From an uncultured Aquimarina sp. (GTDB taxonomy: Bacteria > Bacteroidota > Bacteroidia > Flavobacteriales > Flavobacteriaceae): a DNA stretch of 64,000 nt. This document shows, piece after piece, positions 1 to 64,000 of this stretch. Numbering within the stretch: position 1 is the first letter of the stretch; every line of letters begins with the position of its first letter. A program made the translations under genes and the position numbers. A model generated the notes under the pieces. The model was not told the DNA's origin, did not search any database, and was given only the letters and a program-made list of their open reading frames with translations. The stretch is taken from positions 62,001 to 126,000 of the forward strand of contig CANMMM010000013.1 of assembly GCA_947498935.1 (NCBI GenBank), read 5' to 3'.

Positions 1-399
1 TAGAAAAAAGGGTAACATTTGCTTTAAAAAATACACTATGATAATGAAGCGTGTTTCATTTTTGATAGTGATTACATCTAGAATATACGCATAAAAGCAT
101 GTTTAGCTATAAAACATCAAAAGTATACAGTATTTAGATAAGGGAATATTCGGTTGATTCGTAGTGTTTTAGTATTTTTCACTAGTACTATCGATAGGTA
201 CCTTAATTCATACGATGTACGCTTTTGTTTTTTGGTATTTGAGCGACTCTTTCTAGCTTTTTTTAGGGAATGGAAAAAGAATATTCTGGATTTCCAAAAG
301 TAGTAAACTTGCAACCAAATACTCTTATTAACAGTTCGTATAGATATACTATTTTACTAATGGAGTGATTCAAATCACTTCAATAAAAAACAAACTATA
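1..399. other. Non-coding stretch at window start
   Basis: AT-rich sequence before the first gene. A 65-codon minus-strand reading frame at 117-314 lacks any recognisable domain and is lysine/arginine/phenylalanine rich in the way translated AT-rich spacer is, so I do not call it. No RNA gene or clear promoter seen. Confidence 0.5.
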
Positions 400-1545
400 A
401 TGTCAGTACCTCCAGAAAAATTGTCCTATGTGATTCATAATATTCACACTCATATCTTTACGATGGAATACATTCCTAAATATTTTATGAGCAAATTATT
501 TCCCACTACATGGGCGCGAAAAAAATGGGTTGCTAAGCTAGGAAAAGCCTTAGCAGGCAAAACCTTGCATCGGTATTCTGCTTTTTTCTATTCTGCATTA
601 AAAGAATCTCAGGAAGAGGCTTATGATGAACTCAGAGAATATTATCCCAGAAGTGCTAAGTTTGGGGTGCTCTCGGTAGACTTTGACTATATGGGCGCAG
701 GAAAAGCTAAGTATAATTTTATGCAACAGCTAGAAGATCTTGCCGCTTTAAAACGTAAACCCGAATACAAGGATAATCTTTTGCCCTTTATCTGCGTAGA
801 CCCTAGGCGTCCTAATATCTTAGAATTGGTCAAAGAATATATCGAAGTACACAATTTTGCAGGTATTAAGCTCTATCCCGCTTTAGGATTTTTTCCAACC
901 GATCCTCGATTATACCCTGTATGGGAATATGCAGAAAAACATCAAATTCCGATTACTACCCATTGCATTCCTAAGAATAAAAGTCATTTTCGAACCAAGA
1001 TCACTGATGATATGATCGAAAAAGCCAAGGAGATCAAAACCTTTGATCGCAAGGAAGCCCGCAAGCAGTATGATTTTGCGCAATACCTGAACCACCCGCA
1101 TTGGTACCGCGAATTATTAAAAGATTTTCCAGATTTAAAGCTCAATATCGCTCATTTTGGAGGTAATGAAGAATGGGATAAGTATTTAGACAGTCCAAGA
1201 CTGAGCAAATCACTAGATCCTGAATATCTAGCAGATGCAGCAGATTGGTATTCGCAAATCAGAGACCTGATCGAAAATCATAAAAATGTATATAGCGATA
1301 TCTCCTTTACTGTGTATGATGATCGTTTGTATCCATTGCTTAAAAATTTAGTGAATAGCCACTCTCGGAGGCCTAATACCTATCCGATTAAAGAAAAAGT
1401 GCTCTTTGGTACCGATTTTTATATGTTGCAAAAAGACTACCGAGAACGTCGTTTTGGGATCGAGCTACGGGGATATCTCACAGACGAAGAATACTGGTTA
1501 ATTGCCGAGCGCAATCCCAAACGTTTTTTACAAACCAAATTTTAA
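400..1545 (+). CDS. Amidohydrolase family protein (metal-dependent TIM-barrel hydrolase)
   Basis: A 381-residue protein with the layout of the amidohydrolase_2 superfamily. An HxH metal-binding pair lies near the N-terminus (H16-T-H18 in NIHTHIF). Further along are a barrel-strand THC motif near residue 187, an AHFGG motif near residue 250 and a late GTD aspartate motif (VLFGTDF) near residue 345. These positions match the metal ligands of the family. No signal peptide, so it is probably cytoplasmic. The amidase gene starts 14 bp after its stop, suggesting co-transcription. The substrate cannot be read from the sequence; relatives act on carboxylated or amide-containing rings. The family call is firm, the reaction unknown. 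Confidence 0.8.
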   Translation: MSVPPEKLSYVIHNIHTHIFTMEYIPKYFMSKLFPTTWARKKWVAKLGKALAGKTLHRYSAFFYSALKESQEEAYDELREYYPRSAKFGVLSVDFDYMGAGKAKYNFMQQLEDLAALKRKPEYKDNLLPFICVDPRRPNILELVKEYIEVHNFAGIKLYPALGFFPTDPRLYPVWEYAEKHQIPITTHCIPKNKSHFRTKITDDMIEKAKEIKTFDRKEARKQYDFAQYLNHPHWYRELLKDFPDLKLNIAHFGGNEEWDKYLDSPRLSKSLDPEYLADAADWYSQIRDLIENHKNVYSDISFTVYDDRLYPLLKNLVNSHSRRPNTYPIKEKVLFGTDFYMLQKDYRERRFGIELRGYLTDEEYWLIAERNPKRFLQTKF

Positions 1546-1559
1546 ACACCCGATAGCCT

Positions 1560-2153
1560 ATGATTGTTTTATTAGATAATGGTCACGGAGGATTGATCAA
1601 CGGAACTTATCAAACCCCTGGTAAACGAAAGGATTGGGGGGATAAAGGTATTATCTACGAAGGCGAGTTCAATCGCGCCATCGTCAATGGTATCATTGAG
1701 GCCCTGACCGTATTAGAAATTCCCTATGTAAATATAGCTCCCGAGTATAGAGATGTCCGATTAGAAACCCGTGTAAAACGTGCCAATCGCTATCCCGCTT
1801 CCCAGAGTTTTTATCTAAGTATTCATAGCAATGCAGGAGGGGGCAGGGGTTCGGAATTCTTTACCTCACCTGGGAATACCAAAAGCGATCGTATGGCTAC
1901 CATTCTAGGACAGATGTATAAAAAAGAATTTCCCGATCGTATCCTACGCACCGATTTTAGCGATGGAGATTTAGATAAAGAAAGACGCTTTTTTGTCTTA
2001 TCCAAGACCAAAATGCCCGCCGTACTCACCGAAAACTTTTTTATGGATAATTTCGACGAGTTTCAAAACATTCTTATGACTCCCGAAGGCAGGCGAAAGA
2101 TCATAAATTTTCATGTTCAAGCCATCTTAGCTATCAAAAAAGAACTGTTTTAG
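1560..2153 (+). CDS. N-acetylmuramoyl-L-alanine amidase (Amidase_3 type)
   Basis: 197 residues forming a single amidase_3 domain. It opens with the DNGHGG metal motif (His about residue 9), followed by a GEFNRA glutamate, a SIHSN histidine in the middle and a TENFF catalytic glutamate near residue 158. These are the zinc ligands and general base of enzymes that cut the amide bond between MurNAc and the stem peptide. There is no signal peptide or cell-wall-binding domain, unlike AmiA/AmiC. Short forms like this occur both as host enzymes and as phage-type lysins, but no phage genes lie nearby. It follows the amidohydrolase gene closely and the ABC-F gene comes next. I infer a role in peptidoglycan turnover. 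Confidence 0.85.
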   Translation: MIVLLDNGHGGLINGTYQTPGKRKDWGDKGIIYEGEFNRAIVNGIIEALTVLEIPYVNIAPEYRDVRLETRVKRANRYPASQSFYLSIHSNAGGGRGSEFFTSPGNTKSDRMATILGQMYKKEFPDRILRTDFSDGDLDKERRFFVLSKTKMPAVLTENFFMDNFDEFQNILMTPEGRRKIINFHVQAILAIKKELF

Positions 2154-2165
2154 GTTTCCTTTTTT

Positions 2166-2173
2166 TAGCTTTG
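2166..2173 (+). promoter_or_regulatory. -7 box (TAGCTTTG) for the ABC-F gene
   Basis: Matches the Bacteroidota -7 consensus TAnnTTTG exactly; the -33 element is weak. It lies about 24 bp upstream of the ATG at 2197. The nearest alternative start, a GTG at 2173, would sit inside this box, so the box decides the start. Confidence 0.5.
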
Positions 2174-2196
2174 TGCAGCAAAAAAAAGAGTACCCT

Positions 2197-3837
2197 ATGA
2201 TTTCAGTAGATGGATTAGCAGTAGCATTTAGTGGCGAAACCCTGTTTAACAATGTGTCCTTTGTGATTAATGAAAATGATAAAATCGCATTGATGGGCAA
2301 AAACGGTGCAGGAAAATCAACTATGATGAAAATCATAGCGGGCGTACAAAAAGCCACACGCGGTCAGGTAAGCAGTCCAAAAGACACCGTGATTGCCTAC
2401 CTACCACAGCATTTACTGACCGAAGACGATTGCACAGTATTCGAAGAAGCCTCCAAAGCATTTCATCATATTATGGATATGCAGCAAGAGATGGATCGCC
2501 TGAATAAGGAACTCGAAACCCGTACCGATTACGAGTCTAAGGAATACATGTCTATCATAGAGCAGGTGACCGAATTGGGCGAAAAATTCTATGCCATCGA
2601 AGCCATTAATTACGATGCAGAAGTAGAAAAAGCACTCCTCGGACTCGGGTTTAATCGTACCGATTTTACACGTCCTACTAGTGAGTTTAGTGGCGGATGG
2701 CGTATGCGTATCGAACTCGCCAAAATACTACTACAGAAACCAGATCTCATCCTATTAGATGAGCCTACCAATCATATCGATATCGCTTCTGTGGTCTGGC
2801 TAGAAGACTTCTTGCTCCATAAAGCCAAAGCCGTGATCGTTATATCGCACGACAAGGCTTTTATAGACAGCATTACCAATCGCACCATAGAAGTTACGAT
2901 GGGGCGTATCTATGACTATAAAGCCAATTATACGCACTACCTCCAATTACGAGAAGAACGTAGGGCACACCAGCTCAAAGCCTATCAAGAACAACAAAAA
3001 TTTATCGCCGATACCAAGCAGTTTATAGAACGGTTTAAAGGGACCTATTCCAAAACCAATCAGGTGAACTCTAGAGAGCGCATGTTAGAAAAACTAACCC
3101 TAGTCGAAATCGATGAGGTAGACACCTCTGCGTTAAAATTGCGTTTCCCACCCGCATCCCGTTCTGGAGATTATCCCGTTATAGCCAAAGGATTATCCAA
3201 GTCTTACGGAGATCATGTGGTGTTTAACGATGCCAATATGTCCATTGCACGCGGCGAGAAAGTAGCCTTTGTAGGTAGAAATGGCGAAGGAAAATCTACG
3301 ATGATCAAAGCCATTATGAGTGAGATCGAGTTCCAAGGCCAGTGCGATCTAGGACACAATGCCCAAGTAGGGTATTTTGCACAGAACCAAGCCGCTTTGT
3401 TAGACCCAGATCTTACCATTTTTCAGACTGTGGACCAAGTAGCCAAAGGTGATGTGCGTACCCAGCTAAAAAATATCTTGGGGCAGTTCATGTTTGGAGG
3501 CGATGCTATAGATAAAAAAGTAGGCGTACTCTCTGGAGGTGAACGCACTCGATTAGCCATGGTTAAACTCCTTCTCGAACCCGTAAATGTATTGATCCTA
3601 GATGAGCCGACGAATCACTTAGACATTCGATCCAAAGATGTGCTTAAAGAAGCCTTACTCGCCTTTAACGGTACCTTGATCCTCGTATCACATGATAGGG
3701 ATTTTCTACAAGGACTGTCGAATAAGGTATTTGAATTTAAAAACAAACGAGTCATAGAGCATTTCGAGACCATAGATGTCTTCTTAGAACGCAATCGTAT
3801 GGAAAGTCTAAAAGAAATAGAACTGTCTTCAAAGTAA
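2197..3837 (+). CDS. ABC-F family ATP-binding protein (ribosome-associated type)
   Basis: 546 residues from the ATG at 2197, with two ABC cassettes and no membrane segments. The first has Walker A GKNGAGKST, signature SGGW and Walker B LILLDEPTNH. A charged linker region follows, then the second has Walker A GRNGEGKST, signature SGGER and LILDEPTNH. This tandem soluble layout defines ABC-F proteins (EttA, Uup, YbiT, YdiF and some antibiotic-resistance factors), which bind the ribosome E site rather than transport. An in-frame GTG at 2173 is rejected because it overlaps a -7 box and MISVDGL is a typical ABC-F start. The exact subfamily is uncertain; nothing shows a resistance role. Confidence 0.9.
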   Translation: MISVDGLAVAFSGETLFNNVSFVINENDKIALMGKNGAGKSTMMKIIAGVQKATRGQVSSPKDTVIAYLPQHLLTEDDCTVFEEASKAFHHIMDMQQEMDRLNKELETRTDYESKEYMSIIEQVTELGEKFYAIEAINYDAEVEKALLGLGFNRTDFTRPTSEFSGGWRMRIELAKILLQKPDLILLDEPTNHIDIASVVWLEDFLLHKAKAVIVISHDKAFIDSITNRTIEVTMGRIYDYKANYTHYLQLREERRAHQLKAYQEQQKFIADTKQFIERFKGTYSKTNQVNSRERMLEKLTLVEIDEVDTSALKLRFPPASRSGDYPVIAKGLSKSYGDHVVFNDANMSIARGEKVAFVGRNGEGKSTMIKAIMSEIEFQGQCDLGHNAQVGYFAQNQAALLDPDLTIFQTVDQVAKGDVRTQLKNILGQFMFGGDAIDKKVGVLSGGERTRLAMVKLLLEPVNVLILDEPTNHLDIRSKDVLKEALLAFNGTLILVSHDRDFLQGLSNKVFEFKNKRVIEHFETIDVFLERNRMESLKEIELSSK

Positions 3838-3844
3838 GTAATTA

Positions 3845-3932
3845 GGGCGTTACCACAGGGGTCGGGCTATCCGCTATATCTTTTTTGTTTCTTTAGGGAA
3901 ACAAAAAAGGATGCCGCTGCTATCCCTAACGC
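3845..3932 (+). repeat. Dispersed palindromic element, core type A
   Basis: Begins gggcgtt and ends tccctaacgc. The core is a hairpin of ttttttgttt against aaacaaaaaa. It starts 7 bp after the ABC-F stop codon. One of eight copies in the window (others at 9064, 19388, 24580, 34488, 38779, 50734, 55333). Confidence 0.85.
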
Positions 3933-4082
3933 AAATCATTTTTCATCATAGGCAGTACTAATGATTTGTGCAGTTCTTTTACTCCCAAGCTGAATTTTAC
4001 AAGGCTTACCGATGATAGATTACTTTTTGTTAAAAGCATTTTTTATAGAAAATAGTACTGTAAATCCCCATACGTAAACTGT

Positions 4083-4643
4083 TTATTTCCATTCATCACT
4101 TAATATACTGTATACATACGTTCCTTTACTTTCTCCGTATGATTGAATGTTATAATCTCTAAGCAAGCCTTCTTTTACTGCTCCGAGTTTTTCAATTGCT
4201 TTTTGAGATTTAATATTTTTTTCATCAATCTTGAATTCTACTCTTCTCAGTGCTAATTGATGAAAACAATAATCTAGCAGCAACTTTTTGCACATTCCAT
4301 TAATTCCTGTTCCTTGAAATTTTTCAGCGATCCAAGTCCATCCGATTTCAAGTCTTTTATGAGTAAAATCAATATTTCCGAACATCGTAATTCCTACAGG
4401 CTGTTGTTCTTCTTTTTTTATAATCATCAACGGATATAAGGTCTTTTGATCGATTGCAGAAAGACAGTAATCAACATATTCTACCAAATCGATTCTGTTC
4501 TGGACTCTAGCACCAAACTCACCCAGTTCTTTCGAAAAACTAATAGAGGCTAAATGATCAATATCACTTCTTTTTAACCGTCTTAAAAGAACATGTTCAT
4601 TTTCGAGTTTTAGTTCGTTGGAAAAAAATGTATCCTTAGTCAT
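4083..4643 (-). CDS. GNAT family N-acetyltransferase (RimJ/RimL-like)
   Basis: 186 residues. The N-terminal strand pattern LENEHVLLRRLKRSD and the central RLEIGWTWIAEKFQGTGIN segment match the RimJ/RimL-type GNAT fold, in which the Q/RxxGxG/A loop binds the acetyl-CoA pyrophosphate (here QGTGIN). It ends with the usual RRVEFKIDEKNIKSQKAIEKLG segment of acetyltransferase_3 proteins. It is a lone gene, with a palindromic repeat and an unlabelled 0.6 kb gap on its two sides. The acceptor (protein N-terminus, small molecule or antibiotic) cannot be told. Confidence 0.8.
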   Translation of the reverse strand: MTKDTFFSNELKLENEHVLLRRLKRSDIDHLASISFSKELGEFGARVQNRIDLVEYVDYCLSAIDQKTLYPLMIIKKEEQQPVGITMFGNIDFTHKRLEIGWTWIAEKFQGTGINGMCKKLLLDYCFHQLALRRVEFKIDEKNIKSQKAIEKLGAVKEGLLRDYNIQSYGESKGTYVYSILSDEWK

Positions 4644-5277
4644 ACTAATTGCATATAATCTTTATTATAAGTGTCATAGTTGGACAAAATGTTACCCTTG
4701 TTTTTTGATTTTTTTAGTTTCATCACCCCTCTAGTAGTGGATTCGTACCGCTTCGCAGTAGTAAAAAATCTATACAAAGCCGAAAATCAAAAAAAAACGA
4801 AAAATGGCTAGAACTATTTGTTATTTAGTATTTTATGATGTTTTTTAGAGGTCTTAATTCATGAATTAGGGTAACTACTTATCTTACATGCTACTCTAGA
4901 AATGATTCTTTTAGTAGTTTTGAATTGTGATACACATAGTAGCTTACTACTATGTTTTTTTGATCATATAATGATTCAGTTATTATACACTAAAGAATCA
5001 AAAGGTATCTAATAGTTAGCGCTTAAAGAAATGAATGATTGCTGTATTATTTGTGATGTACAGTTTACCAACTAGTCATAGGATTTCCCTCAAAGGATTG
5101 CTTGTTACACTCATTGGTAATTGTATCTACAGTTAGTAGCTTGTAGTTTTAACATATCTGTTAGAATTAGACTATTAAAAAGGCATCATTCTTGTTAAAT
5201 AAAGTGTCACATGCTGTGTATGCAATCGTTTTCTTACCACAGTTTGGACCTATCATCAACTACTAAATAGACCCATT
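4644..5277. other. 634-bp intergenic region with one strong hairpin
   Basis: No open frame of note. It contains a perfect terminator-like hairpin at 4934-4961 that no annotated plus-strand gene explains. Otherwise AT-rich spacer. Confidence 0.5.
4934..4961 (+). terminator. Orphan intrinsic terminator hairpin
   Basis: A perfect 9-bp stem (acatagtag / ctactatgt) with a 4-nt loop runs directly into a T-run on the + strand. The nearest upstream plus-strand gene ends more than 1 kb away and the intervening gene is on the other strand. It may therefore end an unannotated short transcript. Confidence 0.6.
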
Positions 5278-5796
5278 ATGAAATACGTTTTATATCTCTT
5301 TATTACTGTTTTTACGCAGTTTGCGATACAGGCACAAGATCGTCAGGCATATATAGAATATGATAAGGTGGTACAAAGTATCGCAGTATACAACCATACA
5401 CGTAGTGAAATAGCAGTGTTCAAACAATCTCTTAATGATTCTCTAGATTTGATGCTCCGAGAATATGATGCTATGATGCGTAAGAGCGCTGCTAGAAAAA
5501 CATCGATGTGCCCAGTGCGAACACGTAAGTTGGCTCATAAATTACAAAGAATAGAGGAGAAAATAAAAATGTTTCAAGCGTATGCGATGCAAGAAATGCA
5601 TCAGGAACAGCGGAATATGAAACATACGCTAAAGCGCAAAATCGATGTAGGGGTCAAAAAATATTGTAATGAATATGATATTTCGATTATGGTCGATAAA
5701 AGTGCGGTGCTCTTCTGCGATGATTGTGTAAATCATACCAAGCAATTGATTCACTACTTACGGAATGATAATGAAAATTGGATTAATAAGATATAA
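5278..5796 (+). CDS. OmpH/Skp family periplasmic chaperone-like protein
   Basis: 172 residues with a signal peptide (cleavage expected after IQAQ, about residue 20). A long, highly charged helical region follows from residue 40 to 125, and the C-terminal stretch (DISIMVDKSAVLFCDD) resembles the ISIVLDKSxVLY strand of Skp/OmpH proteins. Skp binds unfolded outer-membrane proteins in the periplasm. This copy is not next to bamA or lpxD, where the main skp/ompH usually lies. It carries several cysteines, which is unusual, so I take it as a diverged paralogue. Role inferred from family only. Confidence 0.7.
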   Translation: MKYVLYLFITVFTQFAIQAQDRQAYIEYDKVVQSIAVYNHTRSEIAVFKQSLNDSLDLMLREYDAMMRKSAARKTSMCPVRTRKLAHKLQRIEEKIKMFQAYAMQEMHQEQRNMKHTLKRKIDVGVKKYCNEYDISIMVDKSAVLFCDDCVNHTKQLIHYLRNDNENWINKI

Positions 5797-5811
5797 ATCC
5801 TTATTGATGTC

Positions 5812-7443
5812 TTATAAACGCTGGGCGTGGATATAGAAATTGGGATCTATAGTAATGGATTTACACTGTAGTTCTATCGATTGCCACGTATCCGTGGGGT
5901 GTATCCAAACGGGTTTTTGATCGGTCAGCACCCGAATAGGCATCTCGAATCCATCTACTATATGAGTGTATCGGTAAGATAGCGTGGTATCCGTTTGCTT
6001 GTATTCTAAGGTAGGGATGTTGGTCGTTCTTAGGTATTGTGTAAAGAAGGGGATAAGAGGCAGTCCTGTCTTAGTAGCAATATAGTTTTCGATCTGTTGG
6101 GTAGTAACGGTCTGGTGATAGAAAGTAAAATTTAGCCCGCGTAAGAGTGTTCTCCATTTGGTATCATTATCTACCCATTGGCGGAGGGTGTGTAGCATAT
6201 TGGCTCCTTTGTAATACATATCTCCTGATCCTTGGTGATTTACTTCATACTGTCCGATAATAGGTGTATCGTTTTTGATGTTTTTTCGAGTGCCTATAAC
6301 ATAGGCGGCAGCGGCTTCGGTACCGTAGTGATAGTCTAAAAATAGATTTTCGGAATAAGCGGTAAAGCTTTCGTGTATCCACATGTCTGCAATGTCTCTA
6401 TTGGTTATGTTATTCGCAAACCATTCATGACCAGATTCGTGAATGATGATAAAATCGAATTTTAATCCCCAACCTGTACCTGACAGATCCCTTCCTAAAT
6501 ATCCATTGGTATACTGATTTCCATAGGTAACCGAACTTTGGTGTTCCATACCTAGATAGGGGACTTCTACGAGTTTATAACTGTCTTCATAGAAGGGATA
6601 GGGGCCAAACCAGTGTTCGAAGGCTTTCATCATTTTTTGGGCATCTTTAAATTGTCTTTTGGCACGTTTTAGATGATCTTTAAGTACGTAGTATTGCATG
6701 TCCAGAGGGCCTTTTTCACCTGCATAGACTTCGCTAAAATGGGTGTAGTCTCCAATATTGATATTGACTCCGTAGTTATTAATGGGATTGCTTACAAACC
6801 AATGATAGGTAGTTGTATCAGATTGTTCTGTGGTACTGCGCAAACGCCCATTAGATACATTGACTAGCCCTTTGGGTACGGTTACACTGACGAGCATACT
6901 GTCTACTTCATCATACATATGGTCTTTATTGGGCCACCAACTACTCGCGCCTAGCCCTTGACAGGAAGAGGCGATGAAATGTTGCCCATTGGTATCTTTT
7001 TTCCAAGAGATACCGCCATCCCAAGGGGCATTTTTGGCTTTTCTAGGGAGACCACTATAGTATACGGTTATTTGTTGGTGGCTTCCGATGTCTTGTGGAG
7101 CTACTAGTTTTATAAAATGTGCATTGCCATCAGTACGTACACTAAGCGCTTGTCCGTTTTGCTGTACTTTATCGATCTTTAAAGGCGCTTGTAGGTCTAT
7201 TTGTAGGGTGGTGGCAGTGTCGATTACTTGGTAATGAATGGTGTTGCTACCTTGTAGGGATTGCTGAGTAGGGTCTACCGTGATGGCTAAGTGATAATAA
7301 GTAAGATCCCACCAACTGCGCTCGGGAGTTATGGTACCTCTCAGGCTATCTTGATGTGTAAACTTATGCGTAGGATGTGAGTCTTGTGCGTTAGTGATGC
7401 TGATAATAAGGATAGTAAAAAGAAGGCTAAAACGTATGTACAT
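5812..7443 (-). CDS. M1 family metallopeptidase (secreted, short form)
   Basis: 543 residues with a signal peptide (to about residue 20, ITNAQ). The zinc site is complete: H335-E-S-G-H339 followed 18 residues later by E358 in WIHESF. The substrate-anchoring motif is GMEH at 298-301, a variant of GAMEN. The N-terminal half is the beta-saddle domain of aminopeptidase N. The protein lacks the large C-terminal helical domain of PepN (about 870 residues), like other short bacterial M1 enzymes. Expected to be a periplasmic or exported aminopeptidase. It lies divergent to nothing and is followed by an M28 peptidase gene on the same strand upstream in the map, so the two may serve the same peptide-scavenging role (inference). 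Confidence 0.88.
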   Translation of the reverse strand: MYIRFSLLFTILIISITNAQDSHPTHKFTHQDSLRGTITPERSWWDLTYYHLAITVDPTQQSLQGSNTIHYQVIDTATTLQIDLQAPLKIDKVQQNGQALSVRTDGNAHFIKLVAPQDIGSHQQITVYYSGLPRKAKNAPWDGGISWKKDTNGQHFIASSCQGLGASSWWPNKDHMYDEVDSMLVSVTVPKGLVNVSNGRLRSTTEQSDTTTYHWFVSNPINNYGVNINIGDYTHFSEVYAGEKGPLDMQYYVLKDHLKRAKRQFKDAQKMMKAFEHWFGPYPFYEDSYKLVEVPYLGMEHQSSVTYGNQYTNGYLGRDLSGTGWGLKFDFIIIHESGHEWFANNITNRDIADMWIHESFTAYSENLFLDYHYGTEAAAAYVIGTRKNIKNDTPIIGQYEVNHQGSGDMYYKGANMLHTLRQWVDNDTKWRTLLRGLNFTFYHQTVTTQQIENYIATKTGLPLIPFFTQYLRTTNIPTLEYKQTDTTLSYRYTHIVDGFEMPIRVLTDQKPVWIHPTDTWQSIELQCKSITIDPNFYIHAQRL

Positions 7444-7540
7444 AGTAGTGTATTAGGTTAAGAAGTATGTAAACGAATTTAAGTAAAGGTAGTTATAATT
7501 TTTGTGTTTTAATTGGGAGCTGTGTTGCGCTTTTTAGCTA

Positions 7541-7578
7541 AAAAAAGCGCCTCTTTTAACGGATGTAAAAGAGGCGCT
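7541..7578 (-). terminator. Intrinsic terminator of the M28 gene
   Basis: Perfect 13-bp stem (agcgcctctttta / taaaagaggcgct, 7546-7578) with a T-run on the minus strand (as aaaaaa at 7541-7546). It lies 30 bp after the M28 stop codon. Confidence 0.85.
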
Positions 7579-7607
7579 AACTATTACTAAATAGGAGTTG
7601 TTTGTCA

Positions 7608-8948
7608 TTACTCCTTAAATACTTGGCTAGGGAATACCACGGGGCTCTCATATCCGTCAGTAGCAACTGCTGCAATGCCAAAGAAGAAATTATCGATAAC
7701 GACCCCTTCTAGGGTATACTGATCTACTGTGCCTACAAAGCGGCTGTGATCCCAAGTGGGAGAGGTGGTGTCTCTCCAATAGATTTTATAGCCTTTGATA
7801 TGCGGATCGTTACTAGCTTTCCATTTTAATTGTACGGCAGGGGCTACCATACCTCCGATCTGTACGTCGGTCGGTGCGGGTGGTGCAGCTGCGATACTGG
7901 CGAGATTGATGGCATTAACAGCGGTAAGCTTGGCTGCATATGCAAAGTCTACATGTTCGATGACATCGCCATAGTAGATTCCGTTTTCGGTACGGATGTC
8001 TTGGTGCTGCTGCGTATAGTTTTCATGAGTTTCCATGATGCGTATGCCTGCAAAACCTGCATCGTTAAAGGGTCTGTGATGTCCTCCTCTTCCAAAACGG
8101 TCGAGTCGATATATAAGCATAGGGTTCATTTCGGGCATATAGGTGGTTACGGTGCGATGTACATAGCGAGCTAATTGCCTAGAAATACCATCGACTTCGC
8201 CCCCGTAGAAACGTCTACGATTTTTGAGGGTTTCGGTATCTGTGGGATTGGTGGGTTCTGAAAAAATCCGAAAACTACGATTATCGATCACGCCGTCTAC
8301 CCCTTTGATATTGCCGATCATGTCATTATTGAACACGCCGATGATGTCCCATTGCTGTTCTAGGGCATAGTCGGCAAGTCCTTTGCCACCGAATAGACCT
8401 TGCTCTTCTCCAGAAAGCCCTACGTAGATAATACTGTTCTCGAAGCTGTATTTAGACAATACATTGGCGGCTTCGATAGTTCCTGCCATACCACTGGCAT
8501 TATCATTGGCGCCTGGAGCATCGTCTGTATAATTATTAGGGTCTGTCACCCGTGAGTCGATATCCCCACTCATGATAATAAATCGATTGGGATATTTAGT
8601 ACCACGCTGAATGGCCACTACATTGACTACGAGTACATCTCTAGGAATACGATTGTTTGCACCTTTTTTGACTAGGTTTTTCTGGTAGAATACTTCTAGG
8701 CATTGATTGCATTGGCTAGAGATAGTCTCGAATCGCTGCTTGATCCATCGCCTAGCGGCTCCGATACCTCTATCACTAGCAGTGGTATCACTGAGCGTAT
8801 GTCGTGTACCGAAATCCACGAGTTGCTGTACGTCTTTTTGGATGTTTTGCGCAGAAACGGCTTGGATGATATCATAGATTTTAGGATCTGTTTGTGCCGT
8901 GAGTAGTGTGGATAGTATGAGTAGTGTAGTGAATAGGAGTGATTTCAT
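7608..8948 (-). CDS. M28 family Zn-peptidase with C-terminal fibronectin III domain
   Basis: 446 residues with a signal peptide (LLTAQ, about residue 19). The peptidase domain shows the DAPGANDNASG bridging-Asp motif (about 143-152) and the SGEEQGLFG glutamate pair (about 179-187). Where most M28 enzymes read HxD (first zinc ligand), this one reads GDID (D129-I-D131). A fibronectin type III domain fills residues about 350-440 (PTDVQIG...KGYKIYWRD). Likely a secreted or periplasmic aminopeptidase/carboxypeptidase. The gene has its own terminator. Family certain, activity probable; the Asp in place of His deserves a check against relatives. Confidence 0.85.
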   Translation of the reverse strand: MKSLLFTTLLILSTLLTAQTDPKIYDIIQAVSAQNIQKDVQQLVDFGTRHTLSDTTASDRGIGAARRWIKQRFETISSQCNQCLEVFYQKNLVKKGANNRIPRDVLVVNVVAIQRGTKYPNRFIIMSGDIDSRVTDPNNYTDDAPGANDNASGMAGTIEAANVLSKYSFENSIIYVGLSGEEQGLFGGKGLADYALEQQWDIIGVFNNDMIGNIKGVDGVIDNRSFRIFSEPTNPTDTETLKNRRRFYGGEVDGISRQLARYVHRTVTTYMPEMNPMLIYRLDRFGRGGHHRPFNDAGFAGIRIMETHENYTQQHQDIRTENGIYYGDVIEHVDFAYAAKLTAVNAINLASIAAAPPAPTDVQIGGMVAPAVQLKWKASNDPHIKGYKIYWRDTTSPTWDHSRFVGTVDQYTLEGVVIDNFFFGIAAVATDGYESPVVFPSQVFKE

Positions 8949-9063
8949 AGCCTTCGTATTTGTGATTCGAATGTAATCAAAAGGTGCGATAGTGGGGAAT
9001 GCCTTAACAAATTTATAAGAGGGCTATTTGTATGTAGTAAATACCATTGATAAGGGGCTTACT

Positions 9064-9152
9064 GCGTTAGGGATAGCAGTGGAAATCCCACAGCCCGACG
9101 ATAGGAGGTGCGAGGAATTGGAACGGATAGCCCGACCCTTGGGGAACGCCCT
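9064..9152 (-). repeat. Dispersed palindromic element, core type B
   Basis: Begins gcgttaggg and ends ggggaacgccc, so it lies in the opposite orientation to the copy at 3845. The core contains the cccacagcccgac and gcgaggaattg blocks instead of the A/T hairpin. Sits 22 bp beyond the 3' end of the MFS gene. Confidence 0.85.
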
Positions 9153-9173
9153 AATTAATAGCATCAACGTAGT

Positions 9174-10337
9174 TTAGGAATATTGCTTTCGTGATAGGTA
9201 TAGTCCTAGGATGGGGCCTATGGCTAGTGGTATGTATATGTAAGTAGGCGGTATGTGCGTGGCTAGATAGGATAGTAATTGTATGCTAACGATGGTAATG
9301 GCATATCCGATACAATTGGTAATGGTCAGTGCGGTACCACGAAGCTCTGCGGGTGCTGCTGCCGCTACCATGGTAGAGAATTGTGGGGAGTCGGATATGA
9401 CAAACATCCCCCATATGCAAATACTGGCTAGAAAAAAATCTTTGGATAATTGAAATAAAAAGGGGGAGCTACAACATAAGATACAGGAGATGAGCAGGGA
9501 GTAGCGGGCTACTTTGCGACTTCCGATCTGTAGCGAGGTATAGCCTCCTAGAATACAGGAAATGCATCCAATGCCTATGATGATAAATGCCCATAGGGAT
9601 AGGGGAAGTGCTAAGCGTTGTTCGGAGGTATAGGTTTGTAATATCACGGGTACGAATCCCCAGAATGCATAGAGTTCCCACATGTGCCCAAAATAGCCAA
9701 GGGTAGCTTTTCTAAAGGCAGTAATGTGAAAAAGCTCTGTGATCACACCTAACTGTAGCTTGGCTACAGGTTTTCGATACGGCCCATTGGGAACGAATAA
9801 AAAAACCAGTAGCCCACCTATGGTGGCTAAGGCTGAGGTGGCTTGAATAACGGTGGCGTATTGGCTATTCCACGAGATGTGTTTGAGCAAATGAGGCAAT
9901 GCGGTGCCTAATACCAGTGCTCCTACAAGATAGCCTAGGGCTTTGCCAAGTCCATTTTTATAATAATCAGAGGCGATTTTCATGCCTACGGGATAGATGC
10001 CTGCTAGAAAGAAGCCTGTACCGAATCGTGCTGTAAGGATATTGAGTACGGTACTTTCGGGGATTAATAAGGATAAATTACAGAGGGCTCCTAATAATGC
10101 TGAGACCATAAATACTTTGGAGGGCGAAAAACGATCCACGACAGTGAATACAGCAAAGGTGAGGGTGCCTATAATAAAACCTAATTGTACAGCCGATAGT
10201 AGATAACCTAAGATGTTGAATTCTACGTCTAATTGAGCTGCAAAATCATCAATAACCACATTGCCCGCAAACCAAAGGGAGGTGCAGAAAAATTGTGAAA
10301 TAATGATGATGGGAAGTATATGTAGTTTTGTTTTCAG
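9174..10337 (-). CDS. MFS transporter, probably starting at a non-ATG codon
   Basis: A major facilitator protein with about 12 hydrophobic segments. The first in-frame ATG/GTG/TTG is a GTG at 10257-10259, but starting there would delete the first membrane helix. Upstream the same frame stays open to a stop at 10410-10412 and encodes a typical MFS N-terminus (LHILPIIIISQFFCTSLWF then AGN). No ATG, GTG or TTG exists in that stretch. A CTG at 10335-10337, giving LKTKLHILP, is the best-placed start and yields about 387 residues. Alternatively the original ATG has been mutated. Substrate unknown; the SQF..TSLWFAGN opening occurs in a family of uncharacterised MFS carriers. Confidence 0.75.
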   Translation of the reverse strand: MKTKLHILPIIIISQFFCTSLWFAGNVVIDDFAAQLDVEFNILGYLLSAVQLGFIIGTLTFAVFTVVDRFSPSKVFMVSALLGALCNLSLLIPESTVLNILTARFGTGFFLAGIYPVGMKIASDYYKNGLGKALGYLVGALVLGTALPHLLKHISWNSQYATVIQATSALATIGGLLVFLFVPNGPYRKPVAKLQLGVITELFHITAFRKATLGYFGHMWELYAFWGFVPVILQTYTSEQRLALPLSLWAFIIIGIGCISCILGGYTSLQIGSRKVARYSLLISCILCCSSPFLFQLSKDFFLASICIWGMFVISDSPQFSTMVAAAAPAELRGTALTITNCIGYAITIVSIQLLSYLATHIPPTYIYIPLAIGPILGLYLSRKQYS

Positions 10338-10463
10338 ATATTGGGTTTTAGTAGTAGCGGTGTAAACATAGTGCAGGGTTTGGAACAGTGTTATCGTTCT
10401 TATATCCAGTTACTAAAGTTAGAGACTGCTTCTTTTTGCATAGTAAATATCGTTTTTTATTCG

Positions 10464-11222
10464 CTATTCTACTAATAAAATGGTTCCAAATATATTAGCA
10501 TTGATCCATCCCTGATTTTTATTATCGCCAGCTACGAAGATAGATCCCATAAAATTTTCGCGTTCTGGGCTGGTATCATTGTCATTATAGGCAATGGCAA
10601 ATCCGATTTTTTGTTGCGGGTGTAAGATCATAGGTTCATTCACTTTTTCTTCGCTATAGGTGTGGTCATATACGGTGAGTTTGCATTCCCATACAGAGAC
10701 ATCGCCTGTAGTAGTGCGTCGGGTGGTGATGTGCTGGTTATAGAGAATGGGTTTTCGTTGTGGGTCGAGGTCTACGACATTGCCATCTAAGGCGATATGG
10801 TAGGCAAATGCGTTATTGTTATACTGGTGTTCTCCTCCAGAATTATCGGCATCGATAAAGATTTCTACACAGTCATCATTCCACCAAGAGGTGAGTGGAT
10901 CGCTGTGTTGATCATACAGAATATCATCTTTAATCTCTACGAGTATATAGAGCGCCTCTGGCGTCCAGCTTAGTTTATAACGCCCAAAAAAATCATCTAC
11001 AGTGGGGTAGTCTCCTACCCAAGGTTGATCCATGGGGTACCACTTGGCGGTTTTCCAAATTGGATCGTTATTGATGCCGTCTACGGTGGGTACGATCTCT
11101 GCTTTGGGTACAGTGATGGGAACTTGTACTGGTTTGGTAGTGGTATCTGCGGTTTGTGCCCATGCTATTGGTAGGTAAATTAAGCAGCATATATAGATTA
11201 GGTATGTGTTGTTGTGTTTCAT
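10464..11222 (-). CDS. Secreted carbohydrate-binding CBM9-like protein
   Basis: 252 residues with a signal peptide (to IAWAQ, about residue 22). The rest is one CBM9/DOMON-like module: PTVDGINNDPIW at the start, RYKLSWTPEALYILVEIKDD in the middle, then DDCVEIFIDADNSGG and a closing GFAIAYNDND. Such modules bind the ends of glucans or xylan chains, or occur in uncharacterised periplasmic proteins. The alpha-amylase gene lies next to it on the same strand 0.3 kb upstream, so a shared role in alpha-glucan use is plausible but only inferred. It lacks a sorting domain, so it is probably periplasmic. Confidence 0.78.
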   Translation of the reverse strand: MKHNNTYLIYICCLIYLPIAWAQTADTTTKPVQVPITVPKAEIVPTVDGINNDPIWKTAKWYPMDQPWVGDYPTVDDFFGRYKLSWTPEALYILVEIKDDILYDQHSDPLTSWWNDDCVEIFIDADNSGGEHQYNNNAFAYHIALDGNVVDLDPQRKPILYNQHITTRRTTTGDVSVWECKLTVYDHTYSEEKVNEPMILHPQQKIGFAIAYNDNDTSPERENFMGSIFVAGDNKNQGWINANIFGTILLVE

Positions 11223-11442
11223 GATAGGCTATCAGTATGCTTAGTGATCAATAATGATTAGTGGTATGACTACGATGCTGATCGTAATGTCGTAAGATAT
11301 AAAAATCAACTTGTTTAGATCGTGGTTTCTATCATTTTTTACTTAGAACTCATCTAGACTTCTTCTTTTTGCTAATGCAGTGATTGAAGTTCAATGGTAT
11401 TAGGATACTTTTTATTTGCACTATATGGTAGTATTTAAAATG

Positions 11443-11482
11443 ATACGACCTACTACTGCAGGAAGCAGTGAGTAGGTCGTAT
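11443..11482 (-). terminator. Hairpin after the amylase gene
   Basis: Stem atacgacctac...gtaggtcgtat enclosing gcagg/aagcag. It lies 28 bp after the amylase stop codon. The T-run on the minus side is poor, so it may be a processing or attenuating hairpin rather than a full terminator. Confidence 0.55.
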
Positions 11483-11510
11483 AAGTAATTATTTCGGTAT
11501 TTGTTGCGCT

Positions 11511-13814
11511 TTATTCTCTGATGATTTTAATTTGATCTAGGGCTTCTCCGTCTAATTGTACGGTATAGAAGAAAATGCCTTGTTGTTTTAATAGTTGTCT
11601 ATCGATAGCTATTTGTTGTTTTCCAGCGGTTGTCATTTGATCATATACCGTAGAGGTCTGTCCTAGTATATTGGATACGGTGACTTGTAGTCTTCCATTT
11701 TTTTCTGTGGTAATGGATAGTGTGGCTCGATCTTGTATCGGATTAGGACTGATCACTGCTTTGGATACAGTTTGTTCGGCAAATATAGCGCTCTTACCAG
11801 TGCCTAAAGCAGCACGTGATGGACAATTGTTTGGACAACTAGTTGCCCAAATGCCTGTACGTTTTCCATTGCTAGTTCCTGTAATACGAAACCATCCATC
11901 GGTACCTCTAGATAGGTCTACAGTTTGTTGTCTACTACCGTTATTAAATACCACACCCACATCTGATGCATTGACACCACTAGGTAGTGTAAAGGTATTT
12001 TGAAACCAGTTACTTCCATTGATTGCCGTCATAGGAGTTCCAGGCCACCCTCTGGTACCTGATAGGGTACGGTTTTGTGCTTTGTTATATAGATATACAT
12101 TGGTAGTAGTACCCCATCTTCTAGCGGGCTGTTGGAAATAGAAAGTAACTTCTGTGGTAGTATCTACAGGGGTATCACTACAATTGCTAGGGCAATTGGC
12201 AGACCAATTAGTGTCTTTATACCATCCATCGATACTACGCGATAGGTTGTCTGTTTGTCTGCTACCATCATTAAAAATGATACGTAGGGCATCGGCTGCT
12301 ACTCCTGCGGGTGGGGTAATGGTATAGGAATACCAATTGGTGCCTGCAATATTGGTCATGCGCTGGCCTGGCCATCCACTAGTGCCTGTAAGTGTACGAT
12401 TGGTATTGGCATTAAAGAAATAAGCATTGATAGCTGTGTCCCAGTTGGCAGGTTTGTAAAAATGCACGGTATAAGGAGGTACTGTTTCTACGGTATCGTC
12501 TCCTGGATCTGTATCATCATTCCCTCCTTGTGTCCAAACGGCATAGTCAGTTCCAGCTGTTTTGAGCACCCATCCACTACCGTTTGGTGACCAGTTTCCA
12601 CTTCCTAATTTCATCGCTATGGTTCCTGCTCTACCATCTATATACGCTGCATACAAGTCATTTCTGGCAGCAGCGATATTGATACTTGATCCTGCATGTA
12701 TACGTACACTTTTTCGAACACTAATCAGGTCTTTGATGGCATTACGTACCCCTGTTCCTGCATCAAAAAAGTGTGTCCAGAATACCATAGGATTACCAGG
12801 GTGGGTTAGGATATAGGCATATCCTTTTCTAAGGTTGGTTTCGCCTCCTGGGAATACAAAATTAGAGCCACAGCATTGCTGTGCTGCTCCAGTATCATGA
12901 TTGTCTAAGAAGGTAACGGATTTAGCGGGGTTGATACCAATCATTCCTGATGGGCGCCCATTGAAATCTCTTAGATACGATAGATTATTGTCTCTAAGGG
13001 CATTTTGCAAGGCTACTTTGGTATTAAAGTCAAAGGCAGAAGAAGAACCTTCGGTACGATTTATAAAGTTATTGGTTTGTGTTCTGCTACTTTCTAGGAG
13101 TTCTCCTACCGAAAAATAAGGGTTAGTAGCTTCATTATATTCTTTATTGTATTTAGGATCATAGCCATGTACAAAATCATAACGCCATCCGTCGAACCCT
13201 AGTTCATTTCGCAATGTTCGCATCCATTCGATGATAGCTGCGCGTACAGCTGGATTTTTATGGTCAAGGTCTCTCGCTGCTGCAAATCCACCACTAGAAC
13301 CGTCTGATTTGAGATCAAAACCTGGTACAAAATCGCTGTTGATACTAAATTCTACAGGACCATTGACAAAGTTGCGCCCTTCATCATCGGCTACGATATA
13401 GAAAGTAGGCCAAGCAGGATTGGTAAAAGTAACAGCATCATTGGTTCCTACGCGGTGATTGATGACAATATCACTGATTACTTTGATCCCTAGATCGTGG
13501 TATTGACTGATCAGGCTTTTAAGTTGGGTTGCTGTTCCGTATTCGCTATTAAAATTATTGATCTCTCTGGGTAAATATCCTTGTGGAGCGGCCGAATTAC
13601 TTGGTGGTGGCATCCATATGAGGTCTATGCCTGCATCATCTATAGTATTCTTATTAGCCATGACTACATCATACCATGTTTGTCCTGCGGGCTGATTTTG
13701 TACATTCCAATCAAATGCTTGGAATAGAACGTCTTCGTCTTGTGCTTGGATACTCCATAAGGAGAAACAGCATACGAAGCAGAGTAGTAATTGTGAGATG
13801 TTTTTTCTTTTCAT
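11511..13814 (-). CDS. Secreted alpha-amylase (GH13) with two CBM26-like modules and T9SS sorting domain
   Basis: 767 residues. Signal peptide to SIQAQ (about 25). The GH13 barrel spans about 28-400 with VINH near 117-120, nucleophile D213 in GWRYDF, acid/base E238 in VGELLE and D307 in DNHD. The opening LFQAFDW and GWRYDF sequences suggest the plant-type/GH13_6-like group (tentative). Two similar starch-binding modules follow (about 445-545 and 555-665), each with an N-R-T-L-S/T-G-T...GWPG block and an F-N-D/N-G-S-R-Q block, as in CBM26. The last 80 residues are a Por-secretion sorting domain (SPNPIQDRATLSI...). It should be exported through T9SS and cleave starch or glycogen outside the cell. 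No SusC/SusD pair is nearby. Confidence 0.92.
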   Translation of the reverse strand: MKRKNISQLLLCFVCCFSLWSIQAQDEDVLFQAFDWNVQNQPAGQTWYDVVMANKNTIDDAGIDLIWMPPPSNSAAPQGYLPREINNFNSEYGTATQLKSLISQYHDLGIKVISDIVINHRVGTNDAVTFTNPAWPTFYIVADDEGRNFVNGPVEFSINSDFVPGFDLKSDGSSGGFAAARDLDHKNPAVRAAIIEWMRTLRNELGFDGWRYDFVHGYDPKYNKEYNEATNPYFSVGELLESSRTQTNNFINRTEGSSSAFDFNTKVALQNALRDNNLSYLRDFNGRPSGMIGINPAKSVTFLDNHDTGAAQQCCGSNFVFPGGETNLRKGYAYILTHPGNPMVFWTHFFDAGTGVRNAIKDLISVRKSVRIHAGSSINIAAARNDLYAAYIDGRAGTIAMKLGSGNWSPNGSGWVLKTAGTDYAVWTQGGNDDTDPGDDTVETVPPYTVHFYKPANWDTAINAYFFNANTNRTLTGTSGWPGQRMTNIAGTNWYSYTITPPAGVAADALRIIFNDGSRQTDNLSRSIDGWYKDTNWSANCPSNCSDTPVDTTTEVTFYFQQPARRWGTTTNVYLYNKAQNRTLSGTRGWPGTPMTAINGSNWFQNTFTLPSGVNASDVGVVFNNGSRQQTVDLSRGTDGWFRITGTSNGKRTGIWATSCPNNCPSRAALGTGKSAIFAEQTVSKAVISPNPIQDRATLSITTEKNGRLQVTVSNILGQTSTVYDQMTTAGKQQIAIDRQLLKQQGIFFYTVQLDGEALDQIKIIRE

Positions 13815-14620
13815 GTGTGTGTGTTTGTGTTCACTTCTAGTACATAGATATGAATCGGTTACTTAAATTACGTTTGTATGTATAGGGACAAGGCACTAAA
13901 GAATAGTGGTACACTTATTCAATAGTGATAAGTACCTTTTTCTGATATGGTTACAAAGAATAGTGGTGGTTACGCAGTGCGTATTCTATTGCAATAAGGG
14001 GGGCAATGTTGTGTGGTTGGATTAGAAAAAAGGAGGTTATACCAGTTATTGTTTGGATTTACGGCAAAAGAAAATTTTTGTGTAATAAATTCAAATGGTA
14101 AATGGTAGTATACTTAGGTATGGTGTATTCTAATCACTCATTGCTTTAAAAAAGTTGGTAATTGTAATGCGCTAAAATCTGTCATATGTTATACATCCAA
14201 TAGCGTATATCGTCCTAGCGGTACGGATTGATGTTTCGTAAAAATAGCAGTTGATTTCATAATTCGTAAATTTTAGTTTATAAAAATGATTGTTATGTGT
14301 TAGGACTGCTAATTTATTATGAATTATTTAATATTAAGTTATCGAGAGGTAACTACAACGTTTTCGTGTTGATAAATTCTTATTTTTTTGATGATTTTAT
14401 TGTGATTTAGATAAATTTATAGAAAAAAGAGAAGATGCTTTATGAATCATGTGCTGTTTAGCTCTTTTAGCAAAAAAGTTTAAACCACTTCAAATACGAA
14501 TAAGGATGTATGTATGATCAATTATAAAAAAGTACGGCTTCTAGGTATTTATGCCTAGAAGCCGTGGATAGTGATTAGATTAATTTCTCTTATAGAAGCT
14601 TTGTACTCAATGTATGTTAA
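13815..14620. other. 0.8-kb intergenic region
   Basis: No coding frame recognised. Holds a 22-bp sequence at 14086-14107 that recurs at 15379-15400, a solo repeat end (aagtttaaaccacttc, about 14475-14491) matching the MITE-like family, and the terminator of the next gene. Confidence 0.5.
14525..14565 (-). terminator. Terminator of the small lipoprotein gene
   Basis: Perfect 12-bp stem acggcttctagg / cctagaagccgt (14534-14565) followed on the minus strand by a T-rich run. It lies 55 bp after the stop codon at 14621. Confidence 0.8.
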
Positions 14621-15043
14621 TTAGTCAAAGTGTTCATAAACTTTATAACGAATAGTCTCGCGATTATTTACGGTATATTTTTTGGTTACTTTCTTTCCTC
14701 GTTCTATAATCACTTCATCAATCACTTTAGTAAGTGTAGGTGCGTTTGCAACTCCTTTTGAAACTATAACGTATACTTTTTTTCTAGTTTTGTTGATCAT
14801 TACGACTTTTCTCTTTCCGCATTTACCAGAACAAGCTCTTTCTGCAGTCTCTCCGTTTATAGGAACTTCAAAGGTTAAATTCTTAGCTTTATCTTTAATT
14901 ACAACTACTCTAGAGGATTTTTGTAATTCATCAAAATTACCGATTTCATCGGTTGCAATCTCATTGGCTACAGGGTCTTGATTACAAGAAATCAATGTTA
15001 TTATTGTTACCATTGTAAAGATACTGTACATTAAATTTTTCAT
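14621..15043 (-). CDS. Small putative lipoprotein of unknown function
   Basis: 140 residues with a lipoprotein signal (ITLISC, Cys about residue 20). The mature part is lysine-rich with alternating strand-like segments (VVVIKDKAKNLTF, RKKVYVIVSKG, KKVTKKYTV) and a CSGKCGKRK cluster. I recognise no family. It is a single-gene unit: its own terminator lies downstream, and partly matching 22-bp repeats lie on both sides (14086 and 15379). Probably anchored in the inner leaflet of the outer membrane. Confidence 0.65.
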   Translation of the reverse strand: MKNLMYSIFTMVTIITLISCNQDPVANEIATDEIGNFDELQKSSRVVVIKDKAKNLTFEVPINGETAERACSGKCGKRKVVMINKTRKKVYVIVSKGVANAPTLTKVIDEVIIERGKKVTKKYTVNNRETIRYKVYEHFD

Positions 15044-15445
15044 AATAATAAAAAGGTTTTAAGAGTTAAAATTTTAGATACATAGAAGACTTTATACGTA
15101 GTAACAACTATACAACTAAAGTTGATATATGTGGTACTTTTTATAAGTCTTATATGCTAGTGTAAATATAAAATTTGTAGCAATATTTTATGTTCCTATT
15201 GTATGATCAACCTGTTTGTTTGTATAAGCATGAGGGAATTTTGTATAAAGTGAAGGTGTAGTATATGTGTTTTTTTTTAGGGAAATAATTTTGTGGTTTT
15301 TCACTAGTTAAAAATAGTTTTCAACAATAAGTTTTACAATAGATTTACGGTGGTTAAGATGTGTAGTCTATGATACCAGTAAATTCAAATGGTAAATGGT
15401 ATTAGCTCATTTTGGTTAAAGCTTTCTAAAGTTACCACCCATAAT
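15044..15445. other. 0.4-kb intergenic region
   Basis: AT-rich spacer. The only notable item is the second copy (15379-15400) of a 22-bp sequence found at 14086-14107. Confidence 0.5.
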
Positions 15446-16693
15446 TTACTGTAATTTGTAGCTGTAGGTATCTGCTAGTTTCCATATGGTTTTGAATTGT
15501 GGAATGATCTCTTCATCGAAATCCGCATCGGTATTAAATAATAGAATACGACCGATTCCTGTAGTAGGATTAAAATACATGCCTGCTACGATACCAGGAT
15601 CTCCCCCGCTATGCCCTATAGTCTTAAAAGTATCCCCCATAAAACCGTTTGATAATTCTGTAAACAGGCCTAAAGAGCCATTGCGTTTTCCCTTTAGTTG
15701 TGCAGGGGTTAGTTGTGGTGTAAATAATTCTTTGTAACTCTCTGTGTTCAGTAGCTTTCCTTGTCCATTATAGCCATTGATGAGTTCCATGAGTAAGTAG
15801 CTCATGTCTTTACTAGTGGTCAGTAGTCCTCCATCTGGATACGACTGTAAGGAATAATCGGCTAACACGCTTTCGTAATTCCCATATAATTTAGAGCGTT
15901 GTGTACTATCTATGGCAGTATGTGACCATGTAGTTTGCTGCATCTGTAAAGGGTCGAAAATATGCGTTTTGGTAAAAGCGTGGTAGGGTCTTTTCGTAGC
16001 TATTTCGATGACATATCCACAGAGCGCAGCTCCTAGATTAGAATACTCAAATGTACTGCCTATACTATCTTTGGTAAATGTTTTAGGGGTGTATAGTGCT
16101 CCTTCTTTAGCGAGTAATTGCGCTAAAAAATCACCTAGTGGTTTTTTAGTAGATGGGGGTTTCATATAGCCAAATACACTGACTCCTTTTGGGTGTGTTT
16201 CTTTATGAAGTACATAGGTGTTTTCCCAGAATGCATCGGTGTCTTGTATCGTACTGGTGTGTGTAGCGAGGTGTCGTATAGTGATCTGTTGTGTGGGAGC
16301 ATTGGGATTGCTGATCTCAAAGGGTAAGTACTTCTGGATAGGATCATCGAGGTGTAGTGCACCTATTTCCTGTGCTTTTAATACTGTGATTCCCAAAATA
16401 GTCTTAGAAATCGAAGCAATGGGTTGTACCGTAGTAGGTGTATACGGTTGTTGTGTAGCAGTATTCCTAAAACCAAAGCCTTGGTTGTATAAAATGCTTT
16501 CTGGGTCTACCATAGCTATTCCAAAACCTACCGTGTGTTTTTGGTTATAAATCGATTGTAATTCAGTCGTTAGACTGTCTTTTATAGGTTGTAAATCAAC
16601 AGTACTGGTAGGTGGTGTTTCAGCTTGTTTTGATTGTTGCTTGCAGGCAATGAATAGAGGAATTACTAGACAGGCTATTTGGATTGGACGCAT
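15446..16693 (-). CDS. Beta-lactamase-family serine hydrolase (lipoprotein)
   Basis: 415 residues from the ATG at 16691-16693, chosen because it gives a clean lipoprotein signal (LVIPLFIAC). A longer frame starting at 16813 would overlap the preceding gene by 77 bp. Class C/D-Ala carboxypeptidase-like motifs are present: S-I-S-K (SxxK) in PIASISKTIL, Y-S-N (YxN) in FEYSNLG, and HSGGDPG in place of the KTG box. This is the beta-lactamase (PF00144) fold used by esterases, D-aminopeptidases and penicillin-recognising enzymes. Periplasmic, outer-membrane anchored. Antibiotic resistance is not implied; most flavobacterial members have unknown substrates. Confidence 0.82.
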   Translation of the reverse strand: MRPIQIACLVIPLFIACKQQSKQAETPPTSTVDLQPIKDSLTTELQSIYNQKHTVGFGIAMVDPESILYNQGFGFRNTATQQPYTPTTVQPIASISKTILGITVLKAQEIGALHLDDPIQKYLPFEISNPNAPTQQITIRHLATHTSTIQDTDAFWENTYVLHKETHPKGVSVFGYMKPPSTKKPLGDFLAQLLAKEGALYTPKTFTKDSIGSTFEYSNLGAALCGYVIEIATKRPYHAFTKTHIFDPLQMQQTTWSHTAIDSTQRSKLYGNYESVLADYSLQSYPDGGLLTTSKDMSYLLMELINGYNGQGKLLNTESYKELFTPQLTPAQLKGKRNGSLGLFTELSNGFMGDTFKTIGHSGGDPGIVAGMYFNPTTGIGRILLFNTDADFDEEIIPQFKTIWKLADTYSYKLQ

Positions 16694-16736
16694 AGCAATA
16701 AGTTTTTTTGATGATTGATGAATATTTAGATATATA

Positions 16737-18179
16737 CTAGTGCGGAATCGTCTTTTTATGATGTATACTATTTTTATGTTCAAAGATTTCGACACGCACT
16801 TGGTATTTTGCAAAGGATTGCCGCAGGGTATAATTTTGTCGTAACAGTGCTAATTCCTCATCAGTGAGGTTATAGACATTAGAATAGAAAACATAAGGTT
16901 CTGTACCTGTAAACCGTACAAAAGCGCGTATGTCGCCGTTTAATTCTATATCGTCGATCGTAGTACTATTTGGAAAAAAAGAACTGGTTTCTCCTATGGG
17001 AATAGCCTGTGTATCCATGTACTCGATTGCCTGCTTGCGCAAATCCCAATACGGCAGATGTGCTAATGAAGCGCCCCATCCCTGTGCAAAGGCATCTGAG
17101 TATACAATAAAGTTACCACCTAGCAGACTCACTAGTAGTACTACGTAAATTCCTTTTTTTAATCGATATAATCTAGAGAGCATAAAAGCGAGTAGTCCTA
17201 TGGCTAAGAAGGAGGTGATATAATACCGGTGCCCCATGGTATTTTTCATCAGTAAGCTCAGCCCATAAATTACGATTGTAGAAAAAATAATAATAGCGAT
17301 CACTGGAGTGTATTTTTTCCATTCGATGCTTTTGCGTTTTATAAATAAGGTATATAGTATAAAAAGTACCAGTGTCATTCTCCCAAAATCGGTGAATTGG
17401 AATCCAAGTACAGCAATATTTCTCAAGAAATTCATCAAAAAGTCTTGCACAGAGGTAAAATGCCATGCACTGCCCCACAGTTGCGATGGGTGCGAAATAA
17501 TCCACCCTTTAGTAATCAGTCTCCATGTCAGGTAGCTACAAGCGGGTAATGCTGCGATGAGGTAGATACTTAAGGTCTTTTTCTCAAAGAATTTTCTAAT
17601 TCCTACTTTATGGATTCCGAGATGTATGACAGCATCTACTAAGAAGAGACCTGCACAGAGCATCATCCCTCTATAGCTCGCAATACCTAGTAGTGCGAGT
17701 CCGATAATTTTTAGATAGGTTTGGTGTCTCAGGATTCCGTTTAGTGCCATAAACAGAAAAAATAATTGAATGGCTTCTGGGGCGACTAAAACGAATTGAG
17801 ATAAGAGTGTTGGGTCTGCGAGTACGAGTACAAATCCTGCGATGCGTAGGGGAGTATCTTTGATAAAAAAGCTCACGAAATTGTACAGTTGCCAAAGCAG
17901 CCCTATGCTAAAAGGAAACATCACCCAATGAGATACGACTAAGGATTTTCCAAAAACAGTCCAACTCATCGCCAGTAGTGTGGCTAATAGTGGTGGATGT
18001 CCAGCATCGTGTTCTAGGGCAATAGCACTCCATCTAAAGATGCCATTATGGTATAAATCATTTCCCATTTTGGCTCCAAACAGTACATTGTCCCAAAACA
18101 TCCCAATATCGAAACTAACGATTAGGAATACTATGCTCAGTAGCGTAAAAATGATTGCTTTCTTATAGTGTATGCTCAT
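16737..18179 (-). CDS. GT39/PMT-like membrane glycosyltransferase
   Basis: 480 residues, around ten hydrophobic segments. The first periplasmic loop has D-I-G-M-F-W-D near residue 25 and HDAGHPP near residue 54. This is the acidic motif and HPP signature of the ArnT/PMT family, which moves sugars from polyprenyl phosphate donors onto lipids or proteins. The C-terminal part (about residues 385-460) is a soluble, probably periplasmic, region. It ends 43 bp before the start of the serine hydrolase gene, so the two may be co-transcribed. Acceptor unknown. Confidence 0.72.
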   Translation of the reverse strand: MSIHYKKAIIFTLLSIVFLIVSFDIGMFWDNVLFGAKMGNDLYHNGIFRWSAIALEHDAGHPPLLATLLAMSWTVFGKSLVVSHWVMFPFSIGLLWQLYNFVSFFIKDTPLRIAGFVLVLADPTLLSQFVLVAPEAIQLFFLFMALNGILRHQTYLKIIGLALLGIASYRGMMLCAGLFLVDAVIHLGIHKVGIRKFFEKKTLSIYLIAALPACSYLTWRLITKGWIISHPSQLWGSAWHFTSVQDFLMNFLRNIAVLGFQFTDFGRMTLVLFILYTLFIKRKSIEWKKYTPVIAIIIFSTIVIYGLSLLMKNTMGHRYYITSFLAIGLLAFMLSRLYRLKKGIYVVLLVSLLGGNFIVYSDAFAQGWGASLAHLPYWDLRKQAIEYMDTQAIPIGETSSFFPNSTTIDDIELNGDIRAFVRFTGTEPYVFYSNVYNLTDEELALLRQNYTLRQSFAKYQVRVEIFEHKNSIHHKKTIPH

Positions 18180-18327
18180 CTCTGTATATGGCTAGTAAAT
18201 ATATCGTTTTGGTTTTTGTACTACTTCAATCACAAACCTATTAAAAAATAGTACTTCTACCAATGAATTGTATATTCCTTTTAGCCATAGAACACGTATC
18301 TACCTCTTTTAATTAGTATACGATAGA

Positions 18328-19272
18328 TTATTGCTTTACGATTTTTAGTAGTGCTTGTTGTCCTGTATCTGCTTCTATCGACACAAGATATACACCTGCA
18401 CTTCCGTCTAAGACAACATCTATGACATTCGTATTGGTATATGTAGTTGTTTGGATATGCTGTCCTATTAGGTTTTTTACTGTGGCAGTTACTAAAGGGT
18501 AGCTATTCGCTAGCGAGATACGTGTTTGATAAGCTGTCGGATTAGGCGCTACATGGATTTGTTCTGTAAAACTGGTCTCTATCACTCCTAATGTAGCAGA
18601 GGTATAGGTGATAGACAGCGTAGGTGCATTGGCAGTAGTCGCATCAAATCGTTTTGCGCTAGTGCCATCGCCTTCCTCACCTATCAAAAACCAACCAAAA
18701 TTACTAGCAGGAGTATCTATCCATGCTTGTATATCGGTAATTAGGGCAGTAGCTGTCCAATTGTAGCTACCCGAAGCAGCCACCATGGTACTCGCAGAAG
18801 CCGTAGTAGCAAAATCACCACCTACGGTGTTCCATGCTGTGATACAGCTCGATCCATCGGTACTAAAATTACAGTTCCAACTCGCATCATTCGCGGTAGC
18901 CGTCGCACCGCCACCTTCTTCTTCAGGGGCATCCGAGGTACCTTGTCCCCAATCGGCGGTCGCTCTGTGTACACGTACTTCTTTGGCACCTACGATGGAT
19001 TTAGACATAAATAAGGATAAGGTAGCATCGGTAATCACCGCATCATTCGGGATGCTAGAGAGATCAAAATGTAGCAACGCTCTACGTAAGTTATTGGTTG
19101 ATTTCTTGTTCTGTCCTACAAAGAAGTAGGTGCCAGCACCATTACTTTTATTCGTAGAACTGCTGGATTGATATAAGGTGTTGTACTTGTCTAAGGGTAC
19201 TGTGGTGGTTTGCTGTGCCTGTGTATAGGCAATGATCCCTAAGAGTAATGAAAATAGTGTGGTTTTTTTCAT
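18328..19272 (-). CDS. DNRLRE domain protein with T9SS sorting domain
   Basis: 314 residues. Signal peptide to YTQAQ. Residues about 25-225 form a DNRLRE-type domain (VPLDKYNTLYQSSSS, RALLHFDLSSIP, DATLSLFMS, ATALITDIQAWID, WFLIGEEG), a beta-sandwich often found as an accessory module in exported enzymes. The last 80 residues are a T9SS sorting domain (VAPNPTAYQTRISL...LLKIVKQ). Here the domain stands alone, with no catalytic partner. The gene for a haem c lipoprotein lies next on the same strand, transcribed first. Secreted; function unknown, possibly adhesive. Confidence 0.8.
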   Translation of the reverse strand: MKKTTLFSLLLGIIAYTQAQQTTTVPLDKYNTLYQSSSSTNKSNGAGTYFFVGQNKKSTNNLRRALLHFDLSSIPNDAVITDATLSLFMSKSIVGAKEVRVHRATADWGQGTSDAPEEEGGGATATANDASWNCNFSTDGSSCITAWNTVGGDFATTASASTMVAASGSYNWTATALITDIQAWIDTPASNFGWFLIGEEGDGTSAKRFDATTANAPTLSITYTSATLGVIETSFTEQIHVAPNPTAYQTRISLANSYPLVTATVKNLIGQHIQTTTYTNTNVIDVVLDGSAGVYLVSIEADTGQQALLKIVKQ

Positions 19273-19387
19273 GAGTGGTATGGTTACTAGGTTTCTAAAA
19301 GTGCATTAGGATATGGAAGCAGCTATGACATCCTTTTTAGGAAAGGCGTCACATCCTCGATATAGTCTTTATGTACTATTATTTTTT

Positions 19388-19474
19388 GGGCGTTCCCCAA
19401 GGGTCGGGCTCTGCGCTCCAATTCCTCGCACCTCCTGCGTCGGGCTGTGGGATTTCCACTGCGATCCCTAACGC
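19388..19474 (+). repeat. Dispersed palindromic element, core type B
   Basis: Arms gggcgttcccc and gatccctaacgc. The core has the ttcctcgcacctcc and gggctgtgggatttcc blocks. Lies 21 bp beyond the 3' end of the haem c lipoprotein gene and between it and the DNRLRE gene. Confidence 0.85.
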
Positions 19475-19495
19475 AGAAAATACGTTTACTATTGG

Positions 19496-19885
19496 TTATT
19501 CTTCTGTAAGTCCATCGGCTATCCAATCTTGTACCACCAGAATGGTAGCATCGGGCAGTCTCCCAGATTGCGGCATTACCTTCAGGCTATTGGTGGTATT
19601 CATTCTATCGAATAAATTGCGATCTTTTGTCGCAGCGACTACCTGACTAAAAGTAATGAGCGGCATAGGTGCTCCCTGTGTAGGAGTAGCAGCATGGCAC
19701 TCGATACAATGGGTGTCTATGATTGTTTTTACATGCGCATTATAGGAAGTAGTTACGTCTGGAATAGGATTTGTAGCCACAGGAGTAGTTGGATCTGGAG
19801 ACATGGTGTCATTATCATCATCACTACTACAGCTCATCCCTAGGAGTAGGATGCCAATATAGACACTAAATTTTATCGTTTTCAT
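19496..19885 (-). CDS. c-type haem lipoprotein
   Basis: 129 residues. Lipobox LGMSC with Cys19, then an acidic spacer. One haem c attachment site (C60-I-E-C63-H64) follows, with a likely distal Met ligand in LKVMPQSG and a closing WIADGL helix. This is a mini mono-haem cytochrome of the kind found as Bacteroidota lipoproteins, likely on the periplasmic face of the outer membrane. It could pass electrons to an unknown partner. It lies upstream of the DNRLRE/T9SS gene, separated by a palindromic repeat. Confidence 0.8.
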   Translation of the reverse strand: MKTIKFSVYIGILLLGMSCSSDDDNDTMSPDPTTPVATNPIPDVTTSYNAHVKTIIDTHCIECHAATPTQGAPMPLITFSQVVAATKDRNLFDRMNTTNSLKVMPQSGRLPDATILVVQDWIADGLTEE

Positions 19886-19942
19886 ATGTTTTCTTTTATA
19901 TAAGATGAGTTCATTATAAATAAACAGCGAAAGGCCGTTTAT

Positions 19943-20485
19943 TTATAAGTTGACTTGCACATTGTATTCTTTTAGTAGTTCTAGGTACTTGTCCATTTCG
20001 AATTCAGATGCCTTAAAGCGATCACGCCTAGCTTTGGTATCTTCTTTTCGGATAATACTTCGCACAAAACGTCGTACAGCGGTTTCGTTTTCTAGGATCA
20101 AGCCAGGGACTTCTACAGTTTTGCCATCTTGATCTTTGGCTACCATAGTAAAATAACTAGAATTACAGTGTTTTATTTTTCCTGTTTGTATATTTTCTGC
20201 TTCTACTCTTAGTCCTACGACCATCGAGGTTCTGCCGACATGATTGACCGAGGCTTTCATCGTTACGAGTTCTCCTACTTCTATCGGTTTTCTAAAATCA
20301 ACTTTATCGACACTCGCAGTTACACAATAGGCTTCTGAGTGCTTAGATGCACAGGCAAAAGCGATCTGATCCATCAATGATAGGATATAACCTCCGTGGA
20401 TTTTTCCACTAAAATTAGAGTGGGAGGGCAGCATCAATTCAGAGATGACTACTCTAGAGTCGGTTGATTTTTTGTACTTTTTCAT
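19943..20485 (-). CDS. Acyl-CoA thioesterase (hotdog fold)
   Basis: 180 residues of the acyl-CoA hydrolase/YciA-like group. It has HSNFSGKIHGGYILSLMDQ with the hotdog helix, then CVTASVDKVDFRKPIEVGE and NHVGRTSMVVGLRVEAE. The family hydrolyses acyl-CoA to free acid and CoA in the cytoplasm. No signal peptide. It lies 57 bp from the haem lipoprotein gene but probably has its own promoter. The chain-length preference cannot be read. Confidence 0.87.
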   Translation of the reverse strand: MKKYKKSTDSRVVISELMLPSHSNFSGKIHGGYILSLMDQIAFACASKHSEAYCVTASVDKVDFRKPIEVGELVTMKASVNHVGRTSMVVGLRVEAENIQTGKIKHCNSSYFTMVAKDQDGKTVEVPGLILENETAVRRFVRSIIRKEDTKARRDRFKASEFEMDKYLELLKEYNVQVNL

Positions 20486-20511
20486 GGGTGTTTTTGGTTA
20501 CTGGTAGTAGC

Positions 20512-20877
20512 TTATTTACTGAAGTGTGGTGAAGCTTCTTCTACTGCCTTGGTTATAAAATATTTAGTATCGCCAAGCCATGATATGGTGGCAAAACGTT
20601 CTTTATAGGTAAGCTTTACATACCTACCTTGGTATTTTTCTAATTGTTCGATGATTTCGGAGTTCTTTCCTTCTACCGAGAAACTAAAAATCTGTGCACC
20701 AGAAATTCCTTGGCTGATTTCTCCTTCCCAGGTTTTAAAAAATAATCCCTTACGACTAAATTTGATCAATTCTCCACTGCGTACACCATCGCTATAGCTT
20801 GCGTAATACACAGTCGCATACCAAGTAGCAAAGAGTACACAAAGGGAGATGATGATAATTCCGAATATTTTTTTCAT
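20512..20877 (-). CDS. Conserved membrane-anchored protein of unknown function
   Basis: 121 residues from the ATG at 20875-20877; a longer frame from 20922 adds 15 residues before the membrane segment. One N-terminal membrane helix (FGIIIISLCVLFATWYATVY) precedes a soluble part with SDGVRSGELIKFSRKG and KTWEGEISQG. I recall similar small flavobacterial proteins carrying the database label 6-phosphogluconate dehydrogenase, but nothing here resembles that enzyme: no Rossmann motif and far too short. It is 26 bp downstream of the thioesterase start on the map, same strand, transcribed before it. Confidence 0.65.
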   Translation of the reverse strand: MKKIFGIIIISLCVLFATWYATVYYASYSDGVRSGELIKFSRKGLFFKTWEGEISQGISGAQIFSFSVEGKNSEIIEQLEKYQGRYVKLTYKERFATISWLGDTKYFITKAVEEASPHFSK

Positions 20878-20997
20878 GTATGTATTGTTATAACGATCGT
20901 ATCGAATATACGCAATACTCATTACATCTCTATAGCAAAAGAATATATGAGCATATTAGATGTCCTCTACAGATCGCTGTATGTTTGTATCGGTGTT

Positions 20998-22389
20998 TTA
21001 TAGATTTGCATTCTGGTTGGCACGTTTGATGATGGCTTCGGGCAATGTTTTCTTAGCTTTTGCTCCCATTTTCTTTAGTTTTTCTACACTGGTGATCAGG
21101 TTTCCACGGCCTTCTACTAATTTATTCATGGCAGCTGAATAATCTTTTTTAGCGTCATCGATTTTCTTGCCCACGCCTGTGAGGTCTTTCATCAATCCTT
21201 CGAATTTATCGTAGAGTGCACCTGCCTGTCGTGCAATTTCTATAGCATTACGCTGTTGTTTCTCATTATTCCACATCGTATCTATGGTACGCAGTGTAGC
21301 TAATAGCGTAGCAGGGGTAACAATCACGATGTTTTTTTCAAAAGCTTGATTGTATAACTTATTATCTTCATTAATAGCGATCGCAAATGCAGGTTCTATA
21401 GGTACAAAAAGTAATACAAAATCTGGTGATTCCATATCATAGATATCCTGATAGTTCTTACTAGATAGCTGTTCTACGTGTCGTTTGAGTGCTGTAATAT
21501 GTTCTTTTAGGTGCACTGCTTTTAGGGTGTCATCATCTTCATTGACCCAGCGCTCATAGGCAATCAGAGTTACTTTAGAATCGATAATCATCTTTTTATG
21601 ATCGGGTAGGTGTATCACGACATCCGGTAATACACGCTGTCCATCGGCAGTAGTAAAGCTTTGCTGTACAAAATACTCTCGGTCTTTTTCTAAGCCCGAT
21701 TTTTCTAGTACACGTTCTAGCACGAGTTCTCCCCAGTTCCCTTGGGTTTTAGTATCTCCTTTGAGCGCTTTGGTAAGGTTGATCGCTTCTTTACTCATCT
21801 GCTCATTCAGGTCTCTTAGTCCTAGGATTTGCTGGCGTAATGCTGCGTGGTAGTCGATACTTTCTTTATGTGTTTGCTCTACCTTTTTCTCGAAGATATT
21901 AATTTTTTCCTGTAGTGGATTCAGGATGTTTTTGATGTTCTCTTTGTTCTGTTCTGTAAACTTATTAGACTTTTCATCTAGGATTTTGTTGGCCAAGTTT
22001 TCGAACTCCTTGGTAAACTTATCTTGTAATTGTGCGACTTCCTCTTTTTGCTCTTTGTTTTTGAGCTGTAAGTTTTCGTATTCAGCATTACGCCGTGTCA
22101 GTTCGGTGTTTAAGAAATCTTTTTCCCTACGAATGGCTTCTCGCTCTTTTTGGAGTTCTGTAAACTGTTTTTCTTGGGCTACTTTATAACTGTCATACTC
22201 ATTTTTAGTAAATGCCAATTGCTGATCCGCATTTTTCTGTGCGCTTTCTAATTGTATATGCAATTGATGTACACGTTCATCCAGTGCACTTTGTGAGGTT
22301 TTATTTTTAAGTCTGGCTACGTAGGTACCAATAATAAATCCGATGCCCATGGCGATAATAGCAATAATGAGCAATGTGAAGTCCGACAT
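20998..22389 (-). CDS. rmuC: DNA recombination protein RmuC
   Basis: 463 residues from the ATG at 22387-22389, which gives the usual MSDFTLL membrane start. The longer frame from 22458 would place the -7 box inside the coding region. One N-terminal membrane helix (residues about 4-24) and a long coiled coil to about residue 170 precede the RmuC domain. That domain contains GNWGELVLERVLEKSGL, YFVQQSF, DVVIHLPDHKKMIIDSKV and FVPIEPAFAIA. RmuC suppresses inversions and rearrangements at short repeats and is thought to be a nuclease-like protein. Single gene. Confidence 0.92.
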   Translation of the reverse strand: MSDFTLLIIAIIAMGIGFIIGTYVARLKNKTSQSALDERVHQLHIQLESAQKNADQQLAFTKNEYDSYKVAQEKQFTELQKEREAIRREKDFLNTELTRRNAEYENLQLKNKEQKEEVAQLQDKFTKEFENLANKILDEKSNKFTEQNKENIKNILNPLQEKINIFEKKVEQTHKESIDYHAALRQQILGLRDLNEQMSKEAINLTKALKGDTKTQGNWGELVLERVLEKSGLEKDREYFVQQSFTTADGQRVLPDVVIHLPDHKKMIIDSKVTLIAYERWVNEDDDTLKAVHLKEHITALKRHVEQLSSKNYQDIYDMESPDFVLLFVPIEPAFAIAINEDNKLYNQAFEKNIVIVTPATLLATLRTIDTMWNNEKQQRNAIEIARQAGALYDKFEGLMKDLTGVGKKIDDAKKDYSAAMNKLVEGRGNLITSVEKLKKMGAKAKKTLPEAIIKRANQNANL

Positions 22390-22405
22390 AAAATTTTTCT
22401 TTTTC

Positions 22406-22413
22406 CAAAGATA
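22406..22413 (-). promoter_or_regulatory. -7 box (TATCTTTG) of rmuC
   Basis: Exact match to TAnnTTTG on the minus strand, about 17 bp upstream of the ATG at 22389. It fixes the shorter start. Confidence 0.6.
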
Positions 22414-22507
22414 AAGATTTACCAACGATCCATAGAAGGAGATGGTATAGAAATCCAATATCTTTTGGTAGGGTTTTATAGAGATACATCCAGCGTTTAT
22501 AAAAATA

Positions 22508-22620
22508 AAGTGGTTTACACTTTTTACAATTGGCTATAAAGATGATTTTTTACATCCAATTTTTTGCAATTTTTGAGTTCCGTAGTGTTGCTATACAACA
22601 AAAAAATAGTACATCTGATT
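22508..22620 (-). repeat. Diverged copy of the MITE-like element
   Basis: Starts aagtggtttacact and contains caattggctataaa, gcaatttttgag and gttgctatacaac in the same order as the reverse complement of the intact copies at 41782 and 42191. The far terminus is not recognisable. Confidence 0.65.
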
Positions 22621-22707
22621 CCTAAATCTCCGATTTATGTGGAAATCGAAAACGGTTAAAGTATCCCAATTAATAGGTATAGACTGCTAGGCAGTGTGGT
22701 ATATATC

Positions 22708-23190
22708 TTATTCTTTTTCTTTTAGTTCTGTAATGATCTTTAGTAGATTGACTAGGTGCAATTCTGAGTGATTGCGCATAATAAACTCAAAGTACCAAAT
22801 AGCATCTTGGGCGCTTGTGTTCTCGAATCGCCATTGTACTTCTATCAGATCCTGAATGATGTCTGATAGGTCATCATTGGCATCGCCTAATCCATTATCG
22901 GGTTTTTCTAGATCAAAAGGGTTTAAAACAGTTTGGTAGAAACCTAGTGATGGAAAATTAGAGCGTAGCGTATTCGAAATTTTTTCGAAATCTACTTCGG
23001 GGGGGTCTGGATAGTCGGTATCATCTTCTGGGGCATTGCCATTGAGATCCAGATAGGCTTGGTAGAGGTTTAGCAATGCTTTTTTGAGTTCGAGATCCTT
23101 TTGCTCAATTGGTAGTTTGGGGACAGTACCCCATTGGATCAGTGTAGCGATGGTGGTTTGTAGCGATTTCAATGGTATTTTTAATGCCAA
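22708..23190 (-). CDS. DUF5063 domain-containing protein
   Basis: 160 residues, acidic, no signal peptide. The helical layout, the DDTDYPDPPEVDFEKI segment and the closing EVQWRFENTSAQDAIWYFEF match what I know of DUF5063 proteins, which are widespread in Bacteroidota and have no assigned function. Monocistronic. Moderate confidence in the family call. Confidence 0.65.
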   Translation of the reverse strand: MALKIPLKSLQTTIATLIQWGTVPKLPIEQKDLELKKALLNLYQAYLDLNGNAPEDDTDYPDPPEVDFEKISNTLRSNFPSLGFYQTVLNPFDLEKPDNGLGDANDDLSDIIQDLIEVQWRFENTSAQDAIWYFEFIMRNHSELHLVNLLKIITELKEKE

Positions 23191-23255
23191 AAATACTTAA
23201 ATCATTGCTAAGAAGAGGCATAAACTTTTCTTATTCTACAGACATGCTATGGAAT

Positions 23256-23288
23256 AAAAAAATGCTATCCAATTTGGATAGCATTTTT
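23256..23288 (-). terminator. Bidirectional-looking terminator
   Basis: Hairpin aaaaatgctatcc / ggatagcattttt with an aatt loop, 33 bp after the stop codon of the lipoprotein gene at 23321. A/T runs on both sides. Confidence 0.85.
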
Positions 23289-23320
23289 AGTGGATGTATA
23301 AACGATAACTGTATAGTTAT

Positions 23321-24409
23321 TTAGTTTTGTACTTTGATGTCTAATGTGATAAATGCATCTGCATCGAATCCATTTCCGCTAGCACCTAAAAAGATTTGAG
23401 CGACTCTGATTAAACCTTTGTTTCCGTATTGATCCAAAAATTCGATGATATCTCCTTCTGCAATACCGTTTAATTTTCCAGGATCACTAGCACTAACACT
23501 TAGAGCTCCTAATTGCTCTTTTGTAATACTATCATAGTCAGTTCCAGATATAGCTGTAGATTTTTTAAAGTACATTTTATTAAAATCTTCTCTATCAATT
23601 CCTGAAATGGCAGAAATATCTACACCAGGAAGCTCATAAGCATGTACAGAAGCTAATGTAGCAAACTCACTACCTACAGGAGTGTAATAGTATCCAAAAT
23701 CCCAGATTTCTACTAATTCTTTGTTTTCATCAGCTGTATCAAAAGGTTTTATTTTAGAAACTTCTCCAGTGAATAAAGAAAAGAACGTCATACTTTGTCC
23801 ATCTCCAGTTGGGGCAGCTAGTTTTGTACTCGTAAAGGTTTTAATACCATTAGCACTATTTGTTCCATTTCCGTAATTTACTGTGATAGTACCTACTACA
23901 TCGTCTCCTAAAGCATTACGCTTCGCGATGTCTCTAAAATCTCCTCTTCCTGTAGTAGCCCATAGTTTGTACACTACTGTTCCGTTGGTTACTGTAGTTC
24001 GTTTAGGAAACTTGATTTGGAATTCGAAAGTTTTCTTGTCATCACCTACTAGGTCTAAAGAACCGTCTGGTTTTTCGTCTACTTCTTGCGAAGTGAATAC
24101 AAAAGGATCTTCTCCTGCACCAGCTATGTTTTCTGTGATGTACAATCTTCTCATGTTTGCATCATCAGTGGTAAACATTACTTTAGATAGTACGTCTGTA
24201 CCTGTTACGTCTGATGCATTTACAGTTACGTTTCTTTTATCTCCCGCACCTGATTGCGATACGATTAATTCTGCATCAAATTCAGAGGTAGGCCCATCAG
24301 GATTGTCAGGAATCATTAAGTCTGTGTTGTCGTCAGAGCTACAACTAGCGCCTAGTACTACTATAGCACATACGACAATTGCCGATTTAAGTTTAAAAAG
24401 TTTGTTCAT
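23321..24409 (-). CDS. Large putative lipoprotein of unknown function
   Basis: 362 residues with lipobox LGASC (Cys about residue 23) followed by SSDDN. The mature part is mostly beta: DAELIVSQSGAG..RNVTVNASDV, then VVYKLWATTGRGDFRDI, GTITVNYGNGTN and a closing DAFITLDIKVQN. It looks like one or two Ig-like or jelly-roll domains, but I cannot name the family. Probably anchored at the cell surface. Own terminator downstream. Confidence 0.7.
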   Translation of the reverse strand: MNKLFKLKSAIVVCAIVVLGASCSSDDNTDLMIPDNPDGPTSEFDAELIVSQSGAGDKRNVTVNASDVTGTDVLSKVMFTTDDANMRRLYITENIAGAGEDPFVFTSQEVDEKPDGSLDLVGDDKKTFEFQIKFPKRTTVTNGTVVYKLWATTGRGDFRDIAKRNALGDDVVGTITVNYGNGTNSANGIKTFTSTKLAAPTGDGQSMTFFSLFTGEVSKIKPFDTADENKELVEIWDFGYYYTPVGSEFATLASVHAYELPGVDISAISGIDREDFNKMYFKKSTAISGTDYDSITKEQLGALSVSASDPGKLNGIAEGDIIEFLDQYGNKGLIRVAQIFLGASGNGFDADAFITLDIKVQN

Positions 24410-24579
24410 TATTAAATAGGATTAATTTTAGAAACAAATGTATTGTATTTACACGTAAAAGAATAACGTTTAGCACACATAAGTTGTACGTTTTTTCTAT
24501 AAAAAGTAGATTTCTTCGACGAAAGGTAGGAATTGAGCGACAATGAGCATCTTTTTTTACAAGTAGTGTATGTGGGTTT

Positions 24580-24664
24580 GCGTTAGGGATTGCAGCGGCA
24601 TCCTTTTTTGTTTTTTTCTAACAAAAAAGATACAGCGGAAAGCCCGACCCTTGGGGAACGCCCT
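24580..24664 (-). repeat. Dispersed palindromic element, core type A
   Basis: Begins gcgttaggg and ends ggggaacgccct, with the ttttttgttt / aacaaaaaag hairpin core. 41 bp beyond the 3' end of the ABC ATPase gene. Confidence 0.85.
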
Positions 24665-24705
24665 AAATAATCTGGGACTATACTAAACCGATCGTATTGT
24701 TTTTT

Positions 24706-25503
24706 TTAGGAGTGCCGTACTTTATAACGTTGGGCTTCGATATCAAAGGTAATGAGGTCTTCTGGAAATAATTGGGAGAAGGCCCTGCATTGTATCAGTT
24801 CTTTGGGTCTACCGAACTCATAGCCCTCGGCATTCATTACGATCATCTTATCGCAGAGTTGTATGGCAAAATCAATTTCGTGCGTAGAAAAGATGATGGT
24901 TTTTTGGGTAGTGGTGGCTAGCTCTTTGAGTAGTTTTAGAATATACGCTTTGTGATAGATGTCTAAGTGTGTGGTGGGTTCATCTAGTATAATCACGGGG
25001 GTATCTTGGGCTATAGAGCGGGCAATGAGTACTTTTTGTAATTGTCCGTCACTAAGTTCAAAACAGCGCTTGTCGATAAGTGATTCGGTGTGCGTGACCG
25101 TAATTGCATATTCAATTTTTTCGGTGTCTTCTGGAGTCAGTTTTCCGATCCAATTGGTGTATGGGTATCTGCCTAGGGTAATCAGTTCGTATACAGTGAG
25201 GTTCTTAGAGGCGATGCGATCGGTGAGTACGACACTGAGCTGGGTAGCTAGTTCGGAAGGAAGGTAGCTCTGTATCGCCTTGGTATCGAGCTGTACGGTG
25301 CCGTGTAATGGGGGTTGTACATTGGATAGGGTTTTGAGTAGGGTAGATTTGCCAATACCATTGGCACCTACGAGTCCTACTAGTTCTCCTTGGTACAATT
25401 GTAGGTTGATTTCTGTAGCAATTACTTGTAGTTTTTGTTGCTGGCGATAACCGATAGATAGGTCCTCGGTTTTTAGTACGATATGTTGATTAGGGGCATT
25501 CAC
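24706..25503 (-). CDS. btuD: ABC transporter ATPase (corrinoid/siderophore type)
   Basis: 265 residues, one ABC domain. Walker A GANGIGKST (about residues 42-50), signature LSDGQ (about 154), Walker B VIILDEPTTH, and the switch histidine in FSTHE. It belongs to the FecE/BtuD/FhuC branch that powers FecCD-type permeases. The permease gene is 64 bp upstream and the binding protein gene precedes that. Together with the cob genes and the riboswitch-controlled receptor nearby, B12 uptake is the likely role. The gene symbol rests on this context, as iron-siderophore importers look the same. Confidence 0.8.
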   Translation of the reverse strand: MNAPNQHIVLKTEDLSIGYRQQQKLQVIATEINLQLYQGELVGLVGANGIGKSTLLKTLSNVQPPLHGTVQLDTKAIQSYLPSELATQLSVVLTDRIASKNLTVYELITLGRYPYTNWIGKLTPEDTEKIEYAITVTHTESLIDKRCFELSDGQLQKVLIARSIAQDTPVIILDEPTTHLDIYHKAYILKLLKELATTTQKTIIFSTHEIDFAIQLCDKMIVMNAEGYEFGRPKELIQCRAFSQLFPEDLITFDIEAQRYKVRHS

Positions 25504-25567
25504 GATATGTATGGTTTTATCTATTAGTATGTTGTTTTGGGTATAGCATATAGCATAGGTTTAGAGG

Positions 25568-26596
25568 TTAAAAGAGTACTTTTCGTTTTTTGATGAGTAG
25601 CCAGATCACTACAGGAGCACCTAGTAATGAGGTCACGGCATTGATAGGAAGTGTGTAGGCTGTGGTGGGCAGCTGTGCAATGGTATCGCAGATGAGTAGT
25701 GTGATGCTGCCCAATAGTATGACAGCGGGGAGTAATATCTTATGATCAGAGGTGTGAAAAAATTGTCGGGCCAAGTGCGGGATGGCTAATCCTATAAAGG
25801 CGATAGGTCCTGCAAAGGCTGTAGTGGTACCGGCTAAGATACCGGTGGCGATGATGATAAGCAATCGATTTTTTTGCACATGTACTCCTAAGCTACGGGC
25901 ATAATTTTCGCCTAGTAACAGGGCGTTTAGTGGTTTGATAGCGATGATGGCTAAGAGCATACCTACTAAACTTAGTACGGTAAAAATGAGTAGATCTATC
26001 CAAGAAAGATTGGCTAGACTGCCAAAACTCCAAAAGATATAACGTTGTAGTTTTTCGGAAGGGGCAAAGTACGAGAGTACACTCACGGTAGCTGCGGTGA
26101 TGCTCCCGAACATGAGTCCGATGATGAGAATGGCCATAGTATCTCTAACGCGTGTGGCTACTAGAATGACAAGTAATAGGATAAGGATACATCCGATACT
26201 GGCTGCAATGACGAGTTGCCATTGCGGGACAATCATCGCAGCAGTAGCTCCTAGCAGTGTGGTGCTAAGGATTAAAATCGCTACCCCTAGGCTGGCACCT
26301 GAGCTGATCCCTAATACAAATGGGCCAGCGAGCGGATTTCTAAATAATGTCTGCATTAAAAGTCCTGAAGTACCGAGTCCACTACCTACTAGAATGGCGG
26401 TAATGGCCTTGGGTAATCGATATTCGAGTATAATGTATCTCCACGATTCTTTGGTGATACTGGCACCTAATAATCCACTAAAAGTGTCTTCTAGCGGAAT
26501 CCATACAGAGCCTAAGCTAATATTAGCAAAGAAACATATCACTAGCAGTATATGCAGTATGATAAAGGTAGTAGTATAGGATGTATTTGGGGACAA
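25568..26596 (-). CDS. btuC: FecCD-family ABC permease (BtuC-type)
   Basis: 342 residues with nine to ten membrane helices and FecCD hallmarks: LEYRLPKAITAILVGSGLG at the start, LFRNPLAGPFVLGISSGASLG, then FAGPIAFIGLAIPHLAR near residue 260. It forms the channel for corrinoids or ferric siderophores. Its start abuts the stop of the binding protein gene (26596/26597), so the two are translationally coupled. The assignment to B12 comes from the locus, not from the sequence alone. Confidence 0.82.
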   Translation of the reverse strand: MSPNTSYTTTFIILHILLVICFFANISLGSVWIPLEDTFSGLLGASITKESWRYIILEYRLPKAITAILVGSGLGTSGLLMQTLFRNPLAGPFVLGISSGASLGVAILILSTTLLGATAAMIVPQWQLVIAASIGCILILLLVILVATRVRDTMAILIIGLMFGSITAATVSVLSYFAPSEKLQRYIFWSFGSLANLSWIDLLIFTVLSLVGMLLAIIAIKPLNALLLGENYARSLGVHVQKNRLLIIIATGILAGTTTAFAGPIAFIGLAIPHLARQFFHTSDHKILLPAVILLGSITLLICDTIAQLPTTAYTLPINAVTSLLGAPVVIWLLIKKRKVLF

Positions 26597-27760
26597 TTAC
26601 TCTAGCTTTTTAAAAAAATAAGGTTCGTATTCTGGTACTAATTCGGGGTGGGCTATGTGTATACAGTCTTTTAGGATCAAATCGGGTCTCAACGCACCTA
26701 ATTCATAATATACCATTCCTCCTTTTTCTCCTACTTTTAGTGTAGAAGAATATACGGTTTTATTTTTAAATGGCTGAAATAAAACGTATTTATTATTGTT
26801 TTTTTTTAAATCGGCGAGTGATGCTGCGTTGCCAGCACCGATCCATAAGTCGGTGTTTTGAGCTTTTTCGAGTACGGTTTCGAAGTTAAAGGCTAGACTG
26901 CCTGTATCGGGAGTCTTGTGCCAGATATACTCGGTGTGTGCGTCTTTAAAGATATGGGCTAGGTAGCTATCGCCTCCTGGTAAATACCAGATGTCTTTAA
27001 TCATATTTCCAGAAATCACTGTAGGGTAGGAAGTGGCTTTTTGGGCAATGGCAGTGGCGTCTAGATAGTTTTTTTCGATGGTAGCGAATTGGCGAGCAGC
27101 TTCTTGTTCTTTATCAAAAAATGCGGCTATAAATTTAATCCATTCGGCTCTGCCGAGGGGGTGTTGTTCGAGCCATGCACCATTCATCACTACAGGAATA
27201 TGCGCTTGCTCGATAGGATCATAGGCTTTGGTACTTCCATCACTCGTAAAACCGATAATGAGATCTGGATGTAGGGCAATGGCCATTTCTGTATTGAGTT
27301 CTTGGGTGTTGCCTATATCTTGTACTTGATTGGCAGTAATCCGAGCGCGTGTTTTGGGAGAAGAGATATAATCTGTAGTAGGAAATCCTACGAGTTTATC
27401 CTCGATGCCTAGGTATTCTAGCATGGGAATATCGGTGGTAGAGGTAACAATTACCCGTTCTATAGGTACTGGGATATAACGTGTGCGAGGGGGAGTAACT
27501 ATCGTGGGTTTGTGACTCCCTTTGGGATATAGCAGGTAGGTAAGTGGGGTGCGATCTGTAGTCCATGGTGTGGCTACGGTAATGATTTTATACCGCTCGT
27601 ACTGCTCGATCTTAAAACCAACGGCATAGTCGATTGTGTGTGCAGTGTCGATTGCTTGCGCAGTCGTAGTAGGAAGTGTGCTAGCGGCAGGTTTTTTTTG
27701 GGGAGATTGACAGGCGCATAGGCATAGTATTGTAGCTGTGAATAGGATATGGAGTCGCAT
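26597..27760 (-). CDS. btuF: ABC transporter substrate-binding lipoprotein (BtuF-type)
   Basis: 387 residues. Lipobox CLCAC near residue 17. The type III binding protein fold is shown by VIVTSTTDIPMLEYLGIEDKLVGFP, then LHPDLIIGFTSDG and the C-terminal QNTDLWIGAG. It captures the ligand in the periplasm for the BtuCD-type permease and ATPase genes that follow. Its stop touches the permease start. It precedes (in transcription) btuC and btuD, and 0.27 kb separates it from the upstream eCIS-cargo-like gene, so the ABC genes may have their own promoter. Confidence 0.82.
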   Translation of the reverse strand: MRLHILFTATILCLCACQSPQKKPAASTLPTTTAQAIDTAHTIDYAVGFKIEQYERYKIITVATPWTTDRTPLTYLLYPKGSHKPTIVTPPRTRYIPVPIERVIVTSTTDIPMLEYLGIEDKLVGFPTTDYISSPKTRARITANQVQDIGNTQELNTEMAIALHPDLIIGFTSDGSTKAYDPIEQAHIPVVMNGAWLEQHPLGRAEWIKFIAAFFDKEQEAARQFATIEKNYLDATAIAQKATSYPTVISGNMIKDIWYLPGGDSYLAHIFKDAHTEYIWHKTPDTGSLAFNFETVLEKAQNTDLWIGAGNAASLADLKKNNNKYVLFQPFKNKTVYSSTLKVGEKGGMVYYELGALRPDLILKDCIHIAHPELVPEYEPYFFKKLE

Positions 27761-28034
27761 TGGATTCTTAATTAGATGCCAAACTTCGATATTTTTTGAG
27801 GATTTACTTTTGTTTTTGCGTAGTTTTTTGGTGCTGTACGATGGTTTATATTGTTTTGATTTCGATGTAAACCAAAGCTATTGTAGTCAAATGACCTTAT
27901 TGATGATTGCATGGTAATACTCCTGACTTTACATAATGAAAAGTTAGTGTACAAAAAATCGGTATATAGTCGATGCTAACGATGTATATAGTGTTTCTAT
28001 GATAGCGTATCGAAGGCTATCGTAAAAATGAATT

Positions 28035-29105
28035 CTAAATATCTGTAAGATTGATTTCTAAGTTGTCACCGCCTTTTACTTGGATGTTATCGATGGTTCT
28101 TTCCATATCATCGAGGTGATCCATGAGCAGGAACGGAGTACTTTTGGCATTAGGAGTCCCTAATAAGGCTTTGCCATCATTCGTATCTGCATTCCATGTT
28201 TCATTCCGATCACTGGGTTTTACTCCATTTGGGTATGCCATAAAAATGGTAGCAAGGGTGGTATCGTTAATGATTGTATTTCTAGTGATTTTGCTAACGC
28301 CTCTGATGGCTGCGGCTACACTAGCATCTTTGTCATCTTGTCCATGATAGTGTGCTTCGGCAGCATCTTTATATTGGCGGTATAAGATTTCTGAATTATT
28401 AATCCCTTTTCCGCTACTACGAGCCGTATCATACTCTGCAAAATTCCATGCGGCTTTGATGGTTCTGTGTGCGAGATCGAATTCATTGCTATAATCTCCT
28501 TCATATTCATCAGTTCCTACATCGGGTCTCGCTTCTTCATCGGGATTATACCCTTTGGTGTTTACACGATAGCGACTAGGCGATAATGGGTGTACTGTGG
28601 TGGCGTAGTTATCAGTATACCTTCCTGTGCTTCTTGCTTTTTTGGTTGCTATTTGCTGTAGAATGGTATCGCGTCGTGCAGCATCATTATATGCTACAAT
28701 AGCAGCTTCTAGTAAATCCATATAGCCATTCCCTTTTGCATAGCAATCATCATACTCTGTATTTAATTTTGTCCAGATAGCATCTCGTTTCTCTTCACCA
28801 GTTAGAGCTCCTACCACGGATGCTTCGATACCGTTACCAACTAAGGGTGCTAGATCAGCTAATGGTGGTTTGATTGTTTTTTTGAGTTGAATGGGCGAGC
28901 TATTAGCAGTATAGGCATCGGCTTGGTGCTGCCAGTGTGCTGCTTTTTGTGTTCTAGGGCTTGTAGCTACCATACTACTGACACGCTGATATCCTCGGGC
29001 ATCTGCTCTGTTATTCGCAAACTCCATACGAGCTGTTGTAGTATTGGCAGTCGTTTGGTGTGTGGAGGAGTTACTTTCTTGTGGCTGTAGAGTGTGAAGA
29101 TGCAT
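28035..29105 (-). CDS. Putative eCIS-associated cargo/effector-like protein
   Basis: 356 residues, no signal peptide. Residues about 30-76 read NRADARGYQRVSSM...SPRTQKAAHWQHQADAY...SPIQLKK. This resembles the N-terminal leader of proteins linked to extracellular contractile injection systems (pattern NRPEAxAQRKLQEMxxNSPQxKQAAQLQxMADxY...PIQKK). The rest, about residues 100-356, is soluble, charged and unknown to me, with NEFDLAHRTIKAAWNFAEYDTARSS and DLGTP-like turns. No eCIS sheath, baseplate or ATPase gene is present in the window. It lies inside the cobalamin locus on the same strand, with clear gaps on both sides (274 and 145 bp), so it looks inserted. The likeness is by eye only. Confidence 0.5.
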   Translation of the reverse strand: MHLHTLQPQESNSSTHQTTANTTTARMEFANNRADARGYQRVSSMVATSPRTQKAAHWQHQADAYTANSSPIQLKKTIKPPLADLAPLVGNGIEASVVGALTGEEKRDAIWTKLNTEYDDCYAKGNGYMDLLEAAIVAYNDAARRDTILQQIATKKARSTGRYTDNYATTVHPLSPSRYRVNTKGYNPDEEARPDVGTDEYEGDYSNEFDLAHRTIKAAWNFAEYDTARSSGKGINNSEILYRQYKDAAEAHYHGQDDKDASVAAAIRGVSKITRNTIINDTTLATIFMAYPNGVKPSDRNETWNADTNDGKALLGTPNAKSTPFLLMDHLDDMERTIDNIQVKGGDNLEINLTDI

Positions 29106-29250
29106 GGTGCTACTATTTTATTCTATACTTGTAAATATAGTATAAAATATTGATTATTTGGGATTTATGGGGTGGTTTTGTGTGTGGTTATCTATGTAGA
29201 AGGGATATGGGGAGTAAGCAGTATATGGTAGGAGCATTTTAGAAATCATG

Positions 29251-29769
29251 TTATATTTTGATCACTGCCCCATAGCTTATTTTTATATCAAAAGAGTCTT
29301 TGAGTTCTATCCCACGTAGGTGGGCGAGTAGCGCTCTCATAGGGCCTGCATGGGTAACGATGATGATGGTATCTGCTGTGGCTAAGGATAGGCTGTGGTA
29401 GAAGTCTACTATTCTTTGTTGGAGTGCGATATACGATTCGCCTTTGGGGGGAGCTGTATGTACAAAATCGCTCATCCAAGGGGTCAGTTGTTCCTGAGGA
29501 ATCGCATCCCATGCTGTGAGTTCCCAATCTCCAAAGTTAACTTCTTGTAGGCGAGGATCGGTATGTATGGGAAGCTGCCATGTAGCTGCTAGTTTTTGGC
29601 ATCGCTGTAAAGGGCTGCTGTAGAGCTGTGTATGGCCTTGTGCTGCAATTTGCTGATGGATGGTGGCTACTTCGGTATCGAAGGTGTCGGTGACATCGAT
29701 ATCACTTTGTCCATAGCAGATACCTTTGGCGATAGCTGGTGTGGTATGTCTGACTACATATACTTCCAT
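29251..29769 (-). CDS. cobC: Alpha-ribazole phosphatase (histidine phosphatase family)
   Basis: 172 residues of the histidine phosphatase superfamily. The phospho-acceptor RHTTP motif is at residues 7-11 and the acid YSSPLQRC near residue 51. E83-like GDWELTAWD and the closing VTHAGPMRALLA complete the site. CobC removes the 5'-phosphate from alpha-ribazole phosphate or adenosylcobalamin phosphate. Its first 16 bp overlap the end of cobS, so translational coupling is likely. Last cob gene of the salvage operon. Confidence 0.87.
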   Translation of the reverse strand: MEVYVVRHTTPAIAKGICYGQSDIDVTDTFDTEVATIHQQIAAQGHTQLYSSPLQRCQKLAATWQLPIHTDPRLQEVNFGDWELTAWDAIPQEQLTPWMSDFVHTAPPKGESYIALQQRIVDFYHSLSLATADTIIIVTHAGPMRALLAHLRGIELKDSFDIKISYGAVIKI

Positions 29770-30515
29770 AGGGCACTTATGCTTAGATAAAAGATGACTT
29801 CACTTACTTGTTGTACAGCACCAGCACAGTCTCCTGTTTGTCCACCAATCCATCGATTGAATTTAGCACCTAAAAATACCTTAGAGAGGTACATAGGGAT
29901 CAGAGTACAGAATATCCATGGACTTCTGAAGAACAATAAGGGGATACAGCCGATGCCCATAGATATGAGTAGCATGGTGGTAGTCATGCTTTTTGCAGCG
30001 GGTTTTGATTTACTGTCTCCTGTGTCACGTACGTACGGATGTGTATAGATTAGGGTAGTAGCGATGGCTCTGCTAAGACTATGCCCTGCAATAAGTGTAA
30101 GAGGGATTACTGTGGTATCGATAGCTCGTAGGGCTGTGAATTTAAGGGCTAACACTAGGAGAATGCCTACTGTTCCATAGGTACCCAATCGAGAGTCTTT
30201 CATGATCAGTAGGATTTTTTCTTTGGTCCATCCACCCCCAAATCCATCACAGACATCGGCGAATCCATCTTCATGAAAGGCGCCAGTGGTGTATATCGAG
30301 GCCACCATACTGAGTAATAGTGCTATGTCTGTAGTAAATAACAGCGCAGCAATGCTATAGGTTACTGCGCTAATACTACCGACTAGGATACCGATTAGCG
30401 AGAAATATTTACTACTTTTAGTTAGGTATTCTGGATGATGGTCTATCCATTTTGCACATGGAATTCTGGTAAAGAATTGCAAGGCGGTAAGCAGTATATG
30501 AACTTCTTTTTTCAT
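29754..30515 (-). CDS. cobS: Adenosylcobinamide-GDP ribazoletransferase (cobalamin synthase)
   Basis: 253 residues, six or so membrane helices. The family's acidic motif is clear: FHEDGFADVCDGFGGG near residue 80, then MKDSRLGTYG. CobS joins alpha-ribazole (phosphate) to adenosylcobinamide-GDP in the inner membrane, finishing the lower ligand loop. It starts 5 bp after the cobT stop and overlaps cobC by 16 bp. Length is normal for the family. Confidence 0.92.
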   Translation of the reverse strand: MKKEVHILLTALQFFTRIPCAKWIDHHPEYLTKSSKYFSLIGILVGSISAVTYSIAALLFTTDIALLLSMVASIYTTGAFHEDGFADVCDGFGGGWTKEKILLIMKDSRLGTYGTVGILLVLALKFTALRAIDTTVIPLTLIAGHSLSRAIATTLIYTHPYVRDTGDSKSKPAAKSMTTTMLLISMGIGCIPLLFFRSPWIFCTLIPMYLSKVFLGAKFNRWIGGQTGDCAGAVQQVSEVIFYLSISALWKYM

Positions 30516-30520
30516 GCTCT

Positions 30521-31552
30521 TTAACTCGCAGTCACTCCAGCAGCTTCAAAACTAGCCATATTGTTTAAAAAAGCAACGGCGCTCTGTATGACGGGATAGG
30601 CTACTGCTACTCCTGTACCTTCTCCTAAGCGCATGCCTAGATCGATTAGTGGTTTTTTATCGAGGTGCTTGAGCATTTTTTTGTGTCCTTGTTCATCGGA
30701 ATTATGCGCACAGATACAATAGTCTAATACATTTTCTTCTAGTGCATTGGCGGCTAATAGTGCTGCGGTAACAATAAACCCGTCTACAAGTACAGTCATT
30801 CTTAATTCTGCAGCCTTAAGGATAGCTCCTGTAATCATCACGATTTCAAAACCTCCAAAGGTCGCTAACGCTTCTAAGGGAGAGGTGATGGTATGGCTGC
30901 TGTATACGTGTTCTAATACACGTTTCTTTTGTTTTATGGCTTCCATCTGCAATCCTGTACCTGCTCCTACACATTCTGCGATAGGAATAGCTGTAAAATA
31001 GCTCATCAATAGTGCTGCTGATGAGGAATTACTGATTCCCATTTCGCCAAACCCAATTACATTACACCCTTCATTATGGGTAGCAGTTACAATTTCAGCT
31101 CCTTTTTGGATAGCGAGCTGGCATTGTTCCATAGTCATGGCGGGTTCGTCTTCGTAGTTTTTGGTTGCGTAATCAATTTTAGCATCGATTAATCCATCAA
31201 TGAGTCCAAAATCATGATTGACACCTGCATCTACAATTTTTAGGTCGATTGCGTTTTGATTGCTAAAGGCATTGATGGCAGCTCCTCCATTCAGGAAATT
31301 AAAAACCATCTGTTGTGTAACAATTTGTGGAAAAGGATTCACTTCTCCTTTTATAGCGATGCCGTGATCACCTGCAAAAACAACGATGGTAGGTTTTTCT
31401 AGTGAAGGGGTTTTCGTATTTTGAATAAGTCCTATTTGCAATGCCGTTTTTTCTAAATAACCCAGTGAGCCTATCGGTTTGGTTTTTAGATTGATCGAAT
31501 GCTGGATGGCATTTTCTAACGTTTTGTCTAAAGGGGTGATTGTAAAATTCAT
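30521..31552 (-). CDS. cobT: Nicotinate-nucleotide-dimethylbenzimidazole phosphoribosyltransferase
   Basis: 343 residues, full length. Typical segments are KPIGSLGYLE at the start, VVFAGDHGIA, GAAINAF, FGEMGISNSSSAALL in the middle and LGMRLGEGTGVAVAYPVI with the catalytic glutamate near the end. It activates the lower-ligand base by making alpha-ribazole phosphate. The start directly abuts the cobU stop (31552/31553). Cytoplasmic. Confidence 0.95.
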   Translation of the reverse strand: MNFTITPLDKTLENAIQHSINLKTKPIGSLGYLEKTALQIGLIQNTKTPSLEKPTIVVFAGDHGIAIKGEVNPFPQIVTQQMVFNFLNGGAAINAFSNQNAIDLKIVDAGVNHDFGLIDGLIDAKIDYATKNYEDEPAMTMEQCQLAIQKGAEIVTATHNEGCNVIGFGEMGISNSSSAALLMSYFTAIPIAECVGAGTGLQMEAIKQKKRVLEHVYSSHTITSPLEALATFGGFEIVMITGAILKAAELRMTVLVDGFIVTAALLAANALEENVLDYCICAHNSDEQGHKKMLKHLDKKPLIDLGMRLGEGTGVAVAYPVIQSAVAFLNNMASFEAAGVTAS

Positions 31553-32056
31553 TTATTTGATGGTTACAGGTATACCAGATACCATTAGTATTGCTTTGTG
31601 TGCGTGTTTGGCGATATGCTGGTTCATCCAGCCTTGTAGTTCGGTGAATTTTCTTCCGATCTTGGTCGTAGCATGTACACCCATTCCTATTTCATTAGAA
31701 ATAATGATGAGTGTAGCATCTATCGTAAGTAGTTTGTTGAATTCTGCAATGGCTTGTTCTAATGCCACCGTTACATCATTTTGGGCATCCATAAAAAAAT
31801 TGGTCAGCCATAGCGTGACACAATCAATGACGACTACGCTGTTTTTAGGAATTTTTGCAGCGATTTCTTTTTCTTCTTCTATAGAGGTCCATCGATGGTC
31901 TCTCTCTTGGATATGTCTATCAATACGCTGTTGGTGGTCTGCATCCCATACTCTCGAAGTCGCTAAATAAATAGGAGTTTCAGAAAGCTGAAGTGCTAGT
32001 TGCTGGGCATAGTTGCTCTTGCCTGATCGTTCACCACCAGTGATGTAGTACAACAT
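31553..32056 (-). CDS. cobU: Adenosylcobinamide kinase / guanylyltransferase
   Basis: 167 residues. P-loop GGERSGKS at residues 7-14, the HIQERDHRW segment with the guanylylated histidine near residue 45, and VVIDCVTLWLTN around residue 75. It phosphorylates adenosylcobinamide and adds GMP. First gene of the operon cobU-cobT-cobS-cobC. Presence of the loop-assembly genes alone, with no corrin ring synthesis genes in the window, points to salvage of imported corrinoids (the rest of the genome is not visible). Confidence 0.93.
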   Translation of the reverse strand: MLYYITGGERSGKSNYAQQLALQLSETPIYLATSRVWDADHQQRIDRHIQERDHRWTSIEEEKEIAAKIPKNSVVVIDCVTLWLTNFFMDAQNDVTVALEQAIAEFNKLLTIDATLIIISNEIGMGVHATTKIGRKFTELQGWMNQHIAKHAHKAILMVSGIPVTIK

Positions 32057-32075
32057 ATAAATAGATTTTTAGACA

Positions 32076-32083
32076 CAAAGATA
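32076..32083 (-). promoter_or_regulatory. -7 box (TATCTTTG) of the cobU operon
   Basis: Exact TAnnTTTG on the minus strand, 20 bp before the cobU ATG. The leader would be under 20 nt, which leaves no room for a riboswitch on this side. Confidence 0.6.
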
Positions 32084-32113
32084 GTAGTATTCTCAATTTA
32101 TTTTAAAATTCGT

Positions 32114-32143
32114 ATTGTTTTTACACTAAATGTAATAATTTCG
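32114..32143 (+). promoter_or_regulatory. Candidate promoter of the riboswitch-btuB transcript
   Basis: attg followed after 18 bp by TAATTTCG, one mismatch from TAnnTTTG. It would start transcription just before the riboswitch. Overlaps no gene. Moderate support only. Confidence 0.35.
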
Positions 32144-32152
32144 CGCAAAATT

Positions 32153-32418
32153 TTGGTTCCTATACCTAAGCTTAGGTATAGGATTAAAAGGGAATTAGGT
32201 GCTCTACTGTCTTTAGTACTAGAGAACTATACTTAGTAGAATACTACTGCATGGAGATGCATAGAGTGTTTTATAAGTAGTAGAAAATCCTAAGCTGTTC
32301 CCGCAACTGTAAGCTAGGCCATAGTAGTATATAACTGCTAGGTACTGATCATTCTTCTAAGACCACTGCTGTATAGCGGGAAGGTGTATGATCAGATGCA
32401 AGCCAGGAGACCTGCCAT
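32153..32418 (+). ncRNA. Cobalamin riboswitch
   Basis: Conserved blocks in order: aaaagggaa (32186-32194), GGTG (32198-32201), aaaatcc (32284-32290), cccgcaactgtaag (32300-32313) and the B12 box agccaggagacctgcc (32401-32416). ttagg and cctaa close the stem around the first pair of blocks. Its aptamer carries about 82 nt between GGTG and aaaatcc, where typical members have almost none. It lies 95 bp before the TonB receptor start. Ligand binding would be expected to turn the receptor gene off. Confidence 0.93.
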
Positions 32419-32512
32419 AATTTGTATAAGTCAAACTTTCGGGATAAAGGTTTGGGTATGGGTAAACTACATACTTTTTTCCGGTAATTACACTAATTAA
32501 GTCATTTAAAAG

Positions 32513-34429
32513 ATGAAAAAAAGAGTATTTTATGGAGCAGCGCTATTAGCGTTTGTCTCTCAATCTATGGTAGCGCAAACGGATACCGACACCGTAGAAA
32601 CACTAGAGGAGGTCGTGCTATCTGACTCTAAGTTCGAGCTTACGAGGGCACAGAGCGGTAAGGTGATCGCTAAGATCACAGCAGAAGAGTTAGAAAAAAG
32701 CAAGGGGCAATCGGTGGCTACCGTATTATCTAGAGTCGCAGGTATTACGATCAATGGTCGTAATAGTAGTGCAGGACAGAATCTGGGCTATACCATTCGA
32801 GGAGGAAGAAATAATGGGGTAGTGATTCGCGTCGATGGAGTTACACTGGTCGTTCCCTCTTCTGTAGGAGGAGATTTTGACCTGCGGTTAGTATCCGTAG
32901 ATCAGATCGAATCGATAGAGGTGCTCAAAGGAGCAGCTAGTACATTGTATGGATCAGGAGCTACAACAGCTGTGATTAATATCATGACTAAGAAGGCTAG
33001 TAACAAGCCTATTACCGCACAGTTTTCTAGTGCCATGGGTACCAATCAATCTCAGGAAGATCAGGCCTATACGATAGAAGAGTTTCATCATCATGCTAGG
33101 ATTCATGGTACGCTAGGAAAACTGAGCTATGCCACAAGCCTGAGTCACCAGTTTACCGATGGATTATCGGCAGCTGAGGTAGCAGGTGCTACGAGTGACC
33201 CATTTAGCAGGTATAATGTAACGGCTCAATTGGGGTATGCATTTAGCAATAACTTTCGTGTAGCGCTGCATGGAAATCTAGATGACTATACGACAGCTCT
33301 AGATCCTTCGGGGGCTGATGGAAATAATGGATTCGATAGAAGGCAGTTACGTGCTGGGTCTTTTTGGGAATATACATACCCTAATGGGAGTATTACCTTT
33401 GTAGACAATTACTCCTTATTCGATACTAAATTCGAGTCTGATTTCTTTGCCTCTAAGAATGACAGTCGTTTGTACACCTTTGATGCCTATACTAAATATG
33501 TGTTTTCTAATAAAATACATGCAGTAGTCGGGGCAAATGGTACGTATAGTGATTTTAATAGTTTTAGTGCAGGGAGTCGCGATGGTGTATTTACACAAAC
33601 GATTAATGATCATGAAGCAGATTTTGATATCATCGATCCGTATGCCAATGTGGTATATACTTCTGATATAGGATTGAATCTAAATGTAGGGGCACGATTG
33701 AATATTCATAGTGTATATGGTACACATTTTATCTACTCAGTGAATCCTTCGTATGTATATGATGTAGAAAATTACACGCTAAAAGGCTTGGTATCTTATA
33801 GTACGGCATATACCACCCCTACGTTGTTTGAGTTGTTTGCACCTACTTTTGGGAATCGTGACTTGCAGCCAGAAGAAAGTAGCACCTTTGAAGCGGGGAT
33901 AGAGGTTACACGCCAAAAAAACACACGCTTGAGTGTAGTGTATTTTGACCGTCGTTCAGAGAATTTCCTTACGTTTGATCCATCTACTTTCGTCAGTGTG
34001 AATGCAGCCAATGATGTAGAGGTAAATGGGATAGAAGCTACATTTGCTATGCAATTGATCGATGCGATCGATCTAAAAGCGAATTATACCTATACGAATA
34101 TTGATCGCTTAGAGGATGCGATTCGAATTCCGGCGCATATGTTTAATGCTTCTGTAGGTTATCAGCTATCCAAAGCTACCTATGCATCGATTGAATATCA
34201 GTTTAATGATACGATCGAGGATCGAAGTTTTGACCCTGTTACCTTTGCACCCACTCCTGTAGCACTGGATAGTTATGGATTGTTAAATGCGCATATCAGT
34301 CATCAGGCACTTAAGAACCTACAGGTATTTGCTGCGATACAGAATATTACGAATACGGACTACCAAGAGGTATTCGGGTTTAGCACTAGAGGTAGAAATG
34401 TCAGTGCAGGGTTTACCTTGGATTTTTAA
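32513..34429 (+). CDS. btuB: TonB-dependent outer membrane receptor, corrinoid (BtuB-like)
   Basis: 638 residues. Signal peptide to SMVAQ (about 22). A TonB-box-like TLEEVVLSD region comes first. The plug domain follows, with VLSRVAGITINGR, GYTIRGGRNNGVVIRVDGV and VEVLKG-type IESIEVLKGAASTLYGSGA. The rest is a 22-strand barrel ending in aromatic F (AGFTLDF). No N-terminal carboxypeptidase-like domain, so it is not of SusC type. The cobalamin riboswitch in its leader identifies the ligand class. Together with btuFCD it would move corrinoids across both membranes. Confidence 0.92.
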   Translation: MKKRVFYGAALLAFVSQSMVAQTDTDTVETLEEVVLSDSKFELTRAQSGKVIAKITAEELEKSKGQSVATVLSRVAGITINGRNSSAGQNLGYTIRGGRNNGVVIRVDGVTLVVPSSVGGDFDLRLVSVDQIESIEVLKGAASTLYGSGATTAVINIMTKKASNKPITAQFSSAMGTNQSQEDQAYTIEEFHHHARIHGTLGKLSYATSLSHQFTDGLSAAEVAGATSDPFSRYNVTAQLGYAFSNNFRVALHGNLDDYTTALDPSGADGNNGFDRRQLRAGSFWEYTYPNGSITFVDNYSLFDTKFESDFFASKNDSRLYTFDAYTKYVFSNKIHAVVGANGTYSDFNSFSAGSRDGVFTQTINDHEADFDIIDPYANVVYTSDIGLNLNVGARLNIHSVYGTHFIYSVNPSYVYDVENYTLKGLVSYSTAYTTPTLFELFAPTFGNRDLQPEESSTFEAGIEVTRQKNTRLSVVYFDRRSENFLTFDPSTFVSVNAANDVEVNGIEATFAMQLIDAIDLKANYTYTNIDRLEDAIRIPAHMFNASVGYQLSKATYASIEYQFNDTIEDRSFDPVTFAPTPVALDSYGLLNAHISHQALKNLQVFAAIQNITNTDYQEVFGFSTRGRNVSAGFTLDF

Positions 34430-34443
34430 TAGCGCTTATAGTA

Positions 34444-34469
34444 AATTATAAAAAGTGTAAACCACTTCT
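34444..34469 (+). repeat. Solo end of the MITE-like element
   Basis: aattataaaaagtgtaaaccacttc matches the right terminus of the intact copies (42191-42351). The rest of the element is absent. It sits between btuB and a palindromic repeat. Confidence 0.5.
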
Positions 34470-34487
34470 GTAGCTAGTACTGATGCT

Positions 34488-34575
34488 GCGTTAGGGATCG
34501 CAGTGGAAATCCCACAGCACGACGTGAGGAGTGCGAGGAATTGGAGCGCAGCGCCCGACCCTTGGGGAACGCCCT
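34488..34575 (-). repeat. Dispersed palindromic element, core type B
   Basis: Begins gcgttaggg and ends ggggaacgccct; core with cccacagcacgacg and gcgaggaattgg. 58 bp beyond the btuB stop. Confidence 0.85.
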
Positions 34576-34583
34576 ATATATCA

Positions 34584-34625
34584 TTAAAAAAACACCTTAT
34601 GTATAAAAGCATAAGGTGTTTTTTG
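34584..34625. terminator. Bidirectional terminator between btuB and the S41 protease gene
   Basis: Stem aaaaacaccttatg / cataaggtgtttttt with a short loop; A/T runs on both sides serve the two convergent genes. Confidence 0.85.
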
Positions 34626-34650
34626 GTTACTGTGTGAAGAGAAAGGGATC

Positions 34651-36087
34651 CTATTGATCTATATACATACGCTCGTAGGTAGGTAGGTGCATTTTACTAT
34701 CACCTATGACCTCTAGTGGTGTAGAGGTGGTACGAGCAGATTTAGTAATTACACCAGTAATCTGTTCGATAGCCGTTTTAAGCAATGGTTCTGCTGGATC
34801 GCCCAAAACACCTAGATCAGATACTTTTTCGGCGAGTTCTATATCTGGTGCAAAGCCCGCAAAATAATCAGTAACTCCATCCGCATTAGCAGAGCGCAGT
34901 ACCAGTGGCTGCATGGCATAGCTATGTCCTGTATTGGCATTGGTACGGCCAAAGTTATTAGAATCATACAGCGTAATCGATGCTTGGAACTTTCCTCGGG
35001 TCGCTGTTCCTATTTTAATCACCTCTATATAGGGGTCTAATCCATTAATCACTAATTCACTGGCAGAGGCAGAACTCCCGCTAGTTAGGATAAAAACTCG
35101 GCTCAGATTTAAGCTATTGATAGCGCTATTATCTCTGATTTTATCATCGAATAGATTGGTGTCTCCAAATCTTTCTTGCAGATCGCTGTTCCATTCTTCT
35201 GTACTGAACACTTGTCCATTAAACTGTCCTGTGATCATGCTTGATAGATCAATTGCAGTCATTACAGAACCCCCCCCATTGTATCGTAGATCGAGCACTA
35301 GATCAGTCACCCCATCGGATTTAAACTTTCCAAAAGCCTCATTGAGTTGTGGATCGAAATTAGCAGTAAAACCATTATACATTAAATAGCCAATACGATT
35401 GCCATCAATATCTAGTGTTTTGGCGATATGAACGGGATTTTCTGTGTTTTGTGACTTCGTAAGTTGTACACTTTCTCCAGTGGAGCTTACGGTTTCGCCA
35501 TCATAGGTAGCTAATCCTATGGTGTAGTTATCTAAAGATCGTAGGGGGGCGAAGGTGCTAGGATCTGTAGTCAATCGCACTCCATTAACAGTGTTAAAAA
35601 TAACACCACGTTTAATGCCTTTGGTTGCTGCATCTGTACCAGGCAGTACATAGCGTACATAGCCGATTACCTTATCAGAGTCTTCTATTTCGCGAACTAG
35701 GCTGTATTCCATGCCATTAGATTTTGTAACACCATCAAAAGCCTGTTCTAAGGCGATAAAATCACTTACTAAGAAGCTAAAATCATCTACATTAAAGGTT
35801 TTATCTCCAATGTTTACACTTCTTTTAGAGAGCAGTGCATCAAAAAAATCACGAGGTTGCGAGAAGTTTCTTAAGAAGTTCGTGTATTGCTGATCCGAGG
35901 TAAAACGGTTATTAGATAGATCATCGACATCTTCTTTATATAAATAAAATGTATTCAGTCCTCGCCAGATAAAATCATTGACATCAGTACTAGTAGCTGT
36001 AGCAACGTCATCATCTTTGTCTGTAAAACAGCTAGTGGGTAGCAATGCTAAGCAAAGCAATAAAGCTGATGGTAGTATAAGTCTCAT
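34651..36087 (-). CDS. S41 family C-terminal-processing-type protease (lipoprotein)
   Basis: 478 residues. Signal with lipobox LPTSC (about residue 20). An N-terminal helical segment (NDFIWRGLNTFYLYK) is followed by a PDZ-like domain (residues about 105-195). The S41 core has LVLDLRYNGGGS, the catalytic serine in TSGSSASASE and the lysine in TRGKFQAS. This is the tail-specific protease fold acting in the periplasm. The Ser/Lys dyad looks intact. Convergent with btuB across a shared terminator. Substrate unknown. Confidence 0.88.
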   Translation of the reverse strand: MRLILPSALLLCLALLPTSCFTDKDDDVATATSTDVNDFIWRGLNTFYLYKEDVDDLSNNRFTSDQQYTNFLRNFSQPRDFFDALLSKRSVNIGDKTFNVDDFSFLVSDFIALEQAFDGVTKSNGMEYSLVREIEDSDKVIGYVRYVLPGTDAATKGIKRGVIFNTVNGVRLTTDPSTFAPLRSLDNYTIGLATYDGETVSSTGESVQLTKSQNTENPVHIAKTLDIDGNRIGYLMYNGFTANFDPQLNEAFGKFKSDGVTDLVLDLRYNGGGSVMTAIDLSSMITGQFNGQVFSTEEWNSDLQERFGDTNLFDDKIRDNSAINSLNLSRVFILTSGSSASASELVINGLDPYIEVIKIGTATRGKFQASITLYDSNNFGRTNANTGHSYAMQPLVLRSANADGVTDYFAGFAPDIELAEKVSDLGVLGDPAEPLLKTAIEQITGVITKSARTTSTPLEVIGDSKMHLPTYERMYIDQ

Positions 36088-36466
36088 AAGTATAGCTTTT
36101 TTTTATAACGCGTAATATATGTAATAGTATAAGGTAAAAATACAATTTTATAGCCTATTAGATGCATACCCTATAATAATTGGGCTGCTTTCTAAGTACA
36201 TGTTCAGCACACTAGCATAGTGTTGGATATGCGATGCATACGATGTAATTTGTTGTTTATTAGGAGTATGCTGTTAGTTTTGTGTAGGTGATTTAGGCTT
36301 TTTGGGGCAGGTATTAAAAAAAAATGTAACAAATTGTATAGATAGTCGTCTGAAAGATATAAAGCTAACAATAATTAACGTATTCATTGCTAACTAAACC
36401 AACGCACAAGCCATGTATAATATACAGGCATGTAGCATATGATGGCTAAAAAGACAGTATACACAG
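36088..36466. other. 0.38-kb region between divergent genes
   Basis: Spacer between the S41 protease (minus) and the ECF sigma gene (plus). It must hold both promoters. I see no convincing -33/-7 pair and no RNA. Confidence 0.45.
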
Positions 36467-36976
36467 ATGAAAGAAAGTGTATTTATAACATTGACCAATG
36501 GGTTTAAAGATAAGCTGTATCGACTAGCCAAACGATTATTGGTGAGTACCGAAGAGGCAGAAGATGCTACCCAAGAAGTATTATTAAAATTATGGAGAAA
36601 TAAAAAACAAATTGGAACGTATAAGAATGTAGAGGCATTCGCGATGACCATGACTAAAAATTATTGTTATGACAAGCTAAAGGCCAAAGAAAACCAAAAC
36701 CTAAAAATAGTACACACCAATTATACAGACCAAGTGCCCACACTACAGCAGCAGTTAGAGGCTAAGGACAGTGTAGATTGGATCGAAAAAATAATCGATA
36801 AGTTGCCCAAGAAACAGCGTGTGATCGTGCAGCTTAGAGATGTAGAGCAGTATGATAATGCAGAGATTGCGGCCATGCTAGAGATCAACGAATCGGCGGT
36901 TAGAGCCGCTTTATCCAGAGCCAGAAAAGCAATACGAGAAGAATTAGTAAAAAAACACATGTATGGAGTTAGCTAA
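36467..36976 (+). CDS. ECF RNA polymerase sigma factor
   Basis: 169 residues, sigma-70 region 2 (residues about 10-75: FKDKLYRLAKRLLVSTEEAEDATQEVLLKLW) and region 4 (about 105-155: LPKKQRVIVQLRDVEQYDNAEIAAML...VRAALSRARKAIRE). Its last 14 bp overlap the next gene, a membrane protein likely to be its partner. The two DUF4252 genes that follow complete a cluster common in Flavobacteriia. Target genes unknown, but self-activation of the cluster is a reasonable inference. Confidence 0.92.
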   Translation: MKESVFITLTNGFKDKLYRLAKRLLVSTEEAEDATQEVLLKLWRNKKQIGTYKNVEAFAMTMTKNYCYDKLKAKENQNLKIVHTNYTDQVPTLQQQLEAKDSVDWIEKIIDKLPKKQRVIVQLRDVEQYDNAEIAAMLEINESAVRAALSRARKAIREELVKKHMYGVS

Positions 36977-37466
36977 GATAGAAAAATTACTAGAAGCGTA
37001 TTTCGAGGGGAGTACCACTGTAGCCGAAGAAGCTGCTTTACGCACCTATTTTACCAATGCAGATGTGCCCCCACATTTAGCGCCTTATAAAAATCTATTT
37101 GCCTATTATGAGCAGCAGCAACAGCTGACCAGTACACATACTGTACAGCCACCACGCAGCAGCCAGCGGTATCTATGGATGGGAGTTGCCGCATCGATCG
37201 TAGTGATTGTAGGCATATTTCTGGCAGCTATGGTAGGTACAGAGTCTACAACATCCCGAGTAGTTATCACAGAAGATCCAGCGATGGGTACCTATCAAGA
37301 TCCCGAAGAAGCGCTACGGAAAACCAAAGAAGTACTCAATCTAGTATCCTCATACATGCATCAGGGCAAACAGGATTTGGTATACCTACATGAGTTTGAA
37401 CAAGCCAAAAAAGGATTAGTGTACCTTAATGAATTCGAAAACACAAAAAATAGTTTAATAAAGTAA
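36963..37466 (+). CDS. Putative anti-sigma-type single-pass membrane protein
   Basis: 167 residues starting inside the sigma gene (14-bp overlap). The N-terminal part (ELAKIEKLLEAYFEGSTTVAEEAALRTYF) resembles the cytoplasmic segment of Bacteroidota anti-sigma factors. One membrane helix lies at about residues 73-95 (VAASIVVIVGIFLAAMVG), followed by a periplasmic tail with an EEALRKTKEVLNLVSSYM segment. Translational coupling and topology support regulation of the preceding sigma factor. No zinc-binding anti-sigma motif is seen. Confidence 0.72.
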   Translation: MELAKIEKLLEAYFEGSTTVAEEAALRTYFTNADVPPHLAPYKNLFAYYEQQQQLTSTHTVQPPRSSQRYLWMGVAASIVVIVGIFLAAMVGTESTTSRVVITEDPAMGTYQDPEEALRKTKEVLNLVSSYMHQGKQDLVYLHEFEQAKKGLVYLNEFENTKNSLIK

Positions 37467-37524
37467 AAATCAACCATTTTTACTACTGTAGCTATCAGTA
37501 GTGAGGATATAAAATGTAAAACCT

Positions 37525-38055
37525 ATGAAGAAGTTAACCGTTTTTTTAATGATCATCGCCAGTCAGTATGGAGTGATCGCACAGAGTAGTTTTGATAAAT
37601 ACGAAGATATGAAAGAGGTCTCCTCTGTCGTAGTCACCAGTAAAATGTTTAAGCTACTCAGTAAATTAAATTTAGAAACCGATGATCCAGAGATCCAAGA
37701 GTATGTAAACCTAGTGGATAATATAGAGAATATTAAGGTGTTTTCTACCAAGGACAAGGGGGTCGGAACTGCCATGAAAGCAGATGTAAAAAAATACCTA
37801 GGAAGTGCTTCCTTAGAAGAGTTGATGCGCGTAAAAAGCGATGGAAAGAATGTAAAGTTTTATTCCAAGCCTGGTAAGAATGACGATTTCGTAAGCGAAC
37901 TCTTTATGTTTCTAGAAGGAAGCGGAGAAGGCCAAGACGCAGATACTGTAGTGCTATCGATTACAGGCAATATAGACCTCAAACAAGTCTCTAAAATCGC
38001 AGACCATCTCAATGTACCAGGTGGGCAGGAACTCAAAAAAGTAAAGAAACAATAA
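37525..38055 (+). CDS. DUF4252 domain-containing protein (exported)
   Basis: 176 residues. Signal peptide to GVIAQ (about 20). The mature part matches DUF4252: FDKYEDMKEVSSVVVTSKMFKLLSK at the start and VVLSITGNIDLKQVSKIADHL at the end. These proteins occur next to ECF sigma genes in flavobacteria and have no known biochemical role. Third gene in the cluster, 58 bp after the putative anti-sigma gene. A terminator follows. Confidence 0.8.
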   Translation: MKKLTVFLMIIASQYGVIAQSSFDKYEDMKEVSSVVVTSKMFKLLSKLNLETDDPEIQEYVNLVDNIENIKVFSTKDKGVGTAMKADVKKYLGSASLEELMRVKSDGKNVKFYSKPGKNDDFVSELFMFLEGSGEGQDADTVVLSITGNIDLKQVSKIADHLNVPGGQELKKVKKQ

Positions 38056-38075
38056 TCGTATACGTTACATCCCGA

Positions 38076-38137
38076 AAAAGAGCCTGTTTATTACGACTAC
38101 GTATACCATTACGACTCAGTAGTAACGGCTCTTTTTT
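38076..38137 (+). terminator. Terminator after the first DUF4252 gene
   Basis: Outer stem aaaaagagcc / ggctcttttttt with an inner imperfect stem (actacg/agtagt). Ends the sigma operon, so the second DUF4252 gene may have its own promoter or rely on read-through. Confidence 0.75.
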
Positions 38138-38211
38138 TATAGAAGTACACACCACTTTATAGACTATCGTAACAGATTGTATCACATTCATCCATCAAAA
38201 AACACAGTATT

Positions 38212-38751
38212 ATGCATTCTATTTTTAAATTTTTTTCCATTTTCAGTATTCTGCTATTAGCCAGTTGTAGCGGTCAGATGAGTTTACAGGAGTATTTTGT
38301 AGCGCACCAAGAAGACGCCGATTTTATCACAGCCGATATCCCCCTTAGTTTATTAGACCTAGCCGATAAAGTAGGTGAGGTGTCTGCCCAAGAAAAAGAA
38401 GCCTTTTCGCGCATCCGAAAAATCAATTTTTTAGCCCTACCGATCCAAAAAACCACAGAAGCACGTTTAGCAGCAGAAAAACAGCAATTAAAGGCCATTC
38501 TCTCCGACGATGCTTATGAAACATTAATGCGTTTTACCATTAGCGGTAGTAATGTAGTGATCAGTACCAAGGGAAGTGGCGATGCCATCGATGAGGTGAT
38601 CATTTGGGGAGCAGATGCTACTAGAGGTATCGCTGTAGCCCGTGTATTAGGCGATGATATACAGCCAGAACATATCGCTACATTGGCACAAGCTGCTCAG
38701 CAAAAAGGAGGACCACTGTCGGGATTAGAAAATATCATCCAAAATTTATAA
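38212..38751 (+). CDS. DUF4252 domain-containing lipoprotein
   Basis: 179 residues. Lipobox LLASC (about residue 19). Same family as the preceding gene: LQEYFVAHQEDADFITADIPLSLL, FLALPIQKT and a WGADATRGIAVARVLGDDI section. It differs by being lipid-anchored while the first copy is soluble. Possibly the two form a pair acting in the periplasm under the ECF sigma factor. Function unknown. Confidence 0.78.
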   Translation: MHSIFKFFSIFSILLLASCSGQMSLQEYFVAHQEDADFITADIPLSLLDLADKVGEVSAQEKEAFSRIRKINFLALPIQKTTEARLAAEKQQLKAILSDDAYETLMRFTISGSNVVISTKGSGDAIDEVIIWGADATRGIAVARVLGDDIQPEHIATLAQAAQQKGGPLSGLENIIQNL

Positions 38752-38778
38752 GTAGTATCTCCTTCAAGGGTATTTTTT

Positions 38779-38865
38779 GGGCGTTCCCCAAGGGTCGGGC
38801 TCTCCGCTCCAATTCCTCGCACTCCTCACGTCGTGCTGTGGGATTTCCACTGCGATCCCTAACGC
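38779..38865 (+). repeat. Dispersed palindromic element, core type B
   Basis: Arms gggcgttcccc and gatccctaacgc. Nearly identical to the copy at 34488 in reverse orientation (both have the tcacgtcgtgctgtggg block). 27 bp beyond the DUF4252 stop. Confidence 0.88.
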
Positions 38866-38952
38866 GATTCATTGGTAGCGATCCGTAGGTACGGTATTAG
38901 ATGTGGCATAGTAGCTATGAAAAAGAAAACAGATTCTACTATATATATGTGT

Positions 38953-39012
38953 AGATAAAAAAAACGCTCGTAGCACAGCTAGTATAGCATGTGTTACAAG
39001 CGTTTTTTTTTT
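38953..39012. terminator. Bidirectional terminator at the 3' end of purB
   Basis: aaaaaaaacgctcgtagcac pairs imperfectly with gtgttacaagcgtttttttt. A/T runs on both sides. About 45 bp beyond the purB stop codon. Confidence 0.75.
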
Positions 39013-39056
39013 GAGGGATTCGTACAGTCGAACTACGCGTGTAGTCGTACTACATC

Positions 39057-40400
39057 TTAGATCCCTGTATAATTAGATGGAGTGATTGCTTTTAATTCAG
39101 ATTTAATTGCATCACTTACCTCTAGTGTCTCTATAAAATCTGCAATAGACTGCTGTGTAATACTAGCATTCGTACGTGTCAGTCCTTTAAGCGCTTCGTA
39201 TGGGTTAGGATAGCCCTCTCTACGCAAGATTGTTTGGATCGCCTCTGCGGCTACCGCCCAGTTATTGGCTAAATCCTCGGCGAATTTCTCTTCGTTTAGT
39301 AATAATTTTTCAAGTCCTTTTAAGGTCGCTTTAAAAGCGATGATCGTATGCCCAAAAGGCACCCCGATATTTCTCAATACCGTACTATCCGTAAGATCAC
39401 GTTGTAATCTACTCACAGGCAGTTTAGCCGCCAAGTGCTCGAAGATCGCATTGGCAATTCCGATGTTTCCTTCACTATTTTCAAAATCGATAGGATTTAC
39501 TTTATGCGGCATGGCAGACGATCCTACCTCTCCTTTTTTGATCTTTTGCTTAAAATAATCCATCGATACATACGTCCATACATCTCTATCTAGGTCTAAG
39601 ATGATGGTATTGATACGTTTCATCGCATCAAATAAAGCAGCCATATGATCATAGTGCTCGATCTGTGTCGTAGGGAATGAGTGGTGTAAACCTAGTTTTT
39701 CGGTTACGAATTGGGTACCAAAGGCTTTCCAATCGATCGTAGGATATGCCACCTTGTGTGCATTATAGTTTCCTGTAGCTCCTCCGAATTTTGCAGCATT
39801 TGGGATGGTCTGTAGCTGAGCAAACTGTGCTTCTAATCGCGTTACGAATACCGCAAACTCCTTGCCCAATCGAGTAGGCGAAGCCGGTTGTCCATGCGTA
39901 CGTGCTAGCATCGGTACCGCATCCCATTCTGTAACCAATGTAGCTAGTTTTTCCTTTACCGCATTGTATTCTGGAATGTATACATTGGTGATCGCCTCTT
40001 TAATACTCAGCGGTATCGCCGTATTATTTATATCCTGAGAAGTCAGTCCAAAATGGATAAACTCCTTATACGCTTCTAAACCTAGGGTATCGAATTTTTG
40101 TTTGATAAAGTATTCTACAGCCTTTACATCATGGTTCGTTACCTTTTCTATATCCTTAATAGCCTGTGCATCTTCGGTAGAAAAATCGGTATAGATCGCT
40201 CTTAGTTTTTCAAAAATACTCACGTCGATTCCTTCCAATTGTGGTAGTGGAATCTCACACAATGCAATAAAATATTCGATTTCTACGAGCACTCGATATT
40301 TTATAAGCGCTTCTTCGCTAAAATAGGTGCTTAATGACTGTGTTTTAGAAGCGTATCGACCATCAATTGGTGAAATAGCTTGTAGTGGTGATAATGACAT
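39057..40400 (-). CDS. purB: Adenylosuccinate lyase
   Basis: 447 residues, full length for the E. coli-type enzyme. The fumarase/ASL signature GSSAMPHKVNPIDFENSEGN is present near residue 285, and the other active-site blocks THGQPASPTRLGKE (about 164-177) and TSQDINNTA (about 119-127) are intact. It splits SAICAR and adenylosuccinate in purine synthesis. Cytoplasmic homotetramer. It has its own -7 box 27 bp upstream, although the HEAT-like gene and sirtuin gene lie on the same strand just upstream. Confidence 0.95.
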   Translation of the reverse strand: MSLSPLQAISPIDGRYASKTQSLSTYFSEEALIKYRVLVEIEYFIALCEIPLPQLEGIDVSIFEKLRAIYTDFSTEDAQAIKDIEKVTNHDVKAVEYFIKQKFDTLGLEAYKEFIHFGLTSQDINNTAIPLSIKEAITNVYIPEYNAVKEKLATLVTEWDAVPMLARTHGQPASPTRLGKEFAVFVTRLEAQFAQLQTIPNAAKFGGATGNYNAHKVAYPTIDWKAFGTQFVTEKLGLHHSFPTTQIEHYDHMAALFDAMKRINTIILDLDRDVWTYVSMDYFKQKIKKGEVGSSAMPHKVNPIDFENSEGNIGIANAIFEHLAAKLPVSRLQRDLTDSTVLRNIGVPFGHTIIAFKATLKGLEKLLLNEEKFAEDLANNWAVAAEAIQTILRREGYPNPYEALKGLTRTNASITQQSIADFIETLEVSDAIKSELKAITPSNYTGI

Positions 40401-40426
40401 CTTGTTGTATTTTTTTTTGAAAGTCG

Positions 40427-40434
40427 CAAAGATA
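40427..40434 (-). promoter_or_regulatory. -7 box (TATCTTTG) of purB
   Basis: Exact TAnnTTTG on the minus strand, 27 bp before the start codon. The -33 region is weak. Confidence 0.6.
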
Positions 40435-40518
40435 CTTTATTTAATGATAAGAAATAAGGTAAACTGTTTGTAATCTACCACAATAGCCATCGAAGCGTTA
40501 CGAACTTTGCATGCATCG

Positions 40519-41079
40519 TTACTTTTTTCTAATTTTTTGTAGTGTCATTCGTGCTCTTGCCTGATAGGCAGGGCTGCCTGCCGCATAATTTTGTTCTAGT
40601 ATAGCCTGTAGTTCTGGGTATATCCAATCGAATTCAGTACCTAATAATTGTAGAGCAGTCATGGCATACGCCTTGGCAGCCACTTTTTGATCCGATATCA
40701 GCCAATCAAAACAGCTTTCGGTTATTTTTTGGCGCATGGCTGCTGTCAGTGCTTTGCGAACCTGTGGGTCTTGCTGTCGGTAATACGCCATCGTTAGGTA
40801 TTCGCATATCTTGGCCACAGGGCGCACCCCCGCATCTAAGTATACCACGGGGAGTAGTCCTATATATATAGGTAAGTGTGGTAATAGTGCGTGCAAGGAA
40901 GTTTTGCATACAAATTCTAAAGACCAGCAGGCGCGATAGGACAGTTCCTCCGATACCCGACCGCAAATAGCCAGTAATTCGGGCATCAGTTCAGGGTGGG
41001 CTAGGAGCAGTTGTGCCATATGATGGCGCTGCTCCTTAGAGTGGTTGGTCGTGCTTATTTCATGGATGAGGTCTATCAT
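40519..41079 (-). CDS. HEAT-repeat-like protein of unknown function
   Basis: 186 residues, all-helical and soluble. Repeated helical pairs such as ELMPELLAICGRVSEELSYRACWSLEFVC and WLISDQKVAAKAYAMTALQLLG suggest HEAT/ARM-type repeats. Its first codon overlaps the sirtuin stop by 4 bp (ATGA type), so the pair is translationally coupled. I recall relatives being labelled adenylosuccinate lyase because of their position next to purB; the sequence does not support such an activity. Function unknown. Confidence 0.65.
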   Translation of the reverse strand: MIDLIHEISTTNHSKEQRHHMAQLLLAHPELMPELLAICGRVSEELSYRACWSLEFVCKTSLHALLPHLPIYIGLLPVVYLDAGVRPVAKICEYLTMAYYRQQDPQVRKALTAAMRQKITESCFDWLISDQKVAAKAYAMTALQLLGTEFDWIYPELQAILEQNYAAGSPAYQARARMTLQKIRKK

Positions 41080-41762
41080 AGTCCCTGTGCTTGTAGTAGT
41101 TCTATAGTTTTGGGGACTCCTGTAGATGCCTTTTCTGCAATCACAGTCAGCTGCTTAGAAGGACTGATAGCAGGATTCGGATCTATAAAATAAATCGGTG
41201 TAGTAGGTGCAGCAAACTGTAGTAGGCTAGCTGCAGGATACACCTGCATCGAAGTACCGATAATTAGCAGTGCATCTGCCGATTCTGTGAGTCGAATCGC
41301 CTGTTCGAGTAGGGGTACATCCTCTCCAAACCATACGATATGAGGGCGTAGTTGCGAGCCTAGACTACACAAATCCCCCAGTGCCAAATCCGTAGTCCAA
41401 TCCAGTACTATAGCAGTATCTTTTTGGCTGCGTACTTTTAGTAACTCGCCATGTAGGTGTAGGACATCTGTGCTTCCTGCGCGTTCGTGTAGGTCATCTA
41501 CATTTTGGGTTACGATATGTACACGATGTGTGGCTTCTAAAGCCGCCAATGCTTTGTGTGCTGTATTAGGCTGTACAGTAAGCAGCTGCTGGCGTCGCTG
41601 ATTGTAAAAATCCAATACCAATGCAGGATTACGATCCCATCCTTGTGGAGAAGCTACTTCCATAATATCATGCCCTTCCCATAATCCATCTGCGTCTCTA
41701 AATGTACTGATCCCACTCTCTGCGCTAATACCAGCCCCTGTGAGTACTACGATATGTTTCAT
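41076..41762 (-). CDS. cobB: Sirtuin, NAD-dependent protein deacylase (class III type)
   Basis: 228 residues. The NAD pocket is clear: LTGAGISAESGISTFRD (residues about 6-22), TQNVDDLHERAG and catalytic HLHGELLK. YNQR in FYNQRRQQ matches the Tyr-x-x-Arg pair that lets SIRT5-like enzymes accept succinyl or malonyl lysine. The zinc-binding cysteines that CobB normally carries after KVR are missing except one (LGDLCSLG). Cytoplasmic. Coupled to the HEAT-like gene. The family is sure; the acyl preference is inferred. Confidence 0.9.
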   Translation of the reverse strand: MKHIVVLTGAGISAESGISTFRDADGLWEGHDIMEVASPQGWDRNPALVLDFYNQRRQQLLTVQPNTAHKALAALEATHRVHIVTQNVDDLHERAGSTDVLHLHGELLKVRSQKDTAIVLDWTTDLALGDLCSLGSQLRPHIVWFGEDVPLLEQAIRLTESADALLIIGTSMQVYPAASLLQFAAPTTPIYFIDPNPAISPSKQLTVIAEKASTGVPKTIELLQAQGL

Positions 41763-41781
41763 ATATACATGTGTTCTTTAT

Positions 41782-41943
41782 GAAGTGGTTTACACTGGTT
41801 TTGATTTCAGCAAAAAACCAAGATGTTGTGATCAAATACAGTGATTTTTTAGTTGCATAACAGTGCTCGAAAGCTCAAAAATTGCAAAATTTGAGTGCGC
41901 AAGATTGTTTTTATAGCCAATTAAAAAAAGTTGACACCACTTC
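41782..41943 (+). repeat. MITE-like element, intact copy 1
   Basis: 162 bp bounded by inverted ends gaagtggtttacact and gttgacaccacttc. The interior has gatttcagc, aaaaccaagat, tgatcaaatacagtga, gttgcataacag, gcaaaatttgag and tatagccaatt blocks shared with the copy at 42191. No coding capacity. Confidence 0.82.
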
Positions 41944-42029
41944 TATATCCGTTAAAATTGCACGACCATGCTTATAGGCTGCAAGAAATTATTTTTATGC
42001 AAATTATAAAAAGAAGTGCTTTAAATTTT

Positions 42030-42115
42030 GAAGTGGTGTCAACTTTTTTGATTTCAGCGAATATCAAGAGGTTTTGTGTCTACATACAGTGATTTTTTAT
42101 GACAGGTAGCATTGC
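42030..42115 (+). repeat. MITE-like element, left-half copy 2
   Basis: Starts gaagtggtgtcaacttttttgattt-like (same end as copy 1) and keeps the gatttcagc and acatacagtgatttttt blocks. It then decays, and no right end is visible. Confidence 0.65.
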
Positions 42116-42190
42116 AGATTAAAATTAATGAGGCACAGGCAGGTTTCCGATGTTTTTTTAGGGAAAAGAAAAAGTCAAGATGAGTTCTAT

Positions 42191-42351
42191 GAAGTGGTTT
42201 AAACTTTTTTGATTTCAGCGAAAAACCAAGATTTTGTGATCAAATAAAGTGATTTTTTAGTTGCATAGCAGCGCTACGGAACTCAAAAATTGCAAAATTT
42301 GAGTGCAAAAGATCGTTTTTATAGCAAATTGAAAAAAGTTTAAACCACTTC
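42191..42351 (+). repeat. MITE-like element, intact copy 3
   Basis: 161 bp with nearly perfect inverted ends gaagtggtttaaactttttt and aaaaaagtttaaaccacttc. Interior nearly the same as copy 1. Flanked by ttctat/ctatat-like sequence on both sides (ctat on each side), a possible short target duplication. Confidence 0.85.
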
Positions 42352-42477
42352 TATATATAGGACTGTCAAAACAGTAGTATAGGGCACTCTTTTTTAATGA
42401 ATAGTTTATGAATATATATAAGGAGTATATGTATCTTATATATAATGGTGATTTCAGTCACATTAAATCACAAGAAT

Positions 42478-42906
42478 TCATGGAGTTGATGCTAGTACTG
42501 TCTCCCTAATTTCTTGTAGATATAGTTGCATCATTTGTTTATGAATGTATCCTATAGCGATGATAAAAAGTACAGACATCACTATTTCTAGTAGTATTCC
42601 AGACTCATTAAGTAGTACAGTAGTCCATATAGATAGTAGGAGTAGTACAGGAACGAATAGCTTTTTTTTTGGCTTGATAGTAATGCGTAGTTGCGAAATC
42701 ATTAGTACGCAGGTAGCATCATAAATGGAATGACCGTGCATGTATACCCACTCATTATGAACAGTTATTTTTTTGTAGTCACACGTTTTAAGTGTGCTGA
42801 TGAGTTTTGATCTAGTTTTTGTATGGGGTATGTATTCGCTTACAGAATACAAATCAATTACAGAAATTACGAAACGTAGTAGTTTCTTTAGTACAGTTGC
42901 GTGCAT
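42478..42906 (-). CDS. Hypothetical small membrane protein
   Basis: 142 residues. An N-terminal soluble part (about 1-80) is followed by two membrane helices (about 84-102 FVPVLLLLSIWTTVLL and 104-122 ILLEIVMSVLFIIAIGYI) and a short tail. No family recognised. It lies alone between the repeat cluster and a 0.9 kb gap. The layout looks like a real protein, but there is no promoter or neighbour evidence. Confidence 0.45.
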   Translation of the reverse strand: MHATVLKKLLRFVISVIDLYSVSEYIPHTKTRSKLISTLKTCDYKKITVHNEWVYMHGHSIYDATCVLMISQLRITIKPKKKLFVPVLLLLSIWTTVLLNESGILLEIVMSVLFIIAIGYIHKQMMQLYLQEIRETVLASTP

Positions 42907-43842
42907 GTGTTTGTACTATTAATACGTGTTATAGGTTCAAATGTCTTAATTTTTTGGTGTAAAAAAAAAGGTTTGTTTGGGTGTAAATATCAAACAGCAT
43001 TTTACTGCATATAAAGCAAGTGTATAGGGTAGATACTTACATAAAACATAGGTATCGCTATACCAATAATGAGTAAGAGTGGTACTGTATATTTAGTAAA
43101 TAGAGAATGAGATGTGTATTTTAGTAGATATTTTTTTGGTTTTTTGTTAAAAAATTATTTCCTATAGTAGATAAGGGGAATAGTGAATGTGCCGAAAACT
43201 AGATAATAATACAAGTATAAACATGTATTTACGGTGTTTTGGTTGCTCAGATACGGAGTTTAGTTACTCCAAAAGCCAATATATAGGGGAAAACAACTTG
43301 TTTTGCTATAGGTGAAAACACGGTTTTTTACAAAAATATGCCTTTTGATGGACGTAGTAAGAAGACATGAAAACGAATAAAATTCTTACACGATTTCGGT
43401 CAATTTGCTGTTTTTACCTCTATCAAGTAAGTTTTTATTGCTAAAAAAAGGTGATTTTCCTAGTGGATTAACATATGTTTTGGAAAATAACGATACTTTT
43501 TGGCTATCATTTGTTTGAAATCGATAGTTTTTTATAATACACACTTGTGATTGAAGTGTTTTAAGTTGTTTTAAGACACTTTTTGATTCTATTTGATGTT
43601 TTTAGTGTTTTTATGTAGGAAATCGCCTTAGAACAGGTTAGTCGATTAGGAGTAGCTAAAGTCGACTAATGGTAAGTGCTTACGGTTAGCTGGTAATTTT
43701 AATCCGTACTATTATTGAGGTTTTACCGTAACTGAAGCGTGTCCAAATGCTATATATTGTGACCAGTAAATGTATGTAATTTTTTTTTGGAATACCAACG
43801 GTATTTAATAACCAGCTGTTAACCTTATAATTGTAGTACCTC
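42907..43842. other. 0.94-kb intergenic region
   Basis: AT-rich spacer with no frame of note. I see no repeat or RNA in it. Confidence 0.45.
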
Positions 43843-44580
43843 ATGAAATATCCTTATGTCATTTTTGATAATGACCACACCACTGCACGCGCTATTCAAA
43901 TAGCATTAGAAGATAGAAACGATTATATCTGTACGGGGATTGCTCAGAATGAGCAAGATGCGCTGGATTTAATTTTAGAAAGAAAACCGAGATTGGTTTT
44001 CATAGACCCTACAGCACCAGGGATTAACGGTGCACCTACTCATTTTAGTTTGCTCACGGAGCTCAATCAGTTTATGACGCAGATGCCCGAGATCGTAATC
44101 GTGTCCAAGACTGCAGATTTTGCGATAGAAGGAATCCGTAATAATGTATTGGATTATATACTTAAACCTTTGATTAGGAGTACTATAGTGAAGACTATAT
44201 ACCGATTCGAAAAGAATCATGATCAGACCAAAGACAATACATTGTGTTTCCGCTCGTATGGAGATTACCGTTTTGTAAATGTAGATGAAATCTTATACCT
44301 CAAAGCAGAGAGTAATACTACTGATTTTGTGATGAGTAACGGCAATAAGATTGAGGCTTTTAAAACATTAAAGCACTTTCAGCGCGTATTGCCAGACCAT
44401 TTTGTACGTATACATAATAGTTATATCATCAATACACGCTATGTATCACGGATTCACTTCGGTAAGGCTAAATGTGCGATTAAGAATACCAAGGATTTGA
44501 TTCCTTTTTCTAAGTCCTATAAGAATAGTGTAGAAGAAATCAAAGATACATTGGCCAAGAATAGTTTGGTGTACGTATAG
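43843..44580 (+). CDS. LytTR-family response regulator
   Basis: 245 residues. The receiver domain (about 1-120) has an acidic pocket DNDH near residue 10, phospho-acceptor D55 in FIDPTAPG and K in YILKPL. The LytTR DNA-binding domain (about 135-235) shows LYLKAESNTTDF and FVRIHNSYIINTRYV. No LytS-type kinase gene is adjacent; the nearest kinase gene is 1.7 kb downstream and has its own regulator. Acts as a DNA-binding switch; targets unknown. Confidence 0.88.
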   Translation: MKYPYVIFDNDHTTARAIQIALEDRNDYICTGIAQNEQDALDLILERKPRLVFIDPTAPGINGAPTHFSLLTELNQFMTQMPEIVIVSKTADFAIEGIRNNVLDYILKPLIRSTIVKTIYRFEKNHDQTKDNTLCFRSYGDYRFVNVDEILYLKAESNTTDFVMSNGNKIEAFKTLKHFQRVLPDHFVRIHNSYIINTRYVSRIHFGKAKCAIKNTKDLIPFSKSYKNSVEEIKDTLAKNSLVYV

Positions 44581-45802
44581 ACTGTAGTATATAGTAGTAG
44601 GTATCACATAGATTGCTCCGTAGAATACTAGTTTTTTATCAATAAGTTTCGATACGCATTCAGGCAGTATCCTGTAATTCTCCCTCCCAATTACAAACTT
44701 TTTTCTTTATAGTTACTTTATATAGTATGCGATTCCATATATATAGGTATACCATTAGTATATATATAGTATAGTTCATATGTATGCCTATTGCTATGCC
44801 TCAATGTTACTTATCGTGCATAAGTGCGTGGTATATGAGTACTACGGGATAAAATAGTATCGGTTTGGGGTAATATCCGCATAGTGTATGGTAATTATGT
44901 TGCATAGTCCCAACTGCTTTCCGTAGCAATGCGTGGTCTGTATTGTAGTATATTAATTATTTTTACTAGTACACGCCTAGCTGCTCTTTTTTTTGTGGGG
45001 AATGCTCCATGCCAGTAGCGGGTGCATAAGACACTTTTTAACCGTTTTTCGTACGATGTAGCAGTACATGTCTCTAGGCAGTCTGTAGTAGGTATTTTCT
45101 AATGCCTTTGTAATCGTTTAACAGCTTTGTATGGGTGCCGTACATAGCTTTAAGGGTAATTAAGCTGTTAAATCATTGCTAAGCAATAGATTGCGATTTA
45201 TGGTGGCGCTAGTGTCATAGCTATACATCTACTGTTGTGGGTTCTTAGCGCACTAAAATTAGCTACAGTAAGCTACTAGATAGGAGAAAATTCCGTTATA
45301 TATGTATTCGTTTGTTTTTAAGGGGTTTTGCTAAAACAGGTTGTTTTACTAGTGATTTGAGGTACATGCTATTTTATTGATTCTTCTATAGAGTTGTTAT
45401 TTATACGCAAATTATCGGGTAGCTAGGTGAGTGTGTCGGACTAATATGCCTATGAGCAGTAGCTAGTGAGCGTGTATTTAATTTTCGTGGGACGATTATA
45501 CGTACATATACGTAATAATTCGCTAAAAAACAATAGATTTTCGGGGCTGTAAGATTTTAAGTTTTTTTTATGAATTTTGGGACTTGTTTTTTAAGTATTT
45601 ATTTAACACTACTTTTCTTACTTTTTTAAAACTACTTACAAAACGGTCTAAGTACTTCCCTACGTTGGTTAGTTACATCGTGCAGGTATAGATCCACTAA
45701 ACAGTCTATAATATATTAGGCAGCGACTAGCAATCTGCCTACATTTGTAGTGTACAAATAAGGTTATCAACCTATTACACATTTACTAAAAGAGGATATA
45801 CG
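44581..45802. other. 1.2-kb intergenic region
   Basis: Long gap between the LytTR gene and the leader of the small lipoprotein gene. No coding frame over 60 codons and no repeat recognised. It could hold a regulated upstream leader for the kinase operon, but I see no specific signal. Confidence 0.4.
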
Positions 45803-45847
45803 ATGAGTAATCAGAGTATGCGCTGGCCAGCCACCATCCTTACATAA
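45803..45847 (+). CDS. Candidate 14-residue leader peptide
   Basis: Short frame MSNQSMRWPATILT with an agagga ribosome-binding-like sequence about 7 bp upstream. It ends 7 bp before a perfect hairpin and lies 141 bp before the lipoprotein start. Could be a regulatory leader; it may equally be chance. Confidence 0.3.
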   Translation: MSNQSMRWPATILT

Positions 45848-45854
45848 AGAAAAA

Positions 45855-45878
45855 CTATAGATCAGGGGTGATCTATAG
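45855..45878 (+). promoter_or_regulatory. Perfect 10-bp hairpin with GGGG loop
   Basis: ctatagatca / tgatctatag around gggg, not followed by a T-run, so not an ordinary terminator. In the leader of the lipoprotein gene, just after a possible 14-residue leader frame. Confidence 0.55.
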
Positions 45879-45987
45879 ATACTAGGAAGAAACGACCATG
45901 AAAGCTGATAGAACTATGGGTGATCTATTAGAGTACAACAAAATATTAAGAAAACAATTACTACAACAACACTTAAAAAAACATATT

Positions 45988-46140
45988 ATGAAAGCTATAA
46001 AAACTATATTTGCAATATTATTCGTTAGTTCAATTTTTGTCGCTTGTGAAAATGACACCATTAACGAAGAAGTGGGGATCGAAGAAATAGAAGTAGAGAC
46101 TATAGGGGAAACAGAAAATGAAAAAGTAGTTAGAAGTTAA
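45988..46140 (+). CDS. Very small acidic lipoprotein (50 residues)
   Basis: Starting at the ATG at 45988, the protein has a signal and lipobox FVAC (Cys about residue 20), then an acidic tail with repeated E-x-E (EEVGIEEIEVETIGETENE). The frame can be extended upstream to an ATG at 45898, but that would put 30 residues before the membrane segment, which does not suit a lipoprotein. A terminator follows directly. It precedes the TPR sensor kinase, so it may be a partner or signal for that kinase. No family known. Confidence 0.6.
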   Translation: MKAIKTIFAILFVSSIFVACENDTINEEVGIEEIEVETIGETENEKVVRS

Positions 46141-46162
46141 TAAGATACTACATATATCGATA

Positions 46163-46188
46163 AGCCGCATTTATAGCGGCTTTTTTTA
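46163..46188 (+). terminator. Terminator after the small lipoprotein gene
   Basis: agccgc / gcggct stem with a tttttttattttt tail, 22 bp after the stop. Read-through may feed the kinase gene. Confidence 0.85.
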
Positions 46189-46246
46189 TTTTTTAGGGCT
46201 AGATTTTCATTTCCTTTTCTTATTTTTAAGTACAGATAAATTTACT

Positions 46247-48322
46247 ATGAAATTAAAATACTGGGCATATGCTAAAGTGGTTTGTTTTTTGATAGTGTTG
46301 CTATGGGCTGTAAGTTGTACTAAAGAAACAGTGAATCTTAGCGAAGAAACATTAAAATACAATCAGATAGATGCACATTTACGAGACGCTTTAGACGGAA
46401 AGAATACTAAAGAAGATAGATTACAAAGTGTAGACAAGGCACATGTGCTATATCGTACACTATCTGCTACTACTTCTGAAAAATTACAAAAAATAGAAGA
46501 CATCTCAAGTGCATATTATGAGTTGAAGCAATATGAGACCTCTGCTAAAATGGATCGAAAAGCACTTGATTTAGCAAATACGTTAAAGGATTCTATGAAA
46601 ATTGCCAAGTTTTACGGATACTTTGGGATTTATTATCGTGATAAAGAAAAATTAGACAGTGCCTATATAAATTTCCATAAAGCAGATAAAATTTATAGTA
46701 ATTTAGAGCGTAGTACTACCTATGAACCACAAGTCTATGCATTTGAACATGGAAAAATATTGATCGATTTAGCCAATCTTTCTAGGAAGGTAAAGGACTA
46801 CAGTAAAAGTGAGGATTTAACAGTAAGAGCTATAAAAAAGTTTGAGCTATCTGAAGATTATTCATATATTCCTCTATCATATACAAATTTAGGGACAGTA
46901 GCTAAGGAATTAGAACGGTATCGAGATGCAGTGTCTTATTACAAAAAAGCTATAGAACATTCTAAAAAAATCTCTAAAGACACCTTATTCGGAGTGTTAG
47001 GCAATAATAACATTGGCACCGTTTATAAATCCCAACAAAAATATGCCAAAGCCATTGAATACTATAACAAGGCATTAAAATACAAGCCTTTTTTAAACAA
47101 GCGACCTAAAAAATATGCCCGCCTCTTGGATAATCTAGGCTATGTACAGTTTTTGGCAAATCCCGACGATCCAGAAGCCTTTGCCTTGTTCCAAAAAGCC
47201 TATGCGATTAGAGATAGTCTATATGATGTGGTAGGATTGTCTACGAATAACCTCCACCTGGCAGAATACTATAAGACTATGGGCAATGATAGCTTAGCCA
47301 TTGTATACGGTATCAAAGCCCAAGAGGCGGCTTCGGCTACGAATAATAATGTAGAGTTGCTACAGGCCTATGATATCCTTTCTGAGGTATCCGAGAGTGA
47401 GCAGGGACTGGCGTATGCGCAGCAGTATATTAACCTCAATGACAGTCTGGTAAAAATGGAGCGGGCGTATGTAAATAAATTTGCACGGATCGAGTTCGAA
47501 ACGGAAGAAAAAGTGCAAAAAATAGAAAAAATCAGTAGAGAAAACCAGATACTGATCATCACCGTATTGGGGATTACGGTACTATCACTACTAGGATATA
47601 TCATCTTTAGGCAGCAACAGCGCAATAAGGAGCTGCTATTCGAGCAGAAGCAGCAGCAAGCCAATCAAGAGATTTATCGCCTGCTACTCAGCCAACAAAC
47701 CAAATTAGAAGAGGGGCGTAAGATGGAGCAGCAACGGATGTCCGAGGAGCTACACGATGGGGTGCTAGGGCGTTTATTCGGGGTGCGATTGAGCTTAGAT
47801 GGGATCAATCAGCGGGTTAATGATGGGTATACCGAGACACGTACCAAATACATAGAGGAACTAAAATCCATCGAACGCGAAATACGACTCATCTCGCACG
47901 ATCTGGGTACAGAAACGCTGTCTACAGACGTGGCGTATGTAGATGTGGTAGAGAACCTGATCTTTGACCTCTGCGAGGCGCATAAACTACAATTCGAGTT
48001 CGAGAGTGATGAGGCAATTGATTGGGACATAATAGATAACCAGAAAAAAGTAAACCTATTCCGTATCGTACAGGAGTCCTTACAGAACATTTTTAAGCAT
48101 GCACAGGCCAAAAACATAAAAATTAGTTTCGATTATGTGGATGATACGATAAATCTTACTATTTTAGATGATGGAATAGGATTTAAAGCCACCAAGGTTA
48201 AAAAAGGTATTGGGCTAAAAAACATTACCTCTAGGGTACGACAGATGAACGGTGTTGTAGATTTTATAAGCAATAATGAAGAAATACCTGGTACCAAAGT
48301 CACGGTGGGCGTTCCGATATAA
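46247..48322 (+). CDS. TPR-repeat sensor histidine kinase (NarX/DegS-type)
   Basis: 691 residues. The N-terminus has a lipobox-like AVSC near residue 23. Tetratricopeptide repeats run from about 60 to 420 (for example SYTNLGTVAKELERYRDAVSYYKKA). One membrane helix (about 440-462, ILIITVLGITVLSLLGYIIF) and a coiled coil lead to a HisKA_3 domain with phospho-acceptor H503 in EELHDGVLG. The HATPase has FRIVQESLQN, DDGIGF and GIGLKNI. It senses in the periplasm and should phosphorylate the regulator encoded 76 bp downstream. Confidence 0.9.
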   Translation: MKLKYWAYAKVVCFLIVLLWAVSCTKETVNLSEETLKYNQIDAHLRDALDGKNTKEDRLQSVDKAHVLYRTLSATTSEKLQKIEDISSAYYELKQYETSAKMDRKALDLANTLKDSMKIAKFYGYFGIYYRDKEKLDSAYINFHKADKIYSNLERSTTYEPQVYAFEHGKILIDLANLSRKVKDYSKSEDLTVRAIKKFELSEDYSYIPLSYTNLGTVAKELERYRDAVSYYKKAIEHSKKISKDTLFGVLGNNNIGTVYKSQQKYAKAIEYYNKALKYKPFLNKRPKKYARLLDNLGYVQFLANPDDPEAFALFQKAYAIRDSLYDVVGLSTNNLHLAEYYKTMGNDSLAIVYGIKAQEAASATNNNVELLQAYDILSEVSESEQGLAYAQQYINLNDSLVKMERAYVNKFARIEFETEEKVQKIEKISRENQILIITVLGITVLSLLGYIIFRQQQRNKELLFEQKQQQANQEIYRLLLSQQTKLEEGRKMEQQRMSEELHDGVLGRLFGVRLSLDGINQRVNDGYTETRTKYIEELKSIEREIRLISHDLGTETLSTDVAYVDVVENLIFDLCEAHKLQFEFESDEAIDWDIIDNQKKVNLFRIVQESLQNIFKHAQAKNIKISFDYVDDTINLTILDDGIGFKATKVKKGIGLKNITSRVRQMNGVVDFISNNEEIPGTKVTVGVPI

Positions 48323-48422
48323 TGAGTAACCAATTAACTATATTACACACTGTTGAGTAGCTATAAGACTACATACCCCATTTGTAGCTATTGGATAGGT
48401 GGATACAAACAAACAGATAACA

Positions 48423-49094
48423 ATGAAAAAAAAGCTAAAGGTTCTTATGATTGATGATCATCCAATGATTATCGAGGGATACAAGAACACACTATTAGGA
48501 GAGAATCAAAAGGAGTATCAGATCAAAATAGATATTGCTTCTAATTGTGATGATGCCTATGATTATATCCAGAAATCTTCTAAGTCTACACCGTATGACA
48601 TGCTTTTTGTGGATATAAAGTTACCACCTTCTAGTGATGGAAAAATTACTTCTGGAGAGGATCTAGCCAAGCATGCCAAGCAGTTATTGCCTAAGGCAAA
48701 GGTGATTATCCTAACGATGCATAGAGAGGATCACAGAATCCATAACATCCTAAAGAATATCAATCCTTCTGGATTTTTGATCAAAAGTGATCTAACGTCT
48801 AGCGAGCTGTTATTAGCCTTTAATAACATCGTAAGCGGTACGCCGTATTACAGTGCTACGGTGAATAATCACTTTAGAAAAATGATGACCAATAATTTCT
48901 CTCTAGACGAAAAAAATCTAAAAATACTCTATCACCTGTCTAGAGGTGTAAAAACTAAAAACCTACCGAATTACGTAAGTCTATCCCTGAGTGCGATCGA
49001 GAAAAGAAAAAATCAGATCAAAGAGATGTTTTCTATCGCCAAGGCGGATGACCAACGTCTATTAGAAGAAGCACGTAAAAGAGGGTTTGTATAA
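48423..49094 (+). CDS. NarL/FixJ-type response regulator with divergent output domain
   Basis: 223 residues from the ATG at 48423, whose product starts MKKKLKVLMIDDHPM; the frame from 48399 adds eight residues. Receiver domain with acidic DDHP pocket, D64 in FVDIKLPP and T/K positions in ILTMHRED and FLIKSD. The C-terminal helix-turn-helix (LKILYHLSRGVKTKNLPNYVSLSLSAIEKRKNQI) is LuxR-like but diverged: the usual A-x-x-L-x-x-S-x-x-T-V pattern is replaced by LPNYVSLSLSAIEKR. It pairs with the upstream kinase. Confidence 0.87.
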   Translation: MKKKLKVLMIDDHPMIIEGYKNTLLGENQKEYQIKIDIASNCDDAYDYIQKSSKSTPYDMLFVDIKLPPSSDGKITSGEDLAKHAKQLLPKAKVIILTMHREDHRIHNILKNINPSGFLIKSDLTSSELLLAFNNIVSGTPYYSATVNNHFRKMMTNNFSLDEKNLKILYHLSRGVKTKNLPNYVSLSLSAIEKRKNQIKEMFSIAKADDQRLLEEARKRGFV

Positions 49095-49113
49095 AAAACA
49101 AACCCCTTTTTTT
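49083..49113 (+). terminator. Terminator overlapping the response regulator stop codon
   Basis: gggtttgt / acaaaccc stem followed by ccttttttt; the stop codon at 49092-49094 is inside the loop. Confidence 0.8.
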
Positions 49114-49527
49114 CTGCATAGTGCATGCACCCTACCACACCGTTATAGTGCTACGGTTTATACTGCCTAGTTTACGACACGCTATTCGTAGCTGTCATAG
49201 TATCTTGATGTTGTTTTGCTATTGGTATCATCATACGATATTGCTACTATACTACTACAGATCTACTATTAGCGGTATAGTTTCTGAAGAGCTTTAGATG
49301 ATTACATCTGATCTATATATAGCATACATAGTGCGTGCATTTATTTTATATGTGTGCTAAGCAAACACAGACTACAGTAATAATTACCTATTAGAGACTT
49401 CCGATCCATGTGAGTTGTGTGCTTTTTATCTTCGCTATGATCAGCCAGTCTTTACTTAACGACTCTTTTTTATAGAGTAGGCAATTATAAAAAGAATATC
49501 ATTCTTCTATGATTCTTGATACGCTAT

Positions 49528-49712
49528 AAAGCGGTGTATTTTTTTGATTTCAGCAACATCGAAAATGTAGAGACCTCATACACTCATTTTTTTAGGGCAA
49601 AGAAACAGTTCAGCAACGTTCATAGTCTAGCAACGTTCTACAAACCAAGCATTGCAAAATTTGGATACAAATGATCGTTTGGATCGCCAATTCTAAAAAG
49701 TGTATACACTGC
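49528..49712 (+). repeat. Diverged MITE-like copy
   Basis: Left part aaagcggtgtatttttttgatttcagc-like and right part gcaaaatttgg, gatcgtttggatcgccaatt, aaaagtgtatacactgcc match the intact copies with many changes. The interior also carries a short repeated cagcaacgttc/tagcaacgttc. Confidence 0.6.
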
Positions 49713-50446
49713 CATATACACTAGAGATTAATTCAGCTGTTTCTGAGTACGATACCCTACAGTATAACAGCTATAGCTACTAAATAGGCCAATTGCATAG
49801 CATGTGCACCCGCAAATTGCGGGCGTATATGATTTTTTTCTGATACGATACCCATATACGCGTTTTATGAGCGCTTATAGGATGCACTAAAAATGTATGT
49901 GTACGGGGGGTGTAGTGTGCTGTATATGATCTGTTTAGCGTTTAGAGATTATGGGTATCTATTTGTAAATCAATGTTTTTATAGGAGTGGGTTTTACTGT
50001 TACCTTCGTCTATACACGCATAGAATATGTCATTTGTTACTTCTTTTTAGCAACTGTAACCACTATCAAAAAGTATCGTTTGTGCTCAGAAATCATCGAA
50101 AAGATGCATTTTAGGAGCTATATCCCGATGCTAAAGCTGTCATATCCGTAAAAAAAATAGTTGAGGGGTTGTTTTTTTGTCAAATAGTAAGGGAAAAAAT
50201 AGTTTTATTGCTAAAGATAGGACTCCATACTTCTTTTTTTTGAGAAAACTGCAAGACGATGGTTTTGCCTTTGTTTTTATGAGTTTTTAAGATATTGTTT
50301 TTCAGTCTTTTATGTATAATTTTAAGAAAAAGTAAGCTGCACTACGGGAAATAATATCCTACATAGCCAGCGTCTGATGGGTATAGTGAACAAGACTATA
50401 GCTGTATAAAAGTACATACAGAAGTGTAGCGCACTTCTAAAAAAAA

Positions 50447-50586
50447 GAACCCTACAAATGTACAACTTTGGCGAGCTAACACGAGTAGGGTTTGGATAAC
50501 GATCCACTGCTACGAAACAGTAATGATCATTATATGTATTTGTTTATAGCATATACCTCTTAATGTATATAAGAGGTTGTTTTTTA
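50447..50586 (+). ncRNA. Candidate structured RNA (copy 1) with terminator
   Basis: Stem gaaccctac (50447-50455) pairs with gtagggttt (50485-50493) around a loop containing TGTACAACTTTGGCGAGCTA (50459-50478). GGATAACGAT follows (50494-50503). An intrinsic terminator (acctctta / taagaggt then tgtttttt, 50555-50586) lies 50 nt on. The second copy at 56422 keeps loop and tail but has a different stem sequence that still pairs. No protein gene overlaps. Riboswitch or small RNA; not one I can name. Confidence 0.6.
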
Positions 50587-50733
50587 GTTCATTAAGAGAG
50601 GAGATGATTGTATAAACCACTCTAATGGGTAAATATATGGTATTCTGCGTTTTATTGGGTGCAAATCATCGTGTTTAACAAAAATATTAAGAAAATATAC
50701 AACTGTTACGTAGGGGAATTTGTCTTCTTTTTT

Positions 50734-50820
50734 GCGTTAGGGATAGTAGTGGAAATCCCACAGCCCGACGCAGGAGGAGCGAGGAATTGTAGCGGATAGC
50801 CCGACCCTTGGGTAACGCCC
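50734..50820 (-). repeat. Dispersed palindromic element, core type B
   Basis: Begins gcgttaggg and ends gggtaacgccc; core with cccacagcccgacg and gcgaggaattg. 117 bp upstream of the sulfatase start, the only copy lying nearer a 5' than a 3' gene end. Confidence 0.85.
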
Positions 50821-50936
50821 TAAAAAATACCCTACAGCTGGGGCTAAGACAGACTGCTGTATTGGGTATATATCCTACACACAAATAGTCAGATAGGTAA
50901 CCAAATAACTAATAATTAGATAAATACCAATGTACT

Positions 50937-53900
50937 ATGAAACCAATTTTTAGAATGGCGAGTGTACTCCTTATGTTTTTAGGAGCGAGTACTATAGCTT
51001 ATGCCCAGACCCCGAACCCCAACATCGTAGTGATTATCGCAGATGATATGGGATGGTCTCAAACCAGTGCTACTGCCACTAGTTTAAACAACCCGAGTGA
51101 TTTTTATGAGACGCCTGTGATTGCTTCTTTAGCAGCGCAGGGGATTGCGTTTCCCAATGGATATGTAAATGGTGCGAATTGTGCACCTACGCGGGCTGCG
51201 ATTCTGAGCGGACAATGGGCATCGAGGCCAGATAACAATGTATTTGCCGTAAATGGACTGAACAGAGGAGGCTCTAATACATTACTCGTAGGGCCGTCGC
51301 AGGGGTTGTCTAATGGAGAGGATGAGATTCCTGCCAGTGCCATTACGATTGCAGAAACGATAAAAACAGCGGGCTATACCACGGCACATTTTGGGAAATA
51401 CCACTCTGGGGGGAGTATGAATAATGCGCCTACGGATCAGGGATTCGATGTGAATTTTGGAGGTGCTTCGGACGGTGCTCCAGGATCGTATTTTGCCGCC
51501 TTGTCGGGTGGTAATTGGGAGTTTCACCCCAGAATTGGCCCTGAATTAGATATGTATGCAGCGCCCTACACCGCAGCAGAATCCATAGCGCTGGTAGGAG
51601 ACAACTCTATAGAGGGCACGGCTAAGCATGTGACGGATGCGATGGGGGATGCGGCAATCGATTTTATGAATGCCAATAACGCATCGCCCTTTTTTATGCA
51701 TTTTAGTAACTATGCCATCCACGGTCCGTGGGGACAGGCCAATGCCAGACCCGATTTATATGCGAAGTATGTGGCTAAGAATGCGAGTAACCCGAGTCAG
51801 ATCGGTCATGATAATGTAGCGCAGGCTGCCATCCTAGAGGGAATGGATCAGACCATCGGTCGTATTATTACCTATTTACAAAACACGCCTGATCCGCGTA
51901 ATCCGGGGAATATGCTATCTGCTAATACCTTGGTGTATTTTATATCAGATAATGGAGGGGCTAATGGTCCAGAGGATAACGCACCACTAAAAGGGATGAA
52001 GGGCGAATATACAGAAGGAGGGATCCGATCTGTGACTTTTGCATGGTCTGAGGGCTTATTGGCCAATGCCGGAACGCCTAATATGACGCCCGTAGTAGCC
52101 TTTGACCTATATCCTACGGTGATCGATATCGCAGGAGGTACATTGCCTAGTGGCTATGCTATCGATGGGGTAAGCCAGTGGCCATTGCTCACAGGGGCTG
52201 CGACCACACTGAATAGAGAGGCGCTGTATTGGCATTTTCCAGGCTATATCGCGAATGCACAGCGCGATCAACGCCCAGTGTCTATTATACGCAAGGGGGA
52301 TTATAAATTGATTCATTATTACGAAACGGCCTCCTATGCATTGTACAACTTGGCGACAGATATAGGAGAGGATACGAATCTATTAGCCGGTACTCCGGAT
52401 ACTACGATACTTACCATCGCTAATGATATGAGTACCTTGCTTAGAGCGCATCTGATCGATGTAGCAGCACCGCTACCTACCTACAGAAGCAGTGGGGCTA
52501 CGGTACCGCTACCAGAAATTATAGAAGTTACCACACCTCCTGTAGACATGAGTTGTGTGTCGCCTACGACCTATGCAGCGTTGTGGAATTTTGATACAGC
52601 GACACTGACCAATGATTATTCTGCTAATGGGCAAAATCCGATTAGCATCGTAGGTGCAGTATCCTATGATATTGTAGATTATAAAGAGGGTGACCAATCG
52701 GTGGTGTTTGATGGGAGTACGAAGATCCAATACAGTCAAAACCCAGCACCATTCCTCACGGCGCCTACAGCAGCGCGTAGTATAGGGATGTGGATCAAGC
52801 CTGCGGCGCTTTCGGGGATACAAAACTTGTTTGAAGAAGGCGGAGGACTAGTAGGAGTAGTCATCAGACTGAATGGGGGTACGGTAGAAACCATCGTACG
52901 AAATAGCAGCACAGTATCCGATAACCTATCTACAGCCTTTCCGACCGATGGCGATTGGCATCATATTGCCTTGGTATACGATGGAGCGAGTACCACACAG
53001 ACCCTCTATCTAGATGGAGTAGTGGCGGCGAGTAGTACTGCGGCACCTGCCAGTATTCCTACTCATATAGGAGCAGGAGGGATTGCAGGGGTACAGAAAA
53101 AAGATAGTTTTGGAGCGACAGCAGATCATTTTTATACGGGTAAGATGGATGCCGTGGCGGTGTATGAATCGGTACTAACTGCGGCAGAGGTAGCCACTGT
53201 AGCGTGTATAGAAACCACCCCACCGCCACCAGCCTGTGTATACAGCCTTATAAATTCCGAAGATTTCGAAACAGGATGGGGAATCTGGGTCGATGGTGGT
53301 TCTGATGCTAGAAGAAATATAGGCGATGCAGCCTATGCTAATTCTGGGGATTACTGCATCCGACTGAGAGATAATACGGATACTTCTGTCATGACTACGA
53401 CGGCTATTGATGCTTCGGTATACGAAGAAATATCGGTAGATTTTTCGTATTATTGCCGTAGTATGGATAACAGTGCAGAGGATTTCTGGTTACAGCTATC
53501 TACCGATGGTGGTACGAGCTTTAGCACCGTAGAAGAATGGAATCTAAATGATGAGTTCGTAAACGATCAGCGTTTTAATGATCAGGTGGTGATTAATGGG
53601 CCTTTTAGTGCCGATACCCGCCTTCGGTTCCGAGCGGATGCTTCGGGCAATCAGGATTGGGTATATATCGATGATGTAGTGATCAATGGGTGTGCAGTAG
53701 CAACACGCCAAGCGCCCGCAGTAACCACCACAGTGATCCAACAGTCTGTAGCAGCACCTGCAGCTACACCAGCACGTACCGTAGTGATGTATCCAAACCC
53801 ATTTAGCACGCAAATCCGTATAGCGATAGAAGGCGACACCTATACCAAAGCCACAGTACAGGTGTTTAACCTACTCGGGCAGCTCGTATTTGAGCAAGCA

Positions 53901-54014
53901 TACGATCAGCAAGGAATCATCATAATCGCTAGCGATCGTATGGAGGGAGGACATTATTTTGTAAAAACTACGATTGATCAGCAGCAATTTACACAGGTAT
54001 TGATCAAGATGTAA
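50937..54014 (+). CDS. Type I sulfatase with LamG-like domain and T9SS sorting domain
   Basis: 1,025 residues. Signal peptide to IAYAQ (about 24). Sulfatase domain about 26-520: metal-binding D36-D37 in IADDMGW and the formylglycine motif C82-A-P-T-R in NCAPTRAAILSG. Further sites are H-F-G-K-Y-H near 155 and ISDNGGANGP near 340. A concanavalin-like LamG domain (about 555-735) follows, with the usual VGMWIKP/WHHIALVYDG/TLYLDGV strands. A jelly-roll domain (about 745-905) comes next, then a T9SS sorting domain from about 945 (MYPNPFSTQIRIAIEG). Cys-type, so it needs maturation; the FGE gene downstream is the likely enzyme. Secreted to the cell surface or medium, presumably acting on a sulfated polysaccharide. 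Confidence 0.93.
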   Translation: MKPIFRMASVLLMFLGASTIAYAQTPNPNIVVIIADDMGWSQTSATATSLNNPSDFYETPVIASLAAQGIAFPNGYVNGANCAPTRAAILSGQWASRPDNNVFAVNGLNRGGSNTLLVGPSQGLSNGEDEIPASAITIAETIKTAGYTTAHFGKYHSGGSMNNAPTDQGFDVNFGGASDGAPGSYFAALSGGNWEFHPRIGPELDMYAAPYTAAESIALVGDNSIEGTAKHVTDAMGDAAIDFMNANNASPFFMHFSNYAIHGPWGQANARPDLYAKYVAKNASNPSQIGHDNVAQAAILEGMDQTIGRIITYLQNTPDPRNPGNMLSANTLVYFISDNGGANGPEDNAPLKGMKGEYTEGGIRSVTFAWSEGLLANAGTPNMTPVVAFDLYPTVIDIAGGTLPSGYAIDGVSQWPLLTGAATTLNREALYWHFPGYIANAQRDQRPVSIIRKGDYKLIHYYETASYALYNLATDIGEDTNLLAGTPDTTILTIANDMSTLLRAHLIDVAAPLPTYRSSGATVPLPEIIEVTTPPVDMSCVSPTTYAALWNFDTATLTNDYSANGQNPISIVGAVSYDIVDYKEGDQSVVFDGSTKIQYSQNPAPFLTAPTAARSIGMWIKPAALSGIQNLFEEGGGLVGVVIRLNGGTVETIVRNSSTVSDNLSTAFPTDGDWHHIALVYDGASTTQTLYLDGVVAASSTAAPASIPTHIGAGGIAGVQKKDSFGATADHFYTGKMDAVAVYESVLTAAEVATVACIETTPPPPACVYSLINSEDFETGWGIWVDGGSDARRNIGDAAYANSGDYCIRLRDNTDTSVMTTTAIDASVYEEISVDFSYYCRSMDNSAEDFWLQLSTDGGTSFSTVEEWNLNDEFVNDQRFNDQVVINGPFSADTRLRFRADASGNQDWVYIDDVVINGCAVATRQAPAVTTTVIQQSVAAPAATPARTVVMYPNPFSTQIRIAIEGDTYTKATVQVFNLLGQLVFEQAYDQQGIIIIASDRMEGGHYFVKTTIDQQQFTQVLIKM

Positions 54015-54119
54015 AAACTATAAAGATACTACATGCGCAGCATCTATAGTCTCAGTGGTTTGTGTTTAGATGTTTTATACCATATGTAGTAACTGCATGG
54101 ATTACATGCAGTGATTGCC

Positions 54120-54164
54120 ATCCAATGAGTAGATAATATACATTATTTGCTCATTGGATTTTTT
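54120..54164 (+). terminator. Terminator after the sulfatase gene
   Basis: atccaatgag / ctcattggat stem followed by tttttt, 106 bp after the stop. Separates the sulfatase from the FGE gene. Confidence 0.82.
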
Positions 54165-54274
54165 ATTGTTTTATGCCGTATAAGCGTTAAAAAAGCTGTA
54201 ATTTTCCTGTATAGTTTAGTACTTATATAAGGAGTAGGCTCACTGCTCATCATAGTACTATAGCATCTGTATAT

Positions 54275-55327
54275 ATGACACATAGAAACCAATTTATAAA
54301 AGTATATAGCCTATTGTGCCTAAGTGTTTTATGCATAGTTAGTGCCTGTAAACAACAGTCCAATCCCGCTACTACAGCTGCTGTAGCGCCCGTAATTCCA
54401 GAGGGAATGGTGTGGGTGCCCAAAGGGAGTTTTTACCAAGGAGCGGCTGCTACCGATACACTAGCCATGCAGCACGAAAAACCCAGACATGCCGTACTGA
54501 TCGATAGTTTTCTGATCGATAAGACCGAGGTTACCAATGCCCAGTTTCAGCAATTCGTAGCCGCTACAGGCTATATCACCCTAGCAGAGCGAGCAGTAGA
54601 TTGGGAATCGCTACGGGAGCAAGTACCCCCAGGTACGCCCAAGCCACACGATTCGCTATTACAGCCAGGGTCTTTGATTTTTAGAGAACGTACAGAGGGC
54701 GTAGCCAATTTATACGATTTTTCGCAGTGGTGGTCGTGGAAAATAGGCGCCAATTGGAAACATCCGCAAGGGCCTACCAGTACCTTAGAGGGTAAGGCGC
54801 AGCACCCTGTAGTACATATCGCCTATGAAGACGCATTGGCCTATTGTCGATGGGCAGGAAGAACCCTACCCACAGAAGCACAATGGGAATATGCAGCCAG
54901 AGCCGGTAGTATCGATGCGGTATATACTTGGGGGGATGATCCCCATGTACTCAGCCAGTCAGCCAATACATATACAGGGATGTTTCCTGTACAGAATGAT
55001 CAAACAGATGGATATAGCGGTACTGCTCCTGTAGCCTCTTATCCCCCCAATGCATTGGGAATCTATGATATGGCGGGCAATGTATGGGAGTGGACCCAAG
55101 ACTGGTATGTGTCTACTCATTATCAGACAGTAGCTAGCCAGCAAGTAACCAATCCACAGGGAGCTCCACGAAATCCGCATCAGCCCCCAGAAAAAGTAAT
55201 CAAAGGAGGTTCTTTTTTATGCAATGCTACCTATTGTGCTAGTTATCGCATCACTGCCAGAATGGGCAATAGCCTAGATTCATCCTCAGAGCATAAAGGG
55301 TTTAGAACTGTGATCAATATCCAATAG
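54275..55327 (+). CDS. Formylglycine-generating enzyme (lipoprotein, SUMF1 type)
   Basis: 350 residues. Lipobox VSAC (Cys25). The FGE fold spans residues 43-348. It includes MVWVPKGSFYQG, DKTEVTNAQFQQFV, HPVVHIAYEDALAYCRWAGRTLPTEA-type core, WEYAARAG and MAGNVWEWTQDW. The catalytic copper/cysteine pair C316 and C321 in FLCNATYCASYR matches human SUMF1 (C336/C341), so this is a true FGE rather than an inactive paralogue. It converts the Cys of CxPxR in sulfatases to formylglycine, in the periplasm here because of the lipid anchor. Next to the sulfatase gene 260 bp upstream. Gene symbol not assigned. Confidence 0.92.
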   Translation: MTHRNQFIKVYSLLCLSVLCIVSACKQQSNPATTAAVAPVIPEGMVWVPKGSFYQGAAATDTLAMQHEKPRHAVLIDSFLIDKTEVTNAQFQQFVAATGYITLAERAVDWESLREQVPPGTPKPHDSLLQPGSLIFRERTEGVANLYDFSQWWSWKIGANWKHPQGPTSTLEGKAQHPVVHIAYEDALAYCRWAGRTLPTEAQWEYAARAGSIDAVYTWGDDPHVLSQSANTYTGMFPVQNDQTDGYSGTAPVASYPPNALGIYDMAGNVWEWTQDWYVSTHYQTVASQQVTNPQGAPRNPHQPPEKVIKGGSFLCNATYCASYRITARMGNSLDSSSEHKGFRTVINIQ

Positions 55328-55332
55328 TAGTT

Positions 55333-55433
55333 GGGCGTTCCCCACTCCTAAGGTCGTGGGGCGGGCTATCCGCTGTATCTTTTTTGTTTTTTTAAAGGAA
55401 AACAAAAAAGGATGCCGCTACTATCCCTAACGC
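55333..55433 (+). repeat. Dispersed palindromic element, core type A (longer left arm)
   Basis: Arms gggcgttcccc and tatccctaacgc; core ttttttgttt / aaacaaaaaagg. It is 101 bp, with extra sequence (actcctaaggtcgtgg) in the left arm. Starts 5 bp after the FGE stop codon. Confidence 0.85.
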
Positions 55434-55476
55434 AGAAGAAAAGGCGTATAGCGTACACAATATGCTTTACAGGAGA

Positions 55477-55587
55477 TAAAATACAGTGATTTTTGTTGCA
55501 TAGCAGCACTAGGAAACTCAAAAAACACAAAATTTGGGTGCAAAAGATCATTTTTATAGCCAATTACAGCAAGTGTACACCATTTTA
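55477..55587 (+). repeat. Right-half copy of the MITE-like element
   Basis: Carries aaatacagtga, gttgcatagcagc, ctcaaaaa, caaaatttgggtgcaaaagatca, tatagccaatt and aagtgtacaccattt in the order of the intact copies; the left end is missing. Confidence 0.7.
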
Positions 55588-56867
55588 GTATAAAGCATTA
55601 CACAAAACCAATGTACAAATGTGCATTTTTAGGATATATATAAGTAGGAGTGCATCATGCATCAATACTGATTATGCATATGGCCACAAAACAGTAATTT
55701 AGATAAAATACTAGTACTATTTTATCTTGTAATAGTTCTTAGTTGGGTAATCTTTTTTTTTATTAGTAGTTGGTTAACAATTATTTATGTTAAAAAGCGA
55801 CATGTATTTGTAAGTTTTTTCTTTCTTTTTTACTGGATTTTGTCCCCCTTTTTATGCGTATACGATTCCAAACAGATCTTTCTTCGGCCTTATACGTATA
55901 CCAGGAAATATGAATTAGTTGCTATTAAGGATATTTTACTAATTATTTGTTTTTGATGATAAATATATGGTGAATTTGTCTTTTTTGAGTGTTTTATTGA
56001 ATAATTCTTAGTTTTTTCTGTTTTTTTGATAGGTGATCTTTAATTTGTTTACACACAGCATGTTATGGTTTTAACGTATTTATTTTGAGTACTAAGAGTA
56101 TTCAAAATCAATCATTTATAGCTAAATTTATATTGTTAAAACAAATCAAATAATTTAGAAACATAATAACCGGCTTATAGAAAAAACTACTTTAGACTTC
56201 CTTTATACTACCCCCTTTTTAATATAGTCTTTAGTGATGAAACAAGATTGTCTTGTAGTCATATAATTGATTGCATGTTGGCAATATGTTACGTTGCTTT
56301 TTAATAAACCTAGTAACGCATTTGTTTTTTTAATAATCCTTAGGTCTATGATAGTATGTAGAATGGTCATACTACCATAGATGCAAACAAAGTTTAAACG
56401 CAAACAAGCTATACATAAAATTTCAAGTACTGTACAACTTTGGCGAGCTAGCATTACTTGAGAATAGGATAACGATAAACTAAACGATTCAATCATTATG
56501 ATTAAATATGTACCAGTTTTCTTATGGGAAAGATGTAGAGGAATACTAGCGTGTATACGAATATATATGCTATCATGCTATTTCTTAAGACCTATAAGTA
56601 CCGATAGTACTGTAGCTTCTACAGACTATGGTAGCAAACAAAATATAGATACTCGTAGGGATACGCGTATTTTTTTTCCTTTCATACGTAGTACGCTTCT
56701 AACGATTCATACCTATTTATATTTATCTATATATGGTATTGCTCATACTCATGAAGTACCTATACCTAGGTGCTTAAATTCTACCTAAAGATGTGTAACA
56801 TACCGAATACACAAAGACAGTTACCCAAGTAAAAAGTTAGCATACAATATCAAATCTTTTATAAAAG
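55588..56867. other. 1.3-kb intergenic region upstream of the giant gene
   Basis: Two facing frames at 56203-56496 (minus) and 56498-56788 (plus) have no recognisable domain, and I do not call them. The structured RNA motif copy 2 sits at 56422-56473. Otherwise AT-rich. Confidence 0.5.
56422..56473 (+). ncRNA. Candidate structured RNA (copy 2)
   Basis: Stem ttcaagta (56422-56429) pairs with tacttgagaa (56455-56464). The loop is identical to copy 1 over 20 nt (TGTACAACTTTGGCGAGCTA, 56431-56450) and GGATAACGAT follows (56467-56476). The differing but still pairing stems indicate selection on RNA structure. No terminator is obvious downstream. It lies 390 bp before the giant repeat protein gene. 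Confidence 0.6.
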
Positions 56868-59800
56868 ATGGATACAAAATATAATTTATTCAAGCAGTTG
56901 CTTATGAAAATTTATACAAATTTCTCAGTTATTTTTAGAAAGATAGCAGGAGTGTCCAAAAACTCACACAGACAAGCAGAAACGATTACGCATAGTTTTT
57001 TAGGAAAGAAAATCACTATGATCAACAGGGTTTCCTGTATGATGCGTATGTTTTTTATGCTGTTTGTAGGTGTACTGGCGTACGGACAATCTAGTTTAAC
57101 ACCTTTTGATTGTTCGAGTACATTTTATCAAGTAATAAATGGTGAGCTCAGAGCTTATTTTGCGGCAGATGGTACGTATGGCGATCCACTACATAGTTTA
57201 GAAAACTACAATGCAGGCGCATACAATCCTATAGATAATTATTTGTATGCAGTTTTCGAAGTGGGAACTACGGATTCTAATCACTTAATACGTATCGGTA
57301 ATGATGGTGCGATAGAAGATTTAGGTGAGATAGATGTCACAGGTCCTGGTGGTACTTCGTTTATTGCAGCGGATTTTGATTTAGCAGGGGGGTATTATCT
57401 GCGTAGTGGTGCCAATCTAAGGCGTATCGATAATGTAAATACGCTGACTCCCGATCCTACTAGAAGTATTACTACTACATTTTTAAACAATGCCTTTTTC
57501 GGAGGACCAGCAGCTGCTACTATGAATGCAGCTGATATTGTATATATAAATGGTGCTTTTTATGGCACCAATGATGGGGCTTCCTTATATATATGGGATA
57601 TCAATACGCCTTCTAGAACCATTGTACCTCTGACAGGATTACCCGTTAGTGGTGCGGTATATGGAGCAAGTTATACAGATGATCAAGACAGGTTATACGT
57701 TTCGTTTAATGACGGAGGACTCTATCTAATAGAAAATTATACAACTTCACCGACTACACGTTTTGTAGCCAATACCGTTAATACAGCTCGTAATGACGGT
57801 TTTTCGTGTCCTACAGCACCGTCTACCATCGATCAGGATGAGGATACATTATTAGATATCTTCGATTTAGATTTAGATGGTGATGGAATTCCTAATATCG
57901 ATGAAGCGCCGTCGGATCCTTTTGCAGATCTAGATGCAGATGGAGTAGTAGCGTATTTAGATGATAATGATACGACAGGGGCGATAGGGAATCAAGACGA
58001 AATGGTACAACCTACATTCGATACAGATGGCGATGGTGTGCCTGATTTCTTTGATTTAGACAGTGATAATGATGGGATTTATGATGTGGTAGAAGCAGGA
58101 CACGGGATTGCCCATACCGATGGAAGAATCACAGACCAAGAAACCAATTCTGGAGTAAATGGATTGTATGATAGTTTAGAAAATAACGATAGTGTAACTG
58201 CTACGATTACCTATACGATAGCTGATACAGATGCTACAGGCGCACCCAATTTTCAATCTACAGATAGTGATGGTGATGGGTGTAGCGATGCTATAGAAGG
58301 AGCAGGAAGTTTTACAGCAGCAGATACAGATGGATCAGATAGCTTAGGCGATACGGTTAATGAAGATGGAGTACCTACCATAGCAGGAAGCCCGCAGGCT
58401 ACTACTGCTACCGTTACCGATGCAGCGGATGATAGTGCCTGTGATACCGTGGTATCCAGTCTGACACCGTATAATTGTCCGAGTGTTTTTTACCAAATTA
58501 TAGCAGGAGAGCTTAAAACCTATGACCCTGTTACAGGAGAATATTCAGCACCGATAGCGACTACAGAATTATACAACGCTACAGGGTACAACCGTATCGA
58601 TAACTATGTGTATGCTATAGGAAAAGGAGGGAATAGTAGCCCTATCAATAAACATTTATTACGTATAGGAGCCGATGGTATTTTCGAAGATCTCGGAGCG
58701 ATTTCAAGCTTTGGAAATGGAGGCATCTCAGGAGATGTAGACGATGCCGATAACCTATGGATCAATATCGGTCAGGAATATCATAAAATAGAAAATGTAT
58801 CTACACTACCAGTAGGGGGTGCACCTGCATTGATACCTGTAACCTTTACAGGGGCTGGAGGAAGTACCCTGCCTAATAGTACCGTAAATGATGTCGTGTT
58901 CATCAATGGAAGTTTATACGGCGTTAATAATAATGGAGAAGTAAATAGTTGGAACCTAACAACACTAGAAAAAACGTTAGTAGGTGGCCTTACCACGCCT
59001 ACTGCTACCAATTACGGAGCAGCGTATACAGATGCATCCGATAGGTTATATGTATCTTATAATGATGGAGGGCTGTACCTTATAGAAGATTACACGACTA
59101 ATACGCCTATTGCATTTGCATTAAGCTCTACGGCTATTACTACTAGTAATGATGGCTTTTCATGCCCTACAGCACCATCTCCTATCGATCAAGACAAGGA
59201 TTTAATCCTGAATCCAGTAGATTTAGATTTAGATGGAGATGGAATAACCAATATCGATGAATCGCCTTCCAATCCATTTGCCGATTTAGATGGCGATAGA
59301 GTATTCGCATACCTCGATGATGATGAGGCTACAGGAGCGATAGGGAATCAAGATGGAAAAGTAGAAGCCGCATTTGATACAGATGGGGATGGTATTCCTG
59401 ATTTCTTTGACCTAGATAGTGATAATGATGGGATTTACGATGCGCTAGAAGCAGGACACAACCAGGCGATTACAGCAGGAACGATTACAGGACAAGGTAC
59501 AGGTTCTGGAGCTAATGGACTATTCGATGCTCTAGAAACAGCCGATACACCTACCACAGGTATTACATATACCATTACAGATACAGATGCCACTGCAGGG
59601 TTTGATTTTCAAGCTACAGATAGTGATGGTGATGGCTGTAGTGATGCTAATGAAGCCTATGCAGATAGTAATGCAGATGGTAGCGATGGAGGTATTTATA
59701 ATCCTTCTAATACAGCTACAGAGCCTTTGAGTATAGCCGATGGCACGATTGATCAAGACGGATTGGTAGCAGCAGCAGCCTATGACACAGGCGCTATAGC

Positions 59801-62800
59801 AGCAGTAACTGATGCTACAGCAATAACCGCTTGCGGAGATAGTGATGGCGTAGATGATGCCTTAGAAAATGCAGCACCTAATGGAGGAGATGGTAATAAT
59901 GATGGAATTCCAGATGCAGAACAATCCAATGTAGCATCGATACCCGATTATTTTGGTAAAGGATATGTAACCCTAGAAGTAGTAGTGACAGGTGATTGTG
60001 CTAAGATTACATCTATGACGCCTGTGGCAGAAGCCGAATTAGCCTCGCAGGATGCTGAGTATGAATACCCAGTAGGTTTAATGAATTTTACACTAGAATG
60101 TGAGCTGGCAGGACAAACAGCAGATGTTACCATCTATTGGCATAATATAAGTGCCATACAAACGCTTAGAAAATACGGATCATCAGCACCAGGAGCCAAT
60201 GATGCAGAATACGATAATTTTTCGAGTTTCTCTAGGTTTGAGGTGATCAATGGAGTGCAAGTACCTACCACATCATATAGTATTACTGATGGACAAATTG
60301 GTGATGAGAGTAGTGCCCCTAGAATTATTATAGATCCAGTAGGACCTGGTACAAGTTCTGACGATTCCGACAATGATGGTATTTTTGATGATGTAGATCT
60401 AGATGATGATAATGATGGAATTCTAGATTGTGACGAGAACTATTGTGGAGAGACACAATTTATATCTCCAATTGGAGGAGGAAATCCAGATCCAGCTACT
60501 TTATGTGGTACACCAGGACAGGCATTATCGTATCCGCTTATTGTACCCCAGAGTGATCAAATCGTAACGACTACCATAACGCATCAAGCAGGAACTTGTG
60601 CATATTCAAATTTTGACCCATGGGGGACGACGCCAGGAAGCTTTACATTCGATGATATTTCTTTTGTAGCCCCTTCTGGGCCAGATCCTTCACCTAGATA
60701 TTTTGATATTGTAGGCACTATCAATGGAAAACAAATAGAATTGGATTTTGGCGTAGCAGCTAATACGTTTGATGATACGACATCAAAATTTGCCTACATC
60801 ATAGCCATTGCAGGAACAGGAGGAGGAACGGAGTGTGTAGAAATTACCTCTTCTCAGACCCTAGAAGTAGTAGGAAATCAAGATGCTTTCAATACAGGGA
60901 TATACCAATTATTAGATGGGAATCCGACAACCACTTTTGGAACTACTGGAACCGTAATCCGATCTAATACAGGGCCGGGAGCTGATGGATATACGGTTTA
61001 TACCTTTGATAGCAGTGTATCGAGTATTACGCTTTCATACAGCACTTGTGGTCTTAATGATCCACATGGAATGATATGGGGAATGGTAAAATCGATCAAG
61101 GCAGATGATGATGGAGATGGTATCGAAAATGCATTTGACTTAGACAGTGATAATGATGGATGTCCTGATTATGTAGAAGGAGCAGCTAGCTTTTTAGAAG
61201 CAATAGATGGACGCCCCGCTGTAGGAAACCTATCTGATGGGAATGGATCAGTAGTTGTAACCAATTTAGGAAATACAGTAGATACGACTCTAGGGAGTAG
61301 TAGTTATGGTGTTCCTACCATTGCAGGAGCTGGACAAGCCATAGGAAATAGCCAAAATGCAAGTGCCACGATCGATTGTAGAGATACAGACTCCGATGGC
61401 ATACCCGATACAGTAGATTTAGATGATGATAATGATGGGATTTTAGATAGTGCAGAAAATTCCTGTGGTACAGGAGGGTTTTATAGTCCGTCCTATAATT
61501 TTAATAGTGGTTCAGGAACTACCAATGATTTAGCATCTACTACAGATTCAGGTTCTTTTGTCACTACTGCGAGTCCACTGACTATTGGAGCGGGACTAAC
61601 AGCAGTACCAAGAGATGCAGCCAATTCACAAGCATATTTATTATTAGACAATGTAGATCAACCAGATTTAGCATCGGCCATAGCCAATAACGATTATGTA
61701 GAATTTAATTTTACGACCAATGCTAGTTTTACAGAAGGGATCGTTAATTCTTTCTCAGAAAACCCTCAGGTATTAGGTTCCTTACCGGTACAGCAGTATT
61801 TCCATAAAATAGCTATTGCGATATCCGAAGATAGTTTTGCGACACCGGGTGACATCTTAAAACAAGATTATATCATCGGCAGAACTCCGGTAGGTTTTGT
61901 ATTTACACCAGTAGAAAACAAATATTTACTACAGCAGAATACGACGTACACCGTTCGTGTCTATCACTATGATGCACCTGCGGCAGCTACAAATTTGGCA
62001 TCATTTGATGATTTTGGTTTCCAAATAGATAATTGCCCAGTAACAGCCGATTTTGATGGAGACGGTGTGTTTAATGAGCTGGATTTAGATAGTGATAATG
62101 ATGGAGTTTATGATGTCGTAGAAGCAGGAGGAACTGATGCGAATGATGATGGACGTGCAGATGATTTAGATACAGACCCTACCAATGATAATGGGATTCC
62201 AGATTCTGCCAATGGAGGTGCAGGGATCAGTACACCGACCGATACAGGTAGTGATGGTAGCTTTGATTACTTGAATTTAGACAGTGATGGTGATGGCTGT
62301 AGTGATGCTAATGAAGCCTACAATACACGTATTGCTGATGGAGGTGATTCGGGAGTGTTTGGGCTAGACCCCGCGACTGTAGATCCACTAACAGGATTAG
62401 TAACTTCTGGAAGTCCGAGTTATGCAGACCCTGTAGATGCAGACAGTACAGGAGGACCAGACTATCAGCAAGTAGGCGGGCCAGATGCGGATGGCGATGG
62501 TGTCATGGATGCCTGTGATCCTACCTTTGACGATAATGATGGCGATGGTATCGGTGATGCGGCAGATTTAGATGATGATAATGATGGTATTTTAGACAGT
62601 GTAGAATGTCCAGTACCGAATGCTACAGGAACAGGAACACAGCTAGGATGGTTCTATAATGATTCGCCACAAACGTTTACACCCAGTATTTTTAATGCAG
62701 AAATAGCCAGCGCTACCAATACAGTGATCGGACCTGGGGTCGTAGGAACCTTAACAACTGCTCCTACAGAAACCTTACGAATTGCCAATGCTGATGAAAC

Positions 62801-64000
62801 CAGTTTTGCAGCAGCAAAAACAAGTAATGATTACGTAGAACAGTCCTTTACTACTGCTGCGGCAGTATCTGGGAATAAATATTTGAATGAATTCACCTTA
62901 TGGGGAGAAGCAGCTGGAGTAGGAGATGGTTCTGCACCAACTTTATTCCCATACCAGTTTGCATTAGAGGTTTCTACAGATCCTACATTCGCTACCAATG
63001 TTACGGTATTGTTAGAAGATCAATTAATGACGATGCCAGCTGCAAGAGGGAATATTAGTTTCCCTATACCTAACCCTCTTCTCTTAGAGGCTAGTACTAC
63101 CTATTATTTTAGAGCATATATTTATAATGTAGCTTCTTCTAGTGGCGTGATTTCTTTTGATGATCAGCGTTATAGAGCTACTATTTATGATGGACCATTA
63201 GTATGTGATAATGATGGCGATGGATTGTCTAATGAATTGGATTTAGACAGTGATAATGACGGTATTTATGATGTAGTAGAAGCAGGCGGAACTGATGCAG
63301 ATAATGATGGTAGAGCCGATGATACAGATGGTGATTCCGCGAATGATAATGGAGTGCCTAATAGTGCTAATGGAGGAGCAGGGATTAGTGCACCGACCGA
63401 TACAGGCAGTGATGGTAGCTTTGATTACCTCACTTTAGATAGTGATGGGGATGGCTGTAGCGATGCCAATGAAGCCTATAATAGTACTACAGCAGATGGC
63501 GGTGATACAGGTGTGTTTGGTACTGATCCAGCAACCGTAGATCCATTGACAGGTTTAGTTACTTCGGGCAGCCCTAGTTATGCAGATCCAGTAGATACCG
63601 ATGCTACAGGAGGCTTAGATTTTCAGCAAGTAGGTCCTGATACTGATGCTGATGGTATCATGGATGCTTGTGATCCTACAAGTGATGATAACGATGGTGA
63701 TGGAGTAGGAGATGTTGCAGATTTAGATGATGATAATGACGGTATATTAGATACAATAGAGTGTACATTAAACCCTATTGATTTTACAGGCTTAAATTTT
63801 GGGCAAACAGGCGGAGTGTTCAATACGGTAAATAGTTATTTAACCGCTACGATTACAACAAATGCTACGAATGCAGCAGATGGTGGTGGATTAAGAGCTA
63901 GAGATAATGAAATTTTAGAATTAAGAGATGTATCACCAGATTTAATAGGTACTATCGCAAGCGCAGAAATAGATTTTAGTGAGCGAACGGATGTACAAAT
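56868..64000 (+). CDS. Giant secreted Ca-binding (TSP3-repeat) surface protein, 3' end beyond window
   Basis: More than 2,377 codons, open to the window end; the frame was checked at several points. The N-terminus is a long basic extension (about 50 residues, [12 protein letters not shown]...) before a normal signal core ([16 protein letters not shown]); an internal ATG at 57018 would give a short signal. Two related beta-propeller-like domains (DUF6923-like; about 57093-57830 and 58465-59190) each end in [10 protein letters not shown]. Then come many thrombospondin type 3 Ca-binding repeats (DxDxDG, such as [15 protein letters not shown] and [11 protein letters not shown]) between beta-rich inserts. 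Likely exported by T9SS; sorting domain not in view. It could be an adhesin or a biofilm or gliding-related protein. Confidence 0.88.
62049..63762 (+). repeat. Tandem ~1.16-kb internal repeat in the giant gene
   Basis: The block of about 530 bp starting at gatttagatagtgataatgatgg (62082) recurs at 63240, a spacing of 1,158 bp, with only scattered changes. It encodes [55 protein letters not shown] and [11 protein letters not shown]. The sequence between the blocks is dissimilar. Confidence 0.8.

Follow-up and report, generated by a model that had tools for sequence, protein, structure and literature searches.

A covarying hairpin with a near-invariant apex, a putative leader RNA of giant surface-protein and sulfatase genes in Aquimarina

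We describe a hairpin of about 45 nt, D1, with covarying outer and inner stems and a near-invariant apex, of which 147 distinct copies were found in related genomes and in the window (the whole stretch of 64,000 nt of Aquimarina DNA analysed here). Judged from its sequences, D1 is a candidate cis-regulatory leader RNA in the general sense, with a covarying sense-strand structure upstream of genes. We tentatively propose, at a little short of an even chance, that it acts as a cis-acting 5' leader element which, by way of a trans-acting factor, permits conditional read-through into giant genes.

Table 1. Positions in the window of the two D1 copies and the features that follow them.
Feature	Position	Strand	Details
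D1 copy 1	50447..50503	+	hairpin: outer stem, inner stem, conserved apex, tail; R1 80.2 bits
Intrinsic-terminator-like hairpin and T-run	50555..50585	+	after copy 1; terminator scan
Sulfatase gene	50937..54014	+	3' of copy 1; laminin-G-like domain, type IX secretion tail (Por_Secre_tail)
D1 copy 2	56421..56476	+	R1 61.9 bits
Leader ORF	56498..56788	+	3' of copy 2; 96 codons; start context CAATCATTATG
Box AAATATAG and terminator-like hairpin with T-run (D2 candidate)	56641..56677	+	inside leader ORF; -8.0 kcal/mol
Giant repeat protein gene	56868..63998	+	3' of copy 2; two DUF6923 repeats; runs past window end

Two copies sharing a 20-mer had been reported from the window, and both were found again on reading it. 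In copy 1 the arms occupy 50447-50455 and 50485-50493, the common 20-mer 50459-50478 and the tail (GGATAACGAT) 50494-50503; in copy 2 the arms lie at 56421-56429 and 56455-56463, the 20-mer at 56431-56450 and the tail at 56467-56476. With up to 3 mismatches allowed, the 20-mer is present at two places in the window, where shuffles give an expectation of 0.01, and at two in the entire 4.77 Mb assembly, nowhere beyond both D1 copies. Single-sequence folding energy is weak evidence for the structure (z = -2.3 for copy 1 and -0.6 for copy 2); the case for D1 rests on comparison of the 147 copies and their covariation. The inner helix (TTGT/ACAA), the leader ORF, the copies without a long ORF and, in two groups, a second conserved box downstream of D1 all lie beyond the first reading of this DNA.

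The covariance model, R1, was made from 20 of the 31 listed sequences; outside it stayed near-duplicates, four copies with one extra base (L003, L005, L019, L031), L006 and L014. An exact-core scan of genome contigs gave 15 stretches (6 from Aquimarina and 9 others) and a viral scan gave one; the 9 non-Aquimarina matches and the viral match, all without stem and tail, were removed before alignment, as were L028, a coding match, and L012, which is cut at the motif. A6 and R2 were drawn from 60 of 133 sources, picked for diversity. The covariance model placed D1 copies in 41 of the 66 Aquimarina-genus genomes and in five further Flavobacteriaceae genera, and in none of the 46 genomes seen to fall beyond the family. 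The total of 147 includes three R1 matches without a recognisable core that are probably spurious (L253, L255, L256).

Among 81 aligned copies, both-sided changes are seen at 10 of the 11 base pairs, in 110 cells as compared with 30.5 in shuffles, and the covariation lies above both controls. The stem can have almost any sequence; the apex (consensus A-Y-UUUGG-C-GAG) and the tail that follows it (GAATAACGAT) are fixed, albeit with the apex mixed inside some genomes, where GGAGAG occurs alongside GGCGAG (G016 and G061). For pairing within the apex there are two candidates, CUU/GAG and UGG/CCA. From stems that differ between the two window copies yet pair in each, the preliminary description had concluded that RNA structure is conserved, and on the evidence of the relatives' copies this reading holds. 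A site recognised by a factor acting in trans would be expected to combine a free stem with a fixed apex and tail in this way. The covariance-model search of related genomes yielded many further copies whose stem positions covary, and none of the three outcomes that the description had set against its own claim (a known family, no further copies, no covariation) occurred.

A frame 1000 codons or more in length begins no more than 2.6 kb downstream of 83 of 144 copies, versus 0 of 133 in the control, the reverse strand upstream. The strand of D1 is thus fixed relative to the downstream gene, and the association with large proteins, first suggested by the window copies, is upheld over 144. The giant surface proteins behind D1 are probably type IX-secreted. 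Across genomes D1 stays next to TrmH in 27 copies and next to sulfatase in 13, and at some loci it is found in tandem; L095 and L096 have three copies in a span of 0.7-1.2 kb. In the window, copy 1 precedes the sulfatase gene; the earlier description needs correcting at copy 2, where a 96-codon frame with its own terminator-like hairpin intervenes before the giant gene. The real start of the giant repeat protein may be further inside.

Such leader frames are frequent. An ATG located 5-30 nt after D1 opens a frame of at least 55 codons in 86 of the 147 copies, compared with 2 of 209 control ATGs; the distance is narrow (11-20 nt in 74 of the 78 frames listed), and AA(C/T)CATT recurs ahead of the ATG. 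The other 61 copies, window copy 1 among them, are without a long leader ORF. About 20 genomes have stand-alone copies, in which the hairpin comes with no long ORF. In the TrmH group the leader peptide is hardly conserved (pN/pS 0.87), and the distance from the ATG to the second box, D2, falls on one of five values, each a multiple of 3, in 23 of 23 cases (25 listed copies, 24 with a qualifying ORF, 23 of these with the box). Each D2 HMM detects the members of the group it was built for, and the TrmH HMM also detects L208 (E 2e-6) and L200 (E 3.9e-7); the remaining matches, whether from one group to another or to window copy 2 (E 4.4, not above background), are no stronger than those in control flanks, the best of which has E 0.0007. 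A consensus fold was sought for the TrmH-group D2 hairpin and none was obtained. The leader protein has no Pfam match, one NCBIfam match far under the cut-off (18.9 of 80 bits) and 12 homologs at E ≤0.01, of which all five with an organism shown are from Aquimarina; no viral relative of leader protein P0001 was found.

The narrow spacing, the recurrent start context and the kept frame would also agree with a D1 that controls leader-ORF translation only. An activator or repressor of initiation would then bind the hairpin, which lies about 40 nt ahead of the start codon; the giant gene would be translationally coupled, and the terminators would be irrelevant. We consider this somewhat unlikely, since D1 is kept in sulfatase and stand-alone copies that have no leader ORF, and since the terminator-like sites cluster at a single distance.

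At both window copies a terminator-like hairpin separates D1 from the large gene. The intrinsic terminator previously noted after copy 1 was confirmed (a hairpin at 50555-50577 and then TGTTTTTT), and it folds side by side with D1, without competition. The terminator-like hairpin in the leader ORF of copy 2 (56647-56677) is not listed by the standard terminator scan because its stem has a mismatch. In 99 dereplicated contexts, 16 terminator-like sites lie 150-200 nt after D1, as compared with 2.1 ± 1.7 in shuffles (maximum of 60 shuffles, 7). By context, this bin holds 12 hairpins among 51 dereplicated giant-gene contexts, 0 in 4 sulfatase contexts and 0 in 26 other contexts. Terminators are enriched in the downstream flanks (0.29 vs 0.11 in shuffles) and also in the upstream flanks (0.20 vs 0.09), and in membrane-protein leaders the terminator signal coincides with conserved codons.

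In the leader-element model that we prefer, D1 would be transcribed in the leader of giant-surface-protein and secreted-sulfatase genes, and a factor (protein, RNA polymerase or ribosome) would act there, either directly or through setting translation of the leader ORF. The outcome would be whether transcription gets past the hairpin in the leader and goes on into the gene behind it, which measures 3 to more than 8 kb. Where a copy has no long ORF, the product would be a short RNA, and this RNA could act by titrating that factor. We count for this model the covarying stems, the near-invariant apex, the association with frames of at least 1000 codons, the leader ORF, the kept TrmH frame and the terminator peak at 150-200 nt. 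Counted against it are the sparse hairpins by context, the upstream terminator enrichment, the missing leader ORFs, the codon overlap in membrane-protein leaders, the lack of a D2 consensus fold and the background-level D2 matches.

Processive antitermination leaders include EAR of the Bacillus eps operons, put of phage HK022, the LoaP hairpin and ops/JUMPstart with RfaH. The EAR and put RNAs act on RNA polymerase with no dedicated protein; ops/RfaH or UpxY-type antitermination employs a specialised NusG paralog, and ops/RfaH has the ops sequence GGCGGTAG in the leader. Like these leaders, D1 is a short conserved element at the head of genes or operons of great length, and terminator-like sites come after it; unlike them, it has its own sequence and structure. 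The ops sequence is absent from the 81 aligned copies, in which the apex is TTTGGCGAGC with few variants. A dedicated NusG paralog was rejected as general partner, being absent from 12 of the 41 D1-bearing genus genomes: G004, G006, G011, G028, G029, G032, G037, G046, G049, G050, G058 and G061 each have a single PF02357 match (E ≤0.001), presumably the housekeeping NusG, in a search that a very divergent paralog could escape. G062 likewise has a single PF02357 match, and its motif match is dubious. That D1 serves to recruit a new system of processive antitermination or polarity relief, one that needs no dedicated NusG paralog, is coupled to leader-ORF translation across a built-in terminator and is tuned by a stand-alone decoy RNA carrying this hairpin, we regard as distinctly unlikely; if true, such a system would let RNA polymerase and ribosomes complete giant-surface-protein genes of at least 6 kb.

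As in translation-coupled attenuators of the trp or tna type, the leader ORF can overlap a terminator-like hairpin; unlike those leaders, it spans 65-186 codons, in two groups it encodes a peptide with little conservation, and a separate structured hairpin stands ahead of it. For an ORF running through a terminator, the frame is kept in 23 of 23 TrmH-group cases and the sites are enriched, but the hairpin there has no consensus fold and many copies have neither. The Csr/Rsm protein-binding hairpins with decoy RNAs resemble D1 in having one loop common to many mRNAs and a stand-alone RNA; the D1 loop differs, there is usually one hairpin per leader, and its binding protein is a postulated one. 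Flavo-1 (RF01705), like D1 a structured RNA of Flavobacteria, has three copies in the window; it adjoins D1 without overlapping it and does not match it.

The motif had been assigned to no known RNA family, and a known Rfam 15 family was rejected here too. At the gathering cut-off the window gave four matches, none on D1; up to E 1, five D1-bearing loci gave none on D1, and up to E 0.1 five more loci gave small SRP RNA only. In the portions of the open-access literature on Aquimarina RNA motifs and small RNAs available to us, no description of D1 was found. Conservation in the apex and not the stem would suit base pairing of a small RNA with D1, in trans or in cis, and 8 of the 13 sulfatase leaders listed have, some 190 nt downstream, the sequence CTCCCAAAG, which could base-pair with CTTTGGCGAG of the apex if one base is bulged. 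This complement is missing from the other 5, the window included, and the exact core 12-mer complement occurs in its own genome solely at D1 itself, which makes such pairing improbable. A conserved antisense partner of the apex was likewise rejected, the 12-mer complement lying mostly at D1 itself across the 66 genus genomes. A minority of complements lie elsewhere; because several recur some 13-14 kb from a nusG match on the same contig, they are perhaps within one conserved gene.

A metabolite riboswitch, or a self-contained attenuator whose folds exclude each other, would account for a conserved structured leader ahead of terminator-like sites, but it is highly improbable given the small apex, the non-metabolic targets, the absence of an Rfam match and the non-competing folds of D1 and terminator in copy 1. 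There is only a slim chance that D1 works at the level of DNA, as a hairpin of single-stranded DNA belonging to a recombination site, cassette or mobile element, with which the tandem copies (L095, L096) and a covariation that cannot separate RNA from single-stranded DNA would agree, but not the place kept beside TrmH and sulfatase, the strand fixed relative to the downstream gene or the consensus core without exact match in viral contigs. Phage origin was rejected on that last ground, the single viral hit being without stem and tail, and on the negative search for viral relatives of P0001. Integron attC sites have conserved stem ends (R and L boxes) and a variable middle; D1 is the reverse, variable in the stem and conserved at the apex, and this identity was rejected.

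Giant surface proteins are among the costliest of bacterial genes. D1 would be an RNA family absent from Rfam 15; its stand-alone form may have a role in trans, and D1 may decide the expression of very costly genes in marine Flavobacteria. A common RNA element before dozens of loci would provide a direct handle on how Flavobacteria ration such genes, by way of a single hairpin and a single factor.

The two hairpin elements that the preliminary description had placed in the window (D1, copies 1 and 2) were confirmed at those positions on reading of the sequence. With up to three mismatches allowed, the 20-mer common to both was found at two places in the window and at two in the 4.77 Mb assembly, every one of them exact. 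Copy 1 has a folding energy of -15.9 kcal/mol (z -2.3). Copy 2 has the same fold with an unremarkable energy (z -0.6), and therefore the case for D1 depends on comparison.

A search allowing one mismatch found the D1 core in 38 of 66 genomes of the same genus (Aquimarina). Under the stricter filters used across more than 40 genomes, which weak copies may escape, R1, a covariance model built from 20 D1 sequences, matched in 41 of the 66 (E ≤0.1) and, in a family-wide sample of 397 genomes, in 10. Two of these ten belong to Aquimarina itself and one (G157) holds a plain hairpin without the core; the other seven represent five further genera, so that additional copies are present in relatives within and beyond the genus. 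A second model, R2 (81 sequences), run under the same strict filters, matched in 3 of 346 order-drawn and 2 of 296 phylum-drawn genomes, all of the own family, which both draws include in a share not itemised. In two smaller, fully listed draws, together 46 different genomes outside the family, D1 was found in 0 of 23 genomes from other families of the order and 0 of 24 from elsewhere in the phylum. Of 161 matches found across the window and 132 fetched loci, 147 are distinct copies.

The outer stem of D1 has seven pairs and is separated by two unpaired bases per side from an inner stem, TTGT/ACAA, beyond which comes an apex with the near-invariant letters A-Y-UUUG..GAG. Both stems were predicted unprompted by RNAalifold on one D1 alignment (A6). 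The stem covariation first proposed from the two window copies holds in the larger sets, two-sided changes exceeding those of shuffles in both alignments examined. In A2, a MAFFT alignment made without regard to the structure, such changes occupy 16 cells versus 5.2 ± 1.8 in shuffles (reached by 0 of 500); the number of pairs with a two-sided change, 6, is less striking (25/500 shuffles). In the 81-copy alignment, which was made to the model and so favours the structure, they occur in 10 of 11 pairs, a count that is not striking (132/500 shuffles), and in 110 cells versus 30.5 ± 4.1; 89.1% of cells pair, against at most 49.6% in slid controls. Apical pairing seems, with some uncertainty, to be CUU/GAG in the broad set and UGG/CCA in the stand-alone group, in which no long ORF follows D1. 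The apex reads GGCGAG in most Aquimarina copies, GGAGAG in the three copies of genus g195 and GUAGAG in the three of genome G203, and two genomes (G016 and G061) each contain both GGCGAG and GGAGAG. A lineage-specific partner would produce such a pattern, but so would recent duplication.

The preliminary description could match D1 to no known RNA family, and we likewise obtained no Rfam match at D1 and found no such element in those parts of the literature that were accessible. In position and layout it is like leader attenuators and antitermination elements; on the tests made, it cannot be filed in any named family.

By simple sequence tests (TrmH-like being named by reading), 70 of the 147 copies stand before a frame of 1000 codons or more, 13 before a sulfatase gene and 27 before a TrmH-like methyltransferase gene, with 37 elsewhere. 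Among the 144 copies with enough DNA, 83 have the start of a frame of this length no more than 2.6 kb downstream; the control, the reverse strand upstream, gave 0 of 133. Many of the copies are orthologous and hence not independent. At least five DxDxDG repeats are present in 60 of the 70 giants; because 66 of the 70 extend past the fetched DNA, secretion tails are mostly unseen. The products of the window genes after D1 are a sulfatase carrying a type IX sorting tail, an FGE-like protein and a giant with two DUF6923 repeats. Two further giants were tested against Pfam: a lectin domain and an Ig-like domain were recognised in one, and no match was obtained for the other. Tandem arrays of 2-4 D1 copies, spaced 0.2-0.8 kb, stand ahead of one giant frame in seven loci (L095, L096, L097, L098, L099, L100 and L101).

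An ATG lies 5-30 nt after D1 in 131 of the 147 copies and opens a frame of at least 55 codons in 86 of those 131; the corresponding figure for the first ATG of matched slots 5' of D1 is 2 of 209. The commonest contexts before it are AACCATT and AATCATT (47/78). In the TrmH group five different spacings, from 102 to 120, separate this ATG from the conserved box that comes next, and all of them are multiples of 3 (23/23). The leader peptide is poorly conserved in this group (pN/pS 0.87) and in one giant group (0.76), and better in two others (0.58 and 0.26), whose product is small and has a single hydrophobic stretch, ending ...YSFIAYSFLE.SS. For P0001, a leader protein, 12 homologs were found, and its family gave no Pfam match. 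In four loci (L097, L105, L106 and L228) the ATG starts the giant frame itself.

Further downstream, the TrmH and stand-alone groups carry, in this order, a box resembling AATATAGnAA, the letters ACGG..CCGT and a T-rich stretch (D2). Judged by eye, D2 of the two groups appears to be one element; when the HMM of one group was matched to the other, the best E (0.0083) was no stronger than that of control matches (0.0007). The box was also seen by eye in several giant-locus copies, including window copy 2. In L180, L182 and L210 the ACGG..CCGT letters are retained, by eye, over codons that shift frame and are later restored, which suggests that D2 is constrained as nucleic acid besides as reading frame. 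Independently of the box, terminator-like hairpins 150-200 nt after D1 number 16 in 99 dereplicated contexts versus 2.1 ± 1.7 in shuffles, with mild enrichment in the adjacent bins.

Past the leader ORF, TrmH loci (e.g. L197, L174, L194 and L145) contain a strongly conserved CATTTTGAC[AG]ATGTGTTTAC ... CCTCCCG ... TTAGGGGTAATTTC ... GGGAGG ... TTTT, the first half of which repeats further downstream in some. An Rfam scan of L197, L174 and L108 returned small SRP RNA only.

In the 20 aligned stand-alone copies D1 is nearly invariant, the middle is variable and D2 ends most of them; the following gene varies among genomes. For 15 of them alignment stability is -13.3 versus -0.7 ± 1.3 column-shuffled (0/100), and comes from the D1 and D2 hairpins only. 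The stand-alone group looks like a separate, putative short RNA.

Features in the window, with a leader protein of a fetched locus
Feature	Position	Strand	Remark
D1 copy 1	50447-50503	+	
D1 copy 2	56421-56476	+	
D2 candidate	56641-56677		
Cobalamin riboswitch	32137-32433	+	Rfam, 93.5 bits
Flavo-1 RNA	24577-24653	+	Rfam, above cut-off
Flavo-1 RNA	3856-3937	-	Rfam, above cut-off
Flavo-1 RNA	55355-55442	-	Rfam, above cut-off
Fourth Flavo-1	~50729-50810 (L001 1771-1852)		Rfam, sub-threshold; between D1 copy 1 and sulfatase
TPR histidine kinase and NarL-like response regulator	46247-49094	+	Directly upstream of D1 copy 1
Small protein family of P0001	L223:7482-7982	-	Encoded between D1 and giant genes; a single hydrophobic stretch

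Because the stem is variable while apex and tail are fixed, the pattern means that something probably reads the apex. We tentatively favour conditional read-through of the leader terminator, in which a factor reading the apex would determine passage and translation of the leader ORF would be one means of setting it; its likelihood is lowered a little because no HMM evidence supports D2 beyond the groups from which it was defined. Pure translational control ranks after it as less likely. A classical riboswitch is argued against by copy 1, where D1 and its terminator do not compete for pairing, and a dedicated NusG paralog as general reader by the 12 of 41 D1 genomes with a single NusG-type match. 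No antisense partner of the apex was found in the genome that contains the window.

In 8 of the 13 sulfatase leaders printed (L102, L198, L203-L206, L217 and L219), the D1 apex has, apart from one bulged base, a complement in CTCCCAAAG, and a long-range pairing of the two is possible. The TPR histidine kinase and NarL-like regulator also stand upstream of D1 in L102, L103, L109, L110 and L112, and because of this recurrence the pair may regulate these D1 loci.
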